The notes under the pieces are model-generated. The model had not been told where the DNA came from. It did no database searches and was given only the letters and a program-made list of their open reading frames with translations. Position numbers and translations under genes: made by a program. Positions 1 through 64,000 of a stretch of DNA of 64,000 nt are shown here, in pieces; within the stretch, counting starts at the first letter, position 1; every line of letters begins with the position of its first letter. Source of the DNA: Lepidurus packardi (lineage: Eukaryota > Arthropoda > Branchiopoda > Notostraca > Triopsidae). The stretch covers positions 10,912,001 through 10,976,000 of the forward strand of contig JAKZAN010000004.1 of the NCBI GenBank assembly GCA_023053545.1. The letters are read 5' to 3'.

Positions 1-589
1 ACTTATAATCCTCTTGAGTATTTACATCCAGATGAGAAAAATGTTCGAAAACCAACTCCACTGTCCTTGCGCTTTTAAAAACGTTCGATTTTTCCTCCAA
101 CCTTACTCTTGTAGAACCTTCAAAAATGTTAAGCTCTTCCAGCTACTTTATAAACGATCTAATTAAAAATATACCTGCTTTCAAGACTACAGACGGCGCC
201 ATTTTTCTCTATAAACAAACACCCTGCAATTCGACCAGGTCCAAGACTAAAACCAATTCCTTAACTTACTGGACAGGCGTAAATCATTGATGAGTGCACT
301 GCACTTGTAGAAAAGAAATATAAATAGCTCAGTTTTGTAGAAAGATATGACTGTATGTTCATATTACATAACCTGCCAACTATACGTCAGATAAAGTACG
401 TCGAGATTTGACATTTTTGTACATTCCAGCGGCTTGGCATCGTCGCAGAAAGCTTGAATCCGAACTGTTCATTTTCCATTCGAGGCCTCGCATAAAGGCC
501 ACATGTCAGAAGAGTAAAACGAAAGAAAACAAGAGAAACACAGGGAGAAGAGACGGTTGTCTTCTCTTTACAATTTTACGTCTTTTTCT
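1..589. other. Region downstream of merlin, no gene seen
   Basis: I see no supported coding exon or RNA gene here. It lies just past the merlin stop codon and probably holds its 3' untranslated region, which would run toward lower coordinates. Small open frames on both strands have no family resemblance. Confidence 0.4.
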
Positions 590-3500
590 TTACAATTCTT
601 CAAAAAAAGCGACCCGCGCTTGAGTGGACCCTGATTTGATCTAGAGTTATGTCAGATACACATAAAACAAGAACATCAGAAACTAAGCAAACTGAATTGT
701 AACCCAAGCTTTGTGGGAACTCACACTTACCTTCCTCAAAGTCGAGTATTTCGTCTCTCCCATAAACATTTGTTCCTGGTGAAATTGATCCATTAAAGTC
801 TGGTTCTCTTCTACTTTCAAGACTTCAATCTCGGATTTAAGTTCTCGGAGTTGATCTTGCAAGTGCTTGGATTTCTCCAAGTACTCCACCCTAGTACACA
901 AGAAGAAAAGGTTTATTTAGTAACTAGAATTTCGTACCCCATGCAAGTAGAATTTCGGCACATATTGCTCTTATTTCTTTGTAAATAAGCTTGTTGTTGG
1001 TTGGCGTATACCAGCTTCCTACACTCGTGTTAATGCCAACGAGAAAACAGTCCACTTGGGTTGTTTCCGGTAAATATTCGTGCCAGGAACCAGAAAAATC
1101 GAGAAAAACAAACATGTCCCTTCCGCACCCTTAACTTCTTTGCTGGATTGTACTACTCATGCTTTTATCCCATATGGCCCTTTTCCCTTCATTTCCTGCC
1201 CGCTTTTACCTAACCGGGGGCACTGCGTTTTTCTTTCTTAACGCTCAGCCAGAGAAGCGTTAATAAGCCTCAATCATGTTCTTCACGACTGTCACGACCA
1301 ACAACACCCCCAAAAGGTAGCTGAGCTTCATTACTCGGAGCTTAATTACTTAGTCAACACAATTTTTGCGATCTCATTTGCTGGAAAGTTTTCTTTAAGA
1401 GAGAAAAAATGAGGTTTTCTCTTCATTTTCTTCCAGGGTTCGTAATTTTACTTTCTTTTTATACTTTTAGTTTTTTCTAGTTGTTTTTTTCTGGCTCTCA
1501 AAGACTGAAACCTAAGTGTGTAACATGGAACTCGGAGGAAACTCATTTTACCTTTCTTTTTCAATTTCCAGAGAGAGCTGCTCCATATCCCCTTCCGTCA
1601 AGAGTTCCACGTTGTACCCATTCGTGGATAACGGCAAGGAAAGTGACAAAGGCAAGGTCATGGGGTCTGACGGGTTTAATGGCAAGGGGTCTGCTTCTTC
1701 CAATCTCAAGCTTTGCAAATCCGCGCGTAACTCCGCGTTGACGGCCTGGGTAGATGGATATAGATTCGGAGTACTGGCACCCTGTTCAAAGGAAACGGAG
1801 AAAAGAAGGATATACAAATTTGAAAGCGAGTGGACAAGACCACCAATAATTGGAATGACTAATTACAGAAACTGTCGTGGGCAATGAAGAGGTTTGAGTG
1901 AGGACTTCCACAAGTCTTTTCCTCGTTTGTGCTTCCGCCATTCGAGCGCGGACGAGTTCTTGCTGCAACTGCTGGGCTTCGGCTGCTCGGCGCTCCGATT
2001 GAGCGACTGCTCGCGAAGCGATGCTTTCAGCTTCGACCAATTTGCGTTCGACGAAAACGCGCTCTTCCTCGCTCTGCAATGCCAAGAAGCTCATTAATAC
2101 AACTTTTAATATGTGTTTTCCGTGGATAATTAAGCTAAGCTGACAAGTCATTCACCCAAGCCAGCGGATGTTAAATTGGCATCGCTAAAAAAATCCTTTT
2201 TTTTTAAACCATTTTTTTTAAGAAAATTTTAAATTTTTACAATTGGTATAGTTGCCAAGCCCGAATGGACTGACCTTGCATTGAGGTCGTTCTTTACAAT
2301 ACATGCGTTACCTTAATAGCTGAAACACGGATGCGTTGGATCTCCCGTTCTGCATCCGACGCTTTCTGGGTCAATAACAACGCTTCTTCGTCGGCAATTC
2401 GCGCTTTTTCGGCTAAAAGCTCGGCGGATTCCTCGGAGCGACGTAGCTGCTCTTGTCCCAAACGCATCTCATCTTGGCACTGTAATAATCGCTGCTCCAG
2501 GGCCGTTTTGTCGCGCTCCGCAGCTTCCCGCAGCTGTTTCTCGCGCGCCAATTTGTTGCGTTCGAGTTGACGACGAACTTTTTCTTCTTTTGCTTGCGCT
2601 TTCATTTGCTGAACTTCCATGGAATCCGGCTTCCGCCTCCGCATAAAGAGATCGTGATTTCCGATGCACAGATCCAAAATCTAGGAAAAATTGCTAAAGA
2701 CTCATAACTTATTTGGTTTGAATATAATCTCGGCTTGTTCCCTCCTTCGCAGACCAGCTTTTTAAATTTGCATACCTTTCTGTGCTATTCAAAGTTTTAA
2801 TACCATTTTTTTTTATTTTCTTCTTTCTGATTATTTTTCCGAATTTTCTCTTCAAGAGATAAAATCTACTTGCTATCACTAAGGGGTGTTTTAGGGATAA
2901 AATACATTAAAAGATGGCAGGAGTTCAAATGGAAAGTGCTCTTCTTGCAGTATTAAGCAATGCCAAAGGGATTACTACATCTTTTTTCGCTACTTTACAG
3001 CTTTTTTTTACCAATTTGTTGATGCGGTGTTTATCCGAATAGAAAACGAAAGGCGGAGCATTTCGGTCGACAGGTTTGATGGTAAATTTGCGGTCATCAA
3101 AAGCGATATTCCGTATTTCGCTCCATGGAAACGAAACTCGAGCCGTTAACTTGTTATCCTGCTCGTAAACGTTCAGTCCCAAGGCTGTAACGCCTAACCA
3201 TAAGGGGCTCCCCTTTTTGTTCTATTGGAGAGAAAAAATAAAAAAGAGAGAAAAAATAAAAAAAGAGAGAAAAAAACATTTCAAGTGGACGGTTACGTCT
3301 CTTTCAGTCAAAAACTCGGGGAAGGGATCTAACCTGAATAGGAAAGTAGTTGACGCCATACATATCTAAATCCTGGGCGATTTTCAAGTACTCCATTTCA
3401 GCCTCGTCACGAGACAACCCTCGGTGATCCGCATACCAAACTTGGATACGCTCCTCCCACATTTGGGCCGTTAATTGATACTGGGAGAGAACTCGCTGAG

Positions 3501-4589
3501 GCAATAAATCTCCTGTCGAAGGTAGTCCAGTGTTGGTTGTGGCATCATGATCGCCATACTAAATAATAGAAATAAAAAAAGTTCCTGGAAAAGTCAATAA
3601 AATGTAATATACAAACTTTGGCTTGCAGAGCATAGGAGGCCAATAAGACTGCGGCTTCGGGTGGACAGTAAATGTCCATACCTAGAATACTCTGCTGGAC
3701 TTGTAAAAAGAACAAATGTTGCGTCACGGGCTGGACTAACTCCTCGGCAACGTCCTCAGGGAAGAATTTGGCCAGGAATAAGAAAGGAACTGGAGTCTGC
3801 TTAGGAATATCATGGTCTTGGACTAGAACAAAAAGAAGGGCTGATTTGTGGAGCAAAAACTGTTTGTCTGAATTGAAATATAGTACCTCGGCGGTCCATT
3901 TTTAGCCAGGCAACGAAGCCTTTGGAATCCGTGTATTGCAGTCCAAAATACCACGTTTCTCGGAGACCAATCGTGCGGCAAACCAAATCAAAGAGATCCC
4001 GACCAGTTGCTTTCCACTGTTGGGAGATAAAACGGGTTAGACGTGATGAAATTTGCCATGTCAAGTCCGATTATTCCCTCAGGGAGATGTGCTTATAAGT
4101 TATTCTATGTTCATGTCCAAGCCAGGAGACCGTAGATTCCCAAACAAGATCAAAAGCCATAGACGTGTAGTGGATAATTGGTGTTTAATTGGTCCAGCTG
4201 ACCGTATTTATATTATAATTAATCAAGGAATTAGGTTAATAACGCCTAATGCAATTTAGACGAACACAATTTAGAAAAGGCCAACCCGCACTGGGATTTT
4301 CGCGTTAAATTTTAGATGGGGAGAGACAAGTTGCAAAGTTTAGGACGTGCTTTGGAGAGAAACTAGTTGGGGGGTTGTATTGAAATTCAAATGTAATCTA
4401 GTATATTATAGATGCATTTGGGGCAGCCAGAGAGTGTGCAATTAAGAGTACAATACAAAAGAAGAAGGAAGGAGACAAATTGTACAAATAAATAAGGAAA
4501 AGGCGAAATTCCGTGCCTCCATGCTGAACTCCAGCTGGGCGTCCATGGTGCTGACTTGCACGGGAAATGTCTTCCCACATTTTTTGCGT
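590..4589 (-). CDS. Mer: Merlin (NF2 family) FERM-domain protein, first coding exon missing
   Basis: Merlin links membrane proteins to cortical actin and signals upstream of the Hippo pathway. Exons, 5' to 3': 4589-4517, 4016-3887, 3822-3617, 3558-3334, 3221-3012, 2680-2312, 2073-1867, 1781-1552, 890-731, 640-590; all join in phase. The first six give the FERM domain ([61 protein letters not shown]), followed by the alpha-helical coiled-coil region ([23 protein letters not shown]) and the C-terminal ERM-like tail. The closing stretch KYSTLRKIKSG then ARVAFFEEL matches insect merlin rather than ezrin/radixin/moesin. The intron after the first listed exon seems to use a GC donor at 4516-4515, and the 2073-1867 exon has a weak donor. 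The first exon, carrying the start codon, was not located; a foldback repeat sits upstream at 4819-5272. Confidence 0.93.
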
Positions 4590-4818
4590 CTAAAGTTCAT
4601 TGTTGTTCACATGATACAGAAATGACAAAATTTTAAGAGTGACTCATGGTTCAGTTGTGAAAATGCCGTCCACTCCACATATCAACAGTTGAGTTGAAAG
4701 TAAACAAATCAAGAAGCGAATTCTCAAATTCCTGGTATCTAAACGGCGAACTAATTCATGCAAAGTAATGTTTAACGAAATGCGAACCTGTTTTGACTTT
4801 CCTTACATAGCTCTTTTC

Positions 4819-5272
4819 GGGAACGCGACACAAGGACGACTCGACAAAAGGACTCCGTGTACCCGACAGAAGGACGCCGGGCCCCGACAGAAGGACGCCA
4901 GGTCCATAATCTTTTAAGAGACCAATAAAATTTCGAATTTAAAGAGTCTCTGCTCATTGGTTAAACGCCAACGAGATTAAAAAGTGCTTAAGCCGTATTT
5001 AAAAATACGTCACAAGGATAGGTTAGGTTACATTAGGTTAGGTTAGGCGTCCTTCTGTCGGGTTCCTGAGTCCTTTTCATGTATTTTTTAATACAGCTTA
5101 AGCACTTTCTAATCGCATTGGTGATTGCCAAGAGCAGAGACTTTTTGAACTTGAAATTATATTTTTCCCTTAAAAGATTATGGACCTGTATGGCGTCCTT
5201 GCGTCGGTTCCCGACGTCCTTATGTCGGGTACACGGAGTCCTTTTGTCGAGACGTCCTCGTGGCTACTTCCC
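4819..5272. mobile_element. 454-bp foldback (long inverted repeat) element with target-site duplication
   Basis: The two halves of this stretch are imperfect reverse complements over roughly 200 bp each. Shared blocks include CGACAAAAGGACTCCGTGTA on the left and its complement on the right. The outer ends read GGGAA and TTCCC. The 8-bp direct repeat CTCTTTTC flanks the element at 4811-4818 and 5273-5280 and matches for 10 bp if the following GG is counted. There is no transposase frame, so it is non-autonomous. The superfamily is not clear; an 8-bp duplication would suit hAT- or P-like integration. A related sequence lies at 32362-32752. Confidence 0.75.
5023..5047 (+). repeat. Short TTAGG telomere-like array in the centre of the foldback element
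   Basis: Five units, two TTAGG, one degenerate TTACA-type unit, then further TTAGG copies, sit between the two arms of the inverted repeat. TTAGG is the common arthropod telomere repeat. The array is short, so chance or internal slippage remains possible. Confidence 0.6.
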
Positions 5273-5483
5273 CTCTTTTCGGTACTTGACGGTGTTTTGA
5301 TTTAATTAAGATTCTTAAAAATTTCACAACTAAAGCACTTTAGAAAAAAATTAAGACCAACATACTAAGACACGAACAGAAGATACTGAGAACATACTCG
5401 AGGCTGAATCGATTTTACTTATCAAAATTAGTATACTGTTTACAATAAAAACCATAATGAAGTCATGCGAAACCATCTTCTTA

Positions 5484-7338
5484 TTACTGAGAATTTGTCA
5501 AATACATTAAACTCATCTCCTTTTTTCGTTCTGCCAAAACTGATTTTACTTTGCTATACGCTCCTATGCTAGTAGTAGGTGGCGACATTTCGAGGTCGCC
5601 GATACCGGAAGCGAAATTACCAAATTTGGGAAGGCGAGAATACGGAGAAAACCGAACCGATATGGGTGTTCCGTAGTCAACTCTCTTGGATGACCCCAAC
5701 CTCGGAGATTCCATAACTGGGCTAGAATTAGACTCTAATGGAATCACTGCGGATTCTTTGGCGTCACTAGCTTCAATCTCGTCCATAACAATTCCCGAAT
5801 CTTGTGATTCTGGCAATGAGGGTTTCGAGATCGTTGAAGGAATATTTGTTTCTCTTACAGGTGAATCAATGTCCAGAGTAAAGGGTTCGCTTCCATGGGG
5901 TGAACTTACGTTTGGCAAAAGTTCTGGAGTTTGGATTGCTTCGTTTAGCGGTTCTAGTTGGACACTATCTTGGCTTTGTGTTTCCAATTCACTTGCTGTA
6001 GCCAAGTCTATTGTACTTTCGCTCAGGAAGCCCGAATTCCCTGTCAAACTATCCTCGTTTGTAAAATCGACCGTGCTCTCGTCTTGAACCATTTCAAGCT
6101 GGGAGAGAAGTAATTGTTTTTGCCTCTCCAGGTCTTCCAGTGAACTACTTTGAATGTTTCCCGAATCTACCACCTCTTTAGTATCTTTCACGTCAGTGCT
6201 ATTCTTCCGCTGTCCAATTTTGCTTTCTAATGCTTCGTTTCGGAGAGCATAATCCGTTTTCAGCTTGTCAATCATAAACTGCTTCATATGGTGGTCTTGC
6301 ATGGGAGGGAGATAACGTTCTCGCGTCTACACAGGAATAATTTTTAAAAAAATCCAATTAGTTAGGAAAATTATACTTACTGCTCTGTCATAGTAATCTT
6401 CAGTTTGTACATTGAATCCAGGGAAGTCTAAGATCTTGCGGAAGTCATACTGGAAAGGAGTAGCACACTTTCCATTACTTGCTTCTCCTAAGGAAGGATA
6501 CATCAAGATTAAAATTGGGGAGAAATATGGTATTTTACCAGCAGCTGTGCTACCATCATCGATGCTAATGCCTGACTGTTCCATTTTGGCTTCTTCCAGC
6601 CAACCAGGAGGGTAACCATATATCCTCATTTTGTATATGAAAGGAGGTAAATCCTTAGAGCGTAAATTCATGGCGTCGCGCAAGCGCCTGCTAATTCGGC
6701 CAGGCTTAATGTGATCGAATTTGTTAATCCCGTCCCCATGGTACCTAAACGCGTACAAATAGTGTTACTTTATTATCCCAAAGGAAATATAAGAGATAAA
6801 AGTATACCTGGTTTTGGGTACCGCATTCGCTAGAAAATCCAAACGATTTTTATTGATGGCAGCTTGGTTTCTAGGCTCGGTACACTGACTAATTTGATGG
6901 GGCCCTGAGCAATTGAAACACTGGGCAAACGTAGTAGGCTCTGGAGTTTTTTGCTTCTCTACTATGCCCACTTCATGCTCTAATATGCCAACCACATCCT
7001 ACAAGTACAGCCCAACAACAATGAATGTATATTAATTATGAAAATAATAGTATTATAAATCTTACCGTATCAAAGAGTGTTCGGCTTAACTTGTTGGCAT
7101 CCCCACTTGTGTCAATAGTAAACGAGGGCATTTCATCGCTGGGCAAATCAGCGATGTCCTAAATCACGAGACAAATAAACACATGTTAAGTTCTTAGAAA
7201 TAGAATGTTAATTGTTTCTGAATTACTAGTTCTTGAACTTACTACGCCCGGCGGACAAATGGTAGATTCCTCAGCAAAACTTGTTTCTGCAACGGAATTA
7301 CTTTCTTCAGTAATAACAGCTTGTGCTTTCATGTCCAT
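5484..7338 (-). CDS. ZCCHC8: ZCCHC8, scaffold of the nuclear exosome targeting (NEXT) complex
   Basis: ZCCHC8 holds together the MTR4 helicase and RBM7, which deliver unstable nuclear RNAs to the exosome. Six exons join in phase: 7338-7243, 7158-7066, 6998-6808, 6744-6539, 6487-6381, 6326-5484, for about 511 residues. The third exon has the CCHC zinc knuckle (CFNC, then H and C in CFNCSGPHQISQC). Exon 4 has the PSP domain (SRRLRDAMNL, LPPFIYKMRIYGYPPGWLEE), and PFQYDFRKILDFPGFN follows in exon 5. The long last exon is acidic and Ser/Pro-rich with little conservation. The start was chosen at 7338 because an in-frame methionine opens the first exon; a second lies two codons later. Size is somewhat below vertebrate ZCCHC8 (about 700). 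Confidence 0.92.
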
Positions 7339-7619
7339 TTTTTAAAAAGCAGGATTTATTTTTAAGTGAAAACCATATCCTTTCACGCTTGTTTACCAGA
7401 ACAGTAAACGAAATGGTTATCATCTCAATTGAAATCGATATCGCGTTTAAAACAGACGCGATACTTAGAAAGGGAGGGAGATTCAAACTCAAATAGAATA
7501 GAAGACCAATATATCGTTTCTCAAGAGGAAAATTTGTTCTTTTTGACTTTGGGAGCATGAGTTAACCTAAGAATCAGACACAAATTACTTCGACGTAACA
7601 CAACACCGAAATCTAAACC

Positions 7620-9724
7620 TTACTTGTGTTTCTTGAGGCTACTGGACTGATTGAAGGCTTTATCGCAGCCCGGAAATTCACATTTATACGGCCGCTCTCC
7701 CGCGTGAATTAATTCGTGTCGTAAAACGTGCGAGACGTGGCCAAATTGCTTCCCACATTGACTACAGCAATAGGGTCGCTCTTTCTCATGTGTCCTTAGA
7801 TGAACCGTTAAGTCGCTCTTTTTGAAGAAGACTTTCTCGCAAGAATTGCATGCAAAGCTCCTTTCCTTGATATGATCCCTCCTCACATGATCCTACACAA
7901 CTAAACTTCATGAAAAGAGTTCCAGAAAATACAGTACGGCACCTTACATTGAGCAAGGTTCGACTATTGTAGGCTTTGGGGCAGTGAGGACAACTAAAGG
8001 AGAGTGATTGGTTGTGTTCTTGGCGCAAATGTGCGGAAAGCCCTCGTTGAAAAGCAAATGTTTCATCGCATAACGTACACTTGTACTGGCGCAAGCTTTT
8101 ATCATGGGTGGCTGTGAAGAAAAATTAAAACGATTAAAAAACAATTCCCTGGATACAATATTTTACCTAGATGATTGTTAAACGTATCCTGTTTCTTAAA
8201 CACTTTTTTGCAGTGTTGACAAGCAAATTCCGCTTTTTTTCTGCGAATTTCTTTTTCAGAAGCGGGCGCTTCTTCTTGTATTACATTCGCGTTGATGACG
8301 TCCGAATCCGTTGGGATAATACTGCTAGATGATTCAATCGGCTCTTCTAAATCCATTCTATCCTTGCAAACCTCTTTTTCGCCATTCCAGACGCCTAAAA
8401 CTTGGCACAAGGCTTCAAAATCAAAAGCTGCGCTATCTGACAACGTATCATTGGCTTTCGCTTCCTCAGAAGTTTCTGTTGTGCGCAACTCGGGTAGTTT
8501 GACCGAAGAAAGACCTATGTTAAGTAGCTCTGAATCCGCCTCGTTATTACAGCTCATTTCCACCAAGAGTGGTATTTCCATGTGCAAATCATGAGCCTCG
8601 ATCGGTGGAGCAGGTAAACTGGGTTTCACAGGCGGGGCAGTCAGGACTACACTTTTGCGCTTAACCTTCTCGCACTTGTGTTGCCGCCACTCAGCAAACC
8701 GCGAAAAGCTTTGGAGACAGGCTGTACAAGATAAAGTTCCTTTTTCAGCGTGGTCTTTCTCGTGACTCCGCAGATCTAGCCGTGTTTCGAAGCATAAGCC
8801 ACACACTGGACAGTACGACTTTCTCGGAGATTGAGAAACTTGGCTCGAAACGACGCCAGGATGGGCTTTTCTTCTATGAGAGCGGAAAACGCCACTGCTT
8901 TTAAAGGATTTCCCGCAAAAACAGGTGAAAGGCAAAACTGTGGTTTCGCTATGAGCGCTTTCGCGATGGTTATGAAGGGCAGTGCTCTGCGTAAACCGTT
9001 TGGAGCAGAGCGAACACTTGTAGGGTTTCGTTCCTATTAACAAACGAATAATACGATACAATTAAATCACTTTTAATAAGTAAGTAATCACTTTTAAAAT
9101 AAGTTTACCATTATGGCCGCGCATGTGTCGAATCAAGTTGGATTTATGATGGAATTCCTTGCCGCATATTTCGCAGATACACCTTCGCAATTTGAAGTGA
9201 ATGTTGAGGTGGATTTTTAGGTCGTACCTTCGCTTAAAGGATCTGAAACATACGGGGCATTTTAATACACCTTCGTCAAAATTGGCCTCAGTTTCCGTGT
9301 TGGAATTGACGTTTTCGGCTAGCGGAACAGGTTCAGGTTTAGAAAAGGCTAAGAGGGCTTTGACAGCCGCAATTCTTTCATCCCAAGTTAGAGCTTGATC
9401 TTCGGTTTCTTCGCTAGCTTCCTCGTCGAGCCCTTGCTCTTGCCAATTATTAGACTCTAAACTGACAGTGTCGCCGATTTCCCTGATGGCAGCTTCCAAC
9501 ACGTCTTGAGTCTTGGGCATGGAGACATTATTAACGTCATCGTAAGGTTCTTCGTGCTCGTGGAAGTCTTCGAACGTTAACTGTAGGACGTTTTCTGAAT
9601 CACGGTTGGTTGCAGCGAGCTGTAATAATTGTTGAGGCTCACCTACTAAGCCCGAAATGGTTGCAGTCGTCTCGTATTCGAAAGCTGACAAACAGATTAT
9701 GTTTATAATAGGTTGAGGCTCCAT
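7620..9724 (-). CDS. C2H2 zinc-finger protein, likely transcription factor
   Basis: Four exons join in phase: 9724-9109, 9033-8167, 8111-7948, 7892-7620, giving about 639 residues. The N-terminal ~170 residues are acidic and low in complexity. Two fingers follow (CPVCFRSFKRRYDLKIHLNIH; CEICGKEFHHKSNLIRHMRGH). Exon 2 holds more fingers (CSLCSKRFTQSTALHNH and others), a long acidic spacer and one more finger. Exons 3 and 4 carry a C-terminal run ending in FPGCDKAFNQSSSLKKHK and the stop. Linkers such as HTGTKPY and HAGERPYKC are typical DNA-binding spacers. I cannot assign an orthologue. The start codon is the first methionine of a long frame. Confidence 0.88.
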
Positions 9725-11187
9725 TTAGGTCCGATTTATTAACACATATTCATGATCTCTTCTTTCAAAACACGCACAAACCGAGAAAACAAAACGGTCA
9801 AGGTTTGGAGGAGCTTGACTTTGAACCACGAACTAGAAACTACAATTGCGAATTACGTACTGAAACTAAAGTAATCTCTCGACATTATTACGTACTGAAA
9901 CTGAAGTAATCTCTCGACATTATAACTCACTTAAGCCTAATTCACCACTAGAAATTCGCCACATCATTATTCGAAGGGAAAAAACATTCTTGTCTTAATC
10001 TGAGTTAGGAAAAATCTATGCAAAATGACTAAACAATACAAGAATATCTTAATGTTCAAGCTTGAATTGTATCAACCATCCGACCAATTAGGGACCAGCT
10101 TTGTTACATTGTAATGCCACGGCAATACTGTAGCTTGCAGAAGCCTTTCGAAGAAGGATTTCGGAAGGATTTTGAAGGGAATTTTAGTCGATAAATTAGA
10201 CTAGAGTCGAGAAAAGAAGCCAGGAAATTGCTTATCCCTTTCATAGGAACTGTATTAATTACTACGGAACGTCAGTAATCAAAAAGACCAGGATGCCAAG
10301 GGAAGGGAACTTATCAGGTGAGTAAATTGTACAAACAAATTTGGAATAACCCAATAAATTTTAAAGACGCGTTTTTGCAAGGTAGAATACGATATTTCTT
10401 TTTTTAAATTCACCCACACCGGCGAAAGACTTTCTTCCTTCCTAGCATGGCGGTGAACACGAACCCACAATGGAAAACGTCGTGAAAGTGTCCCTGGAAC
10501 GATTCCCGTTGGTTTTTGAGAACCAGTGCAGTATGACAAAAACAGTGATGGCATGGCAGCAAAAAACTTGGGTCGGACTTAGTCTTATAAAGGGAGCGTT
10601 TGCATATTGGACGAGCTAAGGAATAAAAGTTTCTCTCAGCATCTAAAAACTCTCGTTTCTACTTAACGCTTTCCTCAAAAGTCTTACAGAAGGGAATACA
10701 GTACTCTCAAACCACTCTATAATACAGAATCTAATGTTTAATCTCTAAGGTATCGAAGCCTTTGATCCTGCTTCACAGGTTCAGTGCGGCAAAAATCCAA
10801 CAAAGTCATAAGTAAGGCCCTGGGTAACAAAAACAACTCTCATGCAAATCTCCCAAATTCCTTCGACGCTCTTTTTCAAGTGTCCGTTAACGAGTCCCTT
10901 ACGTTTAAAACCATCACACCCCTCCCCAATTTGACTGCTTTAACAAGTGAAAGCCTCCTCCAGTGGGCGAGCAAGAGTACATCCGCAATGGAAAATGCAA
11001 AATTCTGGAGTTTTGCCGAAAACAAGGTAATAAAGGTGAGTCGAAGAAGAAATGCATGATGAGAAAAGAAAAAGAGAAATCGCTGCTAAAATGACAATTT
11101 GACTAGAGTTTTCTTCGGCGTCCTCTGCTCACATCATGGGTGTGAGATTGGGCCTTATCATCATAATAAGGGAAGTGTGTTTTTTCT
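9725..11187. other. Intergenic region with a 35-bp tandem duplication
   Basis: I see no gene I can support. A 35-bp unit beginning ATTACGTACTGAAACT is present twice head to tail at 9852-9886 and 9887-9921 with one substitution. An open frame at 10784-11059 (plus) has no recognisable family. Confidence 0.5.
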
Positions 11188-12813
11188 CTAGAATAAGGCT
11201 GATGGAACAAGGCCAGCTTTGATGGACCCTCCTAGTGCCAGTATCAAAGCAGGGATACTCAAGGAAAAGCCAGAAGCTCCATTGCACCCATCCTTTCCAC
11301 TGCATGTGCACGTCGTGACGTAGATTTCATGCGTTCCGGTTCGGTAGGCACATGCCGCTTCTCCTGGTTCGCTTGTCAGCCAACCGCAGGTCCGGATAAC
11401 TCTGATTTTATTCTCCACTGCAGAGACAAGGGAAAAGATAAAAAATGTCATCAAATTAAGCTATTTAATTACGGTTAATTGAAAGATATGAAGGGATTCC
11501 CTATTATTGTACTAATTCTACCCAAAATGAAAGCTACCGTTTCCCGTAAGGTCAGTATTTCTCAATATTACAATGACGCAATAGTCAATACCCGAAACGT
11601 AGCCTAGTGAATCCATCTATTGCTCGTAATTGGAACTTTCTGGGTTACTCCGGTTACGTCGCTTGGTCGCTATTTTCTGGTTCTGATTAGTACAAGTAAC
11701 ATTGGGATACTGCAAAGAGAAAGTACACACCTTTCTGAGTGATTTTCCTGCACATAGTCGCGTTGATGCCTTGTAGATGCGGTCGTTCAATTTGGTCGCA
11801 ATCTGCCTTTTCGATAGTGTGGGAATCAAAGGGGTCAGCACAGCGAGGGTCGTACGCTGAATTGCATTCCCAACATTTGATGGCTTGACCTACAAAGACA
11901 GAAATAGAAGAAAGCAATAAAGAAAACAATTATTGATTCAATCCGACTGCACACACACAACCGAAACAAGAACTCTGTCCAGCTAATTAGATTACCTTAC
12001 AGCCGGGATAAAAAAGAAAATAGAAACTTCTGAAAGGTAAGAAAAACTTGTTCGAAAACTAGGTTTCGTCACGTGATATACATGAAACCCTGGGACGGGA
12101 GCGCTGTTACTCATATCGATCCGCTTCGTTTCGTTCGACGACCAGTCCGCTTCCTCTGTACCAAGCCAAACCCGCCTTTTCCTCCTGGATTTTCGCCAGA
12201 GCTTTATCCTAAACGTAATGCGGTCCAAAAAGAGACCCAATCGCCAAGATAATCTCGCCGCAAAAAAGAGAAACATTATCGTTTCAGACCATATCCCTCC
12301 AAACCTGACTTCATAGGATACGAAACCACAGTTTGGAACACTCTGTGTCATTTCAATCGTGTGAACCAAAAAGTAATATGCAACTCAACGCTATTGACTC
12401 AAGATCAAAAGCAAGCCAACATCACAACGGAAAATCGATCTTTAAACACATTGACTTTCAGATTAAAACAGCGAGAATATTCCAGTCGACCATGACTTGC
12501 GCAATAGCCTCAGACAAATGTACTGGCTTGATAAAACAGAAGAAATAAATACTCATCAACGAAAAGCCATACTTGGCGTCTGAGGTGGCAGGCGTAGACG
12601 GTAATTACCTCTGTCAACAATAAGTATTAGTTGGAGTTCTCACTGCTGGATCTTACTGCGAGGCCAATGTTGGTTTTACCACACAAGTCAACGTCGATAA
12701 ACGGAATCGATATACTTGGTATTCTATGTACCTTGTTGGGGTGCCAGTACGAGGATTAGGAGAGCGCAGGTAACTGATACAGCCAAGCTGCTACTTCGCC
12801 AGCCCAGTTCCAT
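11188..12813 (-). CDS. Secreted Ly6/uPAR three-finger protein, probably GPI-anchored
   Basis: Three exons join in phase: 12813-12732, 11889-11731, 11417-11188, for about 156 residues. Exon 1 encodes a signal peptide with a hydrophobic core (ALLILVLAP). Exons 2 and 3 encode a cysteine-rich domain starting IKCWECNS, with the usual closing CTCSGKDGCNG. A hydrophobic C-terminal tail (SIPALILALGG onward) fits a GPI-attachment signal. This layout is that of insect Ly6 proteins such as crooked, crimpled or boudin, which act at the membrane in septate-junction assembly and channel trafficking. The exact orthologue cannot be set from the sequence. Intron 1 is long for this window (842 bp). Confidence 0.88.
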
Positions 12814-13647
12814 GTTGAAAGGTTTTAGCAGGCAAACTTGGACGCAGATATGTTAACAAAACTTCCCGGAAAATCGTCAACTGGTATTGAGGGTATTGCC
12901 GTTATTCCTGCTACTCCGCTTAGCAATTACGAGAATCCGCCAACAAATCCACCTTGGGTATACCCCACTCATATATTGATCCAACCGTCGTGCTCTGATC
13001 TTCTCCTTACACGAAAAAGGACAAAAGGAAGAGTTAGTCCTCCAATTGAAACCCTCTCAACACCGAAGTCAAGTCGCTGTAGCTTGTATCTTACCAATAC
13101 TTATCCTACTTTTTGAAATAAATTAAAAAAGACATTACTGCTTTCGTTGATAAATTTGTGCGAAATTGGAAGCAGTCGGCACTCTTGTTCAACAAAACGG
13201 GTTAGATAATGCCACCAAATCGCAAAACACAGCTCAAACTGTGATCAGCCCATAAATCTCAACCCAAACTAGTACCCAAATTTACGCCAAATCTTCCTCA
13301 CAAACTTTTCACTCCATGGACAAGACCTGTAAAAGATGACTGGGCCAATGCAGCTAGCTTTGGCATTGATCTTTTCAGAGGGATCGCTTCCTCTTGGCTT
13401 AGCAAGACGTCACACTATTGGCGTTTGCGCCGTCACCATCCCTCTTCACCCTCAAAATCGATGCCAGTCGAGCCTTCGTAAGCAGAAACAATTTATATAA
13501 AAAAGAAATAAGACGATTCATATAAAATACAACGGCCTTTAAGTTGGGTTATAAACCACGAGCGTAACTGGTTTTTATTGTAAAACCATAACAAAAATTG
13601 AATAAATTATGAGATTAAATAGCTAACGTCCATCACGTATCGTCATT
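12814..13647. other. Intergenic, nothing recognised
   Basis: This is upstream of the Ly6 gene and downstream of the glycine-rich protein gene. No conserved frame or RNA gene was seen. Confidence 0.4.
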
Positions 13648-14878
13648 TTAAACCCGAGGGCGGATCTTGTAAGCACTGCTGCCTTGTTTAGTCTTCTTGG
13701 GTACTTCTGAGGAATCTTCGTTGAAATTACGTACATATTTAGAGGGATACTTGTCAGTTTCCGGCGACTGTCTTGCATCGGTCGAGTAGCTGGGTACTTG
13801 ACGGGTCGGGTACCTGGGTGACTCGCTGTCGCTGGAATAAGGACGCGACGACGGGCGGTTCGACTGGTAATCAGGCTTGGGACTGTACCGATAACCACTC
13901 GGCAAGTTGGAAGAGGGCGTGTCTTCGCTGCGACTTGATTGGTAACCAGGGGCGTTGGCATTCCGCTGTGCTTTGTAGTAGTTCAAAAGGTTTTGGTATC
14001 TAGTGGCCTCAGCGAGCTTTTCGGAACTGGAAGTGCTGGAGTCTCTAACGTTGTCACTACGAGAATTGGAGCCGTATTCCTCGCGGTTATACCCACCGTA
14101 ACCTTTGGAATGGGTCAGTCCTTTCAATAAGTTCCCACCATGCTGGAGCAAGCCTTCGGCGCCGTGCTGGAACAATCCGCCACCGAATCCACCGCCATGT
14201 CCGCCGCCATGTCCGCTGCTATGTCCGCCGCCATGTCCGCTGCCATGTCCGCCGCCACCATAACCTGAACCATGCCCGCCGCCGTAGCTGCCGCCGCCGT
14301 AGCCGCCACCACCGTAGCCGCCGCCACCGTAGCTGCCGCCACCACCGTAGCTGCCGCCACCGTAGCCTGAACCAAATCCGCCGCCATATCCGGCGCCACC
14401 ATAGCCTGAACCATGTCCGGAGCCATGGGCAGTCGGGATAACACTGGCTGAAGACGAACTAGACAAAGTAATGACCCCGGAGGAGTGGCCACCTCCATAC
14501 CCACTTCCGTGTCCGCCACTTCCGTGTCCGCTACTACCACCAAGACCGCTACCATAGCCGCCGTAAATTGGAATAGTGATTTTCTTGACTTTTTCTTCAG
14601 GCGCGCTCCCTGCTCGTTTCAAGTCAGATGCCCCCTCCTCTTCTTGCTGTTCAAGTGCTCGTAAATTTGCGTACGGGTTAGGCTGGAGGTTGTAATACGG
14701 CGACATGTATTGCGAATCCTGATTAGCGTCCACACGGTCCACCATATCATATTCTTGGGCACTGGTCAATGCCAAAATGGCCAAAGACAATCCTAGAAAC
14801 CTACTGTTGAAAATATCGTCGATAGATTATGAAGTTACACCTTAACTTAACGAAAGTACACAAGATAGCTTACCGCAT
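13648..14878 (-). CDS. Secreted Gly/Ser/His-rich structural protein
   Basis: Exon 1 contributes only five coding bases (14878-14874). Exon 2 (14800-13648) restores the phase, giving about 385 residues. The start reads MRFLGLSLAILALTSAQE, a clear signal peptide with a likely cut near SAQ. After a short acidic region comes about 130 residues of GGYGSG, GGGH and SSGHGG repeats. The C-terminal half is Ser/Tyr/Pro/Asp-rich (YRYSPKPDYQSNRP, SPRYPTRQ). Such composition is typical of arthropod cuticle, silk-like or eggshell proteins, but no chitin-binding Rebers-Riddiford motif is seen, so the site of use is unknown. The repeats leave another minus-strand frame open for 143 codons, an effect of composition. 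Confidence 0.83.
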
Positions 14879-15731
14879 GGTAACAGGAGTTGTATGCAGC
14901 TTCCTTTGGTAGTTCAGACACTTGGAACACTTGGGATAAGAATGTGATGGTTCCGTCCTGATGCTTGTACCTTTTATAGATGGGTACTGAACTTGAAAAC
15001 ACCAAGCTCACAAAGAAGTTCCGCAAAAGAACAACGATCAGGAACTGGTTAGGGCAAATTGATACAGAAAGGACACAAAGGGAAGTCCATAGTTTCCAAA
15101 AATAGTCTCGGTCACTAGGGTACATAAAAACGAGACCCTTCAAACTGGTATTCTTTGCTTAATGAGGTTCTCCGTACGCATAACAAGAAGTAGAATTTTC
15201 GCGATCCATTTTGTGCTAGCTGTAACTGTTTTCGCAGTTTCTTCCTTGACTACTTAATTAGTTAACTAAATAACTGTGGGGACTTAATAGCGTGGGGACT
15301 TAATAAGTCCCCACGACACTTTTAAGGCTATATAAGTGCATGTACGATTTTAACAAGCGTGCTTAGAACTCGTTCAACTACATTATATAAGATACTTTTC
15401 TTTACGGAACTAGAGTACAAAAAATCAAAAACACCTACAAACCTGAACGAACAGCACTGACCTCCGAACACCCAATGACCCACTAGATCCTTTCTCAGAA
15501 TTCTTCAAAGTTGTCCAAAAATATCCTCCCAAACGTGCAAGCTAACCTCCTAACCTGTTCGCCTTCTCCCCCAAAAAAAGGGAGCTGATAACACGATTAT
15601 ACAAGTTCTAACCCTTCAGAAAATACCATCTTGACAGTCACTCTACGCTTGTTCTACTGGAATTTTAGAATAATTACAGAATGTTTCGGGGCAAATCAAG
15701 AAAATAAGTAAGGATCTTGCTATTAAAATTG
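14879..15731. other. Intergenic, nothing recognised
   Basis: It contains the upstream region of the glycine-rich gene and the 3' flank of the minus-strand receptor gene. A small inverted/direct repeat of GGGGACTTAATA around 15275-15315 is the only structure noted. Confidence 0.4.
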
Positions 15732-17033
15732 CTACGAGTCTGCGGATTGGAGTAGAACGATCAAGTAGGTCAGTATTGCGGAAAACATTGTCAAAAGCGT
15801 GGAATTCGTCATGGTATATAGGCCATACGGGTTCATAGATACGGAGCGACCATGCAGTCGGTTCATAAAAAGGTGGAGGATTCTATCAGCGCTATATAAG
15901 GAAGTTAGACCCGTTATGGTTAACTGCAGCTTCTCATATTGATTGGAGATGCTACTGCACAACCTGTTGAAGCAGACCATTCTCACGAGGTAGAAGATAA
16001 AGTTAATCAAGTACGAAATGTACATGGATCCGGCCACGGATTTTCTCCTGATGGTCGCGTAGCCCAGCACGCAGGTCATGAGGAAATGACCTCCTTGAAC
16101 AGCCAGAATAATCAAACTGAAAGTACGGCTGAATTGGTCTATTAGTCTTATAATGGATTCCGTTGCTAGCCATGCGTTCTGGATCTGTTCCGTTCGATCA
16201 TCAGCTACTGGAACAGCTGTTTTGGAACGTTTCCTCGCAAAATTAGCTTGAGCTGATGAAACAACTCCACTTTCTGGTAGAAATATACCGATGTTAGACA
16301 GATGGGTTGTCGCCCAGTCCGAACGAGCGGCAGGATCCATTTGCAGTAGTGGTAGTACCCGGTATGTGGAATCCAAGGTTTTGTTGATGTGGGCGAAGGA
16401 CAACGACAGGTAGTAGCACAAGATACCGATCCCGAGTTCCCCCAAAATGATAAACACCCATCCATATGTGATATGGAGGGTATGCAAGAAAATCGCTACG
16501 GCGCCAAGAAATCCTGAACTGAAGTGCGGCTCGTAAGTGAGTAACCCAGCTGTAGGGTTCGAAACGACGTAGCTGACGACCGATACAATAGAGGCGATCC
16601 CCATGATGGCGTACAAGACAAACATAAGTCCTAAATATTTAGCAGATCTCTCAGAGCAACTGAGCCGGTGGCTGAAGTACAAACGATCCCAGATGGTGAA
16701 CAGGGTTCTAATGGAGCGGCTTTTGAAGGCAAAGAAGAGATGGGTAATGACAGCAGGGTAAATAGACATACACCAGATTGTTCCGTCTATGAAGATAACC
16801 ACCATTCCTAATTCTTGACCGGGATCGTTGGCGTGGGCAAATAAACCCCAATATACATGACCTACGACGCCTAAAACTACGGTCATGGTAATCAATCCTC
16901 GGATGAGGTGAAACCAATGGGAAGCTCGGTTGGGAGGGACTACAAGTGGAGTTTGGACTGCCCAACAATCCGGCAAACCTACCAAACTAGTTATACACAC
17001 CACAGGTTTTAAGAAGGTTAGAAACGGTAACAT
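15732..17033 (-). CDS. Gustatory-receptor-like seven-transmembrane protein (receptor A)
   Basis: This single-exon gene of 433 residues has several hydrophobic segments (for example LITMTVVLGVVGHVYWGLF, YLINFIFYLVRMVCFN). Its C-terminus (NPYGLYTMTNSTLLTMFSAI followed by LTYLIVLLQS) carries the GR-family signature TYhhhhhQF with the last residue changed to Ser. Arthropod gustatory receptors are ligand-gated cation channels with an intracellular N-terminus. It is the only receptor on the minus strand and is separated from the plus-strand array by Rab35. It is divergent from the other six, with only the C-terminal motif obviously shared. The ligand cannot be inferred. Confidence 0.88.
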   Translation of the reverse strand: MLPFLTFLKPVVCITSLVGLPDCWAVQTPLVVPPNRASHWFHLIRGLITMTVVLGVVGHVYWGLFAHANDPGQELGMVVIFIDGTIWCMSIYPAVITHLFFAFKSRSIRTLFTIWDRLYFSHRLSCSERSAKYLGLMFVLYAIMGIASIVSVVSYVVSNPTAGLLTYEPHFSSGFLGAVAIFLHTLHITYGWVFIILGELGIGILCYYLSLSFAHINKTLDSTYRVLPLLQMDPAARSDWATTHLSNIGIFLPESGVVSSAQANFARKRSKTAVPVADDRTEQIQNAWLATESIIRLIDQFSRTFSLIILAVQGGHFLMTCVLGYATIRRKSVAGSMYISYLINFIFYLVRMVCFNRLCSSISNQYEKLQLTITGLTSLYSADRILHLFMNRLHGRSVSMNPYGLYTMTNSTLLTMFSAILTYLIVLLQSADS

Positions 17034-19520
17034 TTTCCGAATCTTTAGAGAGACAAGTGACTACAACCTTGCTCCAGAACAACCTAACAAACAATTGAAG
17101 GCAAGTTTAGGTCACACTGGATAGAGTACCATCCCTACCATGTATCAGGTCAAGGTACTTTGGGTGTAGGTATTGTACGCATGCGATTCGATTTGGTTCA
17201 GCTTGAAAGGTGCTTTTTCGTGGCTTCCTGAAGGATATAAGGGTAAGAAAGAACATAAGAAAAATGCTTAGTCACGTACAATAAGCGTTCTAGCTGTGAC
17301 AAAAAAATGACAAAGGAGACAAGGATGACCCTGGACCAAACCTATCATTTTGATGGTGATTGGGTACACCTACGCACGCAACAAGTTATTCCTGGGGAGA
17401 GTAAGTACGCCAATGGACAGATATTACCCCATAATGTCTCTTGTGCAAAAATGAATGTGCAAAAAACACATTACTTTGTAAACAATAACCGTTAGTAATA
17501 CCTTCGAGTGATCAGATGTGTTACGAGAAGACCTTTTGTTTCGTTTTATGTAGTGAAGGGAAAGCGGCACATGTCATAAAACGAGCCAAAGTGAGTTGAC
17601 ATATGTACTAATCTAAGAATTGTTCTTTGCACTTCACTTACCCTCGGTCACTCCTTCAACAAAATTTGAAGGGTATTACGTGAGTGCACTCACATCATAG
17701 TGTACTGTCATGTACTCATGAGTTTGTGACAATTCTAGCGATCCTAGCAACATAATGCTTTCAATGCTATAATGTATGTGTGAAGTATTTGTATTACAAT
17801 AAATGAAATATGAATCCGTACACAAATCAGTTTTAGCTACATTGGGTTAACCTAATTAGGCGTTTCTGCAGAAATAGTACCCGAATTATGCCAACCTACG
17901 TATCACGTGTGTTTTTGTTTACCTTTAGCATATCACGAGTTGTGTAAGTCAGATAATTGCTGTAAGTATATTGTGTATTGTAAGATAATTGTGTAAGTCA
18001 GATAATTGGTACTACTGCATACCAAAAAGTACAGTGCTGTAATGCCTCTATACAGGCATTAGTTTATAGTACATCTAAAGCTACTTGTCTTGGGAAATGA
18101 ACAGCCTGAACTTGGGCACAAATTCAGTTTATTCTTTTGCGGTCGAGTGAACTTTTGCAGGGCTTTTTATATGCTATCGTCAATCACCAAAAGGAGAAGG
18201 GTACTTCTGTTGAAGGAATGCATTCCAAATATTACGGAATCCTAACTCCCATTGTTCTGCTTCTTACTGACTCCAGCAGTTAGTAGAATAACGCCGTACG
18301 TTATCATTCTCAACAACGCTTTTATTTATTTCAAATGGAAAATTACATTTGTTTAGAGTTTGAATTTGAAGTTTTTTTTAAATCTTTCACCGTAAATTCC
18401 GCACTTACTTCGAATGATATGAACTCTTACGCTGCCTTTTCTCCACAGAAGAAGAAAGTTTCAGTAAATTCTTTCGAAGCAATACAATAGTTCAATAGTA
18501 CGAAAAGTACTTATAAACCGAATTTTGAAACGGCTGCAAACCCTGGTAAACAACATGGCAGAAAGTGTCGCAATGGTCGCTAGTTACTAAAAAACCCCGC
18601 TAATTATGAAATGGGATTGGGGCAGTAAGCAAAAACTGCCCTTTGAAGCCACTCAGGCCTGATTATACGCCCAGACGAAACTATGTACGCAGTTAGTGAT
18701 AAGTTTTAATTTTCAAACTTCTTCTACCAAGATTACAATTTTCCAACATCTCAATTATAAACTCATAAATCAAAGTCCCAACTTCTACGATAACTTTATT
18801 TCGCATTTGAATTGGGATGAATAAGATATGCTGAACGATCTGACTATCTTTCTAGCGTTTCTAAAACGTGTTACAGGTGGGGATAATCCACAACGCAAAA
18901 CCGGAAGCTGTGGTCCCCGTAATGATGCACACTGAACATTCGACATGCACAAGCTAAAGAAAAATAGAGAAAAAAAAATCAGGAAAACTTGTTTTAAAGC
19001 TTAACATTCCAAAAACAACGCGCATCAAGATCGGAACACCCTTATTAACAAAATCATGATGTGTGGAAACTAAACTGCTTCTTTAAAAAAAATAATAAAA
19101 AAATATGATAAATCAGCCTGCTTGAAGATTTCCCCACTTTGAGCCCACCAAAGCCTACCAAATCTTGTTTGTGTGACTGGCTACGCGAAACGTTCTTCAA
19201 TTGCACTACCGAAACAACATGGTCCGGGAGATCAATCACACGGCTCATCAGTAAGTGAATTCACGACAACTTTCTCCCAAATGGCGATTTGAATCTTGCC
19301 ACGTACAAACTCGAATGAATGAACCAGTTCTACCAGCTTCTTTCGTCTTTTTTTAAATCCACTATGTACACCAGGATGTCATGATTTGAGCTCAGGTGGA
19401 CATGTGCGTGTCTTCCAGCCCCTTTCTTTTGAACCAGACTTGAGTTAACAGTTCAACGCTTGCCGAAAATCACACAAACTTATTCAAGCGATACGAATGG
19501 CTTACTTTCCTTTCGGCAAG
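17034..19520. other. 2.5-kb intergenic region, nothing recognised
   Basis: No gene is supported. It holds the upstream region of receptor A and the 3' flank of Rab35. Near 17941-18010 the motif GTAAGTCAGATAATTG occurs twice as a local direct repeat. Confidence 0.4.
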
Positions 19521-20413
<893 letters not shown>

Positions 20414-21300
20414 CGTTACAATTGGCTTATGATAACTGGCCTTTCAAATTGTTCAGATCGGATCAGTTCACAGTTCAATAGTCGAATTGGAAGCCAGAAG
20501 CAAAAGGCGATGCAAAAAACCACACCAGAATACGCCAATTATAAAAACGGAAGCAAAATGCTCACTACACGAACGTAGTTCAGGCTTTATAAGCCATGAC
20601 TGAGCTACAGCAATACGTAAACGATTAAAACATAAATCCTCGCTGAAATTTCAAAGAATGCACTTAAATTTAAGGCTTCTTAAAAGATGACTAATTATGC
20701 CTGCAGGAGACCCGCCCCCGTGATCTTCCACAGCTTTACAAGAAAAACACTTCCAAGATTGGCCGCTAGATAACGCTACTGAACTTCTGAAAAATATATT
20801 TAGATAAGCCCAACTAATTAGGGTGACCAAATACTCCTTGAGTTCAAAACGGGGCATTTGAATCTCAAAACGGACAATATGTTTTCAGAAAAAAAAACGG
20901 AAAATGTACTGAACTTACCACTTTAATGAACTTAAACTCCTTTTGAAGATCGTTATTAAAAGTAATTAAACGTTATTTTTAGCTTCTACTCTTTCTCAGC
21001 CTCGAGAACGGCGGGGAAAAAAATTTCTTACGAGCCCAAACGGTGAGTTCAATCAGAAAGGAAGGCGCGGTGCTTAACAGTCGGTCTACTACTGCAATTC
21101 ATGACTTTGACAAAGGACTTCAGTACAGTAATAGTCATTTATTATTAATGAAAGTGGAAGTAGGTTTAGTCTTTCTTTTGAAAAACGGGAAAAAAAACGG
21201 CATTTTGATAAATTTCGTTTTAGCTTTCACTAAAACGAGCACTTAACTGAATTGCAGAAAGATAGCATTTGTGTATGCAGCAAACAATTAAACGTTATTT
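20414..21300. other. Intergenic between divergent Rab35 and receptor B genes
   Basis: Divergent promoters are expected here, but no motif stands out. No coding exon is supported. Confidence 0.4.
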
Positions 21301-21315
21301 GTTGTGGATACGAAG
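21301..21315 (+). promoter_or_regulatory. Leader block conserved upstream of receptors B, C, D and E
   Basis: GTTGTGGATACGAAG lies about 100 bp before the receptor B start. The same or a near copy lies at 23062-23076 (receptor C), 24789-24804 (D) and 27160-27174 (E), each about 80-100 bp before the aligned start codon. It may be a core promoter/initiator element or part of the leader. Conservation could also just reflect recent duplication. Confidence 0.5.
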
Positions 21316-21415
21316 AGAACGTATGAGAAACTCTTCAAATCGTTAAATGCAGTTGACGAAAATTCGAGTGAAAGCCGGCAGTGGGAATTCACAACTCAGA
21401 CCAGAAGGTTTCAAA

Positions 21416-22666
21416 ATGAAGCTAGACATTCTTTCGAGCTTTGAATTGAAATCAACAGTTCATCCATTGTTTCGCGTATTGAGGCCAATACAGATTCTCA
21501 CCAAGGTGCTCCTCTTCATACCAGAATGGATTAACAAACCGGAAGCATTCCAACCGAAATCTGTTACAGAAATCATCTTATTGAGCTTTAGCTGGGTATT
21601 GGCAGCAGGCGATGCAAGTTTGCTGGGCTACGGAATGTATTCCTTCGTACAATCAGTTGGGAACAAAGTAGAAATTTTGAGAATACTCAATCCGTTATTG
21701 TGGGTACTCTGGAATTCCACGTCCCTTATCACTCACGTGTTTATACTATGTAACTTAACACGATTGCCAGCCTTTTTTTGCTCACTGAAAGATTTCACCC
21801 CTCGACACGTACTCTTGCAACGATATAAAGTTAAGTGTAATTTTAAAGTTATAACAGGACTTTACTTTGTTTTTATTGTTATGCAACTGGTATCCAACTT
21901 GGGGCTGATATTCTTCATGATGGATAATTTAGATGTTCCTCCTCTTGTGTCATCTATTTCCTTTTTTAGAAATGGTCACCTGCTTTATGTCGTTATTGGC
22001 TTACAATTTTACATTGGAATCTATTCAAGTGTTGGCATACTTACCGTAGATCTAGGAGTAGGCTTCGTTTTTTATTACTTGGGAATTCGATTTCGCTTTT
22101 TGTCCCTGTACTTGCAAGATTGCTGTTCAAATGTCCGACAAGACTCGAAAAATCACCCTGTAACGCAAGCCATTCCATCGATTTGGCAAACTTACGAAGA
22201 TATCTTAAAGCTTTTGGAAAATGGAAGCTCTTTATTTGGGCCGTTAGTGTTGATCAATCAACTGAACCACTTGATCAGCACCACGGTCTTCACGTATGCG
22301 GGAATGCGCAGCACTTCCACCTTGACTATGACAAGTGCCGTGGTTTATGTAGCGAATTGGATCCTGTTCAACTTTCGTTCTATAGTGTTCAACATCCTAG
22401 TCAGTCAAGTAAATATTGAACACGACAAAATGCAACAGACCTTAGCTCGGTTAGCTGCAACGTATAGCGAACTGGATCTACAAGACAGTCCGAAACAAGC
22501 CAAGGAATACTCTGTGGTGAAAAACCTGTTGAATCGCGTGCAGAACCATGTAGTAGCCGTGAGTCCATTAGGCTTGTATAAAGTCACTTCTGGTACTCTA
22601 TGCATTATGGGAGGCACCCTAACCGCCTATTTAGTGGTACTCTTACAATCAAGCTTCTCTGCCTGA
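21416..22666 (+). CDS. Gustatory-receptor-like protein (receptor B)
   Basis: This single-exon gene has about 416 residues. The start at 21416 (MKLDILSS) was chosen because it aligns with the ATGAAG starts of receptors C and E. An in-frame ATG at 21347 would add 23 residues. Paralogue blocks include HPLFRVLRPIQILTKV near the N-terminus, DLGVGFVFYYLGIRFRFLSLY in the middle, and a C-terminal pore/TM7 region (VQNHVVAVSPLGLYKVT, then LTAYLVVLLQS). The last motif is a variant of TYhhhhhQF with Ala for Thr and Ser for Phe. It heads the tandem plus-strand array and is closest to receptor C. Ligand unknown. Confidence 0.87.
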   Translation: MKLDILSSFELKSTVHPLFRVLRPIQILTKVLLFIPEWINKPEAFQPKSVTEIILLSFSWVLAAGDASLLGYGMYSFVQSVGNKVEILRILNPLLWVLWNSTSLITHVFILCNLTRLPAFFCSLKDFTPRHVLLQRYKVKCNFKVITGLYFVFIVMQLVSNLGLIFFMMDNLDVPPLVSSISFFRNGHLLYVVIGLQFYIGIYSSVGILTVDLGVGFVFYYLGIRFRFLSLYLQDCCSNVRQDSKNHPVTQAIPSIWQTYEDILKLLENGSSLFGPLVLINQLNHLISTTVFTYAGMRSTSTLTMTSAVVYVANWILFNFRSIVFNILVSQVNIEHDKMQQTLARLAATYSELDLQDSPKQAKEYSVVKNLLNRVQNHVVAVSPLGLYKVTSGTLCIMGGTLTAYLVVLLQSSFSA

Positions 22667-23154
22667 TAGCTGTATTGCAGTTGTGAAATAATCTATAGGT
22701 CCATTAACCACACCTTTCATTACTACCAATGTTATTAAAACTAAAAGGCTTGTGTACAGAAACACCTTTAATACGCAAGTTGGATCGATTTTTTATCAAG
22801 AAAATTATTGTTATATTACCCATCAAGTCTTGGGTAGCTACCTACGATCTTAATATCGCTTACGCACACTCCGTCCAACCCACCTCACACTCTTTTCCGC
22901 CCCCATATTCCGACCCTGACATTAAGACCGATATGGAGAAATTCAGTAAAGTCGAAGTAATAGAGCGAACTCAATGGATATAAGTTTTTTGTGAGCTTAA
23001 GTTAAAAAGCCTTTAATTATATTCTAAGAAGTCCGTAATTAAATTGTAATTGCCTTTCTGTGTTGTAGACACGAAGTAGACATACAAACCCATCTCAATC
23101 GGTCTTTAGTGCAGTTCGGAAAAATTTATCCGGTCAAAAACATAATTTACGACA

Positions 23155-24396
23155 ATGAAGAGCAATTATGTCAAGCCACTGCCAGTAAAACCCACAATTC
23201 ATCATCTATTTCGTGTATTAAGACCAATACAGGTCATTTCGAGGGTGATTTACTGCGTACCAGAATGGATTGACAACTCAAACTCATTCCAACACGGATC
23301 TGTTACACACATTTTCTTATTAAGCTTCAGCTGGCTTTTGGCGATTGGTCAAGCAAGTATATTGGCCTACGGTGTATATTCCTTCATAGATTTAATTGGA
23401 AAGAATGCTAATCTATTAGAAACATTGAATCCGTTGCTATGGGTACTCTGGAACTCCACGTCCTTGTTTATTCACATATTTGTATTGTGCAACTTTAAGC
23501 GTTTACTAGCATTGTTTAGCTCCATAAAGAAATTCACCGCTCGGCGCGCCCTCTTGCAGAGATATGAAGTTATCTGTAATGTTAAAATTGTGATGTCACT
23601 TTATGTGGCGCATAGCCTTATTCAACTTATGTCTGGAATAGGCTTGGTTTTCTTCATGATCGATACTCCACATATTCCTCCACTCCTAACATCATTTCCC
23701 ATGTTCACAACTGGTATTTTGTGGTACGTCGCAATAGGGATACAAACATACAGCGGAATTTATGCAACGGTTGGGTTAACTACTGCCGACCTTGGTATAG
23801 GCTTCGTTTTCTATTACTTGGGCCTTCGATTCCGTGTTTTGAGCCTGTACTCTCAAGACTGTTCCTCGTTAATCCAGAAAGATTCCTTCCATCCTATAAC
23901 GCGAGGCATTCCAACGATCTGGAAAACTTACGAAGATATTATCAAGCTGCTGGAGGATGCCAGTTCTTTGCTTGGATGTTTGGTAATCTTCAATCAACTG
24001 AATCATTTGATTGGGACTGCAGTCTTTACGTATGCTGGGATATGCAATGCTCTTACAATGACTATGGCAAGTGTCACGAATTATATCTCAAATTTGATCG
24101 TCTTCTACTTCCGTTCTGTAGTGTTCAACACCTTAGTCAGTCAAGTGAACGTTGAACATAACAAAGTGCAGCATGCGTTAGCGCATTTGGCTGCAACGTA
24201 CCACGAAATAGATATCCATGACAATCCTCAACAAGCTAAGGAATATGTAATGGTCAAGGACTTGCTGAATCGCGTGCAGAACCATGTGGTAGCCGTTAGT
24301 CCATTCGGATTGTATAGTGTCACTACTGCTACTCTTTGCACCATGGGAAGTACGGTTTCCGCCTATTTGGTAGTGCTCCTACAAACCAAAACTTAA
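23155..24396 (+). CDS. Gustatory-receptor-like protein (receptor C)
   Basis: This single-exon gene of 413 residues begins MKSNYVKPLPVKP. It shares HHLFRVLRPIQVISRV, a transmembrane block with LNPLLWVLWNSTSLFIH, TADLGIGFVFYYLGLRFRVL and a C-terminus VQNHVVAVSPFGLYSVTT then SAYLVVLLQ with receptor B. It lies 488 bp downstream of receptor B on the same strand, a typical spacing for tandem duplicates with separate promoters. The conserved leader block is present upstream (GTTGTAGACACGAAG at 23062). Confidence 0.88.
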   Translation: MKSNYVKPLPVKPTIHHLFRVLRPIQVISRVIYCVPEWIDNSNSFQHGSVTHIFLLSFSWLLAIGQASILAYGVYSFIDLIGKNANLLETLNPLLWVLWNSTSLFIHIFVLCNFKRLLALFSSIKKFTARRALLQRYEVICNVKIVMSLYVAHSLIQLMSGIGLVFFMIDTPHIPPLLTSFPMFTTGILWYVAIGIQTYSGIYATVGLTTADLGIGFVFYYLGLRFRVLSLYSQDCSSLIQKDSFHPITRGIPTIWKTYEDIIKLLEDASSLLGCLVIFNQLNHLIGTAVFTYAGICNALTMTMASVTNYISNLIVFYFRSVVFNTLVSQVNVEHNKVQHALAHLAATYHEIDIHDNPQQAKEYVMVKDLLNRVQNHVVAVSPFGLYSVTTATLCTMGSTVSAYLVVLLQTKT

Positions 24397-24884
24397 TGCC
24401 AGATCTGTTTAAAATCTGTATTGAATTCCACTTAATGTTTCGATAAGGCTAAACACTCCTTTTTAATGTTATCAGTCTTGAACCAAACTATAGAAAGTTC
24501 CACTATGACATTAGTGTAGAAACGTATTGCTTCGAACCCCACAGCAAAATTGACTTCAGCAATTCTTTCTTGTATGGAACTACCCATTAGCATGTAATCC
24601 AAACTTAAACTGTGTGTAATGTTTTAGTACCTTGCACGCATGATGTTCAACCCATTTCATAATAGTAGCCTACCAAGACAAAAAATACAGACAAATAAAA
24701 GCTAGCATGCCATAGTAACGTTCAACTAATGGAGCACTTTTGTTGACAAGAATGCCATGGTATTCAATTTGTAACTGCCCTTTTCTTTGTTGTGGATAAA
24801 AAAGAAGAAACGAATATAGAATACAACTACATTTTTAAAGCAGTACGACTTAGTCTCTTGGACAAGGAAGAAGACTTCAATAAA

Positions 24885-26135
24885 GTGAAGAGCGATCTCA
24901 TAAAAAAATTTGCAACAGAAACCCGTGTTCATCATTTGTTTGACGTGTTAAGACCCATACAGATTCTTACAAAGGTAATCTACTTCCTACCGGAATGGGT
25001 AGACAAACCAGACCCTTTCAAATCAAAATCACTTATGGAATTCGCCGCTTTGTTTTTCAGCTCGTTCTTGTTCATATGTGCTGCTTCTTTACTGAACTAC
25101 GGTAATTACGCATTCGTGGATATAGTTGCTGGAAAAGCTAATATGGTTTTGGCAATGAATCCCTTGTTATGTGTCATTTGGTATTTTATGCCTATTTTCA
25201 TCCACGCTTTTATATTTTGCAACTTTAAACGTTTACCCATGTTTTTCAACGCTCTGAAGAATTGCATCACTCAAAATACAGCGCTCCAGCAATACCAAGC
25301 TCAATGCAACAATAAAGCGGTAAAAATATTGTATTTAGCTCATACCCTTGTTCAGTGTATATCTGCCATAGGCATAGTTTTGTTCCTGTTAGAAAATCCG
25401 ACAAGTCGCCCACTCTTTACTTCTATTACTATTTTCCAAACTGGTCCCTTGTGGTACATTGCGATGATATCGCATGTGTTTCTCGGAATCTATGCTACAG
25501 TAGGTCTAGTTACAGCAGATCTAGGTGTGGGTTTCATATTTTACTACCTGGCCCTCAGGTTCAGCGTCCTTAAGCAATATTCGCACGACTGTCGCTCCAA
25601 AATCCAGAAGTACTCTTGCCATTATGTAATACGAGGTATCCCAACGCTTTGGCAAAGCTACGAAGACATCCTGGACATGCTGAGCAGTGCAAATTCGCTT
25701 TTCGGGCCTTTGGTGTTGGCCAACCAATTCAACCACTTGATAGCTACTGCAGTCTTCACCTACGCATTAATACGTACCATCTTCGACATGCCTGCTTCAA
25801 GCGTCGTGGTTTATGTATCAAACTGGATCCTCTGCTATTTCCGTACAATAGTCTACAATACCCTATTGAGTCAAATAGACTTCGAACACAGAAAATTTCA
25901 ACGATCTTTAGCTCGTTTGGCTGCAACGTACAGCGAGTTGGACCTTACCAATAATCCAGAAGGAACCAAAGAATACGCTACACTGATACACTTGTTGCAT
26001 CGTGTCCAGAACCAAGATGTAGCAGTCAGTCCATTTGGGTTATATACTGTGACTTCCGCTACTCTTTGTGCCTTGGGAAGCACCATTGCCGCCTATTTAG
26101 TTGTTCTCTTGCAATCCAACAATTCAGCTGTATAA
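24885..26135 (+). CDS. Gustatory-receptor-like protein (receptor D), start codon apparently lost
   Basis: The frame is open for about 416 codons with every family block (HHLFDVLRPIQILTKV, PEWVDKPDPF, ADLGVGFIFYYLALRFSVL, VQNQDVAVSPFGLYTVTS, AAYLVVLLQS). At the position where paralogues B, C and E have ATGAAG, this gene reads GTGAAG (24885-24890). The same frame stays open upstream back to a TGA at 24744 but contains no ATG, and the first in-frame ATG downstream (25036) is inside the transmembrane region. Either an unseen 5' exon supplies the start, a non-ATG start is used, or this is a very young pseudogene. The 3' half is nearly identical to receptor E. Confidence 0.75.
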   Translation: MKSDLIKKFATETRVHHLFDVLRPIQILTKVIYFLPEWVDKPDPFKSKSLMEFAALFFSSFLFICAASLLNYGNYAFVDIVAGKANMVLAMNPLLCVIWYFMPIFIHAFIFCNFKRLPMFFNALKNCITQNTALQQYQAQCNNKAVKILYLAHTLVQCISAIGIVLFLLENPTSRPLFTSITIFQTGPLWYIAMISHVFLGIYATVGLVTADLGVGFIFYYLALRFSVLKQYSHDCRSKIQKYSCHYVIRGIPTLWQSYEDILDMLSSANSLFGPLVLANQFNHLIATAVFTYALIRTIFDMPASSVVVYVSNWILCYFRTIVYNTLLSQIDFEHRKFQRSLARLAATYSELDLTNNPEGTKEYATLIHLLHRVQNQDVAVSPFGLYTVTSATLCALGSTIAAYLVVLLQSNNSAV

Positions 26136-26570
26136 ATTTATGAAAAATTACACTCTGCTGCAGAACTTAGTCTCCTTTAATTTTCATAAAAAGACCGTTT
26201 CCAATACATAGAAATGGATACGATTTCATTGGATCCAGGTGGTACCAGGAAAGCAAAAGCTTGAAAAATTGTCCCATTGAACGTTGACTGTGATGTGCCG
26301 CAATACTCTAAAACTACTGTATTCGTTGAACCTACGTTGATCAGAACCACCAGCGGCGGGTTTTATGAACTCGCTGAAATCAGCTGGTTGATCAGATACC
26401 ACATTGACCACCACAAGATAAAGATTGGAAGCATTGTTAAATATGGTCCTAAACTTTTACTTTTGTTTGTTCACAAATGTATTACATATGTCCTTGTAAA
26501 ATACTGGTGTTATTCAATTCGCATCAGTATAAACTGCTTTGATTTATATGAGCTTGTACACTGATATGAC

Positions 26571-26742
26571 TAGCCAAGGAGTACTCAGTTGTGAAAAAAA
26601 ACTTGCCGAATCGCGTGCAGAACAATGTATTAGCTGTCAGTCCATTCGGGTTATATACTGTCATGTAAGCTACTCTTTGTACTATGGAGGCACCGTTACA
26701 ACCTATTTGGTTGTGCTTTTCCAATCCAATACCTCTGGATAG
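26571..26742 (+). pseudogene. Receptor relic: decayed C-terminal fragment of a receptor B-like gene
   Basis: The fragment aligns with the last ~57 codons of receptor B, from AKEYSVVK to the stop (for example NRVQNNVLAVSPFGLYTV). It has an indel in a run of A near 26594 and a premature TAA near 26666. The rest of the gene is not recognisable upstream. About 280 bp of 3' flank after it still resembles the flank of receptor B. Confidence 0.8.
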
Positions 26743-27252
26743 TACATTTCTTTACACGACAATTAACACACCTCCCTCATTATGATCAATCACATTATAA
26801 CATGTGGAAGGCACGTAAGGGAATACTTTTGTAAACACACCCACTTGGATCGACTTTTTGTCGAGTGAAATTAACAGAGCATTTAGCCCCATATGTCTTG
26901 TTTGCTCCATGGCTCACCATTATCTGTACTTCGTTCCAATGCCGAATTTATTAACGCGATCTTAACAGCACTTATTGAAACTGCGTCCAACACATGTCAC
27001 ATTATTCTGTCTACAGGTAAAAGCCCAGATAGACCGATAAGACAAGGTTGCCAACAGTGTAAGTGATTGGCAGACAATAGTTTGCAGGCCATTCTGTTTA
27101 AGCGATCATTTTATTGAATACTCATGGTATAGCGTATAAAAATGTTGCGGCAACATTTTGTTGTGGATACGAAGGTAGTAAAGACTACCACAGAGAGGCA
27201 TTCTTCAGAGCAGTACGACTTAGGCTTTCCTACCAAAAAGAAGAGTTCCACA

Positions 27253-28509
27253 ATGAAGCACTATTCTGTCAAGCCATTTGAAAGAAAACGTACTGTTCAT
27301 CATCTGTTTTCTTTGTTAAGACCCGTGCAGATTCTCACAAAGCTAGTTTACGTTATCCCAGAGTGGATCGACAAACCAGATCCTTTCCAACGGAAGTCGT
27401 GTATGACATGTGCATTGCTGGTTGTAAGTTCATTGTTGCTAATGTTTACAGCATCCTTAATGACCTATGGTAATTACGCATTCGTGGTTTTATTTATTGG
27501 CAAAGCTAGTATACTTGAGGTAATGAATCCCATGTTATGGATCCTTTGGAATTTTATGCCAGTTTTCACTCACGCTTTTTTATTAAGCAATTTAAAGCGC
27601 TTACCATCATTTTTCCAGTCTGTGAAGAATTTCCCCACCAGAAATGTAGTACTCCAGCGATACCAAGCCCAGTGCAACAAGAAAGTGGTAGTGATGCTGT
27701 ATGTGGCTCATATCCTTATCCAATGTGCATCTGCAGTAGGGGTAATTTTGTACCTAATTGAAAACCCGAATACTAGCCCACCTCCTCTCCTTACCTCCAT
27801 GACTATTTTCAGAACTGGTCCTTTGTGGTATGTCGCGATGGCGTCTCATTTATATCTGGGAATTTATGCAACAGTTGGTTTAGCTACAGCTGATCTAGGT
27901 GTGGGTTTCATATTTTACTACCTGGCCCTCAGATTCAGCCTCCTTAATCAATATTCGCACGACTGTCGCTCCAAAATCCAGAAGTACTCTTGCCATTATG
28001 TAACACGAGGTATTCCAATGCTTTGGCAAAGCTACGAAGACATCCTGGACATGTTGAGCAGTACAAATTCGCTTTTCGGGCCTTTGGTGTTGGCCAACCA
28101 ATTCAACCACTTGATAGCTACTGCAGTCTTCACCTACGCATTAATACGTACCATCTTCATCATGCCTGCTTCAAGCGTCGTGGTTTATATATCAAACTGG
28201 ATCCTCTGCTATTTCCGTACGATAGTCTACAATACCCTACTGAGTCAAATAGACTTCGAACACGGCAAATTTCAACGATCTTTAGCTCGGTTGGCTGCAA
28301 CGTACAGCGAGTTGGACCTTACCAATAATCCAGAAGGAACCAAAGAATACGCTACAGTGATACACTTGTTGCATCGTGTCCAGAACCAAGATGTAGCAGT
28401 CAGTCCATTTGGGTTATATACTGTGACTTCCGCTACTCTTTGTGCCTTGGGAAGCACCATTGCCGCCTATTTAGTTGTTCTCTTGCAATCCAATAATTCT
28501 GGTATATAA
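27253..28509 (+). CDS. Gustatory-receptor-like protein (receptor E)
   Basis: This single-exon gene has about 418 residues from the ATGAAG start at 27253 (MKHYSVKPFERK), aligned with receptors B and C. An in-frame ATG at 27142 would add 37 residues, including the translated leader block, and is less likely. Blocks: HHLFSLLRPVQILTKL, PEWIDKPDPFQRK, ADLGVGFIFYYLALRFSLL, VQNQDVAVSPFGLYTVTS, AAYLVVLLQS. From about 27893 to 28495 it is about 97% identical by eye to receptor D, while the 5' halves differ much more. A short palindrome (AAAATGTTGC / GGCAACATTTT) covers the upstream ATG. Confidence 0.88.
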   Translation: MKHYSVKPFERKRTVHHLFSLLRPVQILTKLVYVIPEWIDKPDPFQRKSCMTCALLVVSSLLLMFTASLMTYGNYAFVVLFIGKASILEVMNPMLWILWNFMPVFTHAFLLSNLKRLPSFFQSVKNFPTRNVVLQRYQAQCNKKVVVMLYVAHILIQCASAVGVILYLIENPNTSPPPLLTSMTIFRTGPLWYVAMASHLYLGIYATVGLATADLGVGFIFYYLALRFSLLNQYSHDCRSKIQKYSCHYVTRGIPMLWQSYEDILDMLSSTNSLFGPLVLANQFNHLIATAVFTYALIRTIFIMPASSVVVYISNWILCYFRTIVYNTLLSQIDFEHGKFQRSLARLAATYSELDLTNNPEGTKEYATVIHLLHRVQNQDVAVSPFGLYTVTSATLCALGSTIAAYLVVLLQSNNSGI

Positions 28510-28857
28510 TTGTTTCTTTATTTCCTTATTTTTGGCAGAAAGGACATCTTTTAATTCTCCAAGGTAACCTTTTCATGTATTAAATACCTTATACTGTATA
28601 CCTTTACTGTTTCAAATACATTTCTGCTCTAAATGTGGACCCATTTCTATACTGGCAATAATTTGGATGTAGTTTGGAACTGCCAGGTCCACTCATTAAT
28701 TTATCAGCTTTTGATCTAACTGTCCTCACTATTTACGCATGCTCCCTTCCCGTGTCTTCTTCTTTTCTTTTATATTTTCCTACAAAGCGTTCAAAAGACA
28801 AGTGCAATTAGAGATCCACAACACTTGCTACAGGAAGTTCTTCGAACACTAGTTACT

Positions 28858-30162
28858 ATGGCCACTCAAGAGTACGTTATTCCTTTGAGACGTTATATTG
28901 GGCCCCTCAATAAACTGGCTAACGGAACGTTCGCATTAATTCCATGGGATTATGAAGCCCAGTTTTCCTGTTTACGTTACGCGGTAGTTATTCTCAGCGG
29001 AATCATTCTGTGCTCCTCAACAGCTTACGGATACTACCTCCTATCCGTTCGGTTGCTTACTGCTAAACCCATTGAAGAACTAGTAGAGACGCTCAACCGG
29101 TACATTGTCTATCCTTTAGCAGTTACGTTTTTCGTCACCTTTATGAGGAAGCGGAAATCTTTGAACCGATTCCTTCAACAGTGGAAAGAATTGGAAGAGC
29201 CCCTCGATAGCTACATGAAGAACCAACAAATCAGTCTCGGCTATTACAGAATGGTCAATGTTGCCTGCTTGATTAACCTCTTCATCCTCTCAGGCTCCCT
29301 CGCGTTCTTCACGTGGAAGACGGATACGTATTCTTTGTCATCCATCAAAGCTGTACGAACTTCGCCGGCCTTCTATTTTGTTTACGTGGTTGACATCATG
29401 GCCTTTTGCAACGCAACACTGCTAAACTACATGGCGGACGTTGTGGCAAGCTTCGCCTACCGCAATTTAGCTTGTGTTTTATTGAAGATACAGAACGCCT
29501 TTGAGAAAGATGTCGACGATCTACTACAGAAACTACAGATTGACGAGTTGCAGGCAGCAGACCCTTTTATTTTTCACGAGAATACAGTTGCTTGGATGGA
29601 AAAGTCAATGTCAAGAGGAACTCGCAGTCGTGGTACAAAGAGGGTGCTGGTGTCTTTCGAGGACACCATTGATGCCATGTGGAAGCGTTACGAGAGCTTG
29701 AATCAACTCGTAGATGAAGCAGGAGATTACTTTGGGGCAGTACTTTCTGTGAGCTACGCTGGCTACTTTATCATCATTTGCAGTGTGACGTACTTTCTCC
29801 TCGCATTGCTGCGCAAAGGGAGCAGTGACGCTAATCCTTTCAATGGCATAAGTTTCCTGGCTTACATGTTGGGAAATATCCTCTTCCTGATCAAGATTGT
29901 GTTTGTAAACAGCATGTGCAGTCGGTTACCCGCTCAAGTGACTGCCTTTCAGGTTAGTATTAACAAGACGATGAAAAGATGCTGGAAAGAGCTTGGGAAC
30001 GATGAAAAGAACACTTTGCAAGCCTTTTTGCAACACGTCCGCAGTAATAAATGGTCAGTTTCGCCTCTCAACTTGTTTACGATAAACACTAGCACTCTCC
30101 TTTCCATGACAAGTCTTATTGTTACTTACATTATTGTCTTGCTCCAAAGCAATTGCGGATAA
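28858..30162 (+). CDS. Gustatory-receptor-like protein (receptor F)
   Basis: This single-exon gene has about 434 residues from 28858 (MATQEYVIPLRRYIGPL). An in-frame ATG at 28825 would add 11 residues. The chosen start aligns with receptor G (MAAKDYVIPLQR). Shared blocks with G are YIVYPLAVTFFVTFMRKRKS, WKRYESLNQLVDEAGDYFG and the C-terminus NTSTLLSMTSLIVTYIIVLLQS, close to the canonical TYhhhhhQF. F and G form a second subfamily, clearly apart from receptors B-E. Confidence 0.88.
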   Translation: MATQEYVIPLRRYIGPLNKLANGTFALIPWDYEAQFSCLRYAVVILSGIILCSSTAYGYYLLSVRLLTAKPIEELVETLNRYIVYPLAVTFFVTFMRKRKSLNRFLQQWKELEEPLDSYMKNQQISLGYYRMVNVACLINLFILSGSLAFFTWKTDTYSLSSIKAVRTSPAFYFVYVVDIMAFCNATLLNYMADVVASFAYRNLACVLLKIQNAFEKDVDDLLQKLQIDELQAADPFIFHENTVAWMEKSMSRGTRSRGTKRVLVSFEDTIDAMWKRYESLNQLVDEAGDYFGAVLSVSYAGYFIIICSVTYFLLALLRKGSSDANPFNGISFLAYMLGNILFLIKIVFVNSMCSRLPAQVTAFQVSINKTMKRCWKELGNDEKNTLQAFLQHVRSNKWSVSPLNLFTINTSTLLSMTSLIVTYIIVLLQSNCG

Positions 30163-30601
30163 AATTTCAAAACGATACATTTTTATGAAACTCCCCTTTA
30201 GTATATCAACTTAACAACTTCTTGACCAACCTTCTTCACTTTTATCTTCCTATTAACGTATAACCATTAAGCTTATACTTCGGCCACTAGGAAATTACTT
30301 TAATTAGCACGCTCATGTTTGGACTTGTAACTGTATCCAATGTGGAGCGATAAAAACTGTCTTTTCTATTGACTATTACAGAACTTCTACCAGAAAATAA
30401 TTCCGTGTTCCTACCCAGCCATTTGCCAAATTACTTGCACTAAATCATGTATACTGTATTGATCAGAACTATACGGACATGCTCATGCTCATTTTAAAAA
30501 GTTAAAACGCTTTTAAGAAAATTAAACACGCTACATTCTGTGGGCAGGGGTCTTTTCCTGATTAGTCGCTGTCAAACAGTGCAACAAGAGAAAGCCAAAT
30601 T

Positions 30602-31915
30602 ATGGCCGCTAAAGACTATGTAATTCCTCTACAAAGAAATCTAGCTCCTGTTACCAAACTACTAATTCTAACTGGTGGATTGCTATCATGGGATTACTCC
30701 TTGCAGGGTAACATAGTAATCCGGTATCTGCGCTATGTAATGACTGCCTTTTTCGGACTGGGTTTGTGTGTAACGTTTGCGTTAAATAGCTACCTACTCT
30801 TGCAAGTCATGACAGCTCCTGACATTCACGTTCAGAAAGTCGTTGAGACGCTGCTTAGGTACCTTGTGTATCCTCTAGGTATCGTTAATTTCGCACTATT
30901 CACTCGGAAACGTAAGTCAATCTACACATTCATGCAAGACTGGAGACAATTGGAGGAGCCATTGGATGCTAAAAAGAACGTTGCAGTAAAGCCCTTGCAA
31001 AATTATCGTCTGGCTGCCAATTTTATCTGCGTTCTCGTCATCGTACTTACTGCTATGTCTGCGTACACTAGTACAGCCCATCTAGACACCATACTCTCGC
31101 TAGTCTCATTAGACGTGATTCTAAAATCCAAAATGTATTACATATTTCTTGTCCTAAGCGTTCTTATTTCCTTTCACTCCCTGCAACTAAACGCTCTTGG
31201 GGACATTTTTCCCGCGTACGTGTACCGAAATTTCGCCATTTTATTAGTCAAGATCGAAACAGCCTTCCTGGCAGATATGGAAACCTTTGGGAAACAGAAA
31301 AATCCAGACCAGCTTCCCTCTTATACAATCAGTTCTTTTCTTCCAAGCGAGATATCACCATCAATCCTTAGGAAAAGACAATTCTGCGCCGATCCGCCAT
31401 TGTTATCCAGAAAAGACGTCATCAACCAGCTATGGAAGCGTTACGAGCATCTTGACAAGCTTGTGAAAAAAGCAGGTGACCTGTTTGGATTTTCTCTCTT
31501 TTGCAGCTACGCCGTTGCGTTTTACACAATCTGTTGCGCATTTTATTGGCTTGTATCAACTGTTCGTGCTCAAAGCAAAACTGGTTCCCTTTCAGACGAT
31601 ACTTTCATTCCAGTGATGAACATTTTTATGTGCCTGTGTTTTATAGTCAAACTAACGATCTTAAACAACTTGTGCAGCAGCTTGCCCAACCAAGTAACCC
31701 TATTTAACACCAGTATAAGCAGTACAACCTACAAGTATTGGGAAGACCTTCAAATTGAAGAAAGACAGCTATTGCGATTCCTTTTGCGTCATTTGAAAAT
31801 CAACAACTGGGCAGCGACACCCCTGAACTTATTTTCAATCACTACCAGCACTTTGCTGTCCATGGCTAGCCTTATTGTCACTTACGTCATTGTTTTACTG
31901 CAGTATCAGCCCTAA
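30602..31915 (+). CDS. Gustatory-receptor-like protein (receptor G)
   Basis: This single-exon gene of 437 residues starts MAAKDYVIPLQRNLAP. It shares YLVYPLGIVNFALFTRKRKS, LWKRYEHLDKLVKKAGDLFG and the TM7 block TTSTLLSMASLIVTYVIVLLQ with receptor F, 440 bp upstream. It is the last receptor of the array. The final residue of the GR motif is Tyr rather than Phe. Confidence 0.88.
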   Translation: MAAKDYVIPLQRNLAPVTKLLILTGGLLSWDYSLQGNIVIRYLRYVMTAFFGLGLCVTFALNSYLLLQVMTAPDIHVQKVVETLLRYLVYPLGIVNFALFTRKRKSIYTFMQDWRQLEEPLDAKKNVAVKPLQNYRLAANFICVLVIVLTAMSAYTSTAHLDTILSLVSLDVILKSKMYYIFLVLSVLISFHSLQLNALGDIFPAYVYRNFAILLVKIETAFLADMETFGKQKNPDQLPSYTISSFLPSEISPSILRKRQFCADPPLLSRKDVINQLWKRYEHLDKLVKKAGDLFGFSLFCSYAVAFYTICCAFYWLVSTVRAQSKTGSLSDDTFIPVMNIFMCLCFIVKLTILNNLCSSLPNQVTLFNTSISSTTYKYWEDLQIEERQLLRFLLRHLKINNWAATPLNLFSITTSTLLSMASLIVTYVIVLLQYQP

Positions 31916-32361
31916 CATATATATAAAAAACGTTCCACTTTGCTCCCCCACGGCGTCAAATGTCACTTTCGCTATTGTTTTGCTGTCGAAAACCTTATTC
32001 AACTTTAATCATTCCAACCGCTTGTTCATAGAAAACGCCCGTTTCTTGTGTCTAACGTGTCTTTGATGTCACCTTCGCTTAGTATGAAAACAAAATTCAC
32101 TTAAGTCATTCATATTTGCAGCTATTGGAAATTGTATTATATTTAGTTCATTTAAGCTAAGGCTGGGAAGCCAATGATGAACCATCCTGAAGAGTTTCAT
32201 GAATTTGTAACCAAAAAGTCCATCTACGCCATTCAGTGCACTATATACCGACAATTTCTTTAACACTTATTGATCCCTATATTCTCTACCCTTTTTAATG
32301 TTGCATAGTTAGTTTTTAACGCCGCTTTATGGGCAGAAGCAATAGGCGCGTTCTCATTCAA

Positions 32362-32752
32362 AACAAGGACCACGGACCACAACACAAGGACGGTTCAAGT
32401 GACCAAGAGCATTTCAAGTTCAAAAAAAGTCTCTGCTCATTAATCAATGAGCAGCAGAGACGCTTTGAACTTGAAATTCAAGCGCCAACGAGATCAAAAG
32501 ATGTTTAAGCCGTGTTAAAAATTACGTCAGAAGGACAACGGACCCCGACTTAAGGACTACGAACCCCGACAAAACAACTACGAACCACGGCTTAAGGACT
32601 ACAAGGCCCGACTTAAGAACGACGGACTGCTGCGTCGTTGCGTTTTACTTACTTACCTGGAGTAAGTTCAAATAAAAATGTCCATCGAACGCCATGTCCG
32701 TAGTGCTTGCGATTATTGTCGTCCTTCTGTCGTGGTCCGTAGCCCTTCTGTT
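32362..32752. mobile_element. Non-autonomous repeat related to the 4.8-kb foldback element
   Basis: The left end (AACAAGGACCACGGACCAC) and right end are imperfect inverted repeats. Internal blocks such as GCGCCAACGAGATCAAAAG and the following TTAAGCCGT plus ACGTCA-AAGGAC match the left arm of the element at 4819-5272. An internal palindrome GTCTCTGCTCATT / AATGAGCAGCAGAGAC lies near 32425-32460. No coding capacity or clear target-site duplication was seen. Confidence 0.6.
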
Positions 32753-32921
32753 GCATTGCCGCTAACTTTGTAACTGCATACACAATTTCTCAAAAATACA
32801 CTAGAACAATATGTATGACAAGTACATTACCGCCAAGATGTTTAGTAGAAATCTCTTATAATTGTTTCTTTAGACTATAGAGAAACAGTGTTCAAATCGT
32901 CCATTTTATTTAACGTTCCAA

Positions 32922-33222
32922 CAGGGGCGTCGCGAGGGGGTTTCCATTGGGGGGGTGGAGACCTTAGTTTTACCGACTGTAGTTGACGATTTTACCGACT
33001 GTATTATAGTTTCTATCTTATATTTTCTATCGACTATTAAAGATTTAAACAGTTATTATCGTAGTTATTTCCTTTAATTTTTCGAGATTTATTGAATAAT
33101 ACTCGTTTTATTTTCATTTTCCGAATTTTACCGACGGCGACCCAAATTTTACCGAATCGGTTTTTGGCCAATTATTGGGGGGGTGGTGCACCCCCCCAAA
33201 CCCCCCCCTCGCGACGCCCCTG
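32922..33222. mobile_element. 301-bp hAT-type MITE with perfect 8-bp target-site duplication
   Basis: It begins CAGGGGCGTCGCGAGGGGG and ends with the matching inverted CCCCCTCGCGACGCCCCTG. The direct repeat CGTTCCAA flanks it exactly at 32914-32921 and 33223-33230. Terminal CAGGG and an 8-bp duplication are hallmarks of the hAT superfamily. It has no transposase, so it is non-autonomous. A perfect duplication implies fairly recent insertion. Confidence 0.88.
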
Positions 33223-33230
33223 CGTTCCAA

Positions 33231-33751
33231 TAATGTCTACAATCTCCTCGTTAGCCCAGGTAGACTATAGTCTCACCGAAGTAATCACAGCCCCGAAAAG
33301 GTAAACATCAGTCGATAGACTCAGTGACATTTGTACAGAAACACCACATTAGAAAAGGCTCATTAAAATGGTCACATGTGTCCATACCCCCATCAGGCTA
33401 GGGGATTGTTACGTTTTCCTTTACTTTAAATAATCATAACAACCCATTTCTAGCTCATAATTATAATTATTATACAGCATCTAATGCCCCCCAAAATGTG
33501 AACACAAACAAGCTTCCTGGTATTGTAGCTATTGAAAATCCCTTGCTCATAGCTATTGCATTGAAGTGCATTGAATACGCAAATCCCAACCTTATAAAAT
33601 CTCATAAAAATAAAATCAATCTGGCTTGAAACTTGCTTTAAAATCCCTCACCGTTTTGTCTCTTTGTACTGCGCTTCAATCTAGCTATGTATCACATTCA
33701 AATAAACTGTCCATGATAAGCCTAATTTAAAATATGCTCGTAGTGCCGGGT
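33231..33751. other. Probable 3' untranslated region of cabut and intergenic DNA
   Basis: This AT-rich stretch follows the cabut stop codon (toward lower coordinates). No coding exon was seen. Confidence 0.4.
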
Positions 33752-36700
33752 TTAATATTCCTTCTGCAACAAGTGCTGAGCCAACAATTTGCGAGAAGCC
33801 ACTTGCCAGGCCAAAGGCTTTTGTTCCCTTGCATGTCGCTTTACGTGTTTGGTCAAGTGATCTGAGCGCATGAAACGGCGGTGGCAGGCTGGGCAAACAA
33901 ACTTCTTTTCACCAGTATGCGTACGCTTATGACGAGACAACTCATCCGAACGTGAAAAGCGACGTTCGCACCCATCCCAGCTACAAATGAACGGCTTTTC
34001 CCCTTTTGAAAGTAAAATAAATAGTAGTACAATAATGTCTGTATAAAGTGTGACTAAATTACCAGTATGGGTTCGCATGTGAGCTTTCAAGTGAGACGAT
34101 TTAAAGTAATTCTTGCCGCAGCCTTCAAAGTGACATTCAAAGATGCGCTTGCGCAAATCAGCTTCTTTGGGTGGCGTAGCCGTTCCTGGATTGATTGCTG
34201 GTTCAGCACTGAAAGCAGGAGACGACGGAGGCTGGGCCAAAAGCAAAGAAGGCTGGACGAGTGCCAGGTTTTCTAGCCCGGGTCCCAAAGGCGTTAGAAC
34301 AATGTACGGGGTCTGCTGAGAAGAAGTGGGCACGTAAATTCCATTTCCAGGCCGGCGATTTACGACCAAATTGGCATTCGGATTCTGCGGCTGAAAAGCC
34401 GTCAGCTTGGGAGCGATGGGTTTGGGATGCGTCATGAGATTCTTTGGAGCGGCAGCCACGGGCCACGACGAAATGGCAAATGGGATATGCGAAGTACTCA
34501 ATGGATGATTCAAGTGATGATTGATGTGATGGTATTGTGGTTGCTGAGGTTGGATGAAATAAACGGGTTTGGGAACCACTCCTTCTCTGTTAGTATCCTT
34601 GTTGGCCACGAAGATCTCCTCCTTGCCAGTACTCATGGCCTTGAGGAGTCTATCCGTATTCTTATTTTCAACAAAGTAAACTTCAGCCCCATCGTAGGTC
34701 ACCTTGAGGAGAAAAACGGAACGAAATTAGGTTGATCACGTGACTATATACTTGATATCCCCTGCCCTTCGTACTTCAAGCTATTGGGGAATATACGTCG
34801 AACAAGTCACTGAGAGCTTTTAAGATAAGCTTATCTCTCGCTTTAAACTTCAAGAGTAATATCTGAAATTACCCTTTTCTTATTACAAAACTTTCCTTAA
34901 AAAAAAGCAAAGAAAAAACGAAGCGAGCACAAAAAGTACCTACCAAGTCACCAAGCCCAGTGTTGGATCCAGTAGCCTTGGGTTCATTTCCAGGCTCCTT
35001 CTGATCGTAAAATCCACGTTTGGGGTCTTGGGTATTATCCTTTTTGGCTTTGGGTTTTTCTTCAGCTTCCTCCTCGCTGGTAGACGAGTAGGCGGGGCTT
35101 GTTGTGCCGTCCTTACGTGCGTGCATTATCACGGATACCGGTACGGCCGTCACGTTACCCGGACTGGGCGTACGCGGGGGCGTATAAGCCAGCAAACCCT
35201 ATTTATGATGATTTAAATTTTGTTTAAATTCCGAAAAATTGTAATTATTTCATTGTAATTATTTTAATTTTGTCTGGCATTTACCTTCGCCATATCAAGG
35301 GCGAGACCTCGTCCCCTATGCAAAGGGGTAGTAGCTTCCTCCCATTCCATAATTTCACCCTCTTCCTGAGCCGGGGGAGTAGGCGGAGATTGGCCACGTT
35401 GTTCCGAGAACGTGAGTAAAGTTTGGACGGCTTCCATATCCACTTGTCGGTCCTTGATGAAACAAAATAGAAGAAAAAAGCGCAAAATTTAGCACAGATC
35501 ACTTTACGTTAATTTTCACTTGTTGAAAGTCAAGTACCCTCTTCTTAAACGGTAAGCGCTGTAAACAGGCAGTCTGGAACCTTGGTTCACGTCTCTGGAC
35601 GTACTTCACCATCGCCATTTTTATGTTAAATAAACTTTTTTTTTTGCGGTCGAATCGTAAAGAAGGATATCACTGTATGAACTCGGGAGTAAGTTACTAA
35701 GATAAAGGCCGCGGCAGAAAAAATACGTGTACTGCGAGCAAGAGTCGGCTCTAGCCTGAGGGTTCGGGTACCAGGACCTAACTCCCCAAGCCCATACTTT
35801 ATAATAAGTCAAAGGCGGGGGAAAATCGTTACGAGGGTGCCGATAGACTAAAGGAGGCCACCGACGAGCATTGCCAAGAACACTGGGAGTACCAAGGGAG
35901 GTCAAAGTGCAAACGGGCTCTCTCTACACTCCATGTGCACGTGACAGGTAATACAACAGTCCAAAAGGTGGCACACAGTCAATCACGTTCTCCACAAGGG
36001 GGTGGAGCCTATTTGCCCCTTGTCTGGCTTGGCTGGCAACCGCTATAACGCTTGAATGTGAATGACCTCGACGAATTACATAAAGCCTACTTAGAATCCC
36101 CTCAAAAAAGTATCTAAGAAACCTTTTAATAACACACAGCCATACTCAAAAAAATTGGGAAAAATCAGTGCCATATTTCCCTGAAAGAAATGCTAAACGG
36201 CCCAGTAGTTCTCACTAAAAGGCCCCAAGTTTTTTCCAGAAACGCCTCCAGAATCTTAAGTCGCAAGCATTAGCATGCGTTCCGATATTCGAGGGCCACA
36301 CTAAAAGAAGTTACCTAGGTATCAAATGCTACTTCAAATGCAACGTCACAATACTGCGTGACCTCACGCTTTTACGTAACGCAGAAATTTTTCCGAGAAG
36401 TTAATTCATTATGTCGAGGAAGTGAAAAAAATTTTAATGAGCGAAAGGAAAAGGGACAAAAAAAAGTTTAAGAAAATAATGAGCTTATATAACGCGACTT
36501 TAACATGGGTTAGAGCACGCTTAGAACCGGACATGTCCAGTTCAGAGCCAGATTTTTTCTCGGCGGGGCTTTTTTTCTTTTACCTACAGCTTCGCAAGCT
36601 AAATGAAGAACAGGACATAGTCCGTGCTTGGCACGCGGGCCAAAAATGCCTTGTGCCAAAATCACGAACAAACTCTATTCTCATATGCTTAAAATGGACT

Positions 36701-37221
36701 ATATGAATCGTTAGGAAATGCATTTTTTTCCAATAGCTCCATAATTATCTTCCAATTTGCTCAGGGTTAGGTTAAAAAAAAATCAGGTAATTACTGCACA
36801 CCTGCAAATCACGTGAAACAAGCCTGATGTACCCTGCGAACTATCCAGGCCTGCGCTCACCAAACCTTTTTGGTTTAACTCCTTTTTTCTTTGTTCGATA
36901 CCAACAGGTGTGACCCTTCGCAACCTTCCTTACCCCCCTTTCAAAATCCGCTCTTGTGTCACCAGAGCTCTGATATAAAATTCCGCTAAGCTCGCTTGGT
37001 GATAAGTCGTGGCACTGAACTTTAATCGCGTGTCCTACTCCAGGCTTTAAGCGGAAAAAAAATTAGTCAAAACAATTGGAACTTACTTCGCAGCGTAGTA
37101 AGGCAGAAGGGGGTGTCGCCGGTGGGGATAAGTTCAACAATGGTGTGTCTGGCGAAGCAATAATGATATCCGTATCGGTGGAGTAAGAATTGGGCTGAAC
37201 GCTGTCACTTTCCACGCACAT
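33752..37221 (-). CDS. cbt: Cabut / KLF10-11 (TIEG) zinc-finger transcription factor
   Basis: Cabut is a Kruppel-like factor acting in sugar-responsive, TGF-beta and circadian programmes in flies. Five exons join in phase: 37221-37087, 35452-35285, 35198-34944, 34702-34063, 34002-33752, about 482 residues. Three C-terminal C2H2 fingers read [42 protein letters not shown] and [19 protein letters not shown], the KLF10/11/cabut pattern. N-terminal motifs SPPATPPSA and [12 protein letters not shown] resemble the repressor region of the family. The assignment of the first exon rests on the SPPATPP motif and phase and is less sure. The 60-bp intron between fingers 1 and 2 is a multiple of three with no stop. 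Confidence 0.92.
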
Positions 37222-38868
37222 TTTCAAGTTTGGTTTTTTAGTTTGTCCTGTTTCCAATTTGGTCAACTTTTGCACGATATTTGGATTGAAGAAACGGAAA
37301 ACGCTTTGAACTGTGTCAAAGATTGCAAGGAACCAATTGTGAGAAAAATGGACTGGTTTGCTTGATTGCGTACACGACTATGCGGCGTTTACCTAATTAG
37401 ACAAATGTCTAGGACTTAAAAACCGCTGCACCAAAGCTTCTACTTCTTCTTCTTGGTATTTTTTTTCTTGTTTCCTCCCTTCTCTTCTCGTTAAGTTAGC
37501 GTATCCACGAAAAAGGGACAGAAGCAGGCGTTGCTGAGGTGCGGTTTTAACCTAGTAGGCCAATTTTCAAGCGCGACACGCCCACTCTACCAATTCCGTT
37601 TCACTGGAGATCATCACTCCAGAGCGTGATCAGGCACCGATGTCCACGTGGACAAGGCATGGTCTCTCCCACCTCCCCTTGTCGCCTCCTCAGAGAGTGA
37701 GAGAGGTTTAACGCGCAACGCAGTCCCCAAAAGCCCCTGAAGCGCGCATGCGTTACTCAAACGCACCCGCTGCACACCAAGACTTTGTTTGAGGGGCATC
37801 TTGGCATTCTTTCCTCCCTTGCGTTAGATAATGACTAGGACGAGGCCAGATCTTTACATACTAAACCAGACTATACTGGTCTTTCTACAAGGGAACCCGC
37901 TTAGGCCGTTCGTAGGGGCGGGACTTCTTGGAATTCTCTGTATAAAAACAGATTTCGCAATCCAAACGAGCCTACCTGGCCGAAAACAGAAAAACAAGTC
38001 TTGGGAAATGTAAGAATACTATACCCCCCTCTTCCTTCTCACGTGAAAAAAACAGAAAAAACACGTTTTGGGAGTTTGAAAATATCAATATTTTCGTATT
38101 TTCATGTTTTTAGCCGAAAGTAAGTGGGTCAGGGTACACTATTAGTTATAATAGGAGCCTAAAAGAGCGTGGCAGGCTGAGCAAATTGATTCGCCGAGTT
38201 GCGTCAGGAACTGGTTCACTTTTTTTTTCTCCCTTTCTTTGGGTTCCCTTAGTTCTTGGCTAGTGATAGGAAAAGCCTTCGAGATATACATGGCCAGTCT
38301 TGCCAATTGGGTCGTTTTGGTTAGGTTTCTTTACATCAGCGAAACATCTCAGGAACACGCTCCAAAGCTTCTTTACTTTTATTGTAACTTTGGTTTCACT
38401 GCCCAAGTATGAAATCTATAACATAAAAAAGGAACAGGACAAAGTCCAAGGGTACTAAATCTCGCTGTAAATTACGAATTCGCGTTTTTGTTGCGATGGA
38501 CGTCGGCTTAGTCATACAAGATTAGGCAGAAATGGAAATGTCTGGGGTCAGCCGTACCTTCATTAACGTGATTACTCCTTAATTAGGTGGGAAAAAGCAC
38601 GTGGCTCTGCCCCTAGACTTCTGCATACCAAGGCATTGTCATGTAACCATTATCAGTGATTCCGTACCTGTCGCCTGTTTATAGGGAAGACTCAGGGTTT
38701 CATACTTTTATTGTAACTTTCGTTCCGTCGCCCAAGTATGAAATCTATAACATAAAAAAGGAACAGGACAAAGTCCAAGGATCCTAAATCTCGCCGTAAA
38801 TTACGTATTCGCGTTTTGTTGCCTTCATTAACGTGATTACTCCTTAATTAGGTGGGAAAAAGCACGTG
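34737..38868. promoter_or_regulatory. Cluster of seven CACGTG E-boxes around cabut
   Basis: CACGTG occurs at 34737, 35938, 36810, 37645, 38040, 38598 and 38863, in cabut introns and upstream DNA. bHLH-ZIP factors (Mondo-Mlx, Myc-Max, MITF/TFEB) bind this core. Elsewhere in the window I counted about one per 8-10 kb by eye, apart from the second cluster near 60 kb. Function is inferred only. Confidence 0.55.
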
Positions 38869-39041
38869 GCTCTGCCCCTAGACTTCTGCATACCAGCGCA
38901 TTGTCATGTAACCATTATCAGTGATTCCGTACCTGTCGCCTGTTTATAGGGAAGACTCCCAGGAAAAGAAACGCGCAAAGTCATAGTTCAAAGGGTTTGT
39001 ACAAATTTAAATCAAGATTTGGTCTCATGTATTCCATTTAT
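37222..39041. other. Upstream region of cabut
   Basis: This gap between the cabut start and the TAF5 stop holds E-boxes and a large direct duplication but no supported coding exon. Confidence 0.5.
38375..38958. repeat. Direct tandem duplication of about 255-320 bp
   Basis: A block starting ACTTTTATTGTAACTTT and ending GGGAAGACTC occurs at 38375-38693 and again at 38704-38958. The second copy lacks about 75 bp in the middle. Long stretches are identical, including AAAGCACGTGGCTCTG, so an E-box was duplicated with it. Confidence 0.85.
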
Positions 39042-41890
39042 TCAGCCTTCAAACATTCCCGCAGCGAGCAATAAATTCCGTCGAGTGAAATGTAAAGCAA
39101 GGACGGATGTCGCTTTCGTGGGGTACCGCCCTAACCGAAACGCTTCTACGTTGCGTTTCACGTCAGGATTGTGTGAAATGTTGACGTCCTCCAAAGAAGA
39201 TTCTTCTGTCAACTGTTGAAAGTTCCACAACAAGATCGAGCAATCCAAACTTCCTGAGAAAAAATCCGGAAAAGAGCGATGTTCACCCTTCGGAAGAACG
39301 AGTTTTTTTGTTTTAAGAAGGTACCTGTCGCTAAAATGGTCCCTTCGCGGCTAAAACACAGGCTGTACACTGTATCATGATGGCCCGAGAGTTCCGCCAA
39401 CAGATGACCGTGGGCCATGTCCCAGATTAGCACTCGCTTATCCGTAGCTCCGGATGCGAGGAAACGCCCATCGGTAGAAAAACATAACGCGTACACCGTG
39501 CCCTTGAATTTTGAAAATACAACTATATTCTACTGATCGGCAACTTAAGGATGATTTTTTTGCTTTTTACTTTGTGTCCAGTCAACAATCGCACACACGA
39601 GCCTGTAGTGCAATCCCATAATCGTACACTGCGATCGCTGGATCCTGTAGCTATGTAGTTGGAATTGGGGTGGAATTTGACACACTGCAAAAAAAAAAAA
39701 AAAAAAAAATATTGTTTCCTATTCAAAGATGATGGGTAATAATCTATACGTCAACATCAGCATAATGGCCAGCAAAAAGCCGCAAAGGTTGGTGGTGATC
39801 CGTCGCCCATAACCGAGCAGTGCGATCATGGCCGACAGAGGCGAAATAATAACCATAAGGGGAGAATTCCACGTCCCAAACTGTATAACCGTGCCCTCTA
39901 TATACCACTAAACAAGCCCATGTCTGCAGGCTCCATAATCTAACTGCAACAATTTTTTTTAGTAATTTGTTAATGTTAGGCAAATATTAAATAAATGTCA
40001 ATAAGGAAATAAAAAGTACTGGAAGCGTCTTCAGAGGCGGATAAAAGGGTGGCTCGGTCAGGACTGAAGCTGAGGGCATAAACAGGTCCCGTGTGGCCTA
40101 GAAGGAGGCGCGTACTCTCTGCATTACGGTCATCCATCATCCGTACTAGCACATCCTCTAAGAATCGATAATCCCATCGTTAGAAATGGTCAAATTCGAA
40201 GATAATTACGGAATTTTAGTTATAATTCACCAGATTCTCGATCAATATCTGCCAACTGTTCAGCTGGCTTCATAGCTCGTAGCTTTTGAGGTACCAGACT
40301 CCAGACTTTGACGCGCGAATCGGAAAACCCGGCTGCCATTATGGAGGAATCTTCCGTTACTTCAATACATGTGACCCTAGTTGAAGAATGTTGGTTTTAA
40401 TCAAGAGAATTTTAATACACAGAATGTTGGTGTGCTTACGTTTCAGGCGAATTGAGCATAGTGTAGAAACAAATGGAAGGCAGTGTCTCAGGACCGAAGT
40501 TAACGCGTTTGGATGCTTCGCGCAAGGCTTTGATCTTCTCTAGTTTGTCAATATCTCGCCTGAAAGGAAATCAATTAACACAATTCATGAAGCCAACCCA
40601 TTAAAGAGCTTGGATTACAAGTCTGGGAGAGGTAAACGAGTGGCAGGCGGCGCGTTGGGGTCGGTTTTCGCCTTTTTAGACAGCAAAGGATCTTTCTTGG
40701 TTTTCTTTTTCTTGGGTTTTTCCCCTCCCTCGGCATTCCCTTCCTCCTCCTCTTCTTCCACCATCGTAAACTGGATTTCAGGTTCTTTCAGAAGTCCATA
40801 AAAGACTTTGGTCTTGTTTACTGTAAAGAAAAACGTTTATTTCCCATTTTAGAGGTTAATGAGACGAAGTTCTACTCTGTCGAACAGCTTCTCCTTCCAT
40901 AGCACCAGCAGTGGAGTCAATCTGCGCTTTCCCACGCGGAACGCCTTCATACATATCCAAATAAAGGTGTTCCTGGATGATGTTCATGACTAACTGGTTT
41001 CTCTTATCCTGCATAAAGCGCTTAAGCACTGAATAAGTGTCTCTTGACATTCGGACTGTAAATTGGCTGGATCTAAGGCAAAGTATTCTAGGATTGAAGG
41101 AACAGATCTGATACAACGTAAAACTTACTTAAAGCTGTCTATAAGATTATTGCCAGACATATGCTCCTTTTTAATGACATACGACAGTTTTTGGATGTCT
41201 TCCAAGTAGTAATCTTCTTGCGTAGAGCGAAACTTGGTGAGAAACCGGATTGCTTGTTGACTGTGGCCATTGTAAATCATCTCCAGGTACATGTGCACGA
41301 AAAGTGGGTACGAGATCATGGACAACTCATGCTAAAAAAGACAAACGTGATGAATATAAGTTATAATGCCAGATTTAAGTTAGAAGATACCTTGTACATG
41401 TCTAATGTGTTTTCAATGAATTTTCTGAAGGCGGAATAAGCTTCGTCATAAGTATCAGGGTCCCCTTCGCTTTGATACGCTGCGAAAACATTGCTGGCAT
41501 CCTGATCTAGCAAAGGAGTTGTTCCTAATGCGTCCTGTTTTTGCCTAGCTTCTTTTTTCAGCAATTCTTCTGTGTCCTACGAATTTTAAGTGTATTTCAT
41601 AATAGCTACATCACTTAGATAAACTCCAAGGTAGATTAAGTTACCTTTAAGTTGTACTTTCTCAGAAACTGGAGTACCGTCAACAAAGAATCCTTCTCTG
41701 AAGGAATACTACTAGTACTACTGTTTTCGATTGGAGCCACACTTGAGGTAGTATCCATAGGCTCATTTTTTGGTACAACATCGCTAGGGGGATTAACTGG
41801 GTAGGCACTGGCTGGTTCCGTTGGTATTTCTTGTGATAAATGTTCAAAATTCGACAGAGGGTACTCCACTCCTTGTTGATGTTCCGCCAT
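39042..41890 (-). CDS. Taf5: TAF5, WD40 subunit of TFIID
   Basis: TAF5 is a structural core subunit of the general transcription factor TFIID (a paralogue acts in SAGA). Twelve exons join in phase: 41890-41645, 41576-41391, 41331-41129, 41072-40876, 40820-40619, 40559-40440, 40376-40231, 40157-40020, 39943-39750, 39684-39571, 39502-39325, 39253-39042, giving about 711 residues (human about 800). The N-terminus carries a LisH-like motif (LLTVLQFLRKYNLK), then the conserved NTD2 (PLFVHMYLEMIYN, VRMSRDTYSVLKRFMQ, IIQEHLYLDMYEGVPRGKAQ). An acidic/Lys-rich linker leads to WD40 repeats (WDVEFSPYGYYFASVGHDRT, KFHPNSNYIATGSSDRSVRL). The protein closes LHFTRRNLLLAAGMFEG as in other TAF5s. Confidence 0.96.
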
Positions 41891-42230
41891 CTTTATTTTC
41901 TTTCCGCCAATTTCCTATAACGTTGCCCGCTCTGTATATTTTTATTTTTAAAATAAACTTCTTATTGTATTTAACTATTATTAAAATTACATACAAGAGC
42001 TGTAGCTCATAAATAAAAAATAAATTGCGTAGCTGCTCAAAAAGCAAAACACAATCTTTGAAGGCTTGGCAGCGTCGGTCGTCCAGTTGGTGTATTCTTC
42101 GATCTCGTCCTTTCGAGGTAAGCAGTTGTGTCAGCATTTTCCCTAGTAAAATCTTAGTTAATCTAACTCATCCTGTGCTAAAAATCTAATAAACCTTTTC
42201 TTTATTGTATTCCAGATTTAAGAGGACATC

Positions 42231-42446
42231 ATGCGCGCAAAGGTGTGTAGTTATTTTGACAATTTAGCCCGTTCTCTTAGCCACCTCATTGTGCCCCTCC
42301 ATGGGCTGTTTGTACCTCCCAATCTCTTTCTTTCCAGGATGTATTCCCTATTCTAACTATTGTTTTCTTGCACTAAATAGTGGAGGAAGAAGCGTATGCG
42401 AAGGCTGAAGCGTAAACGCAGGAAGATGCGCGCGAGGTCCAAGTAA
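42231..42446 (+). CDS. RpL41: 60S ribosomal protein L41, 25 residues in two exons
   Basis: Exon 1 is 42231-42242 (MRAK, followed by a GTGTGT donor). Exon 2 is 42381-42446 (starts WRKKRMRRLKRKRRKM, ends RARSK and TAA). The 25-residue product, almost all Arg, Lys and Met, is the invariant eukaryotic L41 sequence; it lies at the intersubunit bridge of the ribosome. The start codon lies in the short exon after the acceptor ending at 42215. An upstream non-coding exon probably ends at 42117 before a GTAAGC donor. The gene is divergent from TAF5, with their start codons only about 340 bp apart. It is far too short for ordinary gene finders. Confidence 0.97.
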
Positions 42447-43749
42447 ACTGTGACCATAGCCTAAATCCTCAAGTTCTTGTTCTTCATCCCTACCGTAAGT
42501 CTAGCTTTAACATCTACCTGGGCCTTCTTACCTAGTTCCCTTGTAATTTCATTAGAAGAGTCGCTCTCCATCATCCAAGTACATCAGCTTCGACACCAGG
42601 CAGGACCGACCACGTTTCCGCTCGCGTAAACTGTCGAGGAAGAACATCAACTTACCGGAATGCAGCTCCATGGCCGAGTTCCCTACGTGGAAACTTGTTT
42701 TACACTTGTAACCATCTCCTGCGAAATAAACAACCGCCACGTTTTCACCACAAACACGTGTTTATCCTCATTTTTACTATTCTCCTGCCCTTCATCTTTA
42801 GGTTATTGGACTGTACAATTTGTAATGCTTTCGTATGTCGGGGAAGGGGTGAGAAATGCACACGGTAAAGTATCATACAAAAGTGCCTGGAGAACGAAGT
42901 GTTACGATATACTACAGAGACATATACGTTCCACATTCCCTTGCACCCAAAAGAATCTCCAAAGCAGCTCTACGCCCAAAGTAAAACGGACAAAATAGCC
43001 GTTTCTAGTAAGGAATTGAGAAGTGGGGAAAGGTTTAAACGACGTCAGGTAAGGCAACACGACAGATAGAACAGACAGGCTCATTACAAAAATACCAAAT
43101 GGATCTTCCTGGACGCCGTACTTTAAACTGAAAAATTAAAAAATACTGCCCAACTACGGGGAAAATCGTGTCAGGAAAAATAAAGAGACAATATTACTGC
43201 CTGTGTTTTTTTTTTTGGTATTGTGTTTCTATACAAGAAGGGGAAAGGAAAGCCTGGGGGTAATAATAATAATATGAACTTTGTAGAGAAGGGAAAAATG
43301 CAGGGCTTTTTCGATTCCAATCAGGGTGAACATAATTCGTCGACCAAAACAACAGGAAAGTAAGTTATAAAACGTCCCAAGAATCAGTGATTTATCTTCA
43401 TTTTAAACCTCGCCCATGTGTTTTCTTTTAAAAGGTAATTAAAGCAAAAAAAAAAAAAAATTAAAAAAAAAAAATATTTTCCGGACCAGGAATGTTGTTC
43501 ACGAACGCCTGAGTCCCCCGACCCACCTCATTTTTTTCTTCGGCATTTTCTTAATTTTCCTTTTGAATGGATCACACAAAAGCCGCAACAAAATATGAAC
43601 CAATCCCTTGTAAGACACAAATAAAGTGGCCAATGTTTGTTCCTGGGCTATGGAAAAAATGAATTGGACCAATGACAAAATCCCCCCTCCCGACTTTTTT
43701 TTTCACCCACCTTTTGTTACGTAAGCCAATAATAAAAAAGCAAAGGTTT
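42447..43749. other. Intergenic, nothing recognised
   Basis: This region lies between the convergent RPL41 and Rab5 3' ends. It contains poly-A/T runs (about 43210 and 43450-43475) and no supported gene. Confidence 0.4.
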
Positions 43750-44612
43750 TCACTTGCAGCATCCAGTAGACGCTTTTTGACTGTCGTCTGCCCTGTCCAA
43801 TCGTCGCCCTTGTCCGCTGGTTCCAGCCGGACCACTGATCTCGTTCTTGGGCAATTTTTTTGCTGCGAAAGGATAGTAAAATACGGTAAGTTCCATAATG
43901 GGTAAGACAGTAAATAGGTCTAACCTATGGCCAGAAATATGTCGTTAACATTCATTGCGGTTTTGGCGGACGTTTCCATGAACAGTAAGCCGTTTTCTTC
44001 CGCATAGGTCTTGGCCTCGTCAAATTCGACCGTACGTTTCGTAGCCAAGTCTGCTTTGTTGCCTGCGAGGGCGATAACAATGTTGGGAGCTGCCTGACGC
44101 TGTAATTCCTTGACCCAGACTTTGGCACGCCCAAAAGTATCCTGAAATCGATCAAGATCATTAGATACAAAAGCCGATAAAATTCTTAGAAATTAGAGAG
44201 CTTTAGATTCATACTGCGTTGGTGATGTCGTAAACGACAATGGCAGCTTGGGCACCTCTGTAGTACATGGGAGCCAAACTGTGATATCTTTCTTGGCCGG
44301 CTGTGTCCCAAATCTCGAACTTGACTGTGGTGTCATCCAGACATACAGTTTGCGTGAGAAAAGCAGCTAAAAAACGCAGAAAATATTATTTAAGGTTTTT
44401 TTTAAGGTATTCTAGGGAGAGTTACCGCCAATGGTGCTCTCTTGATATTCGTGGAACTGTCCCTTGACAAAGCGTAGTACCAAACTGGATTTGCCGACTG
44501 CAGATTCACCCAACAGTACGAGTTTAAACTGGCAGATTTTACTCTGTGCTGCCCCATTAGGTCGCTGAGCTGTTGTGCTTGCTCCAGCATTGGCCCCACC
44601 GCGATTAGCCAT
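43750..44612 (-). CDS. Rab5: Rab5 early-endosome GTPase
   Basis: Rab5 drives early-endosome fusion and endocytic transport. Four exons join in phase: 44612-44426, 44366-44215, 44141-43925, 43862-43750, about 222 residues. Motifs: [21 protein letters not shown] (P-loop; Ala in the Rab5-specific position), [14 protein letters not shown] (effector loop), [26 protein letters not shown] and ETSAKT. The variable tail (AKKLPKNE, then a Gly/Asp/Ser-rich stretch) ends TGCCK, giving a di-cysteine for prenylation. The start ATG lies two bases after a splice acceptor, so the 5' leader is in an upstream exon. Confidence 0.96.
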
Positions 44613-45637
44613 TCCTGAAAAAGAAGCAAATCTATGACAATAAATCACAGTAAATATTTTTTGACAATGTTCGAAAGACGGAAAAGCATACTCGTTTAGT
44701 CACTATATTAAGTTGGTGATTAGAAAATAACAATAGCGCAGTCTAGTTGCATGTAAATTAATACATCCTGATCTCGTTTTGCATCTTGATTTGCCTCACT
44801 TCCTGGTTGGTATTCTGATTCTGGCTCTGATGGCCTGCTCCAAGAATCACGTAATCAACGTCCTATAATCTTCTCAAACGTCAAAGCATGGCTCTCTATT
44901 CTCTTTACTGCAACTGCTGACGTGTCTATACCGCTTATATGAAAACAGTAGTTTCTCACTGACAATGGACAAATAGTAATACGCACTAAATCTGTTTTCT
45001 TGGCCAGAAAAGGATTAACGAGTTAGTCAGCACAAAGTTGCCTGTTTCATGAGGAAATGAAAGTGAGATTAGAAACATAACTTACCTAGTATGCGAAATT
45101 ACAAGCTTATGTACAAATATGTGGACGACGACACTTTTTCTAAGTAAATACACCGCAAATTAACTTGGAAAATGACAGCCAAATATAACGCAACATAACA
45201 ATCGTCTGCTGCACCGCCCCTTCTGTACTTCTGCGCCTGGACGCACCGCGCCCAACAGTGTATTCCTACGCCACTAATTAGGAACATTACTTTTAAAGAA
45301 TGAACAAAGCACTTAAGATTGATTGTAGCCATTTTCAAGCTAAACTTTTAAAATAAAGGAGTAAATACCATACATTTACTCAAAACTAATATCGAATTCC
45401 TGCTGGAACTACTTTTTGCTCAATCGCATCAGCGCATTTGTATAATCTGAGCGTGGAAAACAGGGACTTCCAATTAATTAGCGCGAAACGAAGCGAAACA
45501 CGAGACAAAAGGATACCTAAACTTCTGGTGATAAGCCTTTTTCTTTACAAAACAACGTTTCATTCATTAGCTAGCAATAATATCACACTGATTTTCGAAC
45601 ACACAAAAAAATATTTATTTGTTTTTACCTAACAAGG
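44613..45637. other. Rab5 upstream region and NOP14 3' flank
   Basis: No coding sequence is supported. A non-coding 5' exon of Rab5 is expected here because its start codon follows a splice acceptor at 44615-44616. Confidence 0.4.
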
Positions 45638-48600
45638 TTATCTTTTCGTTTTTTTGAACTTTCGCACTTCGCCTTCTTGGTTCGCTAAAGACGACATCAA
45701 GTCCTTTACCTTTCTCTTACGTTCATTATCCCTAAGCAATAACAACGATTACATTACTTGTATCTACGCAATATAAAAGAAATATACTTTTCGATTTGAT
45801 CCCGTAATTGTTGTGACGCCAAGAAAGAATTATCTCTTCGTATTTCCCTCAAGGCTCCCTTCATCTCGCGCTTGTACTTGTGATTCAATTTCGATCTTTC
45901 TAATTTCGCTTCAGATCCGACATACTTCTTCCTCCCATCAAAACTGCATACAAGAAACCAATTTTAATCAGATCTAAAAACCAAGTTTAAAACTTACTGT
46001 TCCTCAATTTGTGGTTCATAAAGACGTAACGCTTTAGGCTTCTTGGCAGCATGGAGCAACCTCTGCATCTGTTTCGTTTTATTTACCAAAACTGCCTCTA
46101 GTTGCTCCTTAATTTGGATAACTGCAGGGGAATAGTGCTCCCAAGGAACCTCTTTCAGGGCTTCCTCTACTGCTTGCCTCAAAGTGGAAAAGGCGGCTAG
46201 GTTTTCCCATAAAGGCATCCAATGATTCAGCAAATTCAGTACTGAATATAACGCCCATGCCTTGAAGTTCGCGTCCAACTGGTGCTTTACGCGATACTTC
46301 AATGGCTGGATTTCCCAGTCAAGAATGTTCTCTTCACTCGAAAGCGCCAATAGATGAGCTCCAACACCGACAGGCTTAAATGGAGGTGGAAGGGGCGTTT
46401 CCCATTTCTTTTGATCGCCGTAGGGTCTCGCTAGTTTTAAGGCGTGGCTCAGGAAATGGAAAGCTTCCGGACTATACCGTTTCGATAAACTCGTGGCCTA
46501 ATTTAACACAATTTAACACAATTGGATTAACGTTTGCAAATTTTCCCTTGTGAACTTCAAATTTCAAGTTTTTTACTTCACAAAGCAGAGCGCAAGCAGC
46601 AATGCCTCGCGCTAACGTGTTGGCATCATGAACAGGCGTGGCGGAGAGGGCATGGCTTAACAGCACAAGGGCTGGACTGGTCACTGGATGTCGGAAATCC
46701 GAGCTGGGATACAGCAACAAAGCTAACTTGACGAACAAAAGCTATACATACGAAAGAGTTATTAAGATTCATAATTCATAGTAAATCTGTAAGTGAAAGT
46801 TATTACTGTATGAAGTTGTAGGCCATTTCTACTCTTTGATTGCATCAAATGCTGCTGTTGTTCCTGAAGAACTTCCTGTAAAGTCTGCGCTGCTTCGACG
46901 CCTAAGCCTGTGCACAAGTCGTATAAGGATACGGTCCATCCGCCGACTAGTTCGTGGAGAAGATCCGCCCCTTCTTCGCCTTCCTGGGCTAAATCGTGCA
47001 AGTATTGGAGGCACAAGGGTAAGAGTCGCCCCGCATGGCGTTTCTGTTCAGGTCCCAAGGAAGGATGATTGCACTTCAGCATCCGTTCCAAGACGATCAC
47101 ATGATCCGACCCAGTTTTGCCTTGCAAGAGTGTGCACAATGCGTCGTAATCCTCCGGCACTACGAAACGATGGTTTATTAGTGAGATTTCCTTGGAACTT
47201 AACCTATTTCACCTGCAAACACATAAGGTAGCTCTAGCTTAGCAGCTTGGGAGCCTAATGTGGAAAGTTTGCTGGGTTTCTTCTGAACTTTCTTGCTAAC
47301 TGGAACTTGTTCCTCATCGTCTTCGTCAGTGCCGTCTTTGGACTCCAAATCGGAATAATTATCTTCATCCTCGCTTTCTTCTTCTTCGTCTTCGTCTCCC
47401 TCATCTTTGCTACTTTTTTCTTCTTTATCTTCATCGTCCGATTCTTCTGTATCTTCCTGTGTGGCTAAAGCGCCCGCTTTGTACTGCAAAGGTGCAGCTT
47501 CTTCGGTTTTCCATCCATAGCCGACTCTTGGTAAAGTAAAACGATTAGATCGTTTCCTCCGAAAAAAAATTTCGAGAAAATTTTTCGTATTTACTCGTCG
47601 TCCAATTGGTCAGCGCTGCGATGACTCTTCCCAGCGCCATCTTCGCCCACATCGCCTCTCATTCTCCTCAATCTGTCAGCTTCCAACGCTTCTAGTTTGG
47701 CTTTTTCTTTTGCCACTACTTGTTCGGAAGTTGGCAATTTATCCGTTACCTAGTCCAATGCATTTCTAATAATTTAAGAAAGAAAAGGTGGTAAAAGACA
47801 CATACCTTGACTTTGCGTTCAAAATGGAGCTGACGAACTAGGGAATCGTAATCTTCCGGTCCAGGTTTCACGGAAGACATGGTAAACTGTGGTTTGTCAG
47901 TTTGGGCGGGTTCTTCTTTCGCTTTTTCTTCGCGAGCTCTTTGCAACGCGTTTCGGAGGATTAATATTGGATCGTCAGGATGCAAATCGTCCTTTGGAAC
48001 AGGACGTTTTTTCGTTTCCTCTTTCTTGGAATCGCGAGAATCTTTCTCTGTGGCAACGTTGCGTGGGAGCAGGTCCATCAGGTCTTTAAAGGCTGAGTCC
48101 AATTCCTCGGTCAAAGCGTGGGTGTTGTCTTTCTCTTTCTGGGCTGCTTCTTTGGTTTTCTTGCTTTGCAGAATAAGTTCGGCTAGATAGTCCTTTGGAC
48201 CACGTCTCACTTCGTCAGTCGAACCTTCTCCTTCTTCTTTACGGCGCAAAACTCCTCCGCCGAAATGGGCGTTCTTCACGAAATTAGCTAAGGGAACACT
48301 TTAGTTCAACGGTTCTTTTTAAGCAATTTAAATGGTGTAATTATGTACCGCTTAGTTTTTCCTCATCTAGATCATCGTCGCTGCGAGGATCATCATCAAA
48401 ATGCTCCAGTTGGTTCAAGCCTTTGCCCCGATGAGTTAATTCTTCTTCATCCGCCAAATTAAATAGTGATTTCTGATAAGAGACCATGTTAGTTCCCGTT
48501 CCGGGTAGCGAATAAAATCTAATTAATTACTTTATCATGGGTTTTCATCCTCTCGGCAGCGTAACGCATAGACATTTTGTCTTCTAAACTTATAGATGTG

Positions 48601-48967
48601 TTTTTCTCACCGATACGCTTGTCCATAAACACATTGGTTTTGAAACGGGATTGGTATTCCGGGAGCAATGTTCTTTGTCTCTATAAAGCATTTATATCAG
48701 CTTTGCAATGACTTTTAATTTTACAGCAAATAAGTGTACCTTCTTTATAGCTTTAGATCTGGAGACTCCGGGAAGGCCTTGATCATGCTTGCTTTTTCTT
48801 CCCAAGACATCGAACTTTTGCTTGTTGGTCTTAACCTCGAAGGGATTTATGGCCTTAACGGCTTCGATGATATCCTGCTTTTTAACCCCTACTTTATCGG
48901 CCGTTCCTTTGCCTTTCTTTTTACCGCCTGCGAAACCAGTAGACTTCCTCATTACTGGTTTTCCCAT
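45638..48967 (-). CDS. NOP14: NOP14, nucleolar SSU-processome protein
   Basis: NOP14 is needed for 18S rRNA maturation and 40S export. Eleven exons join in phase: 48967-48740, 48680-48531, 48472-48349, 48287-47806, 47749-47595, 47526-47213, 47159-46807, 46741-46577, 46497-45998, 45943-45788, 45731-45638, about 906 residues (human 857). Family blocks are NPFEVKTNKQKFDVLGRKSKH near the N-terminus, EYQSRFKTNVFMDKRIGE, NLADEEELTHRGK, AHFGGGVLRR, a very acidic middle (exon 6), LERMLKCNHPSL, LLLYPSSDFRHPVTSPALVLL, and the C-terminal LNHKYKREMKGALREIRRDN plus ERKRKVKDLMSSLANQEGE. The methionine at 48967 was preferred to one 11 codons upstream because it precedes KPV-RKS basic residues at the expected distance. 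Confidence 0.95.
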
Positions 48968-49523
48968 TCTAAGTCTTAAGTAAAAATGACGCGATGACAC
49001 AATTTCGATTTCTCACTTCTTCTAGCTAAATTATTTTACCAAAAACACAAATTTGACTTGGATGTTTTATTCTCTTATGCACTTGTACCACGTGCCATTT
49101 TGCAAACACGACAATCGATTACGATTATTTTAAAAGGTATCGATTTCGTTATCGTCGCGAGTCGGTGAATCACTGGGTATCGTCGATTTCGATTCAACAT
49201 ATTATCAATATGTAGTGGGAATTAAATAAATTCTTAAAAATCCCATTTTAATATTATTATATTAGTATTAATTATATATTAAGGTCAAATTATTAAAATT
49301 ATATTAAGACTAAATAAAGTTATTTAAGTTCGAGATTATAAGTACTACTTGGTGCAAGAATTACAAATATTCAGCCTATGAAGTATAGGTTAATTAAAGG
49401 CAAAGCAATCAGAAGTAGAGATTTGTGAAGAGATCCTAGAATCGCGTTCGACACGCGTAAAGAAAAGAACTCAACATTTGGCGTGGACTTGTGTATTTTC
49501 GCTGGCCTGCACAAAAAAGGCAT
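48968..49523. other. Intergenic between NOP14 and RPL26
   Basis: This is the AT-rich upstream region of NOP14 and the 3' flank of RPL26; no gene was seen. Confidence 0.4.
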
Positions 49524-50240
49524 TTAAGATGTTTCCATGGGAGCAGCGGAGGTGGTAACCGGTGCAGCTGCTGTTTCCTCGGTGTATTTGCCTTTATCCT
49601 TGCCCAAAGCCGCCAAACGGCCCTTCGCACGTCGCTCCAAGATCTTTTTGCGGTCCTTGTCCATCTTGAGCTTAACAATCACCACCTAATGAACGCAAAC
49701 CAAAAATCAGTACTGTAACTCCATCTCGATCATATAAAAATAATTAAAGTCAAATTAAATGTTTTCTGGCTAGTAACGCCTACGTCTTTATCACTAAAGA
49801 GTCTGCCTGCGAACCAGAAAGTTTACTTTACCCAAAACGCAGGAAGCATGGACTTCTTAATGAAGTTCTGCTTTTTAAGGCGAATGGGAATTAAGACTCT
49901 TAAGTCTTTTGTATGGGAAAATGGGATTTACCTTCGAAGGGTGAATGCCGACAGGAACGGTTGCTCCATTAGCTTTTTCACGCTGAATACGCTCAATGTA
50001 GATAACAAACTTCTTCCGGTAGCATTGGATAACTTTGCCCACTTGCTGGCCTTTGTAGTGTCCGCGTACAACTTGCACCTCATCATCCTTGCGGATGGGA
50101 ATATTGCGAACGTTGTATTTCGTTTTCAGCTCTTTTGACAAGGGAGAAGTCATGATCTTCCTGCGAATATGGGAAGGGGCATTGAAGTGCCTCTTGCGGT
50201 TCTTCCTTCTCGAGGAAGTGACATCCTTGTTCAGTTTCAT
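49524..50240 (-). CDS. RpL26: 60S ribosomal protein L26
   Basis: Two coding exons, 50240-49932 and 49685-49524, give about 156 residues (human 145; the C-terminal tail is Ala/Thr-rich and longer). The sequence reads [19 protein letters not shown], then [19 protein letters not shown], the KOW motif block [37 protein letters not shown] and, in exon 2, [17 protein letters not shown]26 (uL24 family) binds near the tunnel exit of the large subunit. The start ATG follows a splice acceptor by four bases, with a separate 5' leader exon at 50591-50554. The gene is divergent from the acyl-CoA dehydrogenase gene. Confidence 0.97.
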
Positions 50241-50553
50241 GGTCCTATAACAAGAAAAGAATGATTTAGATTGAAGAAAAATCTTTACTATTCCAGTCAA
50301 AGAACTTAGTTTAGCATTATTAACACTGAACACTAGTACTTTCCGATCACCCTAACGAATATCAACGTGTAAGAGCATACGTTAGATTTTACCACAACAA
50401 AACATGCCACAAATCTTGCTAAGTGGTAAATTACCAAGTTGTACAAGAAATAAAATATGCAGTGTGAATCTAGAAACGTAATCCGATATAAATCCAACTT
50501 ATATAGGCAAGGATGACGACGATAATTTAAGATATATCAGAAAACTATTTTAC

Positions 50554-50591
50554 CTGCTCTCTGTGACACACAGGCAACACAACGAAAAAGG
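50554..50591 (-). promoter_or_regulatory. 5' TOP leader exon of RPL26
   Basis: On the minus strand a pyrimidine tract CCTTTTTCG begins at 50591 and the short exon ends at a GTAAAA donor at 50553. A leader starting with C and a pyrimidine run is the 5' TOP signature of ribosomal protein mRNAs, which makes their translation mTOR-dependent. The start site itself is inferred. Confidence 0.6.
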
Positions 50592-50701
50592 CAATTGGTT
50601 TAGGCGCTAGGTCAGAGATGGCGTGGGGAGCTACAAAATAAACTAAGTAAATATCGGTTTAGGAAACTGCACTCCACTGGGTTCCTGAATATTTCTGCGA
50701 T

Positions 50702-52240
50702 ATGGCAGGTATATTAGCCAGAGTAAGTGCAAATTATGCAATAAGTAATATAAGATTAAGTAATAAAACTATTTCTCTAGAGCCTAGCGTGCCAAAATCT
50801 GGCGTATTCCAGTGTACGTACTCTTGCAGCTCGTCCGCAAAGACCCTTTCATGCGTCTCCTGCCAAAAATGGTAAACCAATCACTGTCTTTTCCGAAGAG
50901 GAACTAATGATGAAAGAAACTGTCTCTAAAATGGCAAGGGAAAAAATCAGCCCTTTGGTTCGAAAAATGGATGCCGAGTCTGAAATAGACCAGTCAGTAG
51001 TCGACGCACTTTTCGAGAATGGGGTAAAACCTTAGAAATAAAAATCGCGTGTAACTTTCTTATGCTTCATTAACTTTGTTATATTTTACTTACGCCTTTG
51101 TTTCTTTCCAGTTGATGGGCATTGAGATTGGTCCCGAATATGGTGGCACAGGCTCCACCTTCTTCACTGCGAACATCGTAATTGAAGAACTCGCCAAAGT
51201 AGATCCGGCAATAAGCGTTTTCTGCGACGTCCAGAACACGCTTATTAACACGCTTTTCCGCAAGCTTGGCACCTCGGAACAGAAGCAGAAATACCTTCCT
51301 CGCTTAGCAACAAACATGGTAGAAATCCTAAAAGTTGCACTCTGAAGATAAATTAATTAAATCAAGATTTACTTTTTAAGGTTGGAAGTTTCTGTTTATC
51401 GGAAGCCGAAGCAGGCTCGGACGCATTTAGCCTCAAAACACTGGCTGTTTTGAACGGAAATGAGTACGTTTTGAATGGTTCCAAGATGTGGATCACCAGC
51501 GCTGATCGCGCCGGGGTGTACCTCGTGATAGCCAACGCGAATCCGTCCCAAGGGTACAAAGGAATAACTTGCTTCATCGTAGACGCAGGGACTCCTGGTC
51601 TTTCAATAGGAAAGAAGGAAGATAAGCTCGGGATACGCGCTTCTTCCACCTGTGCGGTTCATTTTGACAATGTACGTGTCCCCAAAGACAATATCCTGGG
51701 TGAATTGGGCCAAGGCTACAAATACGCCATTTCTATGCTCAACGAAGGACGAATTGGCATTGGAGCCCAAATGTTGGGTCTGGCAGAAGGCTGTCTTGAA
51801 GCAACTATTCCTTATTTATTAGCTCGCAAGCAATTTGGCAAACGCGTTTGGGATTTCCAGGTAAATAATCTAAACCGTTCAATTTTTATACGCTGAGTGT
51901 TAATTACTTGGTGTGTATGAATTAGGCTGTGCAACATTTAAGCGCGCAGTTAAGCACTCAAATAGAATGCGCTCGTTTGCTGGTTTATAACGCAGCTCGA
52001 CTCAAGGAAGCTGGCTTACCCTTTATCAAACAAGCTGCCATGGCTAAGTACTACGCGTCCGAAGTTGCTGCGCTGACGTCATCGAAATGTGTGGAAGTAA
52101 TGGGCGGAGTCGGGTTTACGAAGGATTTTCCGGTGGAGAAGTTTTACCGGGATTGCAAGATCGGAGCAATTTACGAAGGAACGTCAAACATCCAGTTAAA
52201 TACTATTGCCAAACTAGTGGAACAGGAATATCAGTCTTAA
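50702..52240 (+). CDS. ACADSB: Short/branched-chain acyl-CoA dehydrogenase, mitochondrial
   Basis: The enzyme oxidises 2-methylbutyryl-CoA and related acyl-CoAs in isoleucine breakdown, passing electrons to ETF. Five exons join in phase: 50702-50722, 50781-51023, 51112-51318, 51381-51860, 51926-52240, about 421 residues. Exons 1-2 encode a basic, Ser/Ala-rich leader (MAGILARSLACQNL) fitting a mitochondrial targeting peptide. Acyl-CoA dehydrogenase blocks follow: [73 protein letters not shown] and [21 protein letters not shown]. The Glu of AIYEGTSN is the expected catalytic base. Closest recalled homologue is ACADSB rather than ACADS. Confidence 0.95.
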
Positions 52241-52437
52241 TTTTAAATCCCGCGCCTTAAGCCAAAAATCGATCTGGGATTCAGTACAAAATATGGGGAA
52301 TTCCCGCTCCAACTTGTTGCTATGGTCGCAGAAGTAGGAAGGAGTTTGTAATCCTCCGTACTGTGAAATTTGTAACAAAGCAAAGAGAAATAGAACATTT
52401 GTATAATAATACAAACGTGCAATTAGTTAATCTCATT

Positions 52438-54131
52438 ATGACACAAAGAAAGGAGCGGGAGAAGCATGTTGAAGCGTTGTTAAATTCCATTTCAGAGACT
52501 CGGCCAGATGTTGATTTGTTGCTGCAAACTTGGCTGGCTCATCCAGGAGCAAACTGTGCTTGGCATCGCATTCTTTGCTTTAAAAGCGGCTACCGCGCTG
52601 TAAAAGAAATTTCACTCTTTGTGGATGCCACAAGTGAAGATGGGATTGTCCGTGGTACTTGGAAGGACTTGGCTAATCAACTCAACTTCGACTGGAGAAA
52701 CATAAGAGTAACTAAGAATTAACATAAGAGTAAGACATAAGTAACATAAGAGTAAGACATAAGTAACATAAGAGTAACATATAAGTAAAATAAGGAACAA
52801 AAGAGTAACACAAGTAACATAAGAGTAACACAAGTAACATAAGATTAACACAAGAGTAACATATAAATAAAATAAGTAATATAAGAGTAACACAACTAAC
52901 TTAAGAGTAACACAAGTAACACAAGAGTAACATAAGTAACATAAGAGTAACACAAGTAACATAAGAGTAACACAAGTAACATAAGAGTAACACAAGTAAC
53001 ATAAGAGTAACACAAGCAACAGAGTAACTAAGAGTAAATAATAATTACAAAAGAATGAGAATTAATTATAAGATTGCTGTTTAGATCATCGAGAATCGCT
53101 GTGGGCGAACTAGTCCTACTGTTTGGGTACTCGAGGAGTACGGCAAAAAGCCTGATGCAAATGTTGCTGCTGTTTTAACAGCTCTCCATAAAGAAGGCCG
53201 CAAAGATATTCTTCTCGCTACCCAACAGTACATCGAAAGTAAAAACTAGCTTGGTCGACTGGCTTATTAAGTCAATTTTGCTTGATTTGACAGATCTACT
53301 GGAAGAATGCGCGCGCAGGGCAACGCAAACTCCTATGGAATTGGTGGCTTTCGATGAAGAAGACATGCGAAGCGATTCAGGTTATGCCGAAAGCAGTGAC
53401 GGCGAGGTTGGCACTTTTGAAATGCGATACCAAGAGTCTGGACAGAGTATACATGGCGATTTACGTGGAGAACCTTCATTGGACGTGAAGGTTCTACAAT
53501 ATGCTTCTTCTACGTCGGCGCCAATTGCGAGTACTCGCAAAATAGTACTCCTAACTTTCGCGTCAGATGGCGCAGAAACAGCCAAACAAGTAGAGGCCAT
53601 TTTCAAACGCAACCGCGAAGGGTTACCCATGATGGGCGTGGTAATCCTGGAAGATTACCGCGAATACTTGGAAATCGACGCTTGGGCAACTGTCCAAAAG
53701 TGGTTTCACGATGTAAATCGACTCTTTTACCTTAATATTCTTACAATCATTTCAAAACTGTTTTCCATTAGGTGGACTTTATCATTCCTATACTAACGCC
53801 CAAGTACTTGAGCACTGTATTGCCTTCAGAAAACAGCGAATCAGACGATGAGCAGGACCAGCACATGTCTCTGGATGCACAGTACGCTCGGATGATCTAT
53901 TCCTTGATGACCAACGAATATACGCGGAAATTCAACTGCCTAAACCTGCGCGTGCGCTCTCTTATGCCCGATGAACACGTCGCCGCCATCAAATCCCATG
54001 GTGCCCTCACTGCATCACTCTTTTGGCCCTGGAAAAAATCCTCCGAAGCCGAATCTCTGGCTGTTTCTTTACTAAATCGCAAATATCGGCCTCCTAACTC
54101 GATCACTTCTCAGAAAAATTGCAAAAGCTGA
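52438..54131 (+). CDS. Death-domain plus SEFIR-domain adaptor (Act1/CIKS-like)
   Basis: Four exons join in phase: 52438-52707, 53085-53238, 53294-53712, 53772-54131, about 400 residues. Residues ~65-140 resemble the MyD88 death domain ([55 protein letters not shown]). From ~205 the sequence matches the SEFIR domain of Act1/CIKS ([43 protein letters not shown], the YARMIY...NEYTRK helix and a final SLFWPW). SEFIR proteins relay IL-17-type receptor signals; death domains join MyD88-Pelle/IRAK assemblies. The fusion suggests an adaptor linking the two. The gene starts 198 bp after the dehydrogenase stop on the same strand. Start chosen at the first ATG of the open frame. Confidence 0.8.
52708..53040 (+). 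repeat. AT-rich minisatellite filling intron 1, unit resembles the splice donor
   Basis: About 330 bp of imperfect ~20-bp repeats of the form ACATAAGAGTAACACAAGTA fill nearly the whole 377-bp intron. The same string, ACATAAGAGTAAC, forms the exon 1/intron 1 border, where AGA|GTAAC is the 5' splice site. The array thus contains more than ten further copies of the donor-like AGAGTAAC. Confidence 0.9.
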
Positions 54132-54194
54132 AAATAAAGAGCCCAAACTCGTCTTTTATTGTATTCTGGAAATTGCCAAAGCCAATGAAGAACT

Positions 54195-56211
54195 CTACAC
54201 TTTCGCCTTCTTCTTTTTCTTCTTCTTCGGTGTTGATTCTGCTTCTTCGGCTTCTACTACTGGCTCTACTGTGGTAAGAAATTATAGTCAGTCTCCCGGT
54301 GACAAATACACATAATATAGAAACAATTTTACCTTCTTGGGCCTGCCGTTTCTTCTTTTTCTTCTCAGACACGGGTCCGTCCTCGGCGCCATTAACTGGC
54401 TCTTCCGCAGCAGGAGTTGCAGCTCCGTTTGTGTCCTTCTTCTTCTTCTTTTTGTTTTTCTTACCAACCACTTGCTTGGCCATCTCCATCGCTTCAGCCA
54501 TAACTTCGACGTTTTTCCTCGGCAAATCGCCGGTTTCGTAGAAGCGCAAACGCTCTTCTACTTGCTCGCGTAGTTTCCCACCAAAGACGTCCGAAGGTAC
54601 CTCGGTGAAGCAGTCGATACGCGAGGCGATGGAGCATTTGTTGGCCAAATAGCGCGAAATGCGACCTTTGTTTTTAGTGCCCGCTTTGCCGATGAAAGTC
54701 GAGTGGAAGATCAAGCCATACTTGGGGGTGTTCCCCTTGGTTTTAAGAGCTCGAAACAGAGCTTTTTCGGCTCCCAGGATCTGAACAGTCGACGCTGGGT
54801 ATTTGGCTAAATTGGTTAAAGATCCCGCATGGGAAATGAGACGAGCTCCAACTTGCTCGCCAATTAAAGCAGACAAATTGGGGGCAACGCTGTGCATTTT
54901 AGAGCGCAGGTATTCTTGTAGACCAAGGCGGTATTCAGCTAAGCCTATCACTCGCGTGGCGAAACGCTCAATGTTGATCAAGTCAATAGGAGAAATATCC
55001 ATGCCTGGAACAAGAAATGACTTAGAAATTTCCATTTTTTAAGACATTAAAAGTAAGAACAGGAACGTAGAGGTTTTAGTAGAGTTTAAGTAGTAGTTGA
55101 GGTTTTACCCATTGAACTTCTGGAAGCTTCGATGACGGCTTGGGCCTTGGAGCTGTCCATGATGAGTTCCTCGAGTTCAGGAAGTTTGTCTTCGGACAAT
55201 TCTTTGCGGTTTTTGATAAAACGAACCACTTTGGCGTACATGTGGTTGTCGGGAACAATCTTAATGAGCTCTGGGAAATGGTAAGAGTACCATTCACGAA
55301 TCCGCATAGAAAATGTGTTGATGTCTTTGTCAAGTTGGTCCAAAAGAGCAATGCTCTGAATAATCATGTTGTCGACACGATTCACGTTGAACTTGACTTT
55401 GGCGCGAGAGTAGCTGTGGCCCAAACCAAGTTGTGCGATTCCAGAGGATTGTAAGGTGAATCCCTTTACCAGGTTGTGGTAATGGAAGCGAATGCCTATA
55501 ATTTACAGAATTTATTGGATCTTATTATTGGACCTTAGGAGAGGGAGCAAAAAGGAAAGTACCTCTTATGATTTCTGGAACTGCTCCGGTGTGCTGACAG
55601 GTGATTCCCAAGGCTTCTATGATGGCAGCACCCAATTTAGGTTCAATAACACCTAGGATGACGGATTCCTTGTTTTTCTTGCTGGGTTTGGGTAATTGGG
55701 TCTCCAAAAACAACTGTAATTCCTCGGTTAGTAGACCTACATGCAGACAACAAGTAATTTTTACTTTTTTCGCTTAACATTGAGAGTAAAATACCTTCGG
55801 AGACGCTGTTCATGTTTTCCAAAGCGTGTGCAGCAGATTTGAAAGGCGAAAAGGCGATGAATTTGACGACCGAGTTAAAACGCGACAAGTCGGAGACCGA
55901 TTGCTCGACTTGAGGTAGCAACATCCCAGCTTCCTCGAATTCTTTAACGCGAAACAGGGCATAGCCTGCCGCATGTTCATATAAAATGAACATTTGCGTC
56001 TAAAAATGTGAAAATTAGAACAAAAAAACTTAAGCTTTCACATAGTTCGGCACAGCCATCGCGAGTCACATGTAAACAGTACAAGTAGGACGTAAACAAT
56101 CCGAATATCACCACATATCTAAGTCATCCTAGTTTTAAAATGCCAAATAACGTATCAGATGAAAGAGGATACGAATTAGAAATACTTTTACGCTAAAATC
56201 ACGCTTACCAT
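54195..56211 (-). CDS. Nop56: NOP56, box C/D snoRNP core protein
   Basis: NOP56 with NOP58, fibrillarin and 15.5K forms the snoRNP that 2'-O-methylates rRNA. Exons: 56211-56209 (start codon only), 55999-55795, 55736-55563, 55495-55109, 55004-54333, 54268-54195, all in phase, about 504 residues. Blocks: [38 protein letters not shown] (coiled coil), [14 protein letters not shown], the Nop domain [59 protein letters not shown] and [20 protein letters not shown], and a Lys-rich tail ending KKKAKV. The first exon ends exactly at ATG|GTAAGC, and the next begins TQMFILYEH. An alternative start at the second Met would give a protein three residues shorter. Vertebrate NOP56 introns host snoRNAs, but none was convincing here. 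Confidence 0.95.
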
Positions 56212-57398
56212 GGCTGTATATTTTTTGTTTTATTTGGATTTACACCACTATAACACACATTGCCATGCACTACGATTTTAGCGTCACCTTGCGAGACTTG
56301 TTTGTATATATCGCTCATCTATTGAAACTTTAATATACGAAAGTTACGCGGCAGTTTTGAACATATACCATTACCATTACGACAAGGAAAAAAAGGGTAG
56401 CTTGTCGTATTCTAATTGGTTTGTATCATGCCGAGCATTAAAGTTTATCCAAAAATGACTTTTTTTATCGCACGTTGTTACACGTGCCAAGAATATCTTA
56501 AAAACAGATTTTGGCAACTGCGAAGCTAACCGAGTGCAATAACCTTCATCCTTGATACTCTCTCTTACTACAATCGTTTCATGTTAAGCAAAAAAGGAAG
56601 TTACCCGTGGCATAAATGTCCTTGACTTCAATCCAAGATTGTCCAGGAAGCCAGTAAATAAGTGAAGCAATTATTGCACATACTACAAAAGCGTAAATGC
56701 CCTTGACTTATTAAGACCCACAGTATATATAGTAAGGAAACGATTTGAATTATTGCACAAAAGAGCCATTGCTTTGTATTTCACTTTAGTTATTCCCAGG
56801 CATCAATATTTACGTAGTTCAGCCGCCTTTGAGTCAACCCAACATAGGACATTACTGTCGGTCTCACTTTCCACAGTCTCATGTCAAGTTGATGAGCAAA
56901 TATTTCATAAATCTCACGGCATAAATCTCTACCGTTATAAGCTCTTTTTCTCCTTCCCAAATGTACAATTTCGTGTAGTCATAAAGTACACATCTCTACC
57001 TCCTTGTCAAAAACGCTTCGATGGGCAAAACAAACTACCCAACATGCCCTTCATTTGTAACATAATAGTAAGCTGGCCAATTATACAATTTAAAATACAA
57101 ATAAAAAACTCGACAAGGAAAATCAAGTCCCCTAAAAAGGCACAGAATGACTGCTTTCGTGAAAATGTCTGATGTTCATATGGCACAGTGACAAAAAAAC
57201 AGGTTTCTTCCCCATTTGTAACGAATGACGACGTAAATTACAGTCTTGAATGAAAAGGTCCCGCACTCTTTTAGTATTTACGTCGCACTTCAGGTACAGA
57301 CGATACCGTTGGAAGGATATAGAGGGGTTTCTTATTGTTTTCTTTCAAATAACCTCATTTACTTCAATTATTCTCCCATAACGTTATCGCTAGCGTTT
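56212..57398. other. Intergenic, nothing recognised
   Basis: This lies between the NOP56 promoter side and the 3' end of the PP1 subunit gene. Small frames here resemble nothing known. Confidence 0.4.
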
Positions 57399-58484
57399 TC
57401 ACCAGTAAGGTCCATCATTGAGCAGGTGGTTCCAGGACGAAAAATCCGCCCAGGAAGGCAACTCGCCGTTTAAAACGCCAACAGCTCGCTGATTCGGACT
57501 GTTGCAAGGCCTGTGTTTGGTACTCTTATTCTCAGAAGGCGGAGTTAGCGGTGAAGGGGGCGGCGTTTTGGGCAGCGGCTTCTGCTTCTCAAGTGTGTAA
57601 TTCTTGCTATCGTTCGAATCCCAAAATTCGTTGGCGTCGCTGTTGAATCGTACACAGAACTGGCACGTTTTCACTGTGTCGTCATTGGGGATCGGAATCT
57701 TGAAGGAAAAGGTCTCCAACAGGTTCACGGCGCCCGCCGCACAAGCCGGGGATGATGCACGCACGTATTCGGCAGGATATTCTTTGAAAGTCGCCCAGTT
57801 GTCCCATGTGATCCGTATCGTAACCGCTTTATTGTAAGAAACGTTGCGAACTTTGACCGTGCCGACCAAAGCAGGCTCGGCCACGCCCTCTTGAACCACG
57901 CACGACTCCAAAGACACGTTTTGGCGTTCCACCCGCGCCCTGAAGTCGAGGTAATCTGCAGCAGGCTGGCGGAAAAGAACATCCCAACCGGGCGTGGTGA
58001 CTTCCGCAGTGACTCCCCCTGTAACTTGCTCAAGGAAGTCGGCGCTCCATCGCGGTGGACATTCTGAAGGTTCCGTCATAACTTTGATCTGAGCGAGCGC
58101 CAACCCACGGTCGTCGGCAAAAATGACTCGTTTCTTGTTTCTGTGAAGGCCCAGTGGTGTAGTGGGGGAGTCTAATGAGTCCACTTCTGGCGAAGACGGA
58201 GGTGAAGGTGTGGTGGGCGTCTTCTCTGCCTTTCGTAGAACTAAACAAGAGCGAAGGGGCGTGGATGGAGCAGGAGATAACATGGCAGCTGTGGGTTTCG
58301 GACTGTAGAAACTGATATTGCTGTTTTGATTGTTACTGTTGTTCATTGCGAGCCGCCGGAGCGTACGCAACGTACTCCGCGCAGACGGCGAAGGAAGGAA
58401 CTGGAGGGCGGAATCTGTGAAGGCAGCGTTAGCAGCCCGGCATGGGACAGGGCTATAAAGGGGCGGGGATGCGGCGAGCATCAT
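57399..58484 (-). CDS. PP1 glycogen-targeting regulatory subunit (PPP1R3 family), CBM21
   Basis: It brings protein phosphatase 1 to glycogen, where dephosphorylation activates glycogen synthase. This single-exon gene has 361 residues. The N-terminal ~130 are Ser/Pro/Thr-rich. KKRVIFADDRGLALAQIKVM contains the PP1-docking RVxF motif (RVIF). The CBM21 carbohydrate-binding domain follows (SLESCVVQEG, GTVKVRNVSYNKAVTIRITWD, then TCQFCVRFNSDANEFWDSND and SKNYTL). The short C-terminus is Pro-rich and ends DGPYW. It fits the PPP1R3B/C/D group and fly Gbs proteins; which one is uncertain. Two ATGs open the frame (58484 and 58481). Confidence 0.92.
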   Translation of the reverse strand: MMLAASPPLYSPVPCRAANAAFTDSALQFLPSPSARSTLRTLRRLAMNNSNNQNSNISFYSPKPTAAMLSPAPSTPLRSCLVLRKAEKTPTTPSPPSSPEVDSLDSPTTPLGLHRNKKRVIFADDRGLALAQIKVMTEPSECPPRWSADFLEQVTGGVTAEVTTPGWDVLFRQPAADYLDFRARVERQNVSLESCVVQEGVAEPALVGTVKVRNVSYNKAVTIRITWDNWATFKEYPAEYVRASSPACAAGAVNLLETFSFKIPIPNDDTVKTCQFCVRFNSDANEFWDSNDSKNYTLEKQKPLPKTPPPSPLTPPSENKSTKHRPCNSPNQRAVGVLNGELPSWADFSSWNHLLNDGPYW

Positions 58485-61400
58485 CTTTTAAGCTTCTTTT
58501 GGGAATATAACAAACGCTTTGGCTTTCCTTGGCAATGCCAAATGGCAATGAACGGCAAAGACTTCAGAGCTTCTCCCAAATTAGAATCTATAAAAACCAT
58601 ACAAAGAAAAAAATAACATAAGTCAAATTTAACTAAGGTTGAGAATGACGCAAGTTCTCGAACTATGTCCCTTTTTAGAAATCACTCCTAGCTTAGCAAC
58701 AGCTTTTTGGCAATATGCCAACACAATCTATTTGACACCATGTGAAAAAAATAACAAAAAACAAACAAACTAAGACCGAAAACAAAAAACAGCTGAGACG
58801 AAGCCAACAGACTAAAAACCCCAAGTTACCGGTGCAAGGAGAAAGGTAATATTAGTCAAGTGAACGGAGTCGAGTGTTTTTGAGGTACCTTGAAGTGTAT
58901 TTGAGAATAGCAAGTTCTGAAAACATGACACGAATTACACCAGGGCCCTGGCCCAGATTTTTAAACTTTGTCTCCAGCCAACACGTTTGAATATGGAATA
59001 CTCATGGGAGGAACACAGAACACGGGCCAAGGTGCTTTTACGAATGCCTGTCCTTGCCTTCCGCCATGGGCGACCTTCACAAAGATGTTACGAATTAGTC
59101 TACCAACCCCCAACAAGGTTTAAAAGGCCTAGGCTTTCTATTTTAAGGTCCAAAGACCGTTTTGCTCGTTTTCCTGGTTTCGAAAGCGAAGCTATTGTCG
59201 AAAACAAGCGATTGAGCAACTGGGAAAATTTGGCTCACGCCCATGAAAACCTCACAACCAAAGAACGGAAACAAACTGCAGATAAGGCTCTAAATTGTTT
59301 ACCGTAAAACAAAAGTACAACTTACTCGTATCAGTCTCGAACAGCAAATGAAGAAAAAATCCTTGGTAAAATGGCTCGCGGTGTAGTAATTCAAAACTTT
59401 TTCGTCGGCTTAACGCTTTCTCTCGACTTTCACTCCAATAAAACATAAAAACGAAGCGGGATTTATGTAATGGCTAAAGGCTTTGGAGCAACACTTGTGA
59501 GTTAAAAACAGGAAAAATGAGACGCTCAAAAGTACAGTTTGGCCAAAAATAGTTCAATTTTGTATTTCGTAGAGATTTTCCAGGGAGCCCGTGTGGCAAA
59601 CCCCTTGACTCGACGCCGGACAAACCACTACTGCAGCACTACTAGTACGAGAGAAAGGCTTGTAACATTCGGGGCACACGTGAATCAGCAGTCACGGAGT
59701 CAACAAAGCAGGTTTGGTAAAGGGAACCACCCAAAGCTCCTGCGAGATACGACAAAACGAGAAACGACAGGGAGAACCTATGTTGGTCGAACAAATATAT
59801 GGAACTGAGGCACCGTTGGTGACGTATCGAGCATCCAAGGCCTGGGTATCACGTGAACGATCCTTGGCCCCACGTGTTCGAATTTGCATTTTAGCTAGCC
59901 GGTTCTACATAAGCCGCGCATTATGCAACCTTGTTTGGAGCTTGTTACCAAATGAAATAAAAAATGTTTTTGTTGTTCTTGGAGAGCTACAAGTCGAGGA
60001 AGGAGTGAAAAAAAGAGAAAGAAAGTTGGAGAAAAGCATGTGAATAGGGAGGGACAAAACCGTTTGCGGTAAAGGGGGTCGAGCAAGGTCAGGAACGGAA
60101 AGCCCTTTCCGGGAACAACGGAGCCAATGTCTGTCGACACGTACAAACAGCTTTCCACCCCCAGTTACTTTCCTGGGAATTAAGCGAGTCAACACATCAA
60201 CAATGATTGGAAATGAGTCAAAATGTAGACCGATGTAGACTCTTAGTTTTCTCCCTATAGTTTCTAGCTAGCCAAGCCAACGGAACGGCCTTGGATGAGG
60301 AGATTTTGGACGATTAGAAGAATCTTACCTCCCAAGTTGATCACGTGATCCCTGAATGCAGGCAATCTACGTATTTCTTCGCACGTGTGGACTGTAAAGG
60401 CTCTATTTGTGCGCCCATCAATCTCATTGACCTGTTGCAATCAAAAAGAAAAAGGAGATTAGACTCGTGTGAGGGCAGCGAGCCAGGAAATTCATATGAT
60501 AAAGGCGCCAGTCTGCCTGGCCATGTCCCTGGCGTGTTTTACATTGTCCCTTAACAAGCATTCGTGGGAGCTTTGCTGGAGCAAGTAGTGGAGATAAAAA
60601 GAAGGCAGAAAAAGAGTTGGCAGTTGATAAAAAGAAGACGACACAGATACTTGTATTGGCTTGGCTTCTACGTGATCCAGGCAAAGCACTTGCTATGTTG
60701 GCATAGAAAATGCAGGGCGTTCATTCGCTGGAGCTGGTCATCGTACGACACCGGGGTTGAGAGCGACTCGAGAGTTGTACGGTAAAGTAGATGCAGGTTT
60801 TCTGGGTTGCTTCAATATTGAAACCATCAGGCAGCAGTCACGTGCTCGTCTGTGGGGAAAAGCGTGTTCGCAAAGCCTAAAGGAAATAGTCTATTATTGA
60901 AGGTCGAACAAGGGCGCAGAGGCTTCAAACTTACCCCATGCCTAGGCCTATTTTACTTATGCAGAGGGGCTCAGCCCCAGCCTTTCTGGTTAGGCATGTG
61001 TTGTTAAAGTTGAATTGATGGAGGACAGGCGGATATGCAGCTCGAAAAGCCTTGTTACCGAACCAACGTGAAAAGAAGTCGGCCTTTTACTGAGTTCTCT
61101 CCCAGCTTCTCGGTTGAACGAACTATCGTTGACCATATATAGAAAAAAGAAACATTAGCACCGTTTACTTTTTAAGTTAAGTAGCATTTTGCCATTATAG
61201 ACACGACTTTTTTGACGCAGATTTAGCCAATTATATTCAGTTGTTAAACGTCAATTGAGACGGTTTGTAGACAGTTTAAATTCTAACAATTCGGTTACTG
61301 ATATCAGTTTTTTAAATTAATATTTGGCTTTCTTAAATAATGATTATTATATACAAATGGCGATTTTCTTGTTTTCCACACTTTGAAAATGGAACATGAA

Positions 61401-61910
61401 AATGAAACTATGTGAAGGAAGGTTTATAGTTATAAGATAAGTACTTTTGCTGTTTGTATATAAATACACATTACCTTGAACTTGTGAAATCATTTCCTTT
61501 AATTAAATTAACACTTATTAGACTGCAACAAGGAAGCCGTTAAATGCGACATAACAAATCTCAGCGCCATCTAGTTGATGTTTAAACAAAAATGGGTCAA
61601 TCCGAAAATTGCGCGGAATTTTAAAATGCTTTTTTGAAGTGTCACCTGAAAAATAACTTTAAAACGCTCGTGATTAGTGTGTAACGCAGCAAAAACTATG
61701 TATTTAATAGTCAGTTTAATAGATCAGTACATATTATTTATAGAGGTGTATCACAATGACTTGCTATGTGATTATTGCGTAATATTACATTAGGTAGTTC
61801 AGTAGCCCCAAACCGAATTTCCTTCATACAACTGAGGAATTTCCAATGAATTAAAAAGGCACAATTTGGGTGTGCTTGTACTACTATACATTGAGACCAT
61901 TTATTTCTTT
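58485..61910. other. 3.4-kb intergenic region upstream of the PP1 subunit gene
   Basis: No coding exon or RNA gene is supported. The region separates the PP1 subunit start from the 3' end of the mannosidase gene (both minus strand) and contains an E-box cluster. An unrecognised non-coding transcript cannot be excluded. Confidence 0.45.
59677..60844. promoter_or_regulatory. Cluster of six CACGTG E-boxes upstream of the PP1 glycogen subunit
   Basis: CACGTG occurs at 59677, 59850, 59871, 60342, 60382 and 60839, including a 12-bp palindrome GATCACGTGATC at 60340. This is dense for a sequence of about 40% GC. It lies 1.2-2.4 kb upstream of the glycogen-targeting gene and 1.1-2.2 kb downstream of the mannosidase stop. 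Binding by Mondo-Mlx, Myc or MITF-type factors is inferred from the motif only. Confidence 0.5.
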
Positions 61911-64000
61911 TTATTTAAAGGTCACCCTTAAAGTTCTCAGTTCCATTGGCTTCACTGGGAAATCGCCAAAACCATTAACAAGCTTTTCTTCTCCATCTCC
62001 CAATCCTGTCAATAAAGTCGTGCGAATTTCTGACACAGACACGTCTAAAAATTCTGTTCCCCGTGGTAATGCATTCTTCTTTTCTCCTCTGGTAAAACAT
62101 TTTGAGTTTTCGCCTGAAAAAGGAACACTGCAGTCGTACCCACGCCTGTGAACCACCATGAGCGCGCTTTTTGATGGAAGCTCCGCCTCTTCCGTTTTCT
62201 CTGACAACGTTCGCAGCGCCAGTAACTGCACTTCGCATGGCCATGCTTGATTAACCAACGGTAGAAATGGCGTCAGTTTCAAATCCGGAAGCGTTACAAC
62301 CCATTGACTGGAAGGATATGACAACTGCCACGCCCTTTGCACCGCCAAAAGACTCGGTTGGTTCGATTCTATATCCACATTCGGTTCTAGCAGCAGCCAG
62401 AACTTGGTAGTCGTTGCTTTCGAGTCCATAACACCCTCGCCCAAGCCTCTGGCGTCGTCGTACATGGTTTTTCGATCTAAAACGCATTCTAAAGCCCCGT
62501 CATAAAACCCCGTACATCCATGGGCTCTTCCGACGAGCAAAGAAAGTCTGCGAGTCCCATCTTGCAAGTAAATCATATCTGTTACAGGGTAATAATTCCC
62601 CTCCACGCCCAGTGACTTTATAGTGACCCTTTTCTGCATTTGAAAACCGTTCTGGTCCGTGAAAACCACACCCTTGTTGTCCAAATCCGTTTGAAAACGA
62701 ATGATCACGTCATTGCCCCGAAATTGGGGCATATTACTAAGATCCAATCTGTTCTCCATGTACACGCCTTCTTGCAGCGCTGGGTCGTGGTAAATAATAG
62801 TGGAATGCACGAAACTATGACCAACTAATACTGATACTTCCGATGCTACCCGACCACTCGTGATGTAAATCTGCGTGAGTTGATCTTTAAAAGCTTTCCA
62901 GTCAGGTTCAGATCGTCCGGTATCCGTCATAAACAAATAGGCGCCGCTGTGGTACGGAGCGGTAGTGTACGCGCCAAACTGCAAGTGACAGCGCGTCTTT
63001 TGGCCCCCTGTACGCTGCCAACTCTTCAAGAGACCGGATTTCCCGTCCACTAGCAGCTTAACTGCAGAATTCTGCAACAAAATATCTCCTACTGGCAATT
63101 TGGCAGTGTTGAACGGCAATTTCCCATGCATGTCACTACACAAGGGGCAGTAGACGTTAGTTAAGCTTAAGTTTCTTCCGCTAGGTGTCTCTGGAAGCGT
63201 TCGGATAAGGAATGTAGAGATAGATAGTGGGGCTAAATGCGCTACAAAGACTAATTCAAAACAGTCTTCGGAATATTGTAGAAAGGAGGTAGATTCTGAG
63301 GAAGATTTGGCAAGGAACCAAATGGGATTTACTTGGAAAGTTACTGGTTGGCTCTGGGGGTTCAGAACTTGTAGAAAAGGGGCAGAGACACGAGTTTTTA
63401 CCACTTCTGTCCGCCAGTGAGGGTCTGGATTGTATAAAACAAGGCTTTGTTCGGAATCTCCTGAGTTTGAAACTTCATCCTGTCCAAAATTACGCTCCAA
63501 AGAAATAGATAGTTTACTAGGCGTATCTTCGTATTTGGCGCGTTCCGAGTCGGCAAAGAGTAAAGAAGAATTCGTGAATGAAGAAAGGAGCAGCGAAGCG
63601 CAACGACTTTGTAGTTTTTCGACGTTTTGCAGAGAGGTAAAAAGACGCTGGCCATAATCGTGCATGACGTGCGCTTTGGAAGTACCAGTAATGGCGTCAT
63701 GGTGCATAAACAACCCCAAATTTCGTCTAGCCGTCACCAATTGCTCGTAATTATGGTCCAGTACTCGGCGCCAACGTTCTGCTATACTATTCCGCTGCCG
63801 AATGTGTGCTGTTGTTAAACTGTATATGATTTCGGTAGCTCGCAAGGCAGATTCCACTTCCCGAGCCAGTTGCTTAAAAAGAGGGCGGGTACTAAAGTAT
63901 CCCGTCCAATAGGCAGCCCTTCCTTCGTTGAAGACATCGGCATATGGAAAGAAATCGCCAGAAAGTACCGGGAATCGATCCAGAGACCCGTGAGCCTTAA
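61911..64000 (-). CDS. Golgi alpha-mannosidase II-type enzyme (GH38), C-terminal part
   Basis: The gene enters from beyond the right edge of the window, so the N-terminus is missing. At least 695 codons are open with no intron visible. The sequence begins HGSLDRFPVLSGDFFPYADV, then ARRNLGLFMHHDAITGTSKA, the conserved block near the GH38 active site, followed by HVMHDYGQRLF. The long C-terminal beta-sandwich region follows (SGAYLFMTDTGRSEP, NGFQMQKRVTI) and the end FPVKPMELRTLRVTFK. The enzyme trims two mannoses from GlcNAcMan5GlcNAc2 during N-glycan maturation. A lysosomal mannosidase is less likely because HHDAITGTSKAHVMHDY and the C-terminus fit the class II Golgi form. Confidence 0.92.
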   Translation of the reverse strand, partial: KAHGSLDRFPVLSGDFFPYADVFNEGRAAYWTGYFSTRPLFKQLAREVESALRATEIIYSLTTAHIRQRNSIAERWRRVLDHNYEQLVTARRNLGLFMHHDAITGTSKAHVMHDYGQRLFTSLQNVEKLQSRCASLLLSSFTNSSLLFADSERAKYEDTPSKLSISLERNFGQDEVSNSGDSEQSLVLYNPDPHWRTEVVKTRVSAPFLQVLNPQSQPVTFQVNPIWFLAKSSSESTSFLQYSEDCFELVFVAHLAPLSISTFLIRTLPETPSGRNLSLTNVYCPLCSDMHGKLPFNTAKLPVGDILLQNSAVKLLVDGKSGLLKSWQRTGGQKTRCHLQFGAYTTAPYHSGAYLFMTDTGRSEPDWKAFKDQLTQIYITSGRVASEVSVLVGHSFVHSTIIYHDPALQEGVYMENRLDLSNMPQFRGNDVIIRFQTDLDNKGVVFTDQNGFQMQKRVTIKSLGVEGNYYPVTDMIYLQDGTRRLSLLVGRAHGCTGFYDGALECVLDRKTMYDDARGLGEGVMDSKATTTKFWLLLEPNVDIESNQPSLLAVQRAWQLSYPSSQWVVTLPDLKLTPFLPLVNQAWPCEVQLLALRTLSEKTEEAELPSKSALMVVHRRGYDCSVPFSGENSKCFTRGEKKNALPRGTEFLDVSVSEIRTTLLTGLGDGEEKLVNGFGDFPVKPMELRTLRVTFK

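What the first reader, a model, noticed from the sequence alone, without database searches (positions are those of the whole stretch)
52438..54131. Adaptor joining a MyD88-like death domain to an Act1-like SEFIR domain
Vertebrate Act1/CIKS has a SEFIR domain but no death domain, and MyD88 has a death domain followed by a TIR domain. Here the MyD88-like half ([25 protein letters not shown]) precedes an Act1-like half ([12 protein letters not shown] and a closing FWPW like the SWPK region of Act1). I recall a comparable layout in nematode ACTL-1, which works with an IRAK/Pelle kinase, so this may be an ancient IL-17-type adaptor kept in some arthropods but absent from Drosophila. It would give this animal an IL-17/Toll-linked route.
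Basis: partly seen in the sequence, partly recalled or inferred. Interest (0 to 1): 0.85.

Follow-up and report, generated by a model that had tools for sequence, protein, structure and literature searches.

The report
Arthropod Act1-type IL-17 signalling adaptor
An arthropod gene joins a MyD88-like death domain to an Act1-like SEFIR domain, and its genome also carries IL-17-type signals and likely receptors, which suggests that a signalling pathway often described as missing from insects is still wired up in some arthropods.

The parts
52438..52707 (+). Exon 1: start codon, N-terminal region and first part of the death domain (residues 1-90)
   Evidence: Pfam Death match at residues 73-139; GT donor at 52708
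52708..53084 (+). Intron 1 (377 bases), mostly a 20-base tandem repeat array (52699-53021) that takes in the splice donor
53085..53238 (+). Exon 2: rest of the death domain (residues 91-141 and the first base of 142)
   Evidence: exon matched in the genome protein search
53294..53712 (+). Exon 3: end of the death-domain region, linker with the SDSGYAES motif (53371-53394), and first part of the SEFIR-like domain ([11 protein letters not shown]...FHD)
   Evidence: fold of two relatives
53772..54131 (+). Exon 4: rest of the SEFIR-like domain ([12 protein letters not shown]...FWPW), C-terminal tail and stop codon
   Evidence: fold of two relatives
54133..54138 (+). AATAAA hexamer just after the stop codon, a candidate poly(A) signal

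Best explanation
The gene encodes a cytosolic adaptor of the death-domain-plus-SEFIR (Act1) type. Proposed mechanism: an IL-17-type ligand binds a transmembrane receptor with a cytoplasmic SEFIR domain; the adaptor's SEFIR domain stacks onto the receptor's SEFIR domains; the adaptor's death domain then nucleates a Myddosome-like stack that recruits the death domain of the Pelle/IRAK kinase, feeding outputs shared with Toll signalling. Shown here by computation: one gene, both domains, their nearest solved folds (on relatives), relatives in insects, and in the same genome ligand genes, SEFIR-like receptor genes, a separate MyD88 and a Pelle-like kinase. Inferred: which partners bind, the order of events and the biological output.
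Against: Pfam SEFIR does not match the window protein or any of 7 family members. The models are of relatives, not of the window protein (29% identity at best). Best Foldseek E-values are only 0.004. The SEFIR-half profile touches ACT1 among PDB sequences only at E about 1, with unrelated proteins above it. Profile comparison with this genome's two receptor tails is weak (E 0.039, probability 1.3%), hardly better than receptor tails against Toll TIRs (E 0.075) though longer than adaptor against Toll TIRs (E 0.24, 23 columns). Receptor ectodomain and SEFIR scores and one ligand score lie below the curated cut-offs; the Pelle kinase fragment and the MyD88 TIR fragments too. Pfam SEFIR over the whole genome found nothing. 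Echinoderms have IL-17 receptors but no detectable Act1 (PMC5457136), so an IL-17 route need not use such an adaptor. Expression and binding were not tested.
Confidence: 0.8

Rival explanations
1. A divergent MyD88 paralogue (death domain plus degenerate TIR) that works with Toll receptors.
Confidence: 0.07
2. An Act1-type adaptor used mainly for a hormone or neuromodulator signal (IL-17-domain hormones such as crustacean female sex hormone) rather than immunity. It differs from the best explanation only in the output, so the two overlap.
For: In decapods the IL-17-domain hormone CFSH binds a SEFIR receptor and controls sexual differentiation (PMC10604874, abstract and passages; PMC10418988, passages). 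In C. elegans the ACTL-1 pathway acts in neurons (PMC7190641, passages). Both ligand genes here begin with a hydrophobic stretch.
Against: No expression or phenotype data here. PMC10604874 mentions Act1 only to set the receptor apart from it, and PMC10418988 speaks of JAK/STAT downstream of IL-17 receptors; neither passage names this kind of adaptor.
Confidence: 0.35
3. Two neighbouring genes wrongly joined by the splice model (a death-domain gene and a SEFIR-like gene).
For: The SEFIR half lies in exons 3-4 and no transcript of this gene was seen.
Against: Relatives in databases are single proteins that align over both halves; four of them (393-400 aa) come from contigs of 1.4-1.9 kb, which leaves little room for introns. 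The three junctions keep frame and conservation crosses the third.
Confidence: 0.03

Closest known systems
C. elegans ACTL-1 (Act1-like adaptor of the IL-17 pathway)
   Same: PMC7190641 (passages) describes a death-domain-plus-SEFIR layout for non-amniote Act1 and a complex of ACTL-1 with the IRAK PIK-1 and MALT-1. This genome has IL-17-type ligands, SEFIR-like receptors and a Pelle/IRAK-like kinase.
   Different: No ACTL-1 sequence was on hand, so no direct alignment was made. A MALT1-type Ig domain was not found (uninformative search); the IkB-zeta homologue was not sought.
Human Act1 (TRAF3IP2/CIKS)
   Different: Carries an N-terminal death domain, which amniote Act1 has lost according to PMC7190641. 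No conserved TRAF-binding pattern was found.
MyD88
   Different: C-terminal half is SEFIR-like, not TIR; the genome has a separate MyD88-like gene.
Uncharacterised insect proteins such as LOC135948357 (Cloeon dipterum), B7P43_G10253 (Cryptotermes secundus), GE061_007127 (Apolygus lucorum)
   Same: Same two halves in the same order; 22-29% identity to the window protein.
   Different: Linkers of other lengths; annotated only as uncharacterized, hypothetical or Death domain-containing.

Membership tests
Act1-type adaptor, non-amniote death-domain-plus-SEFIR form | C-terminal SEFIR domain | tested here: met
   Fold of two relatives: ACT1 assembly first in both; in the better model IL-17RA and IL-17RB next and TIRs lower. 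Pfam SEFIR misses it in 7 of 7 members, so this rests on fold; the window protein itself was not modelled.
Act1-type adaptor, non-amniote death-domain-plus-SEFIR form | N-terminal death domain | tested here: met
   Pfam Death 34.2 bits, cut-off 22.6; MyD88 death domain E 1.2e-5
Act1-type adaptor, non-amniote death-domain-plus-SEFIR form | Cytosolic, no membrane span | tested here: met
   Highest 19-residue mean hydropathy 1.03 in the window protein, against 2.57 and 2.07 in the two receptor spans; a simple scale only
Act1-type adaptor, non-amniote death-domain-plus-SEFIR form | Orthology with known Act1/ACTL-1 by a gene tree | not tested
   No full Act1 or ACTL-1 sequence on hand; the tree made holds only this family
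Act1-type adaptor, non-amniote death-domain-plus-SEFIR form | TRAF-binding motif | tested here: inconclusive
   One TRAF6-like pattern in the window protein (inside the SEFIR half), scattered ones in 4 of the other 17, at no shared place; no TRAF2/3-like pattern in 18 of 18
Act1-type adaptor, non-amniote death-domain-plus-SEFIR form | Binds IL-17 receptors by SEFIR and an IRAK kinase by the death domain | not testable with these tools
   Candidate partners are encoded in the genome
MyD88 | Death domain nearest MyD88 | tested here: met
MyD88 | C-terminal TIR domain with BB-loop | tested here: not met
IL-17 receptor | Extracellular domains and membrane span before the SEFIR domain | tested here: not met
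   A death domain instead; no membrane span by hydropathy

The most novel reading that the evidence does not exclude
Arthropods, including many insects said to lack IL-17, keep an ancient IL-17-receptor route. In it an Act1-type adaptor with its original death domain builds a second, MyD88-independent Myddosome on Pelle, and in this animal the route carries an IL-17-domain hormone signal of the CFSH kind as well as, or instead of, an immune one.
Probability: 0.35. Interest if true: 0.75.

Novelty: new member of a known kind. Interest (0 to 1): 0.55.

Why it matters
Papers describe IL-17 as absent from insects (PMC5457136, passage; PMC8353272, passages, which nevertheless reports one weak fly sequence), yet mayflies, cockroaches, termites, wasps and bugs carry a protein family with the two domains of an IL-17 adaptor, filed as uncharacterised, with the SEFIR half missed by Pfam. 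If it works as proposed, it is a candidate for the adaptor of IL-17-type and CFSH-type receptors in arthropods, shows how Pelle could be shared between Toll and IL-17 routes, and makes the ancestral role of Act1's death domain testable in easily reared animals such as cockroaches and mayflies.

Tried and rejected
Pfam SEFIR against the whole genome, twice, found nothing. This does not show absence: nothing rang in the 14 control genomes either, and two SEFIR-like tails were later found exon by exon. The same kind of blindness shows in the Death search, whose 11 matches do not include this gene's own split death domain, and in the TIR search, whose 8 matches do not include the MyD88-like gene. 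The vertebrate receptor model PF16556 gave only chance-level matches (E 2.25 and 4.74). MALT1_Ig gave nothing, again with no control ringing. PDB sequence search with exon 4 of the window alone found nothing; with P0007 alone, one netrin-receptor death domain at E 0.15. Profile comparisons with this genome's receptor tails and Toll TIRs were too weak to decide. The SEFIR-half profile ranks unrelated proteins (ORC4 and OKP1, a kainate receptor) above ACT1, so that hint is not evidence on its own.

Considered and rejected: MyD88 paralogue; two fused gene models; a repeat-driven false gene (the tandem repeat lies in intron 1 save its first 9 bases). A TRAF-binding motif was sought and none is conserved. 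The linker motif [DE]S[GD][YF] (11 of 18 proteins; 9 of 18 with SG) recalls a beta-TrCP phosphodegron; that name is recalled and untested. The species could not be named; 7tm_7 chemosensory receptors in the window and the insect relatives point to an arthropod.

Literature: searches (listings seen). Passages only were seen of PMC7190641, PMC8353272, PMC10604874, PMC5457136, PMC4172062 (89, reference list only) and PMC10418988. Ryzhakov 2011 was not seen, only cited by others. No paper naming a death-domain-plus-SEFIR adaptor in an insect came up in those seven listings, which cover one open-licence library and are no proof that none exists.

Full report
The gene. The open frames at 52438-54131 join into one four-exon gene (52438-52707, 53085-53238, 53294-53712, 53772-54131) with GT-AG introns of 377, 55 and 59 bases, a 400-residue product and an AATAAA hexamer starting at 54133. 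The genome search found no second copy: its 4 matches at E up to 1 are the four exons of this locus.

The first half is a death domain. Pfam gives Death at residues 73-139, 34.2 bits against a cut-off of 22.6. Among solved structures the single sequence has 5 matches at E up to 10: two MyD88 death-domain entries (1.2e-5 and 2.1e-5) and three ribosomal chance matches. With the family profile MyD88 is first of 42 (E 1.9e-9).

Relatives. Three protein searches gave 17 distinct proteins, P0001-P0017. Ten bear organism names: Cloeon dipterum, Neocloeon triangulifer, Ampulex compressa, Microplitis mediator, Apolygus lucorum, Lygus hesperus, Periplaneta americana, Cryptotermes secundus, Zootermopsis nevadensis and Blattella germanica; seven have none. 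No name says more than 'Death domain-containing'. Precomputed Pfam lists Death for 10 of the 17; the 5 that I scanned all pass Death's cut-off. In the alignment of the window with 14 of them both halves align, except that P0013 lacks part and P0015 most of the death domain; P0008, P0016 and P0017 were not in that alignment. Four (P0008, P0010, P0012, P0014; 393-400 aa) come from contigs of 1.4-1.9 kb, which fits transcripts. In a tree of these 15 sequences the window is a long branch (2.6) of unsure place (fork 68/79 with the two mayflies); its best identity is 29%.

The rest of the pathway in the same genome (108.6 Mb, 344 contigs, unnamed). IL17 ligand model: 2 matches, 49.3 bits (over the cut-off of 24) and 23 bits (under it, E 0.011); as translated open frames they score 47.5 and 21.4, and both begin with a hydrophobic stretch. 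The ILCR1 receptor ectodomain model: 3 matches, all below its cut-off of 27 bits (25.7, 24.3, 24.1; E 8e-4 to 2.6e-3), two near each other on C6 and one on C3. Read downstream by eye, the C3 gene and the second C6 gene each show a membrane span and a tail that matches SEFIR at 20.3 and 18.8 bits, below the cut-off of 23, E 7e-4 and 2e-3. One search scored slightly mis-spliced versions higher (22.6, 23.0); the corrected figures are the ones to use. The Death search gave 11 matches, 7 over the cut-off; this gene's own split domain is not among them. By eye and Pfam, one is a MyD88 (L013: Death 23.5 bits; TIR pieces 14.9 and 13.7 bits, below cut-off; RDLLAG loop) and one a Pelle/IRAK-like kinase (L014: Death 23.3 bits; kinase fragment 19.4 bits, below cut-off). 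The TIR search gave 8 matches, 7 marked over the cut-off, one of these only with its neighbours.

Proposed working. Shown by computation: gene, domains, nearest folds of relatives, candidate partners. Inferred: the ligand binds the SEFIR receptors; receptor and adaptor SEFIRs stack, as in the ACT1-receptor helical assembly 9ot1; the adaptor's death domain nucleates a Pelle-containing stack like the Myddosome. The nearest tested precedent is C. [quoted passage not shown] In decapods an IL-17-domain neurohormone, CFSH, binds a SEFIR receptor and controls sexual differentiation (PMC10604874; PMC10418988, which speaks of JAK/STAT downstream). The passages seen name no adaptor for it, so this family is a candidate, and the output could be hormonal rather than immune. 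Against a general rule, echinoderms have IL-17 receptors and no detectable Act1 (PMC5457136).

Novelty. PMC7190641 states that Act1 lost its death domain in amniotes and keeps it in most other lineages, citing Ryzhakov 2011, which I did not see. The layout is therefore known, and this gene is a new member of a known kind. New, as far as seven paper searches show, is that insects and this arthropod keep it unrecognised, while papers call IL-17 absent from insects (PMC5457136; PMC8353272, with one weak fly sequence reported).

Limits. The window protein itself was not folded; the animal is not named; no transcript, binding or phenotype; no tree with known Act1 proteins; absence from flies not tested.

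Noticed in passing
52699-53021: A 20-base tandem repeat (16.2 copies, 81% matches) fills most of intron 1 and starts in exon 1, so the unit takes in the splice donor: AGAGTAAC occurs 13 times in 52699-53084, the first being the used donor. Reading on past that donor meets a stop after four codons.
   Followed up: partly
15735-17060 (-) and 21347-31912 (+): Seven long open frames, one on - and six on +, look like chemosensory (gustatory) receptors: 4 of 7 were scanned and all 4 match 7tm_7 PF08395. This points to an arthropod.
   Followed up: partly
53371-53394: Linker motif SDSGYAES; [DE]S[GD][YF] occurs in 11 of 18 family proteins. It recalls a phosphodegron, untested.
   Followed up: partly
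L005 (G000:C3:9918859-9922077) and L006 (G000:C2:11293681-11296875): Two IL-17-type ligand genes in the same genome, one well over and one just under Pfam's cut-off.
   Followed up: yes
L023 5862-9999 and L024 1-300 (G000:C6): Two ILCR1-type ectodomain matches about 3 kb apart, probably tandem receptor genes; only the second was followed to a SEFIR-like tail.
   Followed up: partly
51357-51893 (+) and 54106-55038 (-): Ordinary neighbours: an acyl-CoA dehydrogenase gene upstream and a Nop-domain snoRNA-binding protein gene downstream on the other strand.
   Followed up: partly
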